Assembly: GCA_961205875.1 (NCBI GenBank)
Contig: OY540810.1
Coordinates: 28,458,001 to 28,522,000 of the forward strand
Length of the DNA: 64,000 bases
Source of the DNA: Sialis fuliginosa
Taxonomy: Eukaryota; Arthropoda; Insecta; Megaloptera; Sialidae
Direction of reading: 5' to 3'
Numbering within the stretch: the stretch's first letter is position 1; every line of letters starts with the position of its first letter. The notes under the pieces were generated by a model. It was not told where the DNA came from. It searched no databases and worked only from the letters and a program-made list of their open reading frames with translations. Shown here one piece after another: positions 1 through 64,000 of this stretch. A program made the translations under genes and the position numbers.

Positions 1-136
1 TCGACCCCGCCGAGTTACCCAGAAATGGTACAGGAGTAATATAAGGTACACCTCTTTCCTTCCAGTATTGCGTAGGTTTCCATACATAATAGTAAATGAC
101 GAGACAAATTACCAACAATCCAATGTAGAAGAACAT
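1..136 (-). CDS. Cytochrome P450 gene A, first coding exon (partial, runs off the left edge)
   Basis: This is the 5-prime end of another CYP9-like P450; the rest lies outside the window. The ATG is at 134-136. The reading frame gives a hydrophobic N-terminal anchor ([18 protein letters not shown]), then the charged KERG stretch and the proline hinge of a microsomal P450. The sequence is closest to exon 1 of genes F and H, sharing for example the ITPVPFLG hinge. A splice acceptor (TGATAG) sits just upstream of the ATG, as in its paralogues, implying a 5-prime UTR intron. Nothing can be said about whether the full gene is intact. Confidence 0.85.
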   Translation of the reverse strand, partial: MFFYIGLLVICLVIYYYVWKPTQYWKERGVPYITPVPFLGNSAGS

Positions 137-355
137 GATATTCTATCAAAAATAAATTAAGAAAAAATAAAATCAAGTAAATTACAATAACTGATATTAA
201 ATAAAATTTACATACTACAGTATTGGTAAACCTCCAAACATTTCACAATAATTAGTCTAATTTTTTATCTTATTTTATCGGAAAGATAATAAAAGATAAT
301 AAATATATTATGTACAACAAAATACCATATGTACAACTGAATTACATATATTATT

Positions 356-375
356 TTCTTCTTCTTCTTCTTCAT
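356..375. repeat. Short (TTC)n microsatellite
   Basis: About six TTC/CTT triplets in a row upstream of gene A. It is a simple repeat with no other visible role. The surrounding 137-690 stretch holds no recognisable gene. Confidence 0.7.
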
Positions 376-689
376 CCGCTGACTTGGCCTTTTCAAACAG
401 CTCCTTCGTGATTGATTTTTGAAGTATGTGTAGTGCGTGTATTTGTGAGAGTATATGTATGTTAGGGAACACAAGGACACCAGATGGAATGAGAAGTTGC
501 TGATGGGCCAATCATCGTAAGTTTCAACGAACAGGGTGGTCTAAATTATAGGAATTATGTAAGGTGTCGCTGAGGTTATTTACATAGAACATATATAGGA
601 TTTTTATTTTTATTTTGAAATTTCGTAGAAATTTAATTATGTAAAAATAGTGAACTTTGTTTTCTAATAATTCTTTCATTGTTTGTATG

Positions 690-1560
690 GTTTTTCCTTA
701 AATATTTTCACGCAATTTTGTTCTTTCCTGGTTATATTTAGGACATTTCAATATAATGTGGTTAATGTCACATATGGTGAGGTTGTTACAGTTGCATAAA
801 GAATCATCCAATGCATTGTCTTGTAGAGATAATGTGGAGTATATGCGTAATTTAGTCGTAGACGAATTACTGGGGTTGAATGCTCTTGTAGAACTTTCCT
901 TTCCTAAATGTGTTTCTATCATATTTGGTCTGCCACTTTTCTTCGACTTGTTTAGTTATGTGTGATCATATGTCTGTATGAGGGATTAGTATCTTAGATT
1001 CGTTTTGTAGTTTAGTAGCTTCGTTAGCTAAATCATCCGTTTTCTCGTTTCCTAGCATGACTTTTACACCATACAAAAAATACCTCCTTTTGGAGTTTTT
1101 CCTAGAGGTCGACAAATTGAATGACCTCAATGATGACGTAGTTATTTTCCTTTTTTGGAGATTTTAGGCTAGACAAGACGCTCATAGAGTCACTAACGAT
1201 AACGACTTGTTTTTTTTTCGATATTAATGTAGTCTTCTAATACTTTTTTGATAGCTGATGCATCGGCTGTGTATATCGAATTATGATTATTGAGTCTTCT
1301 AATCATTGAACTTTTTGAGTGCATATCAAAGTAAGCCATTCCTACATTTCCATCTGTTGATTTGGATCCGTCGGTAAATATGAATGTTATGTTCGCATAT
1401 GATGGAATTCTCTTGGCTTGTTTTCTACATATACAATAGGGTTGATATGCATTAGTTTTGGATCATAATCGTACATCATGTCGTTATAATATTTATGGAT
1501 TTGAACATTTCATTCTGAATAGAATTCCATCCACCCTTCAACTAAACAAGGCATTGGATT
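690..1560 (-). mobile_element. Degraded non-LTR retrotransposon (LINE) relic with RNase H and C-terminal Cys motif
   Basis: On the minus strand, translated pieces read FTDGSK near 1370, then an AxAI block near 1260 and SDSMSVLSS near 1190. This is the order of conserved blocks in the RNase H domain of non-LTR elements. Further downstream (698-922) comes a block ending CNNLTICDINHIILKCPKYN, the Cys/His tail typical of I- or Jockey-type ORF2 proteins. The frame shifts between the blocks and stops interrupt it, so this is a dead, 5-prime-truncated copy. The exact clade cannot be set from this fragment. Confidence 0.7.
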
Positions 1561-1845
1561 TTTATATCATATATTTTAATAATTCATACCGCCAACTTTA
1601 AAAAAAAATGGCTAGCGAGTAATATTTTTTAACAGTTTTTCATTTTATACAGAATATTTTTAAAATATCCTAAATAGGCAGGCCTTCATAATTTGCATAG
1701 TTCTGTATAAAAAACAGCGTATTTTTTTTTTAAATCGACATTTTGAAAAACGCTATTTAGTAGCAAGGAGGCCAGTTTCTGGAAAAAACGAGAACAATCA
1801 AGGATACTCAGGTAAAAGTTCGTTGGAAGTTAGGGAATTTTTCGT

Positions 1846-2014
1846 AAATATATCACCACTGTTTTAATACCGTTGGTGTTTAATTACAACACGTGCGCGA
1901 AACTTGTCAAACACTTCCTTAAACCCCAAGAGAACTGTCGTATAAGTTTAAATATCCCATTTGAAAATGCTTGCATGCTAGAAAGTTTTGTTAGCTAGGC
2001 TGTAATATCGGACA
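1846..2014. mobile_element. Truncated copy of the 332-bp TAA-target MITE
   Basis: The stretch matches one half of the MITE seen in full at 40099-40430 and 61330-61661: the CACCACTGTTTTAATACCGT block, then the GTGCGCGAAACTTGTCAAA block, then a terminal inverted repeat ending CGGACA. The other terminus is missing. It is more diverged than the two full copies, so probably older. Confidence 0.65.
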
Positions 2015-3478
2015 TTAGAGTAATATTTATCACGCAATATAATTACACTCAAGGTTATTTATTCAATATCAAAATTGTTATAGTAGGCGTGGACGTATTC
2101 ATAGGAAGCAGGTGTATTGTTTCCTATCTCCACTGATGGTCAGTATTGGCTTACGAACAAATATTCAACCGGAAACGTATGTTCACTAATTACATTTTTT
2201 GAATTTTTCGAATTATTTTTGAAACGGTGCGCAGTAGAAAAAAATGCTTCATATTAAAGTTGTAGAAAATACTTTTATTCATTAATTCTTATTCTGTTAA
2301 TTTTTCAAATTATTTTTTAAACGGTAGGTATTATTTATAAATAAAAACTAAAATAGTAATTTTAATTTAAAAATAATTTTAGTAATAAAAATAATCTAGT
2401 TGTCTATGAAAAGAAAAGTATTTATTATTACAACTATCAATTAAATAGATGAATAGAAATAATAATATCTAAAACGTGTTGAAATATCAGATAAATAAGA
2501 AGCCTTTGAAAAAGTAACATTTTTGTAAACAAAAAAATTATTATACCGATTTATAATAAAAACAACAATTAATCTAATGTAGTTTATATTCAATTTCTTA
2601 GCAGGAAGTGTTAACTTAAGTAATTTCTTCTGTATAGTGATGTATAAAAAGTCTTATGCCGACCAGGGCAGTTTATTGTACATATACCTATATATTCAAC
2701 TTATTCAATACCAATTTTTATTGAAAAATATTAAAAATTTACAGTTATTTTTAGCCACTACGATTACGTTAGAAAAAATTTTTTATCGGTTCAATAGTCT
2801 TGGAGAAATCGCTGGAACCAAGTCGAAAAAAGTCATTTCGAGAAAAATGCGTTTCAAGTTTTCTAAGGGTCATAACCGGACACACTATCTGTTCTAACTA
2901 AAATGACTGTAAACTTAGGCAATTTTCGGAGTTTTAATTAAATTGGTTTTAAATATTTTTGAATATGTATAATGTATACTTATTTTTTTGTTAGGAGTAT
3001 GTTGAATAATAAATTAACAATATTTTCCATTGACTATTAACATAGAGGTGTGTGCTTATATTCTACAGTAAACATATGTATAATACATACATAAGATTAT
3101 AAATTGATACAGAGAAAATAAAATACATAAGTACAATTTATTTTAACATTCGTCATTTTATTAAATATATAATGGAATATTGCGAATAAAAAATATAAAA
3201 CATATTAAAAAAGTTGAGAAACGCTGACCTTAAATAAAATATATCATACAATTCTAGAAACGTCCTTACTATTATTGGAGGTACCTCAGTGCAAATAAAT
3301 GCTTTTTTAATTTTAAATAAACATTCATTCGAATATTTAACATGAATACTAATTACTAAAATAATAGTCTAATAGGTACAATAAGGTAATATGACAATGT
3401 TATTAGTAATTTCGATTAACTGTAACTTAATCAATAAAAAATATGGCATGATTTAAAAATAAACACACGTTTACATAC

Positions 3479-3740
3479 CTAAACGTTACAGTAACAAAAA
3501 TTACAAAATCCACAAAAATACAGTCAAGAAAATAAATTTTTATTTAAACAATACTAAAGACACATTTTTATAGATTAATAACGAATTTTCATACAATAAG
3601 AATATTATTTTTGTGACTACAGGCGACTAGAACGATTGAAATGTCTAAATAAATTGAAACCAATTGCCAGGCACGTTATGTTTACCATTCCATGAATACT
3701 GAAGGACATATTTCTTAATTGTGAAATGTATTATAGGCAG
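3479..3740 (-). promoter_or_regulatory. Conserved upstream module for gene A: TATA-like box, initiator and non-coding first exon
   Basis: Read on the minus strand, a TATAATA box at 3735-3729 is followed by TTCAGT (A at 3700), then about 220 nt of sequence shared with six paralogous modules, then a splice donor TTTAG|GTATGT at 3478. Exon 0 would be 3479-3700, spliced to the acceptor just before the gene A ATG across about 3.3 kb. The TATA-to-initiator distance, 35 bp, is a little longer than usual. Promoter function is inferred from conservation and signal order only. A second conserved block upstream of it in the duplicated intergenic DNA lies at 2010-2165. Confidence 0.5.
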
Positions 3741-4219
3741 CGCTGAAAGAAACAGATCGATAAAAAACGAGTAATTCTTTTTCATCTCTTTCTCGGATTG
3801 GTTATTAAGTATACACTTTTATTTTCTTGCTCTTGTCTAGGAAGGTTATGGAGTTATAATGTATTTAAAATTAAGAACGGTGCTTTTTTACGACGACTTA
3901 TGTATTTCACATTAATTACATGCATAATGATAATATGAATTTTTGTAAAATATATTAATAACATGTAGCACTTTTTTTATATAAACAAATATATATTAAA
4001 ATATTATATTAACAAAAATATTCAGCCGTTTGTAATTTACAAATACTGTGTAATTTATTAATACTAATTAGTTTAAGAATAATACAATTCATCAAAGTTC
4101 TTGTTGACATGGTGAAATTAATAAATATTTGTTACTCATATGTGACAAACTAATAACAAGCTGCAATTGTATTTTCAGATCAATAATAATAAATGTATTT
4201 GGATAATAATTAATATATA

Positions 4220-4606
4220 CAGGATGAAAAACCAAAAACTGCTTTTAAAAGAGGAATCTGCAATTTTTTCGGGCTATGATAGAAGCAAGTACGTGTGCGT
4301 CAAAATGAATAATCTGATTTTTACTCGAAAAGTGCTTCTTATCGAGAGGAAAAGTGTATGGCAGTTCTAATAGAGGGTTTCGTATTCATAAAATTCAAAG
4401 TGTTATTTTTAGCAGAATTATCGGTAATTATAGCATATTTTTCACCAATAAAATAAATGGATGCACAAACATTTAATAAAATTTTATTTATACCCATTAA
4501 AAGCTCCAGACTTTCTTCTTTTCAACCCTTTTTTTTTTTTTTAATAACAGCATCTGTTTGAAAATGACAGCTGATTAGTTTCAACAGCTTCATGTGGGAC
4601 AACCTG
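4220..4606. mobile_element. Possible MITE with CAGG...CCTG ends in a TATA site
   Basis: The segment starts TATA-CAGGATG and ends CAACCTG-TATA, so short inverted ends are flanked by TA dinucleotides. The same CAGGATG start occurs at 51820 and 63660. No transposase is visible. The small open frame at 4167-4370 overlaps it and shows no recognisable protein, so I do not call a gene. Confidence 0.35.
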
Positions 4607-4619
4607 TATAATATTATCT

Positions 4620-4915
4620 ATACACAGTATAAAACAAAGTCCCCCGCTGCATCTGTCTGTTTGTGCACGATTTTCTCATTACTGAATGGATTTTATTTCG
4701 GTTTTCACAAATAGATAAAGTGTTTTACTAGGAAAGCATAGATGCATAATTTGTGGGTATTTTGTCTAATATTCATGAAGTCGGAAAAACAATCGTCGGA
4801 ATAGAATCTTGGCGTGCGGTAAATAGTTAGCGATATGTGCAAATAATGTTTAATAGGTTTATTACATATTAAATTTATATCTCCGGGTAACACCGGGTTC
4901 AATGTGCTAGTATTA
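4620..4915. repeat. Arthropod interspersed repeat relic with CCGGGTAACACCGGGTT tail
   Basis: The stretch begins with a CTGTCTGTTTGTGCACG block and ends with an imperfect CCGGGTAACACCGGGTT hairpin. Both resemble tails of dispersed repeats common in insect genomes. It has no open frame of note. The family assignment is from memory of similar repeats, not a search. Confidence 0.4.
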
Positions 4916-5098
4916 ATACATCAAAAGGACACACACATCTTAAAGACATACTATTCATCCTTAATATTTTACAGTTCCATTCATTGTATTTAATAAAATG
5001 TCAATATAAATATCCAAAAAAATATATTATGTTATTATAAAAGTAAGTACATTTTTTACCTAAGTAAATATGATGATAATAATAATGTTATTATGACT

Positions 5099-8000
5099 TT
5101 ATGCAACCACTTTCATATTTTTCCTTGGCTGCATTCCTAAATGAAAACCTTTCTCAGCTGTTACTCTTGCAAATACTTTCATTTGTTTTAATGGGATCTG
5201 AGTTTTCTTCGTAACGACAATATTAAAGTCTTTCAATATATGAGCTATTGCTAATTTACATTCCAGTATTACAAACCTAAAAGCTGAAAATAAAAAAAAT
5301 ATAATTTATTTTTTTCGATATTTCTCGAAAACGGTTGATCTTATGACAAATAAAAGTATATTTTTGTGTATTTTGTGTCATATAATCTTCTACAAGTACT
5401 CAACTCAGGAAAAAATTAAAACCAAAAAAATACTTTATAAAAATCGACGGGCCTACTGGCCCCACACACCCCCGGTCTAAATTATGATTGTTTGATATTA
5501 GAAATCGATAACACTTGTTAATACTAGACCCTGTATCAAAGATAACTGTATCACAATGGATCTCTAGATATTAAATAAACACTAATTATGGGAAAAAATT
5601 TTGGAAGACTGTTGCTTCTTACGAAAAATTCCCGGACACATGTTAACATAAAGTTTTTTGATTAAAATTATTAATACAATTATAAATACAATAGAAATAA
5701 GTTTAAATTTCACTACACAAATATTAAAACCCGACTAACAATAAGAGTAAAGCTGGTAGTTTTGACTATTGTAAAGTATCTACTTTACCTATGCACACTC
5801 TCGGACCAATTCCAAAAGGCATGTAAGTCATTGGGTTGATATTGGGTTTATTTTCATTATTGAACCTTTCAGGATCAAACTTATAAGGATCTGGAAAATA
5901 TTTTGGATCCTTGTGCAATCCTTCAACCGGTATCAAGACAGTGGTCCCTTTTTCAATAGTCACTTCTTCACCGTCACTACATGTATAAGTGAATGTCTTT
6001 ATGCAAAGTCTATCGAGCATACTAGCTTGGGTATTTTTTCTTAACGATTCTGCAGCAAAGACATTTAAACTACATATAAAAATGAAATTATAAGATGTAA
6101 ATAATTCAAACAATTAATATTTTTTAGTTGTAGATAATAGAAACTGTACTGAAATATAATAAAATGTACACAAAATTGGTACCAGAAAAAACCATATCCA
6201 TATATTTCATTTTCTGGACGCCCTCGTACGTGAACTGTCCGTTATTTTCTTCCAACGTTACATCAACTTCATCCTGGAGTTTTTTCTGAATGTCAGGATT
6301 GGCAGCAAGTTCATGAAGGAGAAAGCACATCGCTGTAGATGTGTTTTCAAAACCAGCCACGAAAAATATCATAGCTTGTGCTATGATGTCTTCATTTGTT
6401 AATTCTAGAATATAAGGAATGTTATATAATTTACTTTATGCAATTGTTATTCTTTAGGGTGTTTCAATAAGGACTCAATTTATCTGTCAGATTTCACTAC
6501 TGTACCAAAATAGCTTACTCAATACAAAGTAATGAATGCTTATATATGTTCTATTTAATGGCTAGAGGCAATTAAACTTGGGTTCAGTGTTGCCATCTGA
6601 CTGATATTATGGTATACAATTGACCAACTCATAAGTTTTACTCTGTTATATTGAGGGTTGCGTCCATTTTGAATCATCGTTTATTAACATTAATTTATAA
6701 AAATAATACTTTCTTTCTGATCATGTATAAATCTCTAAAATATATGGATATTATAAATAAAAATTAAATAATACATATATCAGTAATTTTATAATAACCA
6801 GCTTTTTCCGTATATTTTTCTTCAGAAACACCCCCACTTGGAGCAAAATGCGATTCTTTATCTTCTTCATCGTCTTCATGTTTCAATAACCCTTTCTTGG
6901 CTTCCAGAAGTAGATGAATCATGTCAGGTCGGATAATCCCTAATGATTCTCTTTTTTGGATTGTATCCAGCACGATACCACTGAAGTAGTTTGTTAAATA
7001 TGTTGAGAACATACCTTCTCCAAGTATCTAAAGTAAAGTATTTACAATAAATATATTATTACTTCGAGTTTTTGTTGATTTTGCAATTATAATGATCAAT
7101 GAAATTTAGGATTGATTTTATGAACTTAGATTTGACAATGTTTCGAAAATTACTTGCTATTTATGTGCTAATTTATTCCAACTTTAAAAAAATTGTGCCT
7201 CACCCTTTTTTAAAATTTTTTTTTGCAAAATCTATAAGAAATGATATGAAATTTGTGTGCTCCTAGAAACTCCATACCCTAGAATCGGAGTACAACCCCT
7301 ACGATAAATGTTAACGGTACAGAATTTTTATTAGTTGGCTCATTTAAAATATACATAAAAAGTACAATATATAAACAAACAGTTTAATACTCCCAAAATA
7401 GTTATCACTGTGTATAAAAATATTAAAAATTTATCAAGGGTAGTTATCCTTATTAAGAGCTTAATGGGATTGTTAAACTGTTTGTAGTTATATAGTTTTT
7501 TTTTTTTAATATAACTATGAAAACTCTGTACTGTCGACATTTATAGTAAGGGTGGGGTAATTACCTTAAGGGATGAGATTAGAGAAACGACATTTACAGA
7601 TTTTAGCACAAAAATTGCACATCAATTCTTCACATCAATATTTATGATAATAAAAAGGGCTGTTCACTTGAGACTCTAATTCACACGTAATTATCGAAAC
7701 ATTTTTAAGTCAATGTAAATAAGTTGGACTTATTAACATAAATATAATAAAAATAACAAAACAACAATAATAATATATTACCCTCATAATAAATGGCACT
7801 ATATTAATTGCTAAAAATCGCAATACCCTCATATTGGTAATTTCAAGGCCCATCTTGTAAAAATCATTGTTTTTATCTTTCAACGAGTTGCATTTTATTC
7901 CAAAAGCACAAGTAGCAATAACATCATTGGTATAGCGTGTCAGAACATCCTTCATATCAACCTCAATTATATTGTTTGGCCAGTTTTTACTGTCCTCCAA

Positions 8001-8651
8001 GAAATAATGACACAATTCTTTGCCACATTCTGACATGAATTGGAACATTCCCCTCATTTTGCTTCCAGTAAACGCTGGACTTAATGTTGCACGCATTTTT
8101 TTCCATTTTTGACCTGAAAAATAATAAAATATTTTCTTGTAAATTTGTTTTATTTGAATTTTGTCATATATTACGAAAACATTACCTGTTAATGCAAACA
8201 CATTTTTCGATATCACAGGATCTAAATCTTCCTTAAAAAACTGACGTGAGTGATCCACAAAATAGTCGAACTCCTTTATAGTAATGGCCTTCAGTAACTC
8301 TAAATCTCTCACAAGTAAATTCGGATTGGTGAAGATAAAAATTCCATTGTACCTTAAATAAAATAGCTAATTATTTGAAATACAATAGCTTAATTAACTT
8401 CATTTTATTATTAAATTTAATTTATTAATAAGAAATATTATTTATACTTACTTTTCATTTGGGAAAGCATTGTAAAAATCTGTTATTTCATCGTTCATGC
8501 ACTTATAACGTAAAATCGACCCCGCTAAGTTACCCAGGATTGGCACAGGAGTAACGTAAGGGACTCCTCTTTCTTTCCAGTATTGCATAGGTTTCCAAAC
8601 ATAATAGTAAATGATGAGACTTGTTAGTAATAATCCAATGTAGAGAAACAT
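5099..8651 (-). CDS. Cytochrome P450 gene B, CYP9-like (complete, 531 aa)
   Basis: Microsomal heme monooxygenase of clan 3; it would oxidise lipophilic substrates with electrons from P450 reductase, substrate unknown. Coding exons: 8452-8651, 8186-8352, 7782-8113, 6799-7027, 6183-6404, 5789-6049, 5099-5283, all with GT-AG borders and summing to 532 codons with the stop. Residues 1-22 are a membrane anchor, followed by the GVPYVTPVP hinge. Helix C has WKKMR; the I helix reads AGFENTS; ExxR (ESLR) is split across the exon 5/6 junction; PERF and the heme loop FGIGPRVC follow. Oddities: the junction creates Cys-Ile-Ala instead of Cys-Ile-Gly after the heme Cys, exon 3 ends Met-Arg rather than Met-Lys, and the tail reads RKNMKVVA, five residues longer than its paralogues. 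No lesion was seen, so it is probably functional. Confidence 0.93.
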
Positions 8652-8967
8652 GATTTTCTATCATTTATTTATAATAAACAACATTAAAATCAAGAATGCA
8701 TACTCCAATAATTGATTTAAAGTATTTCTATCAAATGAATTTTACACAATTACCTACAATAATCGTAAAACTCAAAACATTTCACAATAATTAGTTAATT
8801 AAATTGATCCACATATCTAATTTTATCAGGAAAATAACAAAAGATAAACCCAATGTAATTTTTTTAGTAACTCCACTAGAAACTAACAAGCAGCTTATCT
8901 CTAATAATATAACAAAGTTAATTGAGTTTTACTATCCAATGGCAGCACTCAATCATTAATTATTTTT

Positions 8968-9425
8968 AGGGTTCCGAAGAAACCTTATTAATCACACTTT
9001 GTCGTTCGCCCTTTTCAGCCAAATCGAAATATCTCGTAAACTATATAATAAGCTAGACATTTGAAATGTTTACTGAACATGTAAAGTGATGTACCTAGTA
9101 AAAGATGTAAAAAAAAATAGAAACCATATTTTTCAGGGGGCGCGCTAAGGAGTTAAAGTTAAGCAAAAAAATATATTTTTCATACCAATGCATGAGATAC
9201 ATATTTAACCAAATCAGTGAAACTTGATCCTCATTCTTATTTTTTCTACCTCAAAAATGGCGCTTGCGGGGGACTCCAAAGCAAATCTAAAAAGAAATTA
9301 TACCAAGGCGTATGGGGTGTCAAAATATAGTTCTTAATCAGTAGAAGTTGGCCTTAGTTTTTATTTTTTTTCTAAATGGTGGCTGCAAGGGGCTTTAAGC
9401 AGTATAAAATATTAAATTTTGAAAA
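8968..9425. mobile_element. Truncated copy of the AGGGTTCCGAAG repeat
   Basis: It begins AGGGTTCCGAAGAAACC and follows the same order of blocks as the longer copy at 25958-27085: the TCGTAAACTATATAA block, a GAACATGTAAA block, then alternating AAAATGGCG and GGGGGCT segments. It ends inside the internal repeats and lacks the distal CTTCGGAACCC end. Confidence 0.65.
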
Positions 9426-9645
9426 TTGTCATTTTACTACGGCCAGTATAAATAGCTCGGAAAACAATTGCCGTCATATCAACAAAATTATAAACATTCG
9501 TTTTTTGTAATAATTAATTTTTGATAACAGAATGACAAATGATTATTAAATTAAAATCGAATAAGAGTTATAAGTTTGGCAATGTTGTATATGCATATAC
9601 AATAATGTACATACTTGTTTTAATGGAAAAATTTAGGTTGGTACC

Positions 9646-9843
9646 AAGATTAGTAAATTCACAGGTTGCCTCAGTAGTTTTTGACCAATCAGCTTGGGCA
9701 CCCACTCTCGCGCCGAATTACAAGGCTACGTTTGTTATGATTGGTCACATTATTCCCCCTCTCCACATTTGGGCACTCCAGATGACGCATTTCCCTCTCT
9801 CGTGTCAAGCTACTCAGGCTACCTTCTACTTTATTTACCTTGG
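9646..9843. mobile_element. Short MITE with 9-bp target duplication (copy 1)
   Basis: Ends are inverted: the GGTTGCCTCAGTAG side near 9660-9685 pairs with CTACTCAGGCTACC near 9810-9825. The element is flanked by the 9-bp direct repeat GTTGGTACC at 9637-9645 and 9844-9852. A second copy lies at 44180-44395 with its own 9-bp repeat. The 108-residue open frame over 9539-9865 is read through the element and is not a gene. Confidence 0.7.
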
Positions 9844-10778
9844 GTTGGTACCAATTTGGTACTAGTCAAATGAGCGATTGAGAGCATCATTTATTAACTT
9901 TTTTAAACAATCAAAAGTATTATAAGGAAAGATAAAAACCGAAAAATGTGTAAAATGCGTAAAATGTAACCCACCCGTCATTTTTCAAGATGGCGACGGT
10001 AGCAATAACTCGAAAGATAATCAGGTACATAAATATACTAAAAATCATTTGAATCCGAATTAGTTTACAGTTATAGTCTAATTTTACTGATCTAAACCTA
10101 TGTATGTACATAAATGAAAAAAAAGTTCCCGCTTTTATGTTTCTTAATATGGCCCTGGTAAATTCTAGATAATATTTGTATTATTATCTGAGACTAATAT
10201 TTATCACACATTATCATTACACTCAAGGTTATTTATTCAATGTCAAAATTATAATAGTAGGCATAAGCTTATTCAGACGAAGTAAATATGTTGTCTCCAC
10301 TCTTCTATAATAGTCGGTATTGGTGAAAAAATATTTTTTTATTATTTTTAACATACACAATGTCAATATAATTTTATATATAGAGTCATGGCCCCTGCAT
10401 CCTATCGCAGACCCCGGACCAGGATTGCGACGGGCCTTTTCCTGATAAGAAACCTAAGACATTTTATTAAAACGAACCGAGTCCGTTAATCAACAAAATT
10501 CTAAGTACCTACCTCCATGTTAATAATTTTTATTTTTTTCAAATACCTACACGTTCATTGGAGTATTTTACATGAATACTAATTAATATAATATACAAGT
10601 AGTCTACCAATCGTTTAAAATAATAAATATAAAACGTAGTAGATTTTATTGTAATCAGTACTTTCAATTATCGAAGCACTTACTTATATGTTCTTATTTA
10701 AAAATATAATTATGGCCGATTTTCTGCGTAAATTCCTGCGTGCACCACTGCCGATTAAAAAAAAACCTATTTACATAC

Positions 10779-11060
10779 CTAAATGTTTCAGTAACAAAAA
10801 TTACAAAATACACAAAATTACACTCAAAAATATAAATTTTTATCTAAACAATACTAAAGACACATTTTTATAGATTAATAGCAAATTTTCATAAAATAAC
10901 AATGTTATATAATTTATTGTAACTACAGACAACTAAAATGATTAAAATATATAAATCAGTTGTAAAGCCAACTGCCAGACGCAACATACATATGTATTTA
11001 TCATTTCATGAATACTGAAGGACAAATTTTTTAATAATGAAAAGTATCGTAGGCAATGCT
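10779..11060 (-). promoter_or_regulatory. Conserved upstream module for gene B: initiator and non-coding first exon
   Basis: This is a minus-strand copy of the module described upstream of gene A. TTCAGT has its A at 11016, the exon body is shared, and the donor TTTAG|GTATGT is at 10778. The TATA-equivalent reads TACGATA, so this promoter looks weakened. Exon 0 would be 10779-11016, with an intron of about 2.1 kb to the acceptor before the gene B ATG. The linked intergenic block lies at 10190-10330. The 61-residue open frame at 10688-10873 overlaps the module and is not supported as a gene. Confidence 0.5.
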
Positions 11061-11530
11061 AAAAAGAACAACCGAATAAAAAATGAGCAATTCTTTTTTA
11101 ATTTCATTTTTGGATTTATTTTCTTACACATAACTATAGAGGCGGGGGGAGTTATTATGTGTTGAAATTTAACTAAGAACGGTGTTGATGATGATAATAT
11201 GAGTTTTCGTAAAATATATGCATATTCAGTGACACTTTTTTATATACGCAAAATATTAGAGCAGCCTGTAACCTTAAGACTAATTCGATCGTCTGTAATT
11301 TACAAATAATGTTTAATTTATTTTTAGTTGAATAATAATACAACTTATACAAAGTTCACCGATGAAACTAAAACATAATTGTTACGTATGTAACAAAAAA
11401 ATAAAAAGTTATGTGTAAGTAATTATATTTCTAAAATTAAAATACAATTTTTTTACCAAAAAAATATAGTGATATTTTAACTTTCTGTCCATTCTGTATC
11501 TATACAAGAAATATTTTTTCGCTTGAACGT

Positions 11531-14519
11531 TTATTTTTTCCTTGGTTGCAATCCTAAATGAAAACCTTTCTCAGCTGTTACTTTCGTAGATGATTTCATT
11601 TGTTTTAATGGGATCTGAGTTTTGTTCGTCACCACAATATTAAAGTCTTTCAACAAATGAGCTATCGCTAGTTTACCTTCTAATATTGCGAATCTAAATC
11701 CTGAAAACGTCAAATAGTTATTATATACCATAATATTAAGAAATTTATAAACCAAAGTGATTTACCAATGCACACTCTTGGTCCAATTCCAAAAGGCATG
11801 TACGTCATTGAGTTGATATTGGGTTTATTTTCATCATTGAATCTTTCAGGATCAAACTTATCAGGATCTGGGAAATATCTAGGGTCTTTGTGCAGTCCTT
11901 CAATCGGTACTAAGACAAAGGTCCCTTTTTCAATGGTCACTTCTTCCCCATCGCTACATGTGTAGGTGAATGTCTTCGTACAAACTCTATCAGTGAGAGG
12001 AGATTGGGTGTATTTTCTTAACGATTCTAAAAAATACAATAAAGAATTACAATAAATTTCTTATATTACCTAATATAAAGAAATGAAAGTAAACTGTAAT
12101 AATATGTTTGAAATGAAACTTCTTTACCGAGACAAATTAACTGGAATGACCTCGACAGATTTTAATAGTCGACACGTTGTAAAGTTGAAACACTAAGGAG
12201 AGTGTGGCATATGCATGAGTACCTATAAGAGAAAGATGGATATATTGCGCATGCGTACAAGTGTACAAGTCAGTTTAAGTCAGTGTCGAGTTACGTGTTT
12301 GTATATGGTTTTTGTATTAAAATAAACGCTGTTTACTTATTAATTTAATAATCGTTTAATTTATTTATTAAATCGCATGGTTAATGAAGACAAAAGAAGT
12401 TTCATTTCAATCGTGCACGCACTCCCCTCCCGCTCATTCCCCTCGCCAATACACTTAGTTATGAGACAACCTGTATAATTGAATAACCTTGGGTGAGACA
12501 CAGTCCACATTTTTTTATTCTAAATAAAATACAATAAATAGGTACTTATAAAATCATACCAGAGTAAACCATATCCATATATTTCATTTTTTGAACACCC
12601 TCGTAAGTGAATTTTCCGTTATTTGTTTCCAACGTATCATCAACCTCATCCTGGAGTTTTTTCTGAATGTCAGGATTGACAGCAAGTTCATGAAGGATAA
12701 AGCACATTGCTATAGCTGTGTTTTCAAAACCAGCCAAGAAGAATATCATTGCTTGTGCAATAATGTCTTCATTTGTTAATTCTAAAAACATACGGACGAT
12801 TTGTAAGTGATAGTAAAATAATTCACGTTAACTAATACACTACCAATTTTACTATATTCTTTTTGATCCTATTAGATTGTTTACCAATTTCCAAGATATA
12901 TGTATAAAGACAAGGTAGTCTCAATAGCTCGATGGCCAATCAGCGTTTGCGCGGGAATTAAGTCACCCCTGGGATATATTCAAATGTAATAAATGTATAA
13001 TTGGTGCAGTAAAAATAGATTTTTGAACAACGTTTTCTTAAATACCCGCGCAAACGCTGATTGGTCAAGGAGCTATTGAGACTAGCTTGTCTTTATATAT
13101 CTTGACCAATTTCAATGTTCCATCTTGTCAGATAAACATTACGATTCACAGAATAAGTATAAACGTAAAAATGAAATAATAATAAAAAAAATAATTATTA
13201 CCAGCTTTTTCAGTATATTTTTCTTCGGATGTACCTCCAGTTGGAGCAAAATGTGATTCATTTTCTTCTTCATCGTCTTCATGTTTCAAAGACCCTTTCT
13301 TTGCTTCCAGAAGTAGATGGATCATGTCAGGTCTGATAATCCCTAATGATTCTCTTTTTTTAATTGTATCCAGCACGATACCACTGAAGTAATTTAATAT
13401 ATATTTTGAGAACATACCTTCTCCTAATATCTAAAATAAAGTGTTGACAGTTAATTTTAATGCTGAAATTGTTTTTTTGAATTGAAAACAATATTATCAA
13501 TGTATTTTAGGATTGAATTTAAAGACGTGGCCGGTGCGCCGCTAGTAAAAAACATTTTTTAATTGGTTTTATATTTAAAAAACAGTAAGGAAGAAAATAA
13601 ATTTATGTTTCTATATTTATACCTAAACAAAAAACAATATCACCTTCATAATAAAAGGCAACATTTGAATTGCCACAATTCTCCATGTCTTTAAATCGGT
13701 TATTTCGAGCCCCATCTTGTAAAAATCATTATTTTTATCTTTCAATGAGTTACATTTTATTCCAAAAGCACAAGTAGCAATAACATCATTGGTGTAGCGA
13801 GTCAGGATGTCTCTCATTTCAACTTCGACGATATTGTTTGGCCAGTTTTTACTGTCTTCCAAGAAGTAGTGATTCAGTTCTTTACCACATTCCGACATGA
13901 ATTGGAACATTCCCCTCATTTTGCGTCCAGTAAACGCAGGACTTAACGTTGCTCGCATTTTTTTCCATTTTTGACCTCTTAATTTATATAACGATTTTAA
14001 ATTAGGGAGGCATAATTATTTATTTTAAAATTAATCTATTATCAAAACGTTACCTGTTAATGCAAATACATTTTTCGATATTAGAGGATCGATATCTTCC
14101 TTAAAAAACTGAGGTGAATGATCCACAAAATGGTCGAACTCCTTTATAGTAATGGCCTTCAGTAACTCTAAATCTTTCACAAGTAAGTTCGGGATGGAAA
14201 AGAAAAAAATTCCTGTGTATCTAAAAAGTACATTTAATTATTTTATATAACAGAACTTAATTAAATTTAATATTTTTATTTAATTTAATCTCATTAAAAA
14301 AATTAAAATATGTTCTTACTTTTCATTCGGAAAAGTATTGTATAACTCTCTTATTTCATCATTTATGCACTTGTAATGTAAAGTCGACCCCGCCAAATTA
14401 CCCAGGATTGGCATAGGAGTAACATATGGGACTCCTCTTTCTTTCCAGTATTGCATAGGTTTCCAAACATAATAGTAAATAACGAAACATATTATTAATA
14501 ATCCAATATAGAGGAACAT
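11531..14519 (-). CDS. Cytochrome P450 gene C, CYP9-like (complete, 526 aa)
   Basis: Exons: 14320-14519, 14054-14220, 13644-13975, 13202-13430, 12560-12781, 11766-12026, 11531-11700; all borders are GT-AG and no stop interrupts the frame. The start is the ATG that opens the anchor [20 protein letters not shown]. Motifs in order: WKKMR, AGFENTA (Asn where Thr is usual), ESLRKYT for Exx[16 protein letters not shown] spanning the exon 6/7 junction, and a basic QPRKK terminus followed by TAA. Introns 4 and 5 carry MITEs (12906-13094 and 12108-12410). A typical acceptor, CATAG|GAAATC, sits immediately before the ATG, consistent with the 5-prime exon at 15545-15771. Likely a functional enzyme; substrate unknown. 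Confidence 0.93.
12108..12410. mobile_element. MITE with 18-bp perfect terminal inverted repeats, in gene C intron 5
   Basis: The left end TTGAAATGAAACTTCTTT is repeated as its exact reverse complement at the right end, about 300 bp away. Between them lies a TCAGTGTCGAGTT stretch and AATAAA, which first suggested a solo LTR, but the inverted ends favour a DNA transposon derivative. It sits wholly inside an intron and should not affect the protein. Confidence 0.6.
12906..13094. mobile_element. Palindromic MITE (AAAGACAAGGTAGTCTCAAT ends) in gene C intron 4
   Basis: Left arm AAAGACAAGGTAGTCTCAAT, then a CAATCAGCGTTTGCGCGGG block; the right arm repeats these inverted and ends TTGTCTTT. A larger relative with the same arms lies at 55100-55608 in gene K. 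It has no coding capacity. Confidence 0.75.
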
Positions 14520-14800
14520 GATTTCCTATGGAAAAAAACATTTAGAAAATTACAATAATTGGTATATTTATATTTATATGAATTATATTGCATTATTAAT
14601 TAATCATATTTTATTATATTGTTCCGTCGAATAAAAAATACTCTGTAAGGGTCCTTGATATTAAAAATATTGAGAAACACTGACATTAAATAAACATTTC
14701 ACATACTCCTAGATAGATATATGTAAATAAACGATTTTATTTTATTTCAAATATAGTGCATACGAGTATTATTGCATGAATATTATTAAAATATGATATA

Positions 14801-15383
14801 AAGTACTGACACCAGTCTTGGATCCTTTAAGAGCAAGGTATACTGTTTTTTGGGATGGGCTTCTTTCTTGTAATTCTCGTGAACTAATATTACTAATAAA
14901 TTAAGTACATACCTCTTGATTAAATCTATTTAATTACCAATGTCAGCAAATATAGCTTGTTTTTTTTTAAATTATACCCTTTTATTTTGTTTATGTTTTT
15001 TCTCCAGTAATGGATAAAGTAAAATCAATAATGAGTACCCAGTGATGGACATTTGCTAATAATTATAATATGATAAGTACTACGACACAAAAGTTTTAAA
15101 AGAAAGAATTGTTAAATTTGAAACAATGTAAATCTGATGCTATGATAATATAATAATTAATAAATAGATTACACTAACAATTAGTTTAAATGTCCGCCAG
15201 TTTGATACCCATTGACCGATTTTCATCAAATTACGCTATTTTACAGTTAAGTGTCTACAAATTATGATTTCATAATAGCAGTATAGCAAATATCAACAAA
15301 TATTTCTAATTTAATTATTTAGTACATTTAATTAAACAAAAATCCAATATTGGGGTATGATCCATGACCGGTGCCAGTACCTT
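14801..15383. mobile_element. MITE with GGTACTGGCACC-type ends (copy 1)
   Basis: About 580 bp, matching the copy at 16016-16588 over most of its length, including the blocks GGGCTTCTTTCTTGTAATTC, TTTTCTCCAGTAATGGATAA and GTGATGGACATTTGCTAAT. The right end reads GGTGCCAGTACCTT; the left end is slightly eroded. The pair lies side by side upstream of gene C, on either side of the conserved promoter module. Confidence 0.7.
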
Positions 15384-15544
15384 ATAGGTACTACAATATA
15401 GTCAGTCGTTTAAAATAATAAATAAAACGTACAAGGTACTGTTACATTGTAATCAATATTTTCAGTTACCGAAGCTCTACTGTATTCTAAATTAATAATA
15501 ATAATGGAATAATGGCTGATCTTAAATTTAAAAAAAATACTTAC

Positions 15545-15815
15545 CTAAATCTTCAGTAAGTTAAACATCAAACTTAAACAAAATTACAGTCAACAAAATA
15601 TATTTTTATTTTAATAATACTGAATACATTTTTTTAACAAAATAAAAGCGACTTTTCATAAAATAACAATGGTATTATGATTGTAACTAAAGATAACTGA
15701 AACGATTGAAATGTGTAAATAAATTGAAACCACATTTCCAGGCGCGACGCATTTATCTTCTCATGAATACTGAAGGACATATTTTAATTGTGAAGTGTTA
15801 TATAGACTGCGATTA
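15545..15815 (-). promoter_or_regulatory. Conserved upstream module for gene C: TATA box, initiator and non-coding first exon
   Basis: Minus-strand order: TATATAA, then TTCAGT with its A at 15771, the shared exon body, then a donor TTTAG|GTAAGT at 15544. Here the donor has drifted to the stronger GTAAGT rather than GTATGT. Drift that keeps the site usable is what selection on splicing would leave. Exon 0 would be 15545-15771, about 1.0 kb from the acceptor before the gene C ATG. Confidence 0.55.
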
Positions 15816-16015
15816 CTTGATTATTTGCATATCATTGAATCATGCATCTACAATAGCATTTGAGGTTTTTATAATGCATGTATAAGAATATTTTAGTAGC
15901 ATTTTTTACAATCAAATTGACAACAATTTTATTACCAACAATATATTTGTCAAAAATGAAACTCAAAAGTAAGTAATTGTAAATACAAATTATTTAAACT
16001 AAAATAAATTCAGAT

Positions 16016-16588
16016 AAGGTACTGGCACCAATTATGGCCGCTATAAGAGGAAGGTTTACTGTTTTTGTGATTGACGGGCTTCTTTTTTGTAATTCTCATG
16101 AACTCATGTTACTAATAAAACAAGTAACTCTTTATTTAATCAATTTAATTACCAAATTCCGCATATATAGTTTGTTTTTTAAATTATAGCCTTTTACTTT
16201 GTTTATGTTTTTTCTCCAGTAATGGATAAAGTAAAACGAGTAATGAGCACGCAGTGATGGACATTTGCTAATGATTACAAAATGATAAGTACCACGTCAC
16301 AAAAGATATTAAAGAAATAATCGTCAAATTTGAAACAATATAAAGCAGTTACTAGATAATATAATAATTAATAAATAAATTATACTAATAACTAGTTTAA
16401 ATGACTACCATTTTGACACCTATTGGCCGATTGTCATCAAATCACACTGTAAGACAGTTAAATGTAGGTATATAGATTAATATTCAGAAATGGTAGTAAT
16501 CAAATATCAACAAATATTTCGAATTCAGTACATTTAATTAAAAAATAACCATTACTGGGGTCATATTCAAGAGTGGTGCCAGTACCTT
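16016..16588. mobile_element. MITE with AGGTACTGGCACC inverted ends (copy 2)
   Basis: Starts AAGGTACTGGCACC and ends GGTGCCAGTACCTT, flanked on both sides by TA, which suggests a Tc1/mariner-type TA target. It is the better preserved of the two copies in this window. No transposase is present. Confidence 0.75.
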
Positions 16589-17039
16589 ATACACTAAAAT
16601 GTTTTTGGGTCTAAATCACACAAATTTGCGCGAAATTTCGCTTCAGGCCAATTTTCAACCAATTTTAATGTAGTCAGTCGCATTTGAAATGTAAGTAGTT
16701 GTAGTTTGTGAAAATTACCCCATGAATAGTCAATTCACCCTCTTAATTACCCTTTCATCGCCTTAAATCTAAAAAATGACAAATATCAAGATTGATTTGT
16801 TAGTACTATTATATAGTATGTGCAAACTTGTGTGAACCTATCTACAATAATCTACATATGTACAGCCCTACTAGTGCCGTTACTGATTGTAAGATAATAT
16901 GTGTTGAAGATTGACTTGACGTGCGACATCGCCTGCGCTTTATATAAAAATTGTCCGCAGCAACATAAATATTAATCTTACATACAATCTCAAGGATGGA
17001 TATATAGAACTGAAATAACTTTAATTTCAATGTATATTT

Positions 17040-17260
17040 TATTGTTTAGCCCAGATCATGGGCAAAATAGTCCGTGTACTATTTTTTTCTGACCTGCTCA
17101 GAAAAAAATTCACAATTATTTTGAATTAAAGCATGGTGCTATTTTCCTATTATAAGATTTCAAGTTACAGGATCGTTCAGGTTTCATCAAAATCGGTCCA
17201 GTAGTTACGAGATTACCTCGGTTACACTTAATTTATATATTAGTACAGAAAAGTAGTATT
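17040..17260. repeat. Dispersed repeat relic with AAAATCGGTCCAGTAGTTAC block
   Basis: The block AAAATCGGTCCAGTAGTTAC followed by GAGATTACC and CGGTTACAC resembles tails of dispersed repeats that I recall from many lepidopteran genomes. It is degraded and shows no open frame. It ends about 70 bp from the 3-prime end of gene D. Confidence 0.45.
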
Positions 17261-17331
17261 TTTTTCAACAAAAAAAGTTATTTTTTCCTTTGAACATTCT
17301 GTATTTCAAAGATATTTTATCGCAGCCAAGT

Positions 17332-18406
17332 TTATTTCTTCCTTGGTTGTAATCCTAAATGAAAACCTTTCTCAGCTATTACAATCGCGAATACTTTCAT
17401 TTCTTTTAATGGGACCTGAGTTTTCTTAGTCACCACAATATTAAAGTCTTTCAATAAATGAGCTATCGCCAGTTTGCCTTCCAATACTGCAAACCGAAAA
17501 CCTGAAAACAAAAAAATATATATTATAGACAATATTCACGCTTATACACCCGTTAAAAAGCTAAAGCACTTAACTACATAATACAGAACAATCAGTCGAT
17601 AAAATAAATATTTTCATTTACTACTGGTACGTTGTTTATATTGTTTTTTTTTTTCAAAAGGACAAATTAATTATAAGTATTTAGGTAAAAAAGAAAAAAC
17701 ATTGACTGCGCTCGGGCAGGGTTTCTACTTTACCGATGCACACTCTGGGACCAATTCCAAAAGGCATGTACGTCATCGGGTTAATATTAGGCTTATTTTC
17801 TTCATTGAATCTTTCAGGATCAAACTTATCAGGATCTGGAAAATACCTAGGGTCTTTGTGTAGTCCTACTATTGGTACCACGACAAAAGTCCCTTTTTCA
17901 ATGGTCACTTCTTCACCGTCGCTACATGTATGAGTGAATGTCTTCAAACATAGTCTATTTACAATAGAACTTTGGGTGTGATTTCTTAACGATTTTACAT
18001 CAAAGACATTTAAAATATAAAAATTTTATTATTAAATTAAATAAATGCAAAAAAATAAAATTAACCATAAATATTTTTAAAATCTTATGAAACATAGTAA
18101 ATAATTTCTAAATATAAAATTATACCAGAGTAAACCATATCCATATATTTCATTCTCTGGACTCCTTCGTAAGTGAACTGTCCGTTATTCTCTTCCAAGG
18201 TTGCATCAACTTCATCCTGGAGTCTTTTCTGAATATCAGGATTGACAGCAAGTTCATGAAGAACAAAGCACATTGCTATAGCTGTGTTTTCAAAACCAGC
18301 TAAGAAAAATATCATTGCTTGTGCTATGATGTCTTCATTTGTTAATTCTAGAAAGGACTATTTGTACATACTTGTAAAATAATTACATTAGTTATTCTAT
18401 TAACAA

Positions 18407-18437
<31 letters not shown>

Positions 18438-20075
18438 CACATTTTACCAATCTGCCTATTTTTTTTGATCTTATAATACTATAATATATTTACCAAGGAA
18501 TATTTCTTGCAGCCAAATAAACATTACCATTTCAAAACTTGTGGATATTTTAGACATAATAAAAAAATAAAAATAAAAATTTTATTTATTAATTACCAGC
18601 TTTTTCAGCATGCTTTTCTTTAGATGTTCCTCCAGTTGGAGCAAAATGCGATTCTTTATCTTCTTCATCGTCTTCATGTTTCAATGATCCTTTCTTTGCT
18701 TCCAGAAGTAGATGGATCATGTCAGGTCGAATAATTCCTAACGATTCTCTTTTTTTAATTGTATCCAGCACGATATCGCTGAAGTAATTTGTTATATATT
18801 TTGAAAATAAACCTTCTCCGAATATCTAAAATAAAAAAATTACAATTAATATATTAATACTGCGTTCAATTATTCCTTGGAATTGACAATAATGATCAAG
18901 ACACTTTCGAATTATTTTTATGAAGTTTCATGCTGGTCTTTTTTCAAACAACATAGTGAATGTGACAAAATGAATTCCCATTTCTCAAATTCACCCAAAA
19001 AATAAAGTGATTCCCAGCAATTTATTCCATTGTTTGCTAAAAAACCTTCATTTTCAATTTGTGTTTCCGTTATATAAATCTCTAATTAATAGACAATTTG
19101 ATGACGTTACAAATAACTTCAAGTAAAATGATAACTCAATATCAGGAAACTGTCAAACGTGAATGAAGTCCAGTTGATATGAAATCATGCAAAAAAAATA
19201 GTACTTTCATAATAAAAGGCAATGAACTTAATGCCAAAAATCTCCATATCTTAATATCGTTAATCGCGAGGCCCATCTTATAAAAAACATTGTTTTTATC
19301 TTTCAACGAGTTGCATTTTATTCCAAAAGCACAAGTAGCAATGACATCATTGGTGTAGCGAGTCAGAACATCCTTCATATCAACCTCAATGATATTATTT
19401 GGCCAGTTTTTACTGTCCTCTAGTAAGTAGTGACTCAATTCTTTGCCGCATTCCGACATGAATTGGAACATTCCCCTCATTTTGCGTCCAGTAAATGCTG
19501 GACTTAACGTTGCACGCATTTTTTTCCATTTTTGACCTGAAAAATAATAAAATATTTGTCTTGCATATTTTTATTTGAATTAAATGTTATCCATATATTA
19601 CGGAAACATTACCCGTTAATACAAAAACACTTTTCGTTATTAAAGGATCCAAATCTTTATTGAAAAACATTGGTGTGTGATCCATAAAATGGTCGAACTC
19701 CTTTATAGTGATAGCTTTCAATAATTCTAAATCTTTCACAAATAAATTTGGGTAGCAGAGAAAAAAAAATCCAGCATATCTTAAATAAAATATTTAATTA
19801 TTTCCTAATATCATAACTAAATTAAGTTCAATATTTTTATTCAATTTAAAAATAAAAGTTATATTTTCTACTTACTTTTCTTTTGGAAAAGCATTGTAAA
19901 AATCTCTTATATCATCGTTCATGCACTTGTAATGGAGAATCGACCTCGCGAAATTACCCAGAAATGGCACAGGAGTAATATAAGGGACTCCTCGTTCCTT
20001 CCAGTGTTGCATAGGTTTCCAAACATAATAGTAAATGAAGAGACATATTAGCAACAATACAATGTAGAGGAACAT
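17332..20075 (-). CDS. Cytochrome P450 gene D, CYP9-like, with a lost splice acceptor at exon 6
   Basis: Exons by homology: 19876-20075, 19613-19779, 19205-19536, 18597-18825, 18126-18347, 17734-17994, 17332-17501. The coding frame is open throughout (526 codons plus stop) with WKKMR, AGFENTA, ESLRNHT, DPERF and [10 protein letters not shown]. The key defect is before exon 6. Paralogues end the intron CTGCAG or CTACAG; here the same position reads GATGTAA, so the invariant AG is gone, and I see no AG in the 50 bases upstream. The next AG inside the exon would drop 10 nt and shift the frame before the heme loop. The gene is either a very recent pseudogene or uses an unusual acceptor. Its promoter module is the closest of all, with only an 86-nt intron to the ATG. 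Confidence 0.8.
18406..18437. repeat. (AAAT)n microsatellite in gene D intron 4
   Basis: About eight AATA/AAAT tetranucleotide repeats inside the intron. A simple repeat with no visible role. Confidence 0.8.
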
Positions 20076-20167
20076 GATAATCTAACAAAAAAAAATGTTT
20101 TTAAACATATTAAAATCAAATAATATCAATTATCGAAGATCTACTATATAAACACATGTTTACATAC

Positions 20168-20415
20168 ATAAACTTTTCATTGACCAAAGTTACAAACACC
20201 ACAACAATACATCCAAGAAAAAAAAAACTGAAGATATATTTTTTATAGATAAAAACTAATTTTCGTAAAATAATAATGATATTTTTTTTGTTACAACAGA
20301 CAACTAAAGCGATTGAAATATCATTATAAATTGAATCCTACTGCTAGGCTCCACACTTTTACCATTTTAGAATACTGAAGGTTATATTTTTTAATTGTGA
20401 AATGTTTTATAGGCT
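20168..20415 (-). promoter_or_regulatory. Conserved upstream module for gene D: TATA box, initiator, non-coding first exon 86 nt from exon 1
   Basis: On the minus strand: CTATAAAAC, then TTCAGT with its A at 20376, the shared exon body, and a donor at 20167 reading TTTAT|GTATGT (the -1 G is lost here). The acceptor TTTGTTAG follows at 20082, six nucleotides before the ATG at 20075. This is the most compact arrangement in the array and the clearest view of the proposed exon 0 plus 5-prime UTR intron. Confidence 0.55.
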
Positions 20416-20445
20416 GCGCTCATAGAAACGGTGCGAATAAAAAAA

Positions 20446-21165
20446 ACTGACAAGGGAACCTTTTCTAGTAGTAAAATCGTATCGAGTTCAAATTTTGTAT
20501 ATAGTTAGAGGGGGTCAGGGGTTGTAAGAAAAGGAGGTGAATTACCCCTATGAAAATGTACAAAATATTTGTATATTTCAAATAACTCTGAAACTAATGA
20601 AGATTTTTAAAAATTATAGTAAAAAATGTTCATGATTTTTTTATACTCTTCTGAATGGCAATAGTCGAAATTCGAAAAAGTGAAACCGTCATTACTATTA
20701 ACAATTTTTAAGCGGCCATTTTCTAGATTTACTTGCGCTAAATAATCTTTTTACTGGTTTCTAGAGGTCTTAAAATGTAAATATCTTTCTAAATTGGTCA
20801 GTTTTTAACTATAATCAATACTTTTCTTATCGCTAACGTAATAATAAATGTAAATACATATTTTTCGAAATATGATAGTATGGGGATGAAAGTGGTAACA
20901 AATTTTGATGAAATTAATAATGGGGTGGGTGTGAGGTGGGGGTGAACGGTTTCACTTTTTCGAATTTCGACTATTGTCATTCGAAAGGGTATAAAAAATC
21001 ATTAAAATTTTGTAGTACATTTTTTTTAAATCTTCATTAGTTTCAGGGTTTTTGAAACCGTTTTACCGCAGCTAAAATAATTTTTTTCATACTACCACTT
21101 ACCCCCTTATACACAAAATTTGAACTCGATACGATTTTACCACTGGCAAAAGTTCCCTTGTCAGT
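20446..21165. mobile_element. Large palindromic (foldback) element, about 720 bp
   Basis: The left end ACTGACAAGGGAACCTTTT, then TAGTAAAATCGTATCGAG and TTCAAATTTTGTATA, is repeated inverted at the right end (TACACAAAATTTGAACTCGA, TACGATTTTACCACTGG, TTCCCTTGTCAGT). Further inside, the GGCAATAGTCGAAATTCG block near 20655 pairs with CGAATTTCGACTATTGTC near 20965. The two open frames inside are products of the palindrome. It lies just upstream of the gene D promoter module. Confidence 0.75.
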
Positions 21166-22483
21166 ATTTTTTCATTTCTATTTAGGATTGATTATTATAC
21201 TATTTTAATCTCTTTAAATAAGGAGATTATTATAATTAAATGGAACTTAATTAAATTAATAACAATGTTTTGAAACTTATTTATTTAATATTACTTATAT
21301 ATACAGAGACGGTTATAGCTAACATGATTTTATGTAGAAAATATAGAATAAATCACATTAAATTTAGTACAATAATATAATTGGAACATTTGATTTAAAT
21401 AATATTTACACAGTTACCTTTAATAACGGCGAATCTCAAAAAATACACTGTTATCAGCGAAATGTAGATTATTCATACAAATTGATCCACTCATCAATTT
21501 TATCAGTAAGATTACAAATGGCATCTGTTTAAAAGTCAAAGTGACTATTATTATTTTAACTTTTTTATTCCCATTTATATGAAATATTCATATAGTACTC
21601 GTATAAGTAAGTATAATAAAGTCGATTTTTTCAAAATCCGGATTTTAATGGAATTATCCATTTTGACCTTCTGAGAGTGAACAGTGTGAATGATTCTAAT
21701 TAATTATGTAAAAAAATTAATTATTTCTAACTAAATCATAAATGAATGGGACTAGGGTGACCAGATTTTAGTTTTTGTAAGCCCTGACATGTAAATGAAG
21801 GCCTCCTTTTTTATTTTATTTTATCCTTCTTATTTTTATTTTAATACAATTTATAAAAAAAAGTATTACTTTTGCTCCTCCTGCTCTGTTTTTGATTACC
21901 TTTTTTTTAATAGTCATCATTTTTACTAAACTCGGAGAAATTGCACTGAAACCCTGAACCCGAAAAAACAGTATACAAACCCTGAGACCCCGGATGAAAA
22001 CCTGAGATCTGGTCATCCTTAATGAGACATAAATTATAGATAATAATAATATATTCGACATTTTATATCTAAAACAATTATTTCTTATTCGCACCGATAA
22101 AAAATAATTCAAAATTTCAAAAATTACGCGCGGCTAGTGACTCTATTTGTTGATGTGTTTGTAATTTGGGACAATATTTCATTTTATGAATTTTTCCGAC
22201 CTTTTATCATGGTATTATGAGCGTAACTTTTTAATAGTAGTACTGTATCAAGGATATTCAACTACATATAGTTTAATAACTGTATGTAATACTGTAGTAC
22301 GACAACTATACCTTAAAGTATAACCCCTAAACGTTAATCAATAATCTCCTGATGTACAAAAATTTACCCACCTTATTAACGTAAGTATTGTCCTAAACTT
22401 CATTCCCTAACACTAGACATTAGTTTAATTATGCTTATATTTTGAATTCTGTTTGTTACTGTCACAGCACCTAACTTAAAAAA

Positions 22484-22664
22484 AAAATATTTAGATAATT
22501 ATTTGCTGCCATGATTTTTTTTCTTTGGTTGAAATCCAAAATGAAAACCATTGTTTTCACCAGTTTTAATGAGATCTGAGTTTTTTTTGTCACAATAATA
22601 TTAAAGTCGTTTAACAAATGAGCTTTTCTTAGTTTACCTTCCAATATTCTAAACCGAAAACTAA
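22484..22664 (-). pseudogene. Relic of a P450 terminal exon (exon 7)
   Basis: The minus strand reads FRFRILEGKLRKAHLLND, then FNIIVTKKTQISLKLVKT, clearly exon 7 of the first P450 subfamily. A deletion has then removed most of the [10 protein letters not shown] segment. On its upstream side the fragment runs straight into a degraded copy of the promoter module (GGGCATATTTTTTAACTATG), with no other exons. It is the trace of a duplicated gene whose interior was deleted. Confidence 0.75.
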
Positions 22665-22948
22665 AGGGCATATTTTTTAACTATGAAGTTTTATTAGCAG
22701 CGCTAATAAAAAAACCAACTTGAATAAAAAATACTAAATTCATTTTGATCTATTTTTTGAATTGGAAATTATACTGTTATTATCTTACACGTACCTAGGA
22801 AGGGGATTTCATTTTAAAAGGATATAATAAAATTACGTATTTATGAACACTCTTTAATTAAATTTTTTTAAAGTACTACGTGCATACCAAAATCAACATA
22901 AATATACCAATAAATTATTTTATGAATTATGTTTTTTATGTATTTTAT

Positions 22949-23041
22949 TTTATTTTTTCCTTGACTGCAATCCTAAATTAAAACCCATCTCAGCTGTTGC
23001 TTTTGTAAATATTTTCAATGATTTTAATGGGATCTGAGTTT
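22949..23041 (-). pseudogene. Second relic of a P450 exon 7 (3-prime half)
   Basis: The plus strand shows TTTTTTCCTTGACTGCAATC followed by CTAAATTAAAACC and the block ATTTTAATGGGATCTGAG. This is the antisense of the C-terminal half of exon 7, ending abruptly at the TQIPLK codons. The sense frame contains a stop. The pairing of this half-exon with the relic at 22484 recurs at 29.1-29.6 kb and 40.8-41.2 kb, so the pair was duplicated as a unit. Confidence 0.7.
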
Positions 23042-23372
23042 ATATACATTAGTCAACAGTTTTTTTCACATAAAAAGTTGATAGACTAATCCGATAACCA
23101 CAAAACGTCAATTTTATTCAAATCAATAAAACAAGCATCCACAATTAATATTGTTAATAATGTTAGTTTATTTTTTTTATAAAATAAAAGGTATATTTAA
23201 AATGATAATAAATCATTTAACAAGAAAAAGTCAGTAAAAATATCAAGGTACTTATAATTATTATTATGATTATTATTAGAAGTATTCGTTTCACACAGTT
23301 AGCAACAAAACATTTCGGTTGTATGAAATTTTGACCATGTATCTACATGAAGACATTTTTTTAAAGCCACCT

Positions 23373-25873
23373 TTATTTTTTCCTTCGCTGCAGTCCTAAA
23401 TGAAAACCTTTCTCAGCCGTTACTTTCGTAGCTGTTTTCATCAATTTCAAAGGGATCTGAGTTTTATTCGTCACCACAATATTAAAATCTTTCAACAAAT
23501 AAGCTATCGCTAGTTTGCTTTCCAATATTGCAAACCGAAACCCTGTAAACGAAAAATATTTGATAGACAATATCCACGCATATACTATATTATAGAGTTT
23601 TACCAATGCACACTCTAGGACCAATTCCAAAAGGTATGTACGTCAGTGGGTTGATATTGGGCTTATTTTCATCATTGAATCTTTCAGGATCGAACTTATA
23701 AGGATCTCGGAAATATTTAGGATCCTTGTGTAATCCTTCGATCGGTATCATGACAAAGGTTCCTTTTTCGATTGTCACTTCTTCACCGTCACTACATGTA
23801 TGAGTAAAAGTCTTCGTACAAAGTCTATCTACGATAGGTAATAGGGTGTATTTTCTTGTTGATTCTGCAGCAAAGAAATTAAAACTACGAAAATTAAATT
23901 ATAAGATATAAATATACAAACAAAACAATAAATAAAATAAAATTTTACCAGAATAAACCATATCCATATATTTCATTTTCTGGATACCTTCGTAAGTGAA
24001 CTGTCCGTTATTCTCTTCCAACGTTTCATCAACCTCATCTTGGAGCCTTTTTTGAATGTCAGGATTGACTGCAAGTTCGTGTAGGATAAAGCACATTGCT
24101 GCAGATGTGTTTTCAAAACCAGCCAAGAAGAATATCATCGCTTGCGCTATGATGTCTTCGTCTGTCAATTCTGAAAAAGGACCGTTTGTAAGTAATCGTA
24201 AAATAATTTACGTTATACACAGCCAAACAAAAAACAAAAAAAAAGTGTGCGATACCAAAAAAGCGACCTAAATATATAGCGTTGTAGTATTGGTCAAGCA
24301 TAGTTGAAATCCAAATTTTTTGAATTTTCTGCTTACCAGTTGTTGTTTTTTTGAGCTTGAATTAAGGGTTTAGGTTGACTTTTTCCAAGTTAACTAAACC
24401 CAAAATTAAAGATCAAATAAAAAAAACTGGTAAGCAGAAAATTCCATAGGTCGCACACTTCTTTTCTTGGTGACTATGTAATCATTAAATTATAATAACA
24501 AGACTGTCTAATTGTTAGTATTTCACCCTCTTCTTTTCGAACCTTGAATTGAATACCAAATACCAATTTATAATTAACAGAATAAGTGAATATTTTAAAC
24601 ATAAAAAATTAATAAAGCTGTTATCTTATGTAATATAATAATTACCAGCTTTTTCATAATACTTTTCTTCAGATTCGCCTCCAGTTTGAACAAAATGTGA
24701 TTCATTATCTTCTTCATCTACTTCATGCTTCAATGAGCCTTTCTTTGCTTCCAGAAGTAGATGGATCATGTCAGGTCGGATAATTCCTAATGATTCTCTT
24801 TTTTGGATTGTATCCAATACGATAGCACTGAAGTAATTTTCTATATATTTTGACAGTAAACCTTCTCCTAATATCTAAAATTAAGTGATTACATTAAAAA
24901 CTGCGAGTTATTATTTCTAGTTGTCAATAATAATCACTGCAATTTAAAACTGATTTTAAAGAAAAATAGCCCATCTAGGTATAACAAAAAAGCAATAGTA
25001 ATAGTACCTTCATAATAAAAGGAAACATATAATATGCCATGAGCCTCCATGTATTAATATCGGTTAGCTCGAGGCCCATTTTGTAAAAATTATTATTTTT
25101 ATCTTTCAATGAATTACATTTTATTCCAAAAGCACAAGTAGCAATAACATCATTGGTGTAGCGTGTCAGAACATCTCTCATTTCAACCTCGACGATATTG
25201 TTTGGCCAGTTTTTACTGTCCTCCAAGTAGTAGTGATTCAATTCTTCACCGCATTCCAACATGAATTGAAACATTCCTCTCATTTTGCGTCCAGTAAACG
25301 CTGGGCTTAACGTTGCTCGCATTTGTTTCCATTTATTTCCTAAAAAATAATTTAAAAATATATGATTTTTATATTTTGGTATTTTTTTTTTCAATTTAAT
25401 GAATATTACCTGTTAATGCAAAAACATTTTTTGCTAATAAAGGATCCAAATCTTTCTTGAAAAACTGAGGTGCATGATCCACAAAATGATCGAACTCCTT
25501 TATAGTGATAGCCTTCAGTAACTCTAAATCTTTCACAAGTAAATTCGGTGCGGAAAAGAAAAAAATACCTGTGTATCTTTAATAAAATATTTACTTATTC
25601 GAAACATCATAACAAAATTATGTTTTATTTTTTTTAATTCATTTTAATTTTATTTATCATTTTTTGTACTTACTTTTCATTTGGGAAAGCATTGTATAAC
25701 TCCCTTATTTCATCATTCATGCACTTGTAATGTAAAGACGACCCCGCCAAGTTACCCATAAATGGCACAGGAGTAACGTAAGGGACTCCTCTTTCCTTCC
25801 AGTATTGCATAGGTTTCCACACATAATAGTAGATGACGAGACATATTACCAACAATCCAATGTAGAGGAACAT
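23373..25873 (-). CDS. Cytochrome P450 gene E, CYP9-like (complete, 526 aa)
   Basis: Exons: 25674-25873, 25410-25576, 25008-25339, 24646-24874, 23949-24170, 23604-23864, 23373-23542, all GT-AG. The anchor [20 protein letters not shown] is followed by a [12 protein letters not shown] hinge. Helix C has WKQMR; the I helix has AGFENTSA; ExxR is ESTR; then DPERF and [10 protein letters not shown]. Intron 3 sequence is nearly identical to that of gene F, so E and F shared an ancestor recently. Intron 4 holds a palindromic MITE (24243-24460). The acceptor ATTTTAG lies 10 nt before the ATG. No lesion seen; likely functional, substrate unknown. Confidence 0.93.
24243..24460. mobile_element. Palindromic MITE in gene E intron 4
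   Basis: Outer ends AAGTGTGCGA and TCGCACACTT are inverted. An inner pair, GAATTTTCTGCTTACCAGTT and CTGGTAAGCAGAAAATTCC, forms a second hairpin. The two short open frames over it are artefacts of the palindrome. Genes F and H lack it in the same intron, so it inserted after those copies split from E. Confidence 0.7.
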
Positions 25874-25957
25874 GATATTTTATCTAAAATATATAAGTCA
25901 GAACATTAAAAATAAATAATATACATTAGTTTATATATTTCTACCGAATTCCTTTTT

Positions 25958-27085
25958 AGGGTTCCGAAGAAACCCTATTAATATCGCTTTGTCGTCCGTC
26001 CGTATGTCCGTCCGTCCGTCCGTCCGTCCGTCCGTCCGTCCTTTTCACTCAAAGCTAAATAGCTCGTAAACTATATAAGCTAGAAACTTGAAATTTTTAC
26101 TGAACATGTAAAATGACGCCCTCTAGTAAAATATGTACAAATTTATTGAATAAATAATTTTTCAGGGGGGGCAATAAGGAGCTAAAGCTAGGTAAAAAAA
26201 ATATTTTTTTTTATACCAAGGTATGTGGCACGTTAAAATGTATAACCAAACAAGCGGAATTTGACCCTTTTTTATTTTTTTTCTAAATCAAAAATGGTGC
26301 CTGTAGGGGGCTTTAAAGCAAATCCAAAAAAACAAAAAAATTGTATACCAAGACGTGTGGCACGTCAAAATTTACGTCTCAATTAGTAGAATATGCCCCT
26401 ATTTTTTATTTTTTTTCTAACTCAAAAATGGCGCCTGTAGGGGGCTAAAAGCAGTATTTTATTTTGTCCCCCCCCCTCTAACTCTGTAACTACCGGTTAA
26501 AAAAATCTGAAAAAAATTTGGTAACGAGGTTTTGGTGGGACTACCAACGACAAATACTAAAGTCAATAATATAATTTTAAATTTTGGAATAATAGGGAGG
26601 GGTGTAAGATAATTTAAATTTTTTATTTTCATATCTAGGCATGTGATATGTCAAAATGTACATCTCAACTCGTAAAACATGACCATATTTTTTATTTTTT
26701 TTCTAACTCAAAAATGGCGCCTGTAGGGGGCTAAAAGCAGTGTTTTATTTTGTCCCCCCCCCTCTATTTCTGTAACTACTGGCTCAAAAAATCTGAAAAA
26801 AATTTGGTAACGAGGCTTTGGTAGGACTACCAACGACAAATACTAAAATCAACAATATAATTTGAAATTTTGGAATTATAGGGAGGGGCGTCATAAAAAA
26901 TTGTTTTTTTGATATCTAGGCATGTGGTATGTCAAAATATAGATCTCAATTAGTAGAACTTGACACTTTTTTATATTTTAACTTTAACTTAAAAATGCAC
27001 CTGTAAGTGGTTCCAAACATTTCACGTAGTACGTACTTCGGAACCCTTATGGCATACACTCGTGTATGTCTTGCCCGAATTATTT
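25958..27085. mobile_element. AGGGTTCCGAAG repeat with internal tandem duplication
   Basis: Begins AGGGTTCCGAAGAAACCC and has CTTCGGAACCCTTAT near its far end. A stretch of about 290 bp (from 26400 and again from 26690) is tandemly repeated inside, each unit carrying AAAATGGCGCCTGTAGGGGG and TTTGGTAACGAGG blocks. The paralogous segments upstream of G (near 33960) and I (near 50050) lack the whole insert, giving an empty site between CCTTTTT and ACTTTGGTGAACC. No transposase was found. Confidence 0.7.
25989..26042. repeat. (GTCC)n microsatellite
   Basis: About ten GTCC/CCGT tetranucleotides inside the AGGGTTCCGAAG repeat. The truncated copy at 8968 has only a remnant here, so the array expanded in this copy. 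Confidence 0.85.
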
Positions 27086-28026
27086 ATCTTTAACTTTGGT
27101 GAACCGTAAAACATTATATGGATATTATTTATTTGTAAATTATATAAAGAAATTGATGTACTCATCAGTTTTTATCAACAAGATAAGAAAAACATAAACT
27201 CATAAAATGGATATTTTTTTTATACATATTATATTAAAGCACTTCATTCGAAAAAAAATACCAAAAACCAAAATTAAAATAAATGTATCTTTTTTTGCTT
27301 AACATCTACATATGGGGATATTTCTGAAAATATGCGTCTTATTACTGGGAACAATATGTATAATTTGTATAAGTATCATTACTATTGGAATTATTTAGAA
27401 GTTTATATGAAACTATGTTTTTGTTTCCTGAACTATAATACAAATTCCACAATATTATATTTAACAAGCAACGAAAATTTGAACATAAATCTCTTTATTC
27501 TTTATTTTGAATAAACCCCCAAAAAATGAGGAAGCCCATTTACATTTTACCAAATTTTATAAAATCTTTAAGGAATATTTTATGTTATTATATAAAAAAT
27601 GTTTCTCACTTTCATTTTTCTGGATATGTCCCTGATTTGTTTTATATGAGAGTAATAGTTATCCTGCAATATTATTAGACTCAAGGTTATTTTTTCAATA
27701 TTAAAACTATAATCATAGGCATGGCCGTATTCAGAGGACGCACTTCTGTTGCTTTCCTTCCCCTTCTAATAACTGATAATGGCTTACAAACAAATATTTT
27801 TCAAATCTTATTGCATTAATAAAATCGGTTGTTTTTTTTTTTTTTAGTTTTCTGCAAATAAATCAAATCTTACCCCTCTCCTCCGAAACTCGCGGTGCTC
27901 TCCGCACTTACAATATTCTAAAATGTGCTCTCCAATTAAAAAAGGTTGCCGACCGCTGCTCTACTGTATTCTCAAATTTAATACCTAATTCTAACCGATT
28001 TTAAAATTAACACATTTTTACATTAC

Positions 28027-28290
28027 CTTAACTTTGCAATAACCAAAATTATAAGTTCCACAAACATACAGTCAAGAAAATATATTTTTATTTAAATAAT
28101 ATTTATATGAGACACATGTTTATAAATAAAAACAAATTTTCTTTAAACAGCAATGGTATAATTCTGTAACAACAGACAACTAAAATGACTAATAACGATT
28201 GAAATGTCTAAATAAAAATTGCAATGCACATTTACCATCTCATGAACACTGAAGGACATATTCTTTAATTGTGAAGAGTTTTATAGGCAG
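28027..28290 (-). promoter_or_regulatory. Conserved upstream module near gene E: TATA box, initiator and non-coding first exon
   Basis: Minus strand: CTATAAAAC, TTCAGT (A at 28250), the shared exon body, donor TTAAG|GTAATG at 28026. Exon 0 would be 28027-28250, about 2.1 kb from the gene E ATG, with the 1.1-kb AGGGTTCCGAAG insert in that intron. The associated intergenic block is at 27640-27800. The small open frame at 27332-27514 is duplicated at 38523-38729 only because the whole segment is duplicated. Confidence 0.5.
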
Positions 28291-28689
28291 TGATAAAAAA
28301 ATGGGTTGGATTGAAAAAAAATTAGATTTTTAGTAAACCAGCCCTTTATATATTTATTATTATTATTATTAAAATTATTAATTATTTAGATTTTAGATTA
28401 TTTTAGCATCAGCGGAAATTATTATACTGATATTTATTATTTGAATATTTTTATTTATATTTTATTATCATTTCAACAAGTTTTTGTGATAAAACATGTT
28501 ATTTACATATTATATAATTTAAATAAATATTAGACACATTAGTATCTCTTCATTTAGTATCAAAATTCACACATGTTCACCATTAACAAGTTTAAAAAAT
28601 AAATTATAAAAATAAGGCTGATAAATTAAAAAATAAAAATATTTTTTGTAAAGTACTTACTGGCCACTTTTTCCAGCCTTTTTTGTTTA

Positions 28690-28860
28690 TTTTTATTTTT
28701 TAGCTGCAATCCTTGATAAAAACACTTTTGTAACTATAATAGGCTCTATTTTTATTAAGATCTAAGTTTTCTTCGTCACTATCTTTTATACTGTGTTTAC
28801 ATTACCTACTTCTATCATAAGTTTTGCGATATCTTAGTTTACTTTCCATTATTATTAGTC
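28690..28860 (-). pseudogene. Heavily degraded P450 exon 7 relic
   Basis: In antisense, scattered exon 7 blocks survive in the right order: TAGCTGCAATCC, AAGATCTAAGTTTTCTTCGT, then GTTTTGCGATATCTTAGTTT. Paralogous relics lie at 40028-40540 and 51470-51670. The copy here shows the site, CTATAATAGGC near 28735, before the MITE at 40099 inserted. Confidence 0.55.
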
Positions 28861-29127
28861 AATTTCAAATTAGAAGCCTCAAAAAAATGTTTATAAAAAA
28901 TTCAGTAAACAGTGAAGTTGGACTAGGACTCCAATATTTACCAATTGTAATATTTATTTACATATTTTTACTTTTCGAAGTTGAAGGACACATTGAATAC
29001 ATATATAAGAGTTCAAAAAATAAATGGTTTTTAATCCTGGAAAAATAGAGATCAAACATTAAGGTTATGTTTAACATTATGTATATTTGTTTAAAACTTT
29101 TTAAACGATATGAAGATAATTATTTGC

Positions 29128-29190
29128 TGCCGTGATTATTTTTTCCATTTACTTTAGCGAATGTTTTCATTAGTTCTAATCGTAAACTGA
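29128..29190 (-). pseudogene. Short P450 exon 7 relic joined to a promoter-like relic
   Basis: A remnant of exon 7 (GCGAATGTTTTCATTAGTTC in antisense, then CGTAAACTGAAGGGC) that has lost its middle. It runs into a degraded promoter module at 29190-29300. The longer sister copy at 40826-40950 retains the missing middle, so this deletion happened after the segment was duplicated. Confidence 0.6.
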
Positions 29191-29469
29191 AGGGCATATT
29201 TTTTAACTATAAAGTATTAGCAGCGCTAAAAGAAACGACTCGAATAAAAAATATTGAATTCATTTTGATTATTTTCTTACACGTACCTAGGAAGGGGGAT
29301 TTCATTTAAAAATGATATAATAAAATTACATATTTATAAATACTCTTTGTTTAATATTTTTTAAAGTACTACGTGTATCTATAAAAATAAAAATGGTCAA
29401 TTAATCGCTAACCAAAATCAATATAAATATCCAAATAACTTATGAATTATGTTTTTATAGTATATTTTA

Positions 29470-29558
29470 TATATTCCTTGACTGCAATACTAAATGAAAA
29501 CCCTTCTCATCTGTTGCTTTCGTAAATATTTTCAATAATTTTAATGAGATCTAAGTTT
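29470..29558 (-). pseudogene. P450 exon 7 half relic
   Basis: Antisense blocks CTTGACTGCAATACTAAATG, AAAACCCTTCTC and TTTTAATGAGATCTAAGTTT match the C-terminal half of exon 7 and break off at the same place as 22949-23041 and 41134-41215. Confidence 0.65.
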
Positions 29559-29827
29559 GTATACATTATTATATAATTTTTTCTACTGTATAAAAAATTC
29601 GATAACCACAAAACGCCTATTTTATTCAAATCAACCAAACAAACATGCACAACTAATATTGTTAATACTATTATTTTATTGTTTTATAAAATAAAGGGTA
29701 TATTTATAAATAATAATAAACCAAATAACAAGAAAAAGTCAGTATAAATATCAAGATAATACATTGTATTATATTATTTCATATGTAGCAAATAGCAACA
29801 AAACATTTCGCTTAAACAAAATTTTGA

Positions 29828-32096
29828 TCATGTATCCGAAGACATTTTATTTTTTTTCCTTCCCTGCACTCCTAAATGAAAACCATTCTCAGCCGTTACT
29901 TTCGTAGCTGTTTTCATCAATTTCAAAGGAATCTGAGTTTTATTCGTCACCACAATATTAAAATCTTTCAACAAATGAGCTATCGCTAGTTTTCCTTCCA
30001 ATATTGCAAACCGAAACCCTGTAAACAATATCCACGTATAAAAACTATTTTACACCCATTTAGAAACCAAAGAGTTTTTACCAATGCAAACTCTAGGACC
30101 AATTCCAAATGGCATGTACGTCAGTGGGTTGATATTTGGCTTATTTTCATCATTGAATCTTTCAGGATCAAACTTATCAGGATCCGGGAAATATTTAGGG
30201 TCCTTGTGTAATCCTTCGATCGGTATCATGACAAAGGTTCCTTTTTCAATGGTCACTTCTTCACCGTCACTACATGTATGAGTGAAGGTCTTCGTACAAA
30301 GTCTATCTGTGATAGGAGATTGGGTGTATTTTCTTGTAGATTCTGCAGCAAAGAAATTAAAACTATGAAAATTAAATTATAAGTTAAAAAAATACAAACA
30401 AAACAATCAATAAAATATAATTTTACCAGAATAAACCATATCCATATATTTCATTTTCTGGACACCTTCATAAGTGAACTGTCCGTTATTATCTTCCAAT
30501 GTTTCATCAACCTCATCCTGGAGCCTTTTTTGAATGTCAGGATTGACAGCAAGTTCATGAAGTATAAAGCACATCGCTGTAGCTGTGTTTTCAAAACCAG
30601 CCAAGAAGAATGCCATTGCTTGCGCTATGATATCTTCGTTTGTCAATTCTAAATAAATAAGAACCGTTTGTAAGTAATTGTAAAATAATTTACGTTATAG
30701 GTATGCTTACTATTCTATAATAATTAAATTATAATAAAATGACTATCTAAGTGTTTCAATCTCGTCTCTTCGAACCTATTGAATACCAAATATCAATTTA
30801 GAATTACTTAACAGAATAAGTGGATATTTTAAACACAATAAATTAATAAAGCTGATATCATATGCAATATAATAATTACCAGCTTTTTCATAATACATTT
30901 CTTCAGATTCGCCTCCAGTTGGAGCAAAATGTGATTCATTATCTTCTTCATCATCTTCATGTTTCAATGAGCCTTTCTTTGCTTCCAGAAGTAAATGGAT
31001 CATATCAGGTCGGATAATCCTTAATGATTCTCTTTTTTGGATTGTATCCAGCACAATAGCACTGAAGTAATTTTCGATATATTTTGATAGTAAACCTTCT
31101 CCTAGTATCTAAAATTAAGTGATTACATTAAAAAATGCGAGTTATTATTTCTAGTTGTCAATAATAATCACTGCAATTTAAAACTGATTTTAAAGAAAAA
31201 TAGCCCATCTAGGTATAACAAAAAAGCAATAGTAATAGTACCTTCATAATAAATGGCAAGATATGAATTGCCATAACCCTCCATGTCTTAAAATCGGTTA
31301 TCTCGAGGCCCATCTTGTAAAAATCATTATTTTTATCTTTCAATGAATTACATTTTATTCCAAAAGCACAAGTAGCAATAACATCATTAGTGTAGCGAGT
31401 CAGAACATCCTTCATATCAACTTCGACGATATTGTTTGGCCAGTTTTTACTGTCTTCCAAGAAATATTGACCTAATTCTTTACCACATTCCGACATGAAT
31501 TGAAACATTCCCCTCATTTTGCGTCCAGTAAATGCTGGGCTTAACGTTGCTCGCATTTTTTTCCATTTATGACCTGAAAAATAATAAATAATATAATTTT
31601 TGTATTTTTTTTTTAATTGAATAAATTATACCTGTTAATGCAAAAACATTTTTTGCTAGTAGAGGATCCAAATCTTTCTTGAAAAACTGAGGTGCATGAT
31701 CCACAAAATGATCGAACTCTTTTATAGTGATAGCCTTCAGTAACTCTAAATCTTTCACAAGTAAATTCGGTGCGGAAAAGAAAAAAATACCTGTGTATCT
31801 TTAATAAAATATTTAGTTATTTGAAATATCATAACAAGATTAAGTTTTATTTTTTTTAATTCATCTTAATTTTATTTATCATTTTTTTTTACTTACTTTT
31901 CGTTTGGGAAAGCATTATATAACTCTCTTATTTCATCATTCATGCACTTGTAATGTAACGTCGACCCCGCCAAGCTACCCAGAAATGGTACAGGAGTAAT
32001 ATAAGGCACACCTCTTTCCTTCCAGTATTGCATAGGTTTCCACACATAATAGTAAATGACGAGACATATTACCAACAATCCAATGTAGAGAAACAT
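29828..32096 (-). CDS. Cytochrome P450 gene F, CYP9-like (complete, 533 aa, altered C-terminus)
   Basis: Exons: 31897-32096, 31632-31798, 31242-31573, 30880-31108, 30427-30648, 30082-30342, 29828-30018. Motifs: [38 protein letters not shown]. Exon 3 encodes the same protein as exon 3 of gene H, so the two are recent duplicates. The C-terminus differs from all relatives. The run of T at the usual stop is longer here, so the frame passes the conserved TAA and ends seven codons later, after [11 protein letters not shown], at TGA. This should be harmless to the fold. The upstream DNA has a tandem copy of a module-like segment (32578-32935). The acceptor AAATAG|GAAATC precedes the ATG. Likely functional. 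Confidence 0.93.
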
Positions 32097-32577
32097 GATT
32101 TCCTATTTATATATAAAATGAGCTAAATTAAATAAAATTCAGTAGTTAATATATTTCTAGTTAATGTATTTACGCGATTTTACCTTTAACATAGACCAAC
32201 TTGAGAACATTAAACAACACTTAGTTAAGTGTATGAAAATAATTTTTTAGGAACCCCAAAATTTCACTTATCCCATTGACTGGGGTATCTTTATATAGGT
32301 CTAAAATACAACCAAAATTGTTTATAATCTTTTGATTTTAACCTTTCAGTTACGATTTATTTGCGTTCAAAGTCATTATCAGAGCGCTCGCCCCCTCTTA
32401 TTTTTTCTAAACTATCGATGTAAAAATCTAAAAAAAAAGAAATAAACGATTACTTACCAGTTTATATAACTACCTCGGGTTTCACTTACCCTAAATACTC
32501 ACATACCCCGCTTCACATGAATTTACCTACTATATATTTACAAAAACTAAGTGGAAAAACTCTTGTAACCACATATA

Positions 32578-32935
32578 AATAAACAATTGAGATATGTGAT
32601 TAAAATAAATTAAAGCAATACTGTAGCACGCCACTTACGATAACTAACTCTAAAAGATTGAAGGACATATTATAAAGTGTTAAAAGTTTAGATGCGCTCA
32701 AAGAAATACGCTGAATAAAATTAAATATTTTTGTTAGCTATATCGTGTGACTCATATAACTAAACAATTGAGACATGTGATTAAAATAATTTAAAGCAAT
32801 ACTGTAGCACGCCACTTACGATAACTAACTCTAAAAGATTGAAGGACATATTATAAAGTGTTAAAAGTTATATGATGCGCTCAAAGAAATACGCTGAATA
32901 AAATTAAATATTTTTGTTAGCTATATCGTGTGACT
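32578..32935. repeat. Tandem duplication of about 178 bp upstream of gene F
   Basis: Two near-identical copies sit head to tail (roughly 32578-32755 and 32756-32935), each with TGTAGCACGCCACTTACGAT and GATTGAAGGACATATTATAA blocks. The paralogous region upstream of H (near 45020-45220) has a single copy. On the minus strand the unit resembles the promoter modules: GCGC, then GTCCTTCAATC as the initiator equivalent. Only the 32756-32935 copy keeps a TATA-like CATATAAC. It may be a duplicated promoter; this is inference. Confidence 0.75.
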
Positions 32936-33201
32936 CGTGTGTATATTACATTTTAATTCTCCTTACCAAAATCAATACATTGTATCTATCATCGGATTTT
33001 CTGTTATACTTCCAAAAAATGTATAGATGTATTTACGTCAAAAGAAATTCAGATAAGCACAAAACGACTTCTCCATTCAAATTAATATAACAAACTTGTA
33101 CATTTTACATTGTTTTTAATATATCTAAATAATACATAGCATAATTACATAAGACTTATTTTAACCCTAATAATAAAACAACTATTTTGGTTAAACGATA
33201 T

Positions 33202-33880
33202 CTATTTTTTCCTTGGCTGCAGTCCTAAATGAAAACCTTTCTCAGCTGTTACTTTCGTAGATGTTTTCAGTTGTTTTAATGGAATCTGAGTTTTTTTCGT
33301 CACCACAATATTAAAATCTTTCAATAAATGAGCTATCGCTAGTTTGCCTTCCAATAATGCAAACCGAAAACGGAAAATACTTATTATAGACAATATCCAC
33401 GCTTAAGCACCCATTTAGAAACCAAGGAGATTTACCAATGCACACTCTAGGACCAATTCCAAATGGCATGTACGTCAGTGGGTTGATATTTGGCTTATTT
33501 TCTTCATTGAATCTTTCAGGATCAAACTTATCAGGATCTGGGAAATATTTAGGGTCCTTGTGTAATCCTTCGATCGTTATCATGACAAATGTTCCTTTTT
33601 CAATTGTCACTTCTTCACCGTCACTACATGTATGAGTGAAAGTTTTCGTACAAAGTCTATCTGTGATAGGAGATTGGGTGTATTTTCTTGATGATTCTAC
33701 AGCAAAGAAATTAAAACTATGAATATTAAATTATAAGATATAAAAAATTCTTCATACAAAACAATTATAATCTTAAAGACATTGACAAAAGAAAGATTAA
33801 TTTATTTAATTCTTAATAGGTTTCCACACATAATAGTAGAAGACGAGAGATATTACTAACAATCCAATCTAGAGGAACAT
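33202..33880 (-). pseudogene. P450 pseudogene G: exons 6 and 7 fused to the start of exon 1
   Basis: Exon 7 (33202-33371) and exon 6 (33436-33696) are well preserved, with [15 protein letters not shown] and [10 protein letters not shown]. They are closest to gene I, as is the flanking DNA. After part of intron 5 the sequence jumps near 33820 straight into the 5-prime part of exon 1, whose ATG is at 33878-33880. Exons 2 to 5 and the distal part of exon 1 are deleted. Two further lesions confirm it is dead: a TAG stop at codon 4 of exon 1 (Tyr in all relatives), and loss of the intron 6 acceptor by a short deletion (CTAAAAACA in gene I is missing). It marks an internal deletion within a duplicated P450. 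Confidence 0.9.
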
Positions 33881-34721
33881 GATATTTTATCTAAAATATA
33901 CAATGCGGAACATTAAAAATAAATAATATGCATTCGTTTTTATATTTCTACCGAATTCCTTTTTTACCATTAACTTTGGTGAACCGTAAAACATTATATG
34001 GATATTATTTATTTTTAAATTATATAGAGAAATTGATGTGCTCATCAGTTTTTATCAACAAGATAAGAAAAACATAAACTCATAGGTAAAAATGGCTATT
34101 TTTTCCTATATTATATTAAAGCACTTCATTCGAAAAAAAAATACCAAAAACCAAAATTAAAATAAGTGTTTCTTTTTTTGCTCAACATCTACATATGGTG
34201 ATATTTCTGAAAATATGCGTCTTATTACTGGGAACAATATGTATAAGTATCATTATGATACGATTCGGGTGTGTGTGTTGTGTGAGAGAGAGAGACAGAT
34301 GATGTGTTTTATTGTTTATTTTATTTGTAACAATAATAGTAGTATATACAATACAATTTATATACTCATGTATTAGTATATCGTCGTTAAGGGGTCGTCT
34401 GCATCTTGAGTTTGGAGGGCTGTAGACTGACGTGTTGGACGGCGTCGGCGTCCAAGATGCGGTTGAGATGGCGACGGCTGGGCGTCGTGTAGAGGGGTCA
34501 CGCGGGAGGTGACCACGAAAGCCTGGGCGTCGTGAGCGACGGCGGGGGCGTCGACGTGTTGAGCGTCGACGTGTTAAGCGTCCGTGAGCGCGCCTGGAGG
34601 CGATGTCCGAGGGCGGACCTGGAGATAGCGTCCAAGGGCGGCGGTGCGGGCGTCGGCGTCTTGAGAGGCGGCAAGAGTTGACCTGGTGTCGGAAACTCAG
34701 GAAGTTTTATGGATATCAACA

Positions 34722-37700
34722 ATGACTGTTAGCTAGCAGGGCGCATCTAATAAGCGGTCCTGTAGCCATGTAACAATCGTTTTGGTCTATCAAATTAAGA
34801 TTGTTGACTAGCAGGGCGCATCTAATAAGCGGTCCTGTAGCCGTGTAACAATCGTTTTTAGGTCTATCGAATTGTGATTGTTGACTAGCAGGGCGCATTT
34901 AATAAGCGGTCCTGTAGCCGTGTAACAATCGTTTTAGGTCTATCAAATTGTGATTGTTGACTAGCAGGGCGCATCTAATAAGAGGTCCTGTAGCCGTGTA
35001 ACAATCGTTTTTAGGTCTATCGAATTGTGATTGTTGACTAGCAGGGCGCATCTAATAAGCGGTCCTATAGCCGTGTAACAATCGTTTTTAGGTCTATCGA
35101 ATTGTGATTGTTGACTAGCAGGGCGCATCTAATAAGCGGTCCTGTAGCCGTGTAACAATCGTTTTAGGTCTACCAAATTGTGATTTTTGACTAGCAGGGC
35201 GCATCTAATAAGAGGTCCTGTAGCCGTGTAACAATCGTTTTTAGGTCTATCGAATTGTGATTGTTGACTAGCAGGGCGCATCTAATAAGCGGTCCTGTAG
35301 CCGTGTAACAATCGTTTTAGGTCTATCAAATTGTGATTGTTGACTAGCAGGGCGCATCTAATAAGCGGTCCTATAGCCGTGTAACAATCGTTTTAGGTCT
35401 ACCAAATTGTGATTTTTGACTAGCAGGGCGCATCTAATAAGAGGTCTTGTAACCGTGTAACAATCGTTTTAGTTCTATCAAATTGTGATTGTTGACTAGC
35501 AGGGCGCATCTAATAAGCGATCCTGTAGCCGTGTAACAATCGTTTTAGGTCTATCAAATTGTGATTATTGACTAGCAGGGCGCATCTAATAAGCGGTCCT
35601 GTAGCCGTGTAACAATCGTTTTTAGGTCTATCGAATTGTGATTGTTGACTAGCAGGGCGCATTTAATAAGCGGTCCTGTAGCCGTGTAACAATCGTTTTA
35701 GGTCTATCAAATTGTGATTATTGACTAGCAGGGCGCATCTAATAAGCGGTCCTGTAGCCGTGTAACAATCGTTTTAGGTCTATCAAATTGTGATTGTTGA
35801 CTAGCAGGGCGCATCTAATAAGCGGTCCTGTAGCCGTGTAACAATCGTTTTAGGTCTATCAAATTGTGATTATTGACTAGCAGGGCGCATCTAATAAGCG
35901 GTCCTGTAGCCGTGTAACAATCGTTTTTAGGTCTATCGAATTGTGATTGTTGACTAGCAGGGCGCATTTAATAAGCGGTCCTGTAGCCGTGTAACAATCG
36001 TTTTAGGTCTATCAAATTGTGATTGTTGACTAGCAGGGCGTATCTAATAAGCGGTCCTATAGCCGTGTAACAATCGTTTTAGGTCTACCAAATTGTGATT
36101 TTTGACTAGCAGGGCGCATCTAATAAGCGGTCCTGTAGCCGTGTAACAATCGTTTTAGGTCTATCAAATTGTGATTGTTGACTAGCAGGGCGCATCTAAT
36201 AAGCGGTCCTGTAGCCGTGTAACAATCGTTTTAGGTCTATCAAATTGTGATTATTGACTAGCAGGGCGCATCTAATAAGCGGTCCTATAGCCGTGTAACA
36301 ATCGTTTTAGGTCTACCAAATTGTGATTTTTGACTAGCAGGGCGCATCTAATAAGAGGTCTTGTAACCGTGTAACAATCGTTTTAGTTCTATCAAATTGT
36401 GATTGTTGACTAGCAGGGCGCATCTAATAAGCGATCCTGTAGCCGTGTAACAATCGTTTTAGGTCTATCAAATTGTGATTATTGACTAGCAGGGCGCATC
36501 TAATAAGCGGTCCTGTAGCCGTGTAACAATCGTTTTTAGGTCTATCGAATTGTGATTGTTGACTAGCAGGGCGCATTTAATAAGCGGTCCTGTAGCCGTG
36601 TAACAATCGTTTTAGGTCTATCAAATTGTGATTATTGACTAGCAGGGCGCATCTAATAAGCGGTCCTGTAGCGGTGTAACAATCGTTTTAGGTCTATCAA
36701 ATTGTGATTGTTGACTAGCAGGGCGCATCTAATAAGCGGTCCTGTAGCCGTGTAACAATCGTTTTTAGGTCTATCGAATTGTGATTGTTGACTAGCAGGG
36801 CGCATTTAATAAGCGGTCCTGTAGCCGTGTAACAATCGTTTTAGGTCTATCAAATTGTGATTGTTGACTAGCAGGGCGCATCTAATAAGCGGTCCTATAG
36901 CCGTGTAACAATCGTTTTAGGTCTACCAAATTGTGATTTTTGACTAGCAGGGCGCATCTAATAAGCGGTCCTGTAGCCGTGTAACAATCGTTTTAGGTCT
37001 ATCAAATTGTGATTGTTGACTAGCAGGGCGCATCTAATAAGCGGTCCTGTAGCCGTGTAACAATCGTTTTAGGTCTATCAAATTGTGATTATTGACTAGC
37101 AGGGCGCATCTAATAAGCGGTCCTGTAGCCGTGTAACAATCGTTTTTAGGTCTATCGAATTGTGATTGTTGACTAGCAGGGCGCATTTAATAAGTGGTCC
37201 TGTAGCCGTGTAACAATCGTTTTAGGTCTATCAAATTGTGATTGTTGACTAGCAGGGCGCATCTAATAAGTGGTCCTATAGCCGTGTAACAATCGTTTTA
37301 GGTCTATCAAATTGTGATTGTTGACTAGCAGGGCGCATCTAATAAGCGATCCTGTAGCCGTGTAACAATCGTTTTAGGTCTATCAAATTGTGATTATTGA
37401 CTAGCAGGGCGCATCTAATAAGCGGTCCTGTAGCCGTGTAACAATCGTTTTTAGGTCTATCGAATTGTGATTGTTGACTAGCAGGGCGCATTTAATAAGC
37501 GGTCCTGTAGCCGTGTAACAATCGTTTTAGGTCTATCAAATTGTGATTGTTGACTAGCAGGGCGCATCTAATAAGCGGTCCTGTAGCCGTGTAACAATCG
37601 TTTTAGGTCTATCAAATTGTGATTGTTGACTAGCAGGGCGCATCTAATAAGCGGTCCTGTAGCCGTGTAACAATCGTTTTAGGTCTATCAAATTGTGATT

Positions 37701-38075
37701 GTTGACTAGCAGGGCGCATCTAATAAGCGGTCCTGTAGCCGTGTAACAATCGTTTTAGGTCTATCAAATTGTGATTGTTGACTAGCAGGGCGCATCTAAT
37801 AAGCGGTCCTATAGCCGTGTAACAATCGTTTTAGGTCTACCAAATTGTGATTTTTGACTAGCAGGGCGCATCTAATAAGAGGTCTTGTAACCGTGTAACA
37901 ATCGTTTTAGTTCTATCAAATTGTGATTGTTGACTAGCAGGGCGCATCTAATAAGCGATCCTGTAGCCGTGTAACAATCGTTTTAGGTCTATCAAATTGT
38001 GATTATTGACTAGCAGGGCGCATCTAATAAGCGGTCCTGTAGCCGTGTAACAATCGTTTTGGTCTATCGAATTAG
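34722..38075. repeat. Minisatellite: about 44 tandem copies of a 76-77 bp unit
   Basis: Each unit contains GACTAGCAGGGCGCATCTAA, then a GCGGTCCTGTAGCCGTG block, ACAATCGTTTTAGGTC and GATTGT. ACAATC and GATTGT are inverted and could form a stem around a loop of about 21 nt. Units differ at a few diagnostic sites, such as GGTCCTATAG versus GGTCCTGTAG. The marker GAGGTCTTGTAACC recurs at 35441, 36355 and 37879, spacings of 12 and 20 units, so blocks of many units were copied together. Both edge units are diverged. Confidence 0.95.
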
Positions 38076-38129
38076 AACCAGTCAGTAGTCTATCAAATGG
38101 CTGAGCTGGTCAGTGAGACTTGGAGTGAG

Positions 38130-38245
38130 TCTGATTTGTTTTAAAAATCCTCCAGCTTATATACGCAAATTTCCTTCTCAGGTGCGCGCAGGGTGCAGAG
38201 GGAGAACTTTAAGTCGGGGGGTAGTCCTGGGCCCATGACGTCACG
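38130..38245 (-). promoter_or_regulatory. Promoter-like region of the minisatellite element (CRE, TATA, initiator)
   Basis: On the minus strand: a perfect CRE palindrome TGACGTCA at 38243-38236, TATATAAG with its first T at 38163, and AATCAGACTC with its A at 38132, giving a textbook 31-bp TATA-to-start spacing. Transcription would run into the minisatellite and reach the AATAAA cluster near 34320. Activity is inferred from motif order only. Confidence 0.55.
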
Positions 38246-39255
38246 TCTAAATTTTCGGAAATGACCTACCGCCGTTTAAAACGAGTGCTGTGTTACGCAC
38301 TACATAGTGTGTAGGTAAGGTGTGCAGCGGGGGTAGGTGTGTGCGTATGTGTTGGTGGCTGCAGGCGCCGTGAGTCGCCCGTGCTCTGACTGTTGTGTAC
38401 ATGTGGATGCAATAAAAAAACCTCTTGAAAGACTTCTGGCGAAGGGTCGCTTGTTGTTTCTTGACCGCTTCGATTATTGCATCTTTAAGATGTGGTACAA
38501 AAATGCATTTTAACAGAATACTATGTATTTTGTTCAGAGGCGTCTCAATTCTCATGAACAAAATACTTTGCATTCTGTTCAGTGGCGTATCAATTACTAT
38601 TGGAATTATTTAGAAGTTTATATGAAACTATGTTTTTGTTTCCTGAACTATAATACAAATTCCACAATATTATATTTAATAAGCAACGAAAGTTTGAACA
38701 TAAATCTCTTTATTCTTTATTTTGAATAAATCCCCAAAAAATGAGGAAGCCCATTTACATTTTACTAAATTTTATAAAATTGTTAAGGAATATTTTATGT
38801 TAATATATAAAAAATGTTTCCCACTTTCATTTTTCTGGATATGTCCCTGATTTGTTTTAGCTAAAACGATTATATGAGAGTAATAGTTATCCCACAATAT
38901 TATTAGACTCAATGTTATTTATTCAATATCAAAACTATAATCATAGGCATGGCCGTATTCAGAGGACGCACTTCTGTTGCTTCTCCTCCCCTTCTAATAA
39001 CTGATAATAGCTTATAAACAAATATTTTTCAAATCTTATTACATTAATAAAATCGGTTTTCTGGTTTTTTTTACAGTGTTTCTGCAAATAAATCTAATCT
39101 TACCCCTCTCCTCCGACACCTGCGGTGCTTTCGGCACTTACAATATTCTAAAATGTACTCTCCAATAAAAAAAGTTTGCCGACCGCTGCTCTACTATATT
39201 CTCAAATTTAATACCTAATTATAACCGATTTTAAAATTAACACATTTTTACATAC

Positions 39256-39490
39256 CTTAACTTTGCAGTAACCAAAATTATAAGTTCCACAAACATACAG
39301 TCAAGAAAATATGTTTTTATTTAAATAATGTTTATATGAGACACATGTTTATTATTGTTTATAAATAAAAACAAATTTTCTTTAAACAACAATGGTATAA
39401 TTCTGTAACTATACAGACAACTAAACATTTACCATCTCATGAACACTGAAGGACATATATATATTCTTTAATTGTAAAGAGTTTTATTGG
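39256..39490 (-). promoter_or_regulatory. Conserved upstream module (pseudogene G unit)
   Basis: TTCAGT has its A at 39447 and the donor TTAAG|GTATGT is at 39255. The TATA position reads AATAAAA, and a (TA)n expansion (ATATATAT) widens the spacing. The coding gene it would have served is pseudogene G, now separated from it by the 4.3-kb insertion, so it is probably decaying. The linked intergenic block is at 38870-39030. Confidence 0.45.
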
Positions 39491-40027
39491 TAGCGTTAAA
39501 AAAATGGGTCGGATAAAAAAAAACTGAGATATTCTTTTTCATCTTTATTTTGGGTTCGTAATTATGTTATTTTCTTGCACGTAAGGGAATTTGAAAATTT
39601 TTAAACCTACACTCCACAACTATTAGCATAAACACGAAGGTACTGTCTAGAAAGAGTAAGTCCAACTGACAATTAGATTTTTAGTAAACCAACCCTTTCA
39701 AAGATATTTTTTAACATTATTAATTATTTAGATTTTAGATAATTTTAGCACCAGCGGAAATTATTATACTGATATTTACTTTTTGAATATTTTTATTAAT
39801 ATTTTATTATCATTTGAACAGGTTTTTGTGATAAAACATGTTATTTACATATTATATAATTTGAATAAATATCAGACACATTAGTATCTCTTCATTTAGT
39901 ATCAAAATTCACACATGTTCACCATTAACAAGTTTAAAAAATAAATTATAAAAATAAGGCTGATAAATTAAAAAATAAAAATATTTTTTGTAAAGTACTT
40001 ACTGGCCACTTTTTCCAGCCTTTTTTG

Positions 40028-40540
40028 TTTATTTTTTTCTTGGCTGCAATCCTTGATAAAAACATTTTTCATGTCAGCTATTACTTTTGTAACTATAATG
40101 TCCGGTATCATAAAGGACCTAACAAATTTGTTAGCTAACAAACACTTTCAACTGAGGTATCAAACATATATGACAGTTCTTTTGGAGTTTGTTGATGACT
40201 TTGACAAGTTTCACGCACGCGTTGAAGGTAAATACAAACGGTATTAAAACAGTGGTGATGTTATGAAAATTATTTTGTACGGTCAAAGATGCCAACTGTG
40301 TTACAATTAATTGAAGTGTCACTGCTCTAAATTCCATAACTAATCCATAGATACTAGTACAGTATTAATACCCCATATGAATGTAATTGCTAGCTAACAA
40401 ATTTTGTTAGGTCCTTTATAATACCGGGCATAATAGGCTTTATTTTTATTTCTTCGTCACTATCTTTCATACTGTGTTTACATTACTTACTTCTGTCATA
40501 AGTTTTGCGATATCTTAGTTTACATTCCATTATTATTAGT
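40028..40540 (-). pseudogene. Degraded P450 exon 7 relic, split by a MITE
   Basis: The antisense blocks TTCTTGGCTGCAATCC and GTCAGCTATTACTTTTGTAA lie left of the MITE at 40099-40430, and TCTTCGTCACTATC and GTTTTGCGATATCTTAG lie right of it. Together they match the uninterrupted relic at 28690-28860. Confidence 0.6.
40099..40430. mobile_element. 332-bp MITE with TGTCCGGTAT ends and TAA target duplication (copy 1)
   Basis: Ends TGTCCGGTATCATAAAGGAC and an inverted GTCCTTTATAATACCGGGCA, flanked by TAA at 40096-40098 and 40431-40433. The paralogous relic at 28.73 kb keeps the empty site ACTATAATAGG with a single TAA. A 3-bp target of this kind is typical of PIF/Harbinger transposons, so this is probably a non-autonomous member. 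The 68-residue frame at 40131-40337 is also open in copy 2, but only because the copies are similar. Confidence 0.88.
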
Positions 40541-40825
40541 AAATTTCAAATTAGAAGCCTCCAAAAAATGTTTATAAAAAATTCAGTAAACAGTGAAGTT
40601 GGACTAGGAATCCAATATTTACCAATTGTAATATTTATTTACATATATTTACTTTTCGAAGTTGAAGGACACATTGAATACATATGTATATAAGATGTTC
40701 AAAAAATAAATGGTTTTTAATCCAGGAAAAATAGAGATCCGATTAAGGTTATGTTTAACATTATGTATGTTTGTTTAAAACTTTTTAAACGATATGAAGA
40801 TAATTATTTGCTGCCGTGATTATTT

Positions 40826-40950
40826 TTTCCTTTTACTTTAGCGAATGTTTTCATTAGTTCTAATGAGATCTGAGTTTTCTTCGTTACCATAATATTAAAG
40901 TCATTCAATAAATGAGCTTTCAATATTCCAAACCGTAAACTGAAGGGCAT
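40826..40950 (-). pseudogene. P450 exon 7 relic joined to a promoter-like relic
   Basis: Antisense GAGATCTGAGTTTTCTTCGT, ATAATATTAAAGTCATTCAA and TAAATGAGCTTTC match exon 7, with several internal deletions. It then runs into GGGCATATTTTTTAACTATA, a degraded promoter module, as at 22664 and 29190. Confidence 0.65.
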
Positions 40951-41133
40951 ATTTTTTAACTATAAAGTTTTATTAACAACGCTAAAAGAAACGACTCGAA
41001 TAAAAAATATTGAATTCATTTCGATTATTTTCTTACAAGTACCTAGGAAGGGGGATTTCATTTAAAAATGATATAATAAAATTACATATTTATGAATACT
41101 CTTGGTTTAATATTTTTTTAAATACTACGTGTA

Positions 41134-41215
41134 TCTGACTGCAATCCTAAATGGAACCCCTTCTCAGCTGTTGCTTTCGTAAATATTTTCAATGATTTTA
41201 ATGGGATCTCAGTTT
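41134..41215 (-). pseudogene. P450 exon 7 half relic
   Basis: Antisense GACTGCAATCCTAAATGGAA and ATTTTAATGGGATCTCAGTT match the C-terminal half of exon 7, breaking off at the same codons as the relics at 22949 and 29470. It is a duplicate of the one at 29470 through the segmental duplication. Confidence 0.65.
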
Positions 41216-41567
41216 GGAAAAAACTATTTAATAATGTATATACTGTATAAAAAGTTGATGGTCTAAAAAAAATTCGATAACCACAAAACGCCTATTTTAT
41301 TCAAATCAACCAAACAAACATGCACAATTAATATTATTAGTACTATTATTTTATTGTTTTATAAAATAAAGGGTATATCTATAAATGACAATAAATCAAA
41401 TCACAAGAAAAAGTCAGTATAAATATCAAGATAATATCTACATTGTATAGTATTATTTCATAAAAAGGCACTTCGTTTCACACAAATATGTAGTAACAAA
41501 ACATTTCGGTTAAACGAAATTTTGACCATGTATCTAGGTACGTGAAGACATTTTTTTAAAGCCACTT

Positions 41568-43810
41568 TTATTTTTTCCTTCCCTGCAGTCCTAAATGAAA
41601 ACCTTTCTCAGCCGTTACTTTCGTAGATATTTTCATTAGTTTCAATGGAATCTGTGTTTTCTTCGTCACCACAATATTAAAATCTTTCAACAAATGTGCT
41701 ATCGCTAGTTTACCTTCCAATATTGCAAACCGAAACCCTTAAAACGAAAAACATTTATTATAGACAATATCCACGTATAATAACTATTTTACACCCATTT
41801 AGAAACCAAAGAGTTTTACCAATGCACACTCTAGGACCAATTCCAAATGGCATGTACGTCAGTGGGTTGATATTTGGCTTATTTTCATCATTGAATCTTT
41901 CAGGATCAAACTTATCAGGATCCGGGAAATATTTAGGGTCCTTGTGTAATCCTTCGATCGGTATCATGACAAAGGTTCCTTTTTCAATGGTCACCTCTTC
42001 ACCGTCGCTACATGTATGAGTAAAGGTCTTCGTACAAAGTCTATCTGTGATAGGAGATTGGGTGTATTTTCTTGTTGATTCTACAGTAAAGAAATTAAAT
42101 CTATGAAAATTAAATTATAAGTTAAAAAAAATATAAACAAAACAATCAATAAAATATAATTTTACCAGAATAAACCATATCCATATATTTCATTTTCTGG
42201 ACACCTTCATAAGTGAACTGTCCGTTATTATCTTCCAATGTTTCATCAACCTCATCCTGGAGCCTTTTTTGAATGTCAGGATTGACAGCAAGTTCATGAA
42301 GTATAAAGCACATCGCTGTAGCTGTGTTTTCAAAACCAGCCAAGAAGAATATCATTGCTTGCGCTATGATATCTTCGTCTGTCAATTCTAAATAAATAAG
42401 AATCGTTTGTAAGTGATCGTAAAATAATTTACGTTATATACTTGCTATTCTATAATCATTAAATTATAATAAAATGACTATCTAAGTGTTTCAATCTCGT
42501 CTCTTCGAACCTATTGAATACCAAATATCAATTTAGGATTACTTAACAGAATAAGTGGATATTTTAAACATAATAAATTAATAAAGCTGATATCATATGC
42601 AATATAATAATTACCAGCTTTTTCATAATACTTTTCTTCAGATTCGCCTCCAGTTGGAGCAAAATGTGATTCATTATCTTCTTCATCTTCTTCATGCTTC
42701 AATGAGCCTTTCTTTGCTTCCAGAAGTAGATGGATCATGTCAGGTCGGATAATCCCTAATGATTCTCTTTTTTTGATTGTATCCAGAACGATAGCACTGA
42801 AGTAATTTTCGATATATTTTGACAGTATACCTTCCCCTAATATCTAAAATTAAGTGATTACATTAAAAAATGCAAGTTATTATTTCTAATAGACTATAAT
42901 AATCAATGCAATTTAAAACTGTTTTTAAAGAAAAATAGCCAATCTAGGTATAACAAAAAAGCAACAGTAATAGTACCTTCATAATAAAAGGCAAGATATG
43001 AATTGCCATAACCCTCCATGTCTTAAAATCGGTTATCTCGAGGCCCATCTTGTAAAAATCATTATTTTTATCTTTCAATGAGTTACATTTTATTCCAAAA
43101 GCACAAGTAGCAATAACATCATTGGTGTAGCGAGTTAGAACATCCTTCATATCAACTTCGACGATATTGTTTGGCCAGTTTTTACTGTCTTCCAAGAAGT
43201 ATTGACCCAATTCTTTACCACATTCCGACATGAATTGAAACATTCCCCTCATTTTACGTCCAGTAAACGCTGGGCTTAACGTTGCTCGCATTTTTTTCCA
43301 TTTATGACCTGAAAATTTTTTTAAAATTTATTTTGTTTTTTTTTTTTTTCAATTGAATAAATAATACCTGTTAATGCAAACACATTTTTTGCTAGTAGAG
43401 GATCCAAATCTTGCTTGAAAAATTGAGGTGTATGATCCACGAAATGATCGAAGTCCTTTATAGTGATAGCCTTTACTAACTCTAAATCTTTCACAAGTAA
43501 ATTCGGTTTTGAAAAGAAAAAAATACCTGTGTATCTTTAATAAAATATTTGGTTATAAAGTTGTTTTTTTTTTATTCATTTTAATTTTATTTATGATTTT
43601 TTGTACTTACTTTTTGTTAGGGAAAGCATTGTATAACTCTCTTATTTCATCATTCATGCACTTGTAATGTAAAGTCGACCCCGCCAAGCTACCCAGAAAT
43701 GGTACAGGAGTTATATAAGGCACACCTCTTTCCTTCCAGTATTGCGTAGGTTTCCACACATAATAGTAAATGACGAGACATATTACCAACAATCCAATGT
43801 AGAGAAACAT
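41568..43810 (-). CDS. Cytochrome P450 gene H, CYP9-like (complete, 526 aa)
   Basis: Exons: 43611-43810, 43368-43534, 42977-43308, 42615-42843, 42166-42387, 41820-42080, 41568-41737; all borders are GT-AG and the frame is open to TAA. It is the near twin of gene F: exon 3 protein is identical, introns and 3-prime relics match. It differs in keeping the normal terminus (LQGRKK and stop), in [13 protein letters not shown] at the start of exon 5, and in the exon 1 end NKK. It has the full motif set ([32 protein letters not shown]). The acceptor AAAATAG|GAAAAC precedes the ATG. Upstream near 45110 a module-like segment has TATATC and TTCAGTC. Likely functional. Confidence 0.93.
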
Positions 43811-43877
43811 GTTTTCCTATTTTAAATATAAATTAAATTAAATTCAGAAGAGCCCTGAAGATGTCCGCTGCAATATG

Positions 43878-43940
43878 TGACGTAACGTTGACCGATCACA
43901 CGACCAAATCGACGCGGCTTACACCCAGAAGCCAAGATTC
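43878..43940. repeat. Half copy of the GACGCGGCTTACACCC palindromic repeat
   Basis: CACACGACCAAATCGACGCG followed by GCTTACACCCAGAAGCCAAG matches one arm of the near-perfect palindrome at 53957-54050. Only one arm is present here. The small open frame at 43861-44112 across it is not a gene. Confidence 0.65.
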
Positions 43941-44179
43941 ATACCAAAATTCAGTAGTTAGGTTAATATATTTCTATTTAATGTATTTACGCGATTTTAC
44001 CTTTAACATAAGCGAACCTGAGAACATTAAACAACACTTATTGTTAGTTAAGTGTAAATTATATATTATAGAAATAAATTCACTCATACAATTTTATCAG
44101 TACAAGAGATAAAACAAATGTGCAAATATAGGTATTTACTATATTCTTGAAAATGTGAATCGTTTAGAAGTCATATACC

Positions 44180-44395
44180 AAGGCATGTAAAGTACAAGGT
44201 AGCCTCAGTAGCTTGGCGTGAGAGAGGGAAATACGTCATCTGGGGTACCCAAATGTGGTGAGGGGGAATGATGTGTCCAATCATAACAAATATAGCGTTG
44301 TAACTCGGTGCAAGAAGGGGAAAATACATCATCTGGGGTGCGTAAGCTGATTGGTCAAAAGCTACTGAGGCAACCTGTGTATTTAATAACCTTGG
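44180..44395. mobile_element. Short MITE with 9-bp target duplication (copy 2)
   Basis: Inverted ends, with GGTAGCCTCAGTAGCTTG on the left and AAAAGCTACTGAGGCAACC on the right, are flanked by TCATATACC at 44171-44179 and 44396-44404. It is related to copy 1 at 9646-9843 and carries the internal ACGTCATCTGGGG block twice. Confidence 0.75.
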
Positions 44396-45442
44396 TCATA
44401 TACCACGCGTTAGGAATTTTTATTTCGAAAGGTAATTTATTTTCAGTAAAACTTTTCAGACAAAACTTACTAAATTTAAAGGAGGCAATATCTTAATATT
44501 TTTTTATTTAAAGTTGTTTCTTATTTATTTATTTTTTGACGTGAATACGCCAGTAAATTTGCTCTTGTGGTGGGAGCATAACAGAAAATTCGATGATAAC
44601 GAAATCAGAGGATACAGTTAATTATCTTCAAGTAATATTTCATTAACTTATTAGGTACGAGAATATAAAATGTTACAATCGTTTATCTTTATCAAAAATG
44701 ATAAAAATATTCTAGGGAAGGCCATTAATAAACAAATATATGTTTATATCTATATATATTTATATTTTATGTGACCCTCTTGTTTATAGAAATAAAGTAT
44801 ATAGCAATAAATACCCCCTCCCCTCCCTTCCACTACACTAAATACTATTTTTTCTGAAACTGTCAATTATTTATCATTCTTCACCCTGAAGTTGGTGAAC
44901 GTTTAATCGACATACGCGCGCCATTTAAAGAAATAAACAATCACTTACCAGTTTATATATACCCCACCTCACATTAATTTACCTACTATATTTACAAAAA
45001 CTAATACTGGAAAAACTCTTGTAACCACATATAAATAAACAATTGAGATATGTGAATAAAATAAATTAAACCAATTCTGTAGCATGCCACTCACGATAAC
45101 TACCTCTAAAAGACTGAAGGACATAATATTATAAAGTGTTAAAAGATATATGGTGCGCTCAAAAAAATACGCTGAATAAAATTAAATATTTTATATTTTT
45201 GTTAGCTATATCGTGTGCCTCGTGTGTATATTGCATTTTAGTTCTCCTTATCAAAATCAACATATTGTCTGTCTGTCTGTCATAGCCTTCTAGTTATTAA
45301 ACCTTTTGACATGGAAAGCTGAGATTGGCATAATTACTATTAATGGTGGACCAATAATAGACTAGTTATAAAAATAAAATTGTTTTTAGTGTTTTTTAAT
45401 TGAGGCCAAATAGGGTACCAAAAAATTTCTAAACATCTGTAT

Positions 45443-45567
45443 AAATTTACTGGAAGCATAACAGAAAATCCGATGGTAACGAAATCAGGGGATATAGTTT
45501 CGTAAAAAATGTCTAAACGTTTTTTTTACGAAACTATATCCCTTCTGTTAAGCTTCCAGTAAATTTA
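45443..45567. repeat. Hairpin repeat, about 125 bp
   Basis: The left arm AAATTTACTGGAAGCATAAC and GGGATATAGTTTCGTAAAAA pairs with TTACGAAACTATATCCC and TTAAGCTTCCAGTAAATTT. A related single arm lies at 44550-44625. It is probably a small foldback element downstream of gene I. Confidence 0.65.
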
Positions 45568-45730
45568 AATGTAGACGTATTTACGTCAAAATAAATTCAG
45601 ATAAGCACAAAATGAATATAACAAACTTGTACATTTTACTTTGTTTATAATATATCTAAATAATACATGGCATTACATAAGACTTATTTTAACCCAAAAA
45701 ATAAAAAAAACAATTATGGTTAAACGATAT

Positions 45731-48700
45731 CTATTTTTTTCTTGGCTGCAGTCCTAAATGAAAACCTTTCTCAGCTGTTACTTTCGTAGATGTTTTCAGT
45801 TGTTTTAATGGAATCTGAGTTTTTTTCGTCACCACAATATTAAAATCTTTCAATAAATGAGCTATCGCTAGTTTGCCTTCCAATATTGCAAACCGAAAAC
45901 CTAAAAACAGAAAATACTTATTATAGACAATATCCACGCTTAAAAACCCATTTAGAAACCAAGGAGATTTACCAATGCACACTCTAGGACCAATTCCAAA
46001 TGGCATGTACGTCAGTGGGTTGATATTTGGTTTATTTTCTTCATTGAATCTTTCAGGATCAAACTTATCAGGATCTGGGAAATATTTAGGGTCCTTGTGT
46101 AATCCTTCGATCGGTACTAAGACAAATGTTCCTTTTTCAATTGTCACTTCTTCACCGTCACTACAAGTATGAGTGAAGGTTTTCGTACAAAGTCTATCTG
46201 TGATAGGAGATTGGGTGTATTTTCTTGATGATTCTACAGCAAAGAAATTAAAACTATGAATATTAAATTATAAGATATAAAATAATTTCATACAAAACAA
46301 TTATAATCTTAAAGACATTGACAAAAGAATGATTAATTTACCTATTTCTTAAATAGTCTAATACAAATTAAATTATTACCAGAATATACCATATCCATAT
46401 ATTTCATTTCCTGGACACCCTCGTAAGTGAATTGTCCGTTATTTTCTTCCAACGTTTCATCAACCTCATCCTGGAGTCTTTTCTGAATGTCAGGATTGAC
46501 AGCAAGTTCGTGAAGGATAAAGCACATTGCTGCAGCTGTGTTTTCAAAGCCAGCCAAGAAAAATATCATTGCTTGTGCTATGATATCTTCATTTGTTAAT
46601 TCTAGAAACATAAAAACAATTTGAAAATGCTAGTAGAAAAATTGGCACTACACCGTTATATTTTTAATAATAAATTATACAAAATAGAATTTCTATCAAT
46701 TTTACCCATGCCTCTTTGTTTCATAAAGTCAAATAAACATTACCATATATAGAACAGGAGGTTAATTTAGACATAATAATTAACTAAAAATTAAATTTGT
46801 AAGTAATTTCATAATTACCAGCTTTTTCAGTATATTTTTCTTCAGATATACCTCCAGTTGGGGCAAAATGTGATTCTTTATCTTCTTCATCATCTTCATG
46901 TTTTAATGAACCTTTCTTTGCTTCCAGAAGTAGATGGATCATGTCAGGTCGGATAATCCCTAATGATTCTCTTTTTTTAATTGTATCCAGCACAATACCA
47001 CTGAAGTAATTTAATATATATTTTGACAGTAAACCTTCTCCTAATATCTAAATTATTAAATTATTAAAGTTATTATTACTTCGAATTATTCTTATGAATT
47101 AAAAATATAACGCCACGCCAGTAAAAAATTAGGGTGACTTACAACGAACATAAATTTAGTTAATGTTATTTTAAGTAAAAAACTTCATATAAACATGTGT
47201 CAAGAATTTCTTCTTGAGAGAACTACAGCCCCATTAAAAGTATTTGCTTTTATATAATATCTGGAGAAAGATATACATACATATATGGGGTAACTGGATC
47301 CTTCAATTTTCATTATATATTTTTTTGTTCTTTATTTACCCCATACACCCTTGTGCTAAATAATTATTTGGTTGATACTGAAAATCAATCAATAACAATC
47401 ATTAATATTAAACTGATTATCAAATTTCATAACTTTACAATTGGCTCCCAAATATTTATATCTACATTTATACAACTAATTATCTTTGGGAGGCTGCAGC
47501 TCTCAAGAAAAATTTCTGGGCACATGCTAATATAATGCTTTTTGCTAAAAAGAAAATCTTCGATCTAATGTTAGTTTATCTTTACATTCGTTGTAAATCA
47601 GTCTGTATATATTAAAACAACATTGTTTTAATAAAACTGAAAAAAATAGTTTCTATTTCTAGTTATAACAAAACAACAATCACCTTCATAATAAGAGGCA
47701 AGGTATTAATTGCCAAAAATCTCCATGTCTTAAAATCGGTTATATCGAGGCCCATCTTATAAAAATCGTTATTTTTTTCTTTCAATGAGTTACATTTTAT
47801 TCCAAAAGCACAAGTAGCAATAACATCATTGGTGTAGCGTGTCAGAACATCTTTCATTTCAACCTCGACGATGTTGTTTGGCCAATTTTTACTGTCTTCC
47901 AGGAAATAGTGATTCAGTTCTTTACCACATTCCGACATGAATTGGAACATTCCCCTCATTTTGCGTCCAGTAAACGCTGGACTTAATGTTGCACGCATTT
48001 TTTTCCATTTTTGACCTGAAATATAAAAATAATGATTTTTAAAAGGGAGGAGTAATTTTATTCCGATTTTGATATTAATTTTTGTCATACTTCTACAGAG
48101 TGTCCCAAGACTGTGTCAAAGTTCAATATTTCATTTATTATAACAAATGGAAGAAAACTTTAAATATCTACAAAAGTTGTCAGGTTAGACAAACCGCATA
48201 TTTTAAAAATAGTGATATTTATATAGGATGTCCCATAGGTGCGTTACAAATCAAAGTTATGTTTTTTTAAATATAATGTATATTTTGTTGAATGATAATC
48301 TAAAAGCATTTATTTTTTTTGGAAATTTTGACATAGGCATGTGTGGAATTATACTGAGCGGTTTAGAAATTATGACCATTTTTATAAGAATATTGACATA
48401 TTTTCAACACTGTTATTTTCGAATTACAACAAAAAAAATTTGTTTTCTGCTAAAAATAGTTTTGGCATAATATGCTCTTTTATTGCGATATTACATCAAA
48501 CATTTACAAAATTGTATTCTTTGTACAGGGTGTATCAAAAATCTGAACTTAATTTTTTTCAAATGGAACACCTCATATATTTTCACATTTTCGAATTGCC
48601 TATTTAATTCTTAACACATTTTATAAACTAGTCTTTAAATAATTATTTGGAAGATTTTTGAAATCTTAACATGTTTTATAAAAACAATACAACTTTATTA

Positions 48701-49972
48701 TAATCCATAAAACAATTCGTTAGAACCAACAAACTTTAACAACATAAAAATCTAGAAATTAAATAAACAAAATGATATACAAAAGTTAATTTCTTTGTTC
48801 AAAATGCCCACCAGCGGCGTTAATACAAAGTTGTAACCTATCATTCAAATTAAATTAATAACTTTTTAACGGCTGGATTTATGTATAGAACATAGTTTAT
48901 AAAATGTGTTTAGAATTGAATAGGCAATTCGAAAATATGAAAATATATCGGCTGTTCCATTAGAAAATTTTGAAAAAATTAAGTTCAGAATTTTGATACA
49001 TCCTGTACAAAGAATACTATTTTGTAAATATTTGATGTAATATCGCAATAATAAAGTATATGCACAAACCTATTTTTAGTAGAAAACAATTTTTTTTAAA
49101 GTAATTCGAAAAAAACAAGGTGTTGAAAATATGTCAATTTTCTTATAAGAATTGTCATAATTTCTAAACCACTCAGTATAATCCCACATATGCTTGTATC
49201 AAAATATAATATCCAATTAATAAATGCTTTTAGATTATCTATCGAAAAAATATATGTACATTGTATTTAAAAAAAAAACTTTTATTTGTAACACACTTAT
49301 GGGACATTCTATATAAATGTAATTATTTTTAAAATATGCCGCTTGTCTAATCTGACAACTTTTGTATTTAAATATTTCTTCATTTGTTCTAATAAATGAA
49401 ATATTGAACTTTGACACAGTCTTGGGACACCCTATATATAAATATAATTTATTTCATTTGATACACAAAGATCTATAAAAAATGTTAAAAACATAAAACA
49501 AAAATATATTATGAAAACATTACCTGTTAATGAAAATACATTTTTTGCTAGCAGTGGATCTAAATCTTCGTTAAAAAATTGAGGTGTATGATCCACAAAA
49601 TGGTCGAACTCCTTTATAGTGATGGCCTTCAGTAACTCTAAATCTTTCACAAGTAAATTTGGATTGGAGAATAAATAAATTCCAATGCATCTTAAATAAA
49701 ATATTATTAAATTAAATTAATGTAAGTAATGTTGTAATTTAAATTAATAAAAAATGATATTAAATTGATTACTTTTCATTCGGGTAAGCATTGTATAACT
49801 CTCTTATTTCATCGTTCATGCATTTGTAATGTAAAGTCGATCCCGCCATGTTACCCAAAAATGGCACAGGAGTAACGTAAGGGACTCCTCTTTCCTTCCA
49901 GAATTGCATAGGTTTCCACACATAATAGTAGATGACGAGACATATTACCAACAATCCAATGTAGAGGAACAT
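45731..49972 (-). CDS. Cytochrome P450 gene I, CYP9-like (complete, 526 aa), transposon in intron 2
   Basis: Exons: 49773-49972, 49524-49690, 47684-48015, 46819-47047, 46380-46601, 45973-46233, 45731-45900. The frame is open to a TAG stop, shared with pseudogene G. Motifs: [35 protein letters not shown]. Exons 6 and 7 and the 3-prime flank are almost the same as in pseudogene G, so I preserves what G once was. Intron 2 is 1.5 kb instead of about 0.06-0.1 kb because of the palindromic transposon at 48096-49433. All splice borders remain intact, so the protein should be unaffected, although a 0.6-kb stem in the pre-mRNA could slow splicing. The acceptor TAGATAG|AAAATC precedes the ATG. Confidence 0.93.
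48096..49433. mobile_element. 1.34-kb palindromic transposon derivative in gene I intron 2
   Basis: Long inverted arms of roughly 600 bp begin GTGTCCCAAGACTGTGTCAA on one side and end inverted on the other (TTGACACAGTCTTGGGACAC). Inner blocks such as GGATGTCCCATAGGTGCG and TTGACATAGGCATGTG recur inverted. The insertion is flanked by TA. A short transposase tail lies in the unpaired centre (48786-48860), so this is an internally deleted Tc1/mariner-type element. The open frames at 48082-48607 and 48866-49417 come from its arms. Confidence 0.85.
48786..48860 (-). pseudogene. Transposase C-terminal remnant
   Basis: The minus strand encodes [20 protein letters not shown] followed by a stop. This matches the usual last residues of Tc1/mariner-superfamily transposases, where a RLxxCIxxxGGHFE tail is common. 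The catalytic domain is missing, so the element cannot move by itself. Confidence 0.65.
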
Positions 49973-50889
49973 GATTTTCTATCTAAAATATACAATCAGC
50001 AACATTAAAAATAAATAAAATGCATTAGTTAATATATTACTACCGAATACCTTTTTTTACCTTTGGTGAACCTTAAAATATTATATGGTTATTATTTATT
50101 TGTAAATTATATAAAGAGATTGATGTACTCATCAGTTTTTATCAACAAGATAAAAAAAGATAAAATGGCTATTTTTATTTTCCTTAAATTATATTGAAGT
50201 ACTTGATTAGAAAACTAATACAAATTCTACAATATTATATTTAACAAGCAATGAAAAGTTGAACATAAATCTGTTTATAAAAACATTAATATTCTTTATT
50301 TTGAATAATCCCCCAAAAAATGATGAAGCCCATTTACATTTTACCAAATGTTATAGAATTGTTAAAGAATATATTATTATGTTAATTTATAAAAAATATT
50401 TCCTACTTTCATCTTTCTGGATATGTCCCTGATTTGTTTTAGATCAAAATTTTATTTGAGAGTAATAGTTATCAGGTAATATTATTAGACTCAAGGTTAT
50501 TTATTCAATATCAATTATTCAGAGGATGCACTTCTGTTACTTCCCTGCCTCCTCTAATCACTGATAATAATAGCTTACAAACAAATATTTTTCAAATTTT
50601 ATTACATTAATAAAATTAGTTTTCTTATTTTAAAAAAGGTTTTTTTTAATATTAATATAATATAATTTTATAAATACAGTATTTCTACAAATAAATCTAA
50701 TCTTACCCCACTCCCCCAAACTCACGCTTACAATATTCTAAAATATGCTCTCCAGTTACGAAAATTATAAGTTCCCAAAAATACAGTCAAGAAAATATGT
50801 TTTTATTTAAATAAAGTTTATATGGAGACACATTCTGTAACTACAGACAACTAAAATGACTAATACGATTGAAATGTCTAAATAAAAAT

Positions 50890-50960
50890 TACAACATTTA
50901 CCATCTCATGAACACTGAAGGACATATTCTTTAATTGTGAAGAATTTTATAGACAGCGTT
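50890..50960 (-). promoter_or_regulatory. Conserved promoter-like segment upstream of gene I (donor lost)
   Basis: Minus strand: GTCTATAAAATTC followed by TTCAGTG with its A at 50916. The exon body downstream is shorter than in the other modules and the donor region near 50750 is deleted, so exon 0 would need another donor. It lies about 0.9 kb upstream of the gene I ATG. The linked intergenic block is at 50455-50590. Confidence 0.45.
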
Positions 50961-51469
50961 AAAAGAAACGGGTCGAATAAAAAAACTGAGCTATTCTTTT
51001 TCACCTCTATTTTGGATTGGTAATTAGTTATGTTATTTTCTTGCACGTAACAAGAACATTTTTAAACTTACACTCCACAACCATTAGCATAAACACGAAG
51101 CTACTATCAGAAAACTGACAATGAGATATTTTTTAACATTATTTTATTATTAATTATTTGGATTAATTTAGCATTGGCAAATTCGGAAATTATCATACTG
51201 ATATTTATTTGTTAAATATTTTTATTTATATTTTATTATCATATGAACAGGTTTTTGTGATAACATGTTATTTACATATTATATAATTTGAATAAATATT
51301 AGACATAATTAGTATCTCTTCATTTAATACTTTTATTTTTTATCAAAATTCACCTTTAACAAGTTTAAAAAATAAATTATATAAATTAGGTTGATCAATC
51401 GAAAAAAATAAATAAAAATATTTTTTAAAGTACTTACTAACCACTTTTACCAGCCTTTTCTTGTTTATT

Positions 51470-51670
51470 TTTTTTCCTCGGCTACAATCCATCATAAAAA
51501 CATTTTTCATGTCAGCTGTTACTTTTGTAATTATAATATCCTATTTTTATTAAAATCTAAGTTTTATTCGTCACAATCATTCATACTGTGTTTATAGTAC
51601 ATTACTTACTATCGCTAATTTTGCGATATCTTAGTTTACTTTCCATTATTATTAGCCAATTTAAAGTTAG
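51470..51670 (-). pseudogene. Degraded P450 exon 7 relic (third copy)
   Basis: Antisense CTCGGCTACAATCC, GTCAGCTGTTACTTTTGTAA and TTTTGCGATATCTTAGTTTA correspond to the relics at 28690 and 40028. It lacks the MITE present at 40099. Confidence 0.55.
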
Positions 51671-51819
51671 AAGCCTCAAAAAAATGTTTATAAAAAATTC
51701 AGTAAATATTTAAGTTATTCTTTCAGCTTAGAGTAGGATTCCAATATTTGCCAATTGTAATATTTATTTACATATATTTACATTTCCAAGTTGAAGGACA
51801 CATTGAATACATAGGTATA

Positions 51820-52614
51820 CAGGATGGGCCATTTAAAGTGTTACAGATTATTATCTCAGAACTATCGTATATTTGAAATAAATGTTTCAACCAAAAAATG
51901 TTTGGTTGTGAGGGGGTAATCGATTAATAATATTAATTTGTTATTTTAACGTGACCTTCATGGATATTTGAAGGTCAACATAATTTTTTTAAATATAAAC
52001 CTATATTTTTTATTAAGTAATCTTATTTTACGTGAAAAAATTCGAATCTTTTATTGAAAACTTTTTTTTGAACAACCTAAACTTTATAAGATATCTAACA
52101 AAATAATTTCGAGATTTTGAACATTCAAGATTTTTTTACTCAGAAATCAACTCTAGAGAAAAACTACAAAATACAAAAAAAAATTATTTTCATATAATGA
52201 AACTTGAAGAATTATTCTATAATTTTTTTTCTAACATTTCGTATTTTTTTTTTGTTTTTGCTAAAATAAAATAAATAGAAAAAGTTTTTTTTAATTTTTA
52301 AAATAATTCTCCAAGCTTTATTAGACCAAAATTTTTTATATCTTGTACTTTTTTTCTTAAGTTTATGATTTCTGAGTAAGGCTTAGGTTGTTAAAAAAAA
52401 GTTTTCAATGAAAGATTCGTGTTTTTTTTCGTAGAATAAGATTATTAAATAAAAACAATAGGTTCCTATTCAAAAAATGATGTTGACCTCCAAATATCCA
52501 TGAAGGCAACGTTAAAAACAAATATTTTTATTCGATTACCCCCTCACAACGAAACATTTTTTTCAAATATACGATGGTTCTGAGATAATAATCTGTAACA
52601 CTTTAAATTCCCCA
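51820..52614. mobile_element. 790-bp palindromic (foldback) element
   Basis: The left arm GCCATTTAAAGTGTTACAGA, then GAGGGGGTAATCGATTA, is matched by an inverted right arm (TTCGATTACCCCCTCACAAC, then TCTGTAACACTTTAAATTCC). The centre is near 52.2 kb. It interrupts a duplicated intergenic segment whose uninterrupted versions lie near 29000 and 40690, so it arrived after duplication. Confidence 0.8.
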
Positions 52615-52758
52615 TATTATTTTATATTATAATGTCAGAATGCACCTTGGTTTCATTATAAATATTTTTAAAGTAGTTGGGGGACTTAATTGATAAACCA
52701 TACGGTTAACAAACTGTAACTTACTGATACTTTTCCATAAAAAACATATGTACCTAGG

Positions 52759-53122
52759 ACTGCACGCCGAGGCAAAACTTTTCTAGGTCTTGTCTCGGTC
52801 ACAAAACGAGATTGGCATTAATTCGAACGAGACGAGATCGAGACAATATCACTTGATTAAATTTTAATGAGAGAGCAAGTTTCAAAATTTGACAAGACGA
52901 GATCAAGACGATATATGTATGTATACTTTCTTCATAAGTCTTATTGAGAGTCTTAGAGAGATTATCAATAGTAATAATATACTATTTGATCAAATCAATA
53001 ATTAAACATTATATTTCTTTTTTTATTTATTACATTTAAATTATGTTTTATTTAAATTCACACGATATTTAAGTTTTCCTTGGTTTTGGTCAGGTGTGCG
53101 GAACGAGGCCGAGACGGGATGA
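52759..53122. repeat. GAGACGAGATC-rich repeat relic
   Basis: Repeated GAGACGAGATCGAGAC-like blocks start after TGCACGCCGAGGC and reappear near 53100 as GAGGCCGAGACGGG. It looks like a degraded transposon with no open frame and lies just beyond the 3-prime end of gene K. The open frame at 53080-53313 is antisense to gene K exon 7 and is not a gene. Confidence 0.45.
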
Positions 53123-53183
53123 CTTCAATTTTCACAAGAAAAGACTGTCACGATATCATGCATGGCGATATTTTTAACAAAAG

Positions 53184-56100
53184 TCAACGAAGTCTCAATT
53201 TGAGTCCCACCCATAAACCATCCTTAGAGTGTGTCCTCATTGTATCAGCGGCTAGAACCATTGGGATTGGTGTCTTTGATGTAGTGACAATGTCAAAATT
53301 TGTCAGGATATAAAATAGAAACACTTTTATTTCCATAAGGCCGAATCGAGAACCTTAAATAAACGATTTATTAAAAACCTTTCATTCATTCATTTCATCC
53401 AACAACATATATAATGTTAATTTCTTACCAATACATCCTCTAGGACCAATACCAAACGTCAAAAAAGTTCCCTGGTCAATATTATGTTTATTTTCATCGC
53501 TGAATCTTTCTGGAACAAATTGATCAGGATTGGGGTAGTATTTAGGATCTCTTTGTATAGCAAAAACAGGAAAGTTGATAGTAAGCCCTTTCTCCAACTC
53601 CAAAACTCCATCTTCTGTTGTTATTTTATATGGGGTTGTACATAGTCTGTCCAATACAGCTACGCTTGGCCACATTCGTAATGTTTCTGTAAATAGTAAA
53701 TCAGAACACGAGGCTACTATTTAGTGAATTAAGCGACACTGGAACACAATTAAAATTTCTTGAAAAATAAAGTTTAAATCTTTCAGCAATGTACCTTATT
53801 TTGCATTATGTTATCTATGGATTTTAGCAATACAAGTATAATTTAATTTGCAATCCATAGACTACATAAAATAATTCAAAACCTAGTAGAAATACTTTTA
53901 CTTGATATTTTAAACTATTTAATCTATACAAGTCTTGAGGCTTCCGCGGGGTCTTGATATAGATCTTGGCTTCTGGGTGTAAGCCACGTCGGTTTGGCCG
54001 ATAACACGACCAAACCGACGCGGCTTACACCCAGAAGCCAAGATCTATATTTAATCTATATCACTCGAAAATTTGCACAGCAATCACATTGAGAAATTAT
54101 AATAATATGTATATAGTATTTACCTGACACAACCATATCCATGTATTTCATTTTAAACAACAGGTCATAAGTTATTTTGCCTCCGCATTCGCCATAAATC
54201 TTATCAACTTCTTCTTGTAATTTTTTCTGTACATTTGGGTTTATAGCTAATTCGTAAGCGGCAAATGACAAAATTGTTGATGTTGTATCGAAACCAGCAA
54301 ACAGAAATATGAATGCCTGTGAGGCAATATCGTCATCGGATAAAACTGAAAAATATAATAGGTATTATTTTGATTTAAAACGTATAGCATATCAACAAAA
54401 TTATTCAAACGTATTCAATCTTTTAATCTATACCATTATTATTATTATAATAGTATTCAAAATTTTGTCAAAATAGTTTTTACCATTATTTCAGAAAAGG
54501 TAGTTTTATGTTCTATAGCTTACACCAAATAAATTGTAACAACTTACCGAACTTATATTTCTCGTTAAGATCTATGCTAGATTCTTTGATTGTTGCAAAT
54601 CCAGTTTCTACTGCAGTATTTTCATGTTTCAATAAACCATTTCTCGCTTGAATTAAAATATTTATCATATCTGGTCTGATAATTCCTTCTTTTTCTCTCA
54701 CATGCAAAGTGTTGGTTAATATATTTTTAAAGTAATCAATGGCTGATTTTGGTATTATACCTTCTCCCAGAAGCTAAAAATACAAAAATACATGTGTTAA
54801 TAATTTGATGCGTAATACTCATAATTGATATCTCGATAACATTAATATACTCGTACATACAAGGTCTCAGTTCCGAAGGATCGGATACTTTTTTTAACGT
54901 TTTTTTAATGTTTTTATTTTTTACCTGTTTTTGATGATAGATATTAATTATTATTTTTATTGCACTCTATAACTTTGTAAACATATGTAATTCAGTCATA
55001 ATATAATTAAAATCGAGTTATTCAAATCTGAGATATTTAACCACCAGTTCTTAAGATCGAGATTATTTTTATAAAATCATATCCTATCTCATGGTATATA
55101 AAGACAAGGTAGTCTCAATAGCTCCTTGACCAATCAGCGTTAGTGCGGGAATTGACGTCACCCAGGGGATATATTCAAATGTTATAAATGTATAATAGAA
55201 TATCAATTACAAAAAAATTACTTTATTTATTTTTGTTTTCGTATTTTTTGATATTTCAACAACACATACAATCAAAGAAGTACAAATTCGACTTTGCAAA
55301 ATCATAAAAAGCAGTCAGAATCACAGAACGTATTGCCAACATAAGAATAATAAAAATGACGCTTCCTGAATACACCAAATTGTCTGTGACAGTTTTTTAT
55401 GATTTTGCATGTCGAATTTGTAATTCTTTAATTGTATGTGTTGTTAAAATATCAAAAAAAAAAAAAAAAAAAGAATAAATAAAGGATTTTTTTGTAATTG
55501 ATATTCTATTATACCTACATTTATAACATTTTAATATATCCCCTGGGTGACGTCATTTCCCGCATCAACGCTGATTGGTCAAGGATCTGTTGAGACTACC
55601 TTGTCTTTGTAAAGGTACCTTGATCCTACCTTATCTTATGATTATAATTCGTTGCTAATTGAGTTTTATTTTATTTTTATAACTTACTGTCAAGTAAATC
55701 AAACTACGATTTGGACAAATAAAAAAAATGAGATAAAATATGTATATTCGCTTTGTATAGTTTCAATTGAAATTTACTAACAATAAGATAATTGTATCTA
55801 TAGCACTTTCAATGTGCAAAAAAGAAATTGAATGTAAATGGAAAAAATGCAGTCGATCCTATTGAATCCTAACACCATAAATATGTTCATATTTATCATC
55901 AAAAGTATGAGAAAGCTCTTTATTTCAACTAAGATTAACTGTTTTAGAATGCAAAAAATGCCTGGTTCAAAGCTAAGACACTTGGTATATGTACATTGTA
56001 CATTAATAATTTTTCAATTACATTCATTATCCAAGGTACAACATTGACGAAAAAAACTCTTATCGATGAAAAATATGTAGCTTTTAAAGCATTCGTATAG

Positions 56101-57335
56101 ATTTCATTGTCATTGTCAAGAGATTCACACTTTATACCAAGGGCACAGGTCGCTATCACGTCATTTGAAAACCTAGAGGAAAACTCCTTCATCTCTAGAC
56201 TAAGAGTGGCCGCGGGGGCTACCCCAGTACAGATTTTTTTACGTAAATGTGTAACCATTTCGTCTCCACATTCACACATAAGCTCAAACATCATCTTCAT
56301 CTTGCTGCTGGTAAAAGCTGGACTTAAAGTTGATCTCATGTTCTTCCATTTTTTACCTATAAAAATTTATTTATATATTCATATATTTTTTAACCATTCG
56401 GTAGTCAATAACTGATTTATTTTTAAATGAACCGAAGTTATTTTATGAACTATATACGAATTAACGCTGTTTGAACCAATTTCATAAATAAAAATTTTTA
56501 TCAATTTTTATTTTTTTTTAATTATTGTATTTAGGATTTGTAGGTTCTTTTTAGTTTAATTTTTTTCTGTGACCCTCATTGGTATATTATATTAAACAAA
56601 TTAATATCATAATAAATTATTTTTGTATAAAGTAGGACTGTCGGACTAGGACCGAGACTACCGACAACTTTGTGAAAAAAAAGTAGAAGGACTCCATGTA
56701 ACTATTGAGTACCAAATATTTGATTTATTTATTGAAAAAATCAAAATCAATTTTGTTTGTACAACATACCGGTTCTTGAAAACAAATTCTTCGCAAAAAA
56801 TGATTCACTGTCTTCATTTGTTAAAAATGCTGAATGATCTATAAAGTGTTCAAAATCTTTAATAGCAATTCGCTTTATTAATTCTGGATCTTTCACTACT
56901 AGGAATGGTCTTCCAAACGCATACGTTCCAAAATATCTACAAATAATTATTAAACAATTAAATTATTATCTATTTGCAGGCTTTTCAAATTTTCCCGTAA
57001 AATTAATCTTAATTTCTGAATATAAGATGTTTCGTTCTAATGATATTTTGCAGTTGACGAGTAAAATTATGCGATTTTAGTCCAGACACCTAGATTTATC
57101 TAGTTTAATATATATTTATGAACAGCACTTACTTTTCATTATAAAATAAATTATACATGTCTTGAGAATCGTAAACAATAGATTTCCGTTGTAAATACAC
57201 ATCTAAGGAATTCCCAAATATAGGCCATGGTTTCAAATACTTCACCCCACGTTTCTTCCAATAATCGTGGTTTCTACTGAAGTACCATCGCAATAAAAGT
57301 ATAACAATCACAGAAACCAAAATGTACCACAACAT
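53184..57335 (-). CDS. Cytochrome P450 gene K, CYP9-like second subfamily (complete, 526 aa)
   Basis: Exons: 57133-57335, 56770-56936, 56022-56356, 54548-54773, 54124-54345, 53429-53686, 53184-53353. The start is the ATG of MLWYILVSVIVILLLRWYFS; the frame extends eight codons further but only to a TTG, and gene L starts at the same ATG. Helix C has WKNMR; the I helix has the classic AGFDTTST, unlike AGFENT of the first subfamily; then ETLRMWP, VPERF and FGIGPRGCIG, with a GSRFGLMEIK start to exon 7. The stop is TGA, and the tail KLRLR is basic. PERF is preceded by Val where L has Asp. Introns 3 and 4 regions hold a palindrome (53957-54050, intron 5) and a large MITE (55100-55608, intron 3). 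Likely functional. Confidence 0.92.
53957..54050. repeat. Near-perfect 94-bp palindrome in gene K intron 5
   Basis: Arms of about 41 bp (ATATAGATCTTGGCTTCTGG, GTGTAAGCC, CGTCGGTTTGG) are almost exactly complementary, with a loop of about 12 nt. Half of it recurs at 43878-43940. The very low divergence between arms points to a recent insertion or ongoing arm correction. Confidence 0.85.
55100..55608. mobile_element. 509-bp palindromic MITE in gene K intron 3
   Basis: The ends AAGACAAGGTAGTCTCAATA and an inverted TTGAGACTACCTTGTCTTT, then CAATCAGCGTTAGTGCGGG and GGTGACGTCA blocks in both arms, then a TTGTATGTGTTGTTAAAATA inner pair. It is the same family as 12906-13094 but longer. Confidence 0.8.
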
Positions 57336-58745
57336 TTTAACACATGCACTTTGTTGCAACTGTTAAATAATATAGAAGGCGTTTAAAAATAAAGAACTTT
57401 CAATGTAAACGAGTTATTACATTTAAAACTAGATTAGGAAAAAATGCTTACATATTATAATCACTTCTGATTGTAAATGTTAAATAATATTCAGGAGTGG
57501 ATTTTCAAAAGTCATAAGCAACACGATTTTCAGAATGTTTTTAAGAAATTTTTTCATGAAGAGTTTTTTAGATCACATCCATTCTCTCGTCTTTAATTAA
57601 ATTTTAATCACTTGATAACTATATAACTTATAGTAAAAGTTGAAATTTACTTTATATTATTTGAAACACTAGGTTCAAATCTAAAAATACATATATAATA
57701 TAATATAATATAATAAACTTTGGAAACCACTGTAATAGAAGATTAGTTGAATACAGGACCAGCCTTACCAAGTCGGGTGCCTACTCGAGATTTTTGTCGC
57801 CACCCCCTTCCCATGATGATCATTACATCAAGTTAATAAATTCAATTAAAATAAAAAATAAATAATTTTCGTATGCTTGAAATTTTTCTTTATAATTAAT
57901 AATTTTTACTAGAATTTGCACAATTTTTTTCTCCGTATAGACGTCCGCCATGCCTGGTTGAATAGTTAACACGAAAACTTCAAATTTAAATCTGATATCA
58001 TATGTGTTATAGGTATAAACTGCAGTATATTTACCTTTTATTTCATTTAATCTATAGAATAAATAGAATAAAGCCTTGACACTTTTCATAAACGGTGTCC
58101 GTCAGCGCTTTGACCTTGCAAATCTATTATATGTGATTCATGCGTTTCGACGTAGCTAAAATGCTACTTGTATTGAATCACATATAAAGTGCCAAGGCTT
58201 AAATCAAAATATTAAAAATAAAAAAATCTTTTAAACATTTCATAATTTTTAAATAATATTTCCCGAATCCGTCCCATATTTATTTATGCGAGTATATTTT
58301 TTTTCATATCGTATTTTTAACTAAGCAATTAATTAGGAAACTATCACGTATCATTATTTTTATATGACGGCAATTAAATAAATGATCTCTTATTATCTAA
58401 AAATATTTTTTTTATTTGATAACATACATATACATAAATAGATACACACATATTACATACCTATATACAATTGTATACAAATATAAACACGATAATTATT
58501 ATATGTATACCGAAATGAATTTTTAATAATACGAATTTATCAATATTTCGCAATTAATCGAATTAAGAAAAATATTTGATAAAACATATTTTACATCAAG
58601 TTTATTTATAAAATATATAAGTTAATTCCTTGACTATTTTATTTAAAAATATATTTTTATGTTTTCACCTACACCAGATACCTATTAATAAAATATTTTT
58701 AAGTATAAATTTTTATTTATCATTCAATTTAATAAATAGCAACAA
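57336..58745. other. Intergenic stretch between genes K and L
   Basis: AT-rich, with an (ATAAT)n run near 57690-57712 and the small MITE at 58071-58200. I see no copy of the promoter module found upstream of the first subfamily and no convincing gene. The open frame at 57823-58089 has no recognisable protein. Confidence 0.5.
58071..58200. mobile_element. 130-bp MITE with AAGCCTTGACACTTT ends
   Basis: Ends AAGCCTTGACACTTT and AAAGTGCCAAGGCTT are inverted. A second inner pair, ATATGTGATTCATGCG and TTGAATCACATATA, lies inside. It is a compact foldback MITE between K and L. Confidence 0.7.
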
Positions 58746-61700
58746 TTAACGAAGTCTCAATTTAAGTCCCACCCAGCATCCATCCTTGGCATGTGTCCTA
58801 AAAGTATCAGCGGCCAGAACCAATGGAATTGGAGTCCTTGAAGTACTGACAATATCAAAATTGGCCAAAATATAAAACAAGAATACTTTTATTTCCATAA
58901 GGGCAAATCGGGAACCTAAAATAAACAATTAATTTTTATAAAAGTTATGTAAATAATATAACTAAAAAAAATATTATAAGAAACTGCAGTCAAAATCCTT
59001 AAATGTGTTATGTTCTGTTATTTGTATTGATTTTATTTTGTCTACATCATTTCTTTTCTTTTCAGAATTTTGAATAAAGCTTCGCATATATAATAAATAA
59101 TTACAAAGTTTGTGATAGTATTTTAATTTTCTAGGAAATTACATAGTTGCGCAACATTTCTCATCTTCTAACACATAGCAGACCTTGTTGCTTCTCAAGA
59201 AATAATTTAACCACACTATTTTTTCATTATTATGCAGGAATTCAAATCAAATGAATATACATACATATAAAATAAAATATTATCTATGCATGCAGTATTT
59301 AAAAGTTGTATTGAATACTTGAGAAAAAAGCCTATATAATAATAACATACCAATACAACCTCTAGGACCAATACCAAACGTCAAAAATGTTCCTTGATCA
59401 ATATTATGTTTATTTTCATCGCTGAATCTTTCCGGATCGAACTGGTCTGGATTGGGGAAGTATTTAGGATCTCTTTGCATAGCATAAACAGGGAAATTAA
59501 CGGTAATTCCCTTCTCTAACTCCAAAATTCCGTCTTCTGTTTTTATTTTGTATGGGGTTGTGCATAATCTGTCCAATACTGGCACGCTTGGCCACATTCG
59601 TAATGATTCTGCAAAATAAAAGTTAGATGAGCAAGATTTCTACTTTAGAAGTATTTATATATTCTTGATGTTAAAGGATCGGAATCTTCTTGATTCTACA
59701 GGTGATTTTAGTAATCGAATATGTTAGCTTATTTCTGAAACAATCGATTTTTTATATCTATGATATGATAATCGTAAACATTCATATAAATACATCACAT
59801 TTACCTGACACAACCATGTCCATGTACTTCATTTTAAACAACAAATCATAGGTTATTTTCCCACCGCATTCGTCATAAATCTTATCAACTTCTTCTTGTA
59901 ATTTTTTCTGTGCATTTGGGTTTATAGCTAATTCATAAGTGGCAAATGACAAAATCGTTGATGTTGTATCGAAACCAGCAAATAAAAATATGAATGCCTG
60001 TGAGGCTATATCGTCGTCAGATAAAACTAAAACAATATTGTAATATTTAAAATTTTGGCCAAAAAAACACTTATTATTAGTTTATTTGTGGCACAATTGA
60101 ATACATGACAAAATCAGAACGTAATATTTTTTCTACCACTCTATAATTAAATCAAATAATGTTAATTCAAAGTATATTATATATGTAGGTAGTTACCAAA
60201 CTTATTCTTCTCGTTAAGATCTATACTCGACTCTTTGATTGTTGCAAATCCAGTTTCCACAGCATCATTTTCATGTTTCAATGAACCTTTTCTTGATTGA
60301 ATTAATATATTTATCATGTCTGGTCTAACAATACCTTTTTCTTCTCTCACATGCAAAGTATTGGTCAGCATTTTTTTAAAATAGTCAATGGCTGTTTTTG
60401 GTACGACTCCTTCTCCCAGAAACTAAAAATTATACATTGTATGTAATATAAATTATAATAATATGTATGTAATATGCATATTAAATAATATTCAATTACA
60501 TTCATTATCCTTGGTAAGACATTAATTAAGAAAACTCTCATAGATGAAACTTGCGTTGCTTTCAACGCATTCTTGTAGATTTCATTATCATTTTCAAGAG
60601 ATTCACATTTTATACCAAGGGCGCAGGTTGCTATCACGTCATTTGAGAACCTAGAGGAAAACTCTTTCATCTCCAGACTAAGAGTGGCCGCGGGAGCTAC
60701 GCCAGTACAGATTTTCTTACGTAAATGTGTAATCATTTCGTCTCCACATTCACACATTAGCTCAAACATTGTCTTCATCTTGCTACTGGTAAAAGCTGGA
60801 CTTAAAGTTGATCTCATGTTCTTCCATTTTTTACCTATAAAAATTATTTTTATTTATTTATGTATTCATAACCCCTTTATTGATCTACTATTACTTATAT
60901 GAAATTAATTAACTACTTATTATTATTAATAACTACTTATTCGATGTCCAAATAAAATAAAGACGTACAAAAAGTGTCGCTTTGGTTGTGTATAAACCCG
61001 CGTGGTGTGCAGAGTCGACACTGCCTGGGCAATGTCAGTATTGCACATCGCTGCTGGGCAAAGTTCGAAGAAATGGTTAATTGACGAATTTGACCTGGCT
61101 TTAAGTGGGTATTATCGACAATACTAAATCGTCGTGGGTAGTACTGTAATATGTTATTAAATTAATATTAATTATCAAATAAAACTGTTTGGTACAAGTT
61201 TTAAAATTTATTAATTACATTATTATTAATCATAGTTAATATCAGTTTAACATCATAGCACTATAACACTACCTACGACGATTTAGCATTGTCGACAATA
61301 CCCGCTTAAAGCCGGGTCAAGTTTGTTAATGTCCGGTATTATAAAGGACCTAACAAAATTTGCTAGTTAGCAATTACATTCAAATGGGGTATTAATTCTG
61401 TACTAGTATCTATGGATTAGTTATGGAATTTAGAGCAGTGACACTTCAACTAATTGTAACACAATTGGCATCTTTGACCGTACAAAATAATTTTCATAAC
61501 ATCACCACTGTTTTAATACCGTTTGTATTTACCTACAACGCGTGCGCGAAACTTGTCAAAGTCATCAACAAACTCCAAAAGAACTGTCATATATGTTTGA
61601 TATCTCAGTTGAAAGTGCTTGCTAGCTAACAAATTTGTTAGGTCCTTTATGATACCGGACATAAACCTAGCAGCGATGTGTAATGCTGACATTGTCGACT

Positions 61701-62779
61701 CTGCACACCCCCGCGGGTTTTGTCCGGAACATACATACTGTTTGTAAGAAAATATTTTCACAATAAAATCTAATTCTTATATTCTACTATAAACATTACA
61801 AGTTAAATAATTATTTATAAAATAGAATTTCATATCACTACTTTTTTATATATTTATTATCATTATCATGGGTTACTTTCATATATTTAATTTTTATTTA
61901 TATTTATCATAATATAAGTACTGTACGTACCGGTTCTCGCAAATAAATTTTTTGCAAAAAATGATTCTGCGTCTTCATTTTTGAACAATGTTGAATGGTC
62001 TACAAAATGTTCAAAATCTTTTATAGTTATTTTCTTTATTATTTCTGGATCTTTCACCACTAGAAATGGTCTTCCAAACATATATGTTCCATAATATCTG
62101 AAAAAAATTATTGCAAATGAATATCAATGAATTATTTTGTGCAAAATAAAATACTGCTTGGAGCTCCCTGCAGGCGCCATTTTTGAGTTAGAAAAAAATA
62201 CAGTCAAATTCTACTGATTGAGTTCTACATTTTGACACCTCACACGCCGTGGTATGCAATTTTTTGTTTTTTGAATTTGGTTTAAAGCCCCCTGCAGACG
62301 CAATTTTTGATTTAGAAAAAAATTAGAAAGAGGGTCAAATTCCACTGGTTTGGTTATATATTTTGACGTACCATATGGCTTTGTTATAAAAAAATATTTA
62401 TTACTTAGTTTTAGCTGTGTTACCTTATATTACGTTTGATTAGGTCATTTACCAGGGGGATGTGCGTGTAGGAGAAATAGTCAATTTGATAAAAATCACT
62501 ATATTTAACTCTGGATACCAGAGAACCAGAAAAATATATGTTTGTTTTACAGTGAATTAATTTTTTAAATACATACTTTTCATTATGAAATGTATTATAC
62601 ATGTCTTGAGAATCATATGCTAAAGATTTTCGATGTAAAAATACATTTATAGAATTCCCAACTATAGGCCATGGTTCTAAATGCTTTACTCCACGTTTTT
62701 TCCAGTAATCGTGGTTCCTACTGAAGTACCATCGCAGCAAAAGTATAACAATCACAGAAACTAAAACGTACCACAACAT
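58746..62779 (-). CDS. Cytochrome P450 gene L, CYP9-like second subfamily (complete, 526 aa)
   Basis: Exons: 62577-62779, 61931-62097, 60500-60834, 60197-60422, 59805-60026, 59351-59608, 58746-58915; exon lengths equal those of K. The anchor is MLWYVLVSVIVILLLRWYFS, with the hinge GVKHLEPWPIVG. Motifs: WKNMR, FAGFDTTST, ESLRMWP, DPERF, FGIGPRGCIG, GSRFALMEIK. The stop is TAA. Intron 2 is about 1.1 kb because a palindromic element (60993-61720), itself carrying a 332-bp MITE, sits in it; intron 1 contains an AGGGTTCCGAAG-type fragment. All splice borders are GT-AG. The SRFALMEIK stretch after the heme Cys is the best argument for a CYP9-type assignment. Likely functional; substrate unknown. 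Confidence 0.93.
60993..61720. mobile_element. Palindromic element in gene L intron 2, interrupted by a MITE
   Basis: Outer arms AAACCCGCGTGGTGTGCAGA and CTCTGCACACCCCCGCGGGTT are inverted; inner pairs include ACATCGCTGCTGGG with CTAGCAGCGATGTG, and GTGGGTATTATCGACAATAC with TTGTCGACAATACCCGC. The right arm is split by the MITE at 61330-61661, so the order of events is clear: this element first, the MITE second. Confidence 0.8.
61330..61661. mobile_element. 332-bp MITE with TAA target duplication (copy 2), nested
   Basis: Exactly the same length as copy 1 at 40099-40430, in opposite orientation, flanked by TAA at 61327-61329 and 61662-61664. Similarity extends across the whole element, including ATGGAATTTAGAGCAGTGAC and GCGCGAAACTTGTCAAAG. 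Confidence 0.88.
62155..62400. mobile_element. Internal fragment of the AGGGTTCCGAAG repeat, reversed
   Basis: CCCTGCAGGCGCCATTTTTG, then GAGTTAGAAAAAAAT, and a second unit with CCCCCTGCAGACGC, are the reverse of the internal tandem units at 26280-26990. Neither terminus is present. It lies in intron 1 of gene L. Confidence 0.6.
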
Positions 62780-64000
62780 TTCAATCCAGACGCGTTTCTA
62801 CAAATCGTATCTACGAGTTGTATTATTATCTAATAAGAAAGGCGTTTAACAATAATGAGTTTTCATTGCCAACAAGGTACCTAAGTACATATTATGAATA
62901 ATTTATAAAAAAAATATGTTTAAGTATGTACTTTAACCTCTTAACACAATATGAAATTTCTAAGTGTTATTCTGATTTAAAAATAAAGTTGTAAGTAATT
63001 TTTTGTAATCAGTATCACTACAGATTACAAATGTTATAAATATACAGGAGTGCATTTTCATCTTTTAATTTTAAATAATCTAAAATAACCTCTTCCAATT
63101 GTAAGTGTACGTTAAAAAAGTTTTATTAATAAATTTACATACATACATATATTAACAATCTACATACTACATACATACAATATGTATTATAAAATAATGT
63201 ATATCGCGTCATCATATCAACTCTTCTATCGATTTACATCCCGCAGGAAATGTTGAAAGCTACTTCAACACTTGATTCAATATACTTGAAATTATTTTAA
63301 ATACTATACAATTAGAAAGATCTTGACTTCAAGTTGTACCAATAAGATGGTCCTGGCCCCTCCCTCTTCTGATTCAAAAGTTATCATTTTTTTTATTAAT
63401 TTTTGTGATCTTTTAGTTACTGCTGATTGTTAACAAAAACTTTTTGACTATTTCGTACTCTTTTTATTAAAATATTCCTAAATCCGCCCTTGTTTATCAT
63501 TGAGTAAATAATTTCTCATATCATATTTTTACACAAACTATTAATTATCATATCACTGTATCTGTATCATTATTTTTCTGGTTGTAGTTTGTATAAATAA
63601 TGATGTTTTATTATAATATATACGAATATATTATTTAATAATACTAGTATATTATATACAGGATGAAATAAAAGTAAGAGAAACTAGCATGTTACTTTTT
63701 TTTAAATGTTTTCTACAAACATTTATTAACAAATAAAATTTTGTAATGTGACTTCATACTTCAGATACATACATAAATAAGAGCCATCAGTTTTTCTAAT
63801 AGCGTTTTGTATATTTCTTTTTTTATATTTTCTTTACATCCATACAGGTAGAAATATCCTACATTTACCGTAAATATTTAAATTGCAACTATATGATAAT
63901 TATATATGAATGTAAAGAGAATGTAAACGCCAATTTAATGAGATGATAAAAAATATAGGGTGCTATTTAAAAAATAAATTAGCTCATATATATGACGAAC
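62780..64000. other. Upstream region of gene L, no gene seen
   Basis: AT-rich DNA with TACATACATA runs and a TATATACAGGATG start of a possible truncated element near 63655. No homologue of the first-subfamily promoter module and no convincing coding exon was found. The gene L promoter presumably lies here but cannot be pinpointed. Confidence 0.4.

Follow-up and report, generated by a model that had tools for sequence, protein, structure and literature searches.

A 4.3-kb solo LTR of a Ty3/gypsy-type family in Sialis fuliginosa and the tandem hairpin units of its predicted R region

Minisatellites within LTRs are already known, and the accessible portions of the reviews present them as products of transposable elements and not as working parts. 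The mouse minisatellites Ms6-hm and Hm-2 sit in MaLR LTRs, an observation credited to Kelly 1994 (PMC9659126, PMC6947457). The soybean Gmr9/GmOgre minisatellites are polymorphic, reach up to 149 repeats per locus and comprise several unit families (PMC3305785); they are classed as Ty3/gypsy-associated in a table of PMC9659126. Polymorphic tandem repeats with cis-regulatory functions are also described, in the available part of PMC8872304, from the leader before gag in the Drosophila elements gypsy, ZAM, Tirant and Idefix.

The locus considered here lies within a 64,000-nucleotide stretch of Sialis fuliginosa DNA (the window). It resembles the Ty3/gypsy (Metaviridae) LTR retrotransposons in its TG...CA ends, its 4-bp target duplication and its state as a solo LTR, which is their decay product, and its full relatives share with that group the PBS, the PPT, gag and the order RT-RNase H-integrase; it differs from Ty3/gypsy solo LTRs in that its 4.3 kb are mostly hairpin minisatellite in the predicted R region. 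With Ms6-hm and Hm-2 it has in common a minisatellite grown inside an LTR, but MaLR elements (ERVL-related) belong to another LTR superfamily, the pol of the window's relatives being Ty3-like, and the accessible text on the mouse loci does not mention an exchange of hairpin cassettes between promoter classes. The soybean system is alike in its Ty3/gypsy link, polymorphic arrays and several unit families, but its minisatellites occupy the stretch that separates the LTR from the coding region, whereas the window array is inside the LTR. The Drosophila repeats lie in the 5'-UTR and are described in the accessible part of PMC8872304 as protein-bound DNA elements, whereas the window cassette is in predicted R. 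Among the open-licence PMC titles and abstract openings that were listed, none described an animal Ty3/gypsy LTR whose R region holds hairpin cassettes. In the present family, one LTR site can hold any of three unlike hairpins, which are shuffled between promoters, and the type A structure is conserved while its spacer drifts. This makes it directly testable whether a retroelement has a tandem RNA-structure module maintained by selection, and whether R-region arrays drive changes in LTR length and the birth of minisatellites.

The insertion and its relatives

The 4.3-kb insertion belongs, as a solo LTR, to a family of Ty3/gypsy LTR retrotransposons. It occupies positions 34256 to 38592 of the window (4337 bp, minus strand), with the ends TGATACG (34256-34262) and CGTATCA (38586-38592), and is flanked by the target site duplication ATTA on the left (34252-34255) and right (38593-38596); a single LTR with TG...CA ends and an exact target duplication is present, with no internal region. 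The borders are real: the same ends recur in related insertions, and the 4-bp target duplication is exact in 18 of the 19 insertions whose outer ends could both be read, the window included, the lone exception being L018 (AACC/AAAC). This count excludes L021-L023, L029-L037, L039-L045, L053 and L054, in which an outer end is missing, mutated or beyond the fetched stretch, as well as L001-L008, which are short excerpts of places that the count already includes, and L046-L052, which are places of the PBS string. The original prediction had proposed these borders and the ATTA duplication, which are confirmed in the sequence, and had offered two identities for the insert: an exceptionally long solo LTR, which is upheld by the existence of two-LTR elements with PBS and PPT, or an undescribed non-autonomous element spreading an array, which is wrong for this copy. 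That it saw no protein from a known family is in keeping with the insert being an LTR that lacks an internal region.

The predicted U3, or promoter part (38134-38592, minus strand), whose boundary is placed from the TATA box and the initiator, is 93% identical to the LTR of a gag-pol relative on C14 (L029). It contains a CRE-like TGACGTCA (38236-38243), a consensus match only, and a TATA box TATATAAG (38156-38163) of a kind present across family LTRs: a TATA match lies upstream of the cassette site in 26 of the 26 LTR entries compared, and L030, which is outside that set, has TATACAA at the same position. R is predicted to start at the initiator-like CAGACT (38128-38133), and on the same strand the array of type A units (34733-38073) is followed by the C-rich end part of R together with U5 (34256-34732). 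This end part is common to the family, being 79-88% identical to the other 39 scored places, and holds AATAAA at 34320-34325 and at 34308-34313. All of the signals originally noted on the minus strand are present as described, and the “self-contained transcription unit” of promoter, R and polyadenylation signal that was predicted from them would fit any solo LTR.

A genome search for other copies with TGATACG borders and for full elements with two such flanks, as had been suggested, found both. The LTR end part is matched at 40 scored places (the window and both LTRs of pairs being counted), and six loci carry a same-strand pair of such LTRs that differ by 0-1 mismatches; five of these are plain two-LTR elements, and the sixth, L013, lies inside a local duplication. 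The junction of the LTR end with the PBS, CGTATCAAGTGKCGCCC, has 14 exact matches in the genome against 0 for the reversed control, and in the relatives the PBS follows the 5' LTR and a polypurine tract precedes the 3' LTR. Pfam domains of Gag, RT, RNase H and integrase were found in relatives, in the pol order RT, RNase H, integrase in one C14 copy (pieces L034 and L033, searched apart), and the best solved matches to the relatives' RT include Ty3-G Gag-Pol (7q5b); L034:322-819, searched for a protease domain, matched no Pfam family at E 0.01. Short LTR elements with gag as their only ORF are known from plants as TR-GAG elements. Four relatives (L009, L010, L011 and L014) show TR-GAG-like features, with two LTRs, a PBS, a PPT, a short internal region and only a gag ORF, while the TR-GAG literature that was found concerns plants. 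Pfam was run on two of these four frames, and dN/dS was 0.19-0.36 in all six pairs of the four loci. A tRNA-Lys-like 3' pattern, used to look for the primer tRNA gene, had no match in the host genome, and ARAGORN reported no tRNA in the 6 places examined of the 17 with CCCCACGTTCGGGCG. By eye, these examined places resemble leaders of other retroelements.

Hairpin units, cassette types and constraint

The window array has a period of 76, 43.9 copies and 95% matches, and is parsed as 44 units of 76-77 bp, as had been estimated from the outset. The structure first suggested for the repeat also stands and can be extended, although the stem is not the small ACAATC/GATTGT pairing then proposed: each type A unit consists of a 55-nt hairpin, exemplified by the first in transcript order (38001-38055, minus strand), and a linker of 20-22 nt. 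When cores of 55-60 nt were folded, the transcribed strand was better than its complement in four of four units tested, with z of -3.60 against -2.62 for A76, -3.78 against -0.86 for A78, -3.90 against -1.15 for B and -1.36 against +0.31 for C, the type C core not being significant on the transcribed strand. Sliding-window scans of five LTRs gave no general excess of sense-strand structure (sense/antisense windows with z below -2: 10/5, 3/5, 3/3, 1/4 and 1/2). The sole Rfam match listed for window positions 34200-38650 (E up to 1) was CsrC, at 15.5 bits against a gathering score of 61, and L010, L031 and L029 had none at gathering score. The idea that the unit holds a known small RNA was rejected on these results, as were a retrozyme, since the same searches returned no ribozyme, and a Cassandra-type LTR, since Rfam gave no 5S-rRNA-like sequence at window positions 34200-38650 or in L010, L031 and L029.

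Across the family, one LTR site immediately after the predicted transcription start holds a few tandem hairpins of type A, B or C, or none; few-unit LTRs are present on recent gag-only elements. The types are three unlike hairpin sequences at an identical LTR site, with no long common motif evident by eye. Class-1 U3 regions occur with type A in the window, L029 and L041, with type B in L030-L032 and with type C in L053, and class-2 U3 regions occur with type A in L013-L018 and others, with type B in L054 and with type C in L009, L010, L019 and L020. Because each promoter class is found with all three types, the cassettes must have been exchanged, and this exchange is visible as mosaic LTRs. 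The cassette is absent from the LTRs L012, L024 and L028, and since L012 has identical LTRs, it is not indispensable. An apparent case of unequal unit numbers within one element, L045, was dropped, as the match to its 3' LTR breaks off within the array.

In type A units that lie outside the giant arrays, the 55-nt hairpin shows almost no variation while the linker is variable, with variable columns numbering 4 of 55 and 12 of 22 respectively in A76. Over 42 A76 units from nine loci, the hairpin carries 7 edits in 2310 bp and the linker 164 in 798, a ratio that overstates the number of events because most linker edits belong to a few inherited linker types. In type A, 3 of the 15 pairs show compensatory changes (12 cells against a shuffled mean of 3.3; 0 of 500 shuffles), as does 1 of the 20 pairs in type B (5 cells against 1.5; 0 of 500). 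Covariation in the two types comes from few independent changes. The shuffles were not exceeded in the count of pairs changed on both sides (A, 122/500; B, 435/500) or in that of pair types (A, 486/500; B, 435/500). When pairing partners were slid out of register, type A gave 8 compensatory cells at -3 against 12 in true register, and type B gave 3 both-side-changed pairs at +1 against 1.

Selection on the cassette and growth of the window array

The explanation that we favour, with moderate confidence, is that the insertion is a Ty3/gypsy-family solo LTR in whose R region a tandem hairpin cassette has been kept by selection for an RNA role, and in which the array later grew locally. The exact target duplication and the complete relatives suggest that the two LTRs of a complete element recombined and left the solo LTR behind. 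The LTR part just downstream of the predicted start would carry the cassette as tandem RNA hairpins, retained by selection on a function in the RNA of the element, and the presence of interchangeable fold-back motifs at one LTR site suggests that the motif works in that RNA. The role would most plausibly be recognition by the element's own Gag, for packaging or dimerisation. Because the cassette is repeated and lies inside R, its copy number could change, and cassettes could be swapped, by template switching during reverse transcription. A bolder version is possible but unlikely: the hairpin would be a repeated, exchangeable RNA recognition module serving as a modular signal for packaging or dimerisation, present at both ends of the genomic RNA because it lies in R; gag-only elements would carry the matching Gag, swap modules between promoter classes and adjust dose by copy number; and solo LTRs with giant arrays would make decoy RNA directed against the family.

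A doubtful alternative, though one to be taken seriously, is that this is an ordinary LTR-borne minisatellite without element function, in which hairpin-prone DNA expands by replication slippage or unequal exchange and compensatory changes arise from template switching in the inverted repeat. The mouse minisatellites in MaLR LTRs provide a precedent in the accessible text (PMC9659126, PMC6947457), the compensatory events are few, and the two giant arrays observed both belong to solo LTRs and have internal duplications of their own. However, neutral slippage would not be expected to leave a near-invariant hairpin beside variable linkers across loci, and three unlike hairpins at one site and the better folding of the transcribed strand also speak against it. 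A quite improbable reading is that the cassette acts as DNA, supplying repeated host-protein binding sites for an insulator or enhancer by analogy with the 5'-UTR repeats of Drosophila gypsy, ZAM and Idefix: the general position after the start and before gag and the tandem, polymorphic layout are similar, and both functions are reported for the fly repeats in the available part of PMC8872304, but the compensatory changes of the pairs and the strand bias of folding indicate RNA, no long common motif is evident by eye among types A, B and C, and the fly repeats sit in the 5'-UTR. That the host has adopted the solo LTR as a non-coding RNA gene producing hairpin-array RNA is very improbable. In its favour, the promoter-like signals, array and polyadenylation signals lie on one strand of one unit; against it, these parts are common to family LTRs, the window array shows weaker constraint and a decayed hairpin, and positions 34200-38650 have no Rfam family at gathering score.

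Under the favoured explanation of a selected cassette, constraint on the window copy would have weakened when it inserted or when its internal region was lost, with local duplication afterwards producing 44 units. In the two giant arrays, variable columns still number 9 of 55 in the hairpin against 9 of 22 in the linker (p 0.035) and 7 of 55 against 9 of 21 (p 0.009), so that any weakening of constraint in these arrays is incomplete or of recent date; pair-keeping stem changes relate to A-C breaks as 8:1 outside these arrays and 8:5 inside, numbers too few to decide. Giant type A arrays number at least two, 100 of 171 matches having been covered. The expansion to 44 units is private to the window array and probably took place after insertion. 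The units of this array are looser and locally duplicated, with a nearest-unit distance of 0.28 edits against 1.84 in L018; a block of units, ABC, is found at 1 and again at 21 and 33, and a decayed hairpin (-5.3 against -18.0 kcal/mol) occurs in three units. That local duplication raised the array to its present size is indicated by these private duplications and by the fact that the decayed hairpin has itself been multiplied.

The insert as a solo LTR of a Ty3/gypsy family

The 4337-bp insert at window positions 34256-38592 is a solo LTR. The borders and ATTA duplication claimed for it in the original prediction are confirmed in the sequence, and on the minus strand its parts appear in LTR order: a U3 with a CRE-like site and a TATA box, then an initiator-like CAGACT, which starts 30 bases past the first T of that box, then the tandem array (34733-38073, minus-strand reading; a 76-bp unit in 43.9 copies), then a C-rich stretch, and finally two AATAAA signals, which precede the insert end by 70 and 58 bases. 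The TATA box, initiator and AATAAA signals would place the array within R. Elsewhere in the window, at 26212-27005 and 25993-26041, lie further tandem repeats, with units of 134 bp and 286 bp, together with a stretch of (CGTC)n.

In the 392 Mb (20 contigs) of the genome searched, at least 40 scored places, from 195 first-look candidates, match the end part of the insert, a lower bound which includes the window itself and counts each LTR of a pair separately. Several matches are paired on the same strand, 2.4-2.7 kb apart. The complete elements, in genome stretches L009, L010, L011, L012 and L014, carry LTRs 957-1427 bp long, whose two copies within an element differ by 0-1 mismatches. A primer-binding site lies immediately 3' of the 5' LTR, and the 3' LTR is preceded by a polypurine tract; the junction of LTR and primer-binding site has 14 exact genome matches, compared with 0 for a reversed control. 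Both outer ends could be read for 19 insertions, that of the window among them; 18 of these show an exact 4-bp duplication, and 13 of the 19 are solo LTRs. In L013 (C7:7676000-7685900), two LTRs belong to a local duplication in tandem that comprises flank, partial LTR, internal region and LTR.

At C6:7740987-7747021 three LTR matches follow one another in tandem at intervals of about 2.9 kb, and at nt 2964-3556 of L045 a 3' LTR match ends inside an array of type C hairpins (one of the unit types described below), as if at a rearrangement breakpoint. A string like the primer-binding site also occurs in six other leader-like places (L047-L052), three of them nearly identical, which are apparently other retroelements sharing the primer.

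The family is Ty3/gypsy, and gag-only relatives with matching LTRs exist. The internal regions read for gag, those of L009, L010, L011 and L014, have long open gag frames (447, 494, 485 and 399 codons, stop-to-stop); dN/dS is 0.19-0.36 in all six pairs of these frames, which are under purifying selection. The two frames scanned with Pfam (L010 and L009) match Retrotrans_gag; Arc capsid models match them also, mostly under the curated cut-off. The gag-only elements appear to have transposed recently, because their LTR pairs are identical or nearly so, and their enzymes are presumably supplied in trans. A relative on contig C14, read as the separate pieces L029, L034 and L033, has reverse transcriptase, RNase H and integrase domains by Pfam, which at E 0.01 detected no protease domain in L034:322-819. 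The best solved-structure matches of its reverse transcriptase are 7q5b (Ty3-G Gag-Pol) and 4ol8, which is labelled simply reverse transcriptase/ribonuclease H and which is taken here to be Ty3. A gag piece of another relative, L035, has 44-47% identity to the gag-only proteins. A 912-codon open frame lies at nt 963-3698 of L037 (reverse of the locus).

Hairpin cassettes and promoter classes

Downstream of the predicted start, and ahead of the end part that the LTRs share, lies a site that can hold a cassette of one of three unlike tandem units. Type A (period 74-79 bp) is found in the window, L013-L018, L029, L033, L038-L042 and L044; type B (about 71-84 bp) in L011, L022, L025-L027, L030-L032, L043 and L054; and type C (70 or 98 bp) in L009, L010, L019, L020 and L053. 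L012, L024 and L028 have no cassette. Fifteen type A LTRs were parsed: 13 contain 3-8 units each, and the remaining two, both solo, hold the giant arrays of the window (44 units) and L018 (55 units). Exact core patterns number 171 for type A (positions obtained for 100), 57 for type B and 40 for type C genome-wide, with 13 for the A78 subset and 21 for the A74 linker (positions complete for all of these other patterns); reversed controls of all core patterns give 0.

The U3 sequences form four classes, and their comparison shows cassettes to have been exchanged between these classes. Class 1 is combined with type A in the window, L029 and L041, with type B in L030-L032 (L030 was assigned from other matches and left out of the U3 comparison because it has no TATA match), and with type C in L053, which has four type C hairpins and a U3 86% identical to that of the window. 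Class 2 is combined with type A in L013-L018, L038 and L044, and by a separate comparison in L039 and L040; with type C in L009, L010, L019 and L020; and with type B in L054, which has three type B hairpins and a U3 97% identical to that of L010. Similar combinations, judged from match coordinates alone, occur at C13:168371, C5:20683996 and C6:25117479. Among the LTRs compared, class 3 is paired with type B only, and class 4 has no cassette.

The window copy itself has the composition of a mosaic. With gap columns excluded, the part before its array has 91% identity to L029 and 67-69% to seven type A class-2 LTRs, and the part after it is 88-93% identical to the same seven and 83% identical to L029. 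Its units are of the 76-bp form (A76), as in class 2; those of L029 and L041 are of the 78-bp form (A78).

Short inverted repeats such as CTCCTTCGGGAG lie immediately downstream of the predicted start in LTR leaders (e.g. L014, L011, L012), with 2-3 copies in some LTRs; in class-1 LTRs this place is taken by another short hairpin, AGACT..AGTCT. When folded in context, CTCC..GGAG leader stems pair with each other, not locally.

Predicted structure and constraint of the hairpins

The 55-60-nt cores of four units (A76, A78, B and C) have fold z-scores against shuffles of -3.60, -3.78, -3.90 and -1.36 on the transcribed strand and of -2.62, -0.86, -1.15 and +0.31 on the other, so that the transcribed strand folds better in 4/4; the type C fold is not significant by itself.

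In type A (18 distinct hairpins, the two giant arrays left out), 97.4% of 270 cells are paired, in a test which left out four upper pairs, where the alignment of the 76-bp form with the 78-bp form is ambiguous. Both sides are changed in 3 of 15 pairs (G-C to A-U, C-G to U-A, A-U to G-C), giving 12 such cells compared with 3.3 in shuffles (0/500); counted by pairs there is no excess over shuffles (122/500), since few lineages account for the changes. In type B (22 distinct hairpins), 95.7% of 439 cells are paired, and compensatory change affects 1 of 20 pairs, with 5 cells compared with 1.5 (0/500), and 435/500 by pairs. Sliding the partner columns lowers pairing to 23-53% in type A and 31-50% in type B, although in type B a slide of +1 yields two-sided changes in three pairs (three cells), a pair count higher than that of the true register.

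Relative to the commonest form, A76 units (42, drawn from 9 loci other than the giant arrays, with terminal units excluded) have 7 edits in 2310 hairpin bases and 164 in 798 linker bases. Outside the giant arrays 4/55 hairpin and 12/22 linker columns are variable (Fisher p 1.7e-5, for columns which are not independent). The type A hairpin is conserved in a structure-like manner. The contrast is weaker, yet still present, in the giant arrays: edits are 48/2365 in the hairpin and 32/903 in the linker for the window (variable columns 9/55 vs 9/22, p 0.035), and 13/2970 and 31/1134 for L018 (7/55 vs 9/21, p 0.009). By eye, types A, B and C all have a CCGC immediately ahead of the upper stem or within it, following an unpaired 5'-side stretch; this may be a coincidence or a feature for recognition that the three have in common.

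Growth of the window array and comparison with known systems

The nearest-unit distance for window units is 0.28 edits within the array itself, compared with 1.84 to L018 and 1.86 to L014. A three-unit block recurs at array positions 1, 21 and 33, and a hairpin form that by prediction stays mostly unfolded (-5.3 vs -18.0 kcal/mol) is present in three copies; the L018 array has internal duplications of its own, unlike those of the window. The array may already have grown in an earlier donor element, but the simplest reading of the sequence is private growth after insertion. Under private growth, unequal exchange or replication slippage would have enlarged the array after the hairpin had become free to decay. 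For the family as a whole, it is proposed that the cassette would act as RNA, that Gag would recognize its hairpin, and that template switching would move cassettes; since the genomic RNA has R at each end, a repeat within R could also become misaligned during the first strand transfer and so alter the copy number.

The mouse minisatellites Ms6-hm and Hm-2 sit within MaLR LTRs (PMC9659126; for Ms6-hm also PMC6947457), soybean Gmr9/GmOgre has minisatellites near its LTRs (PMC3305785), and in the fly elements gypsy, ZAM and Idefix the 5'-UTR contains polymorphic tandem repeats to which insulator or enhancer roles are ascribed (PMC8872304). Among the open-licence papers listed by the literature searches, none describes alternative LTR hairpin cassettes with structural selection, which is weak evidence of novelty. 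Unlike the mouse, soybean and fly cases, this family can carry within its LTRs one or another of several hairpin cassettes, and it shows signs of selection on structure.
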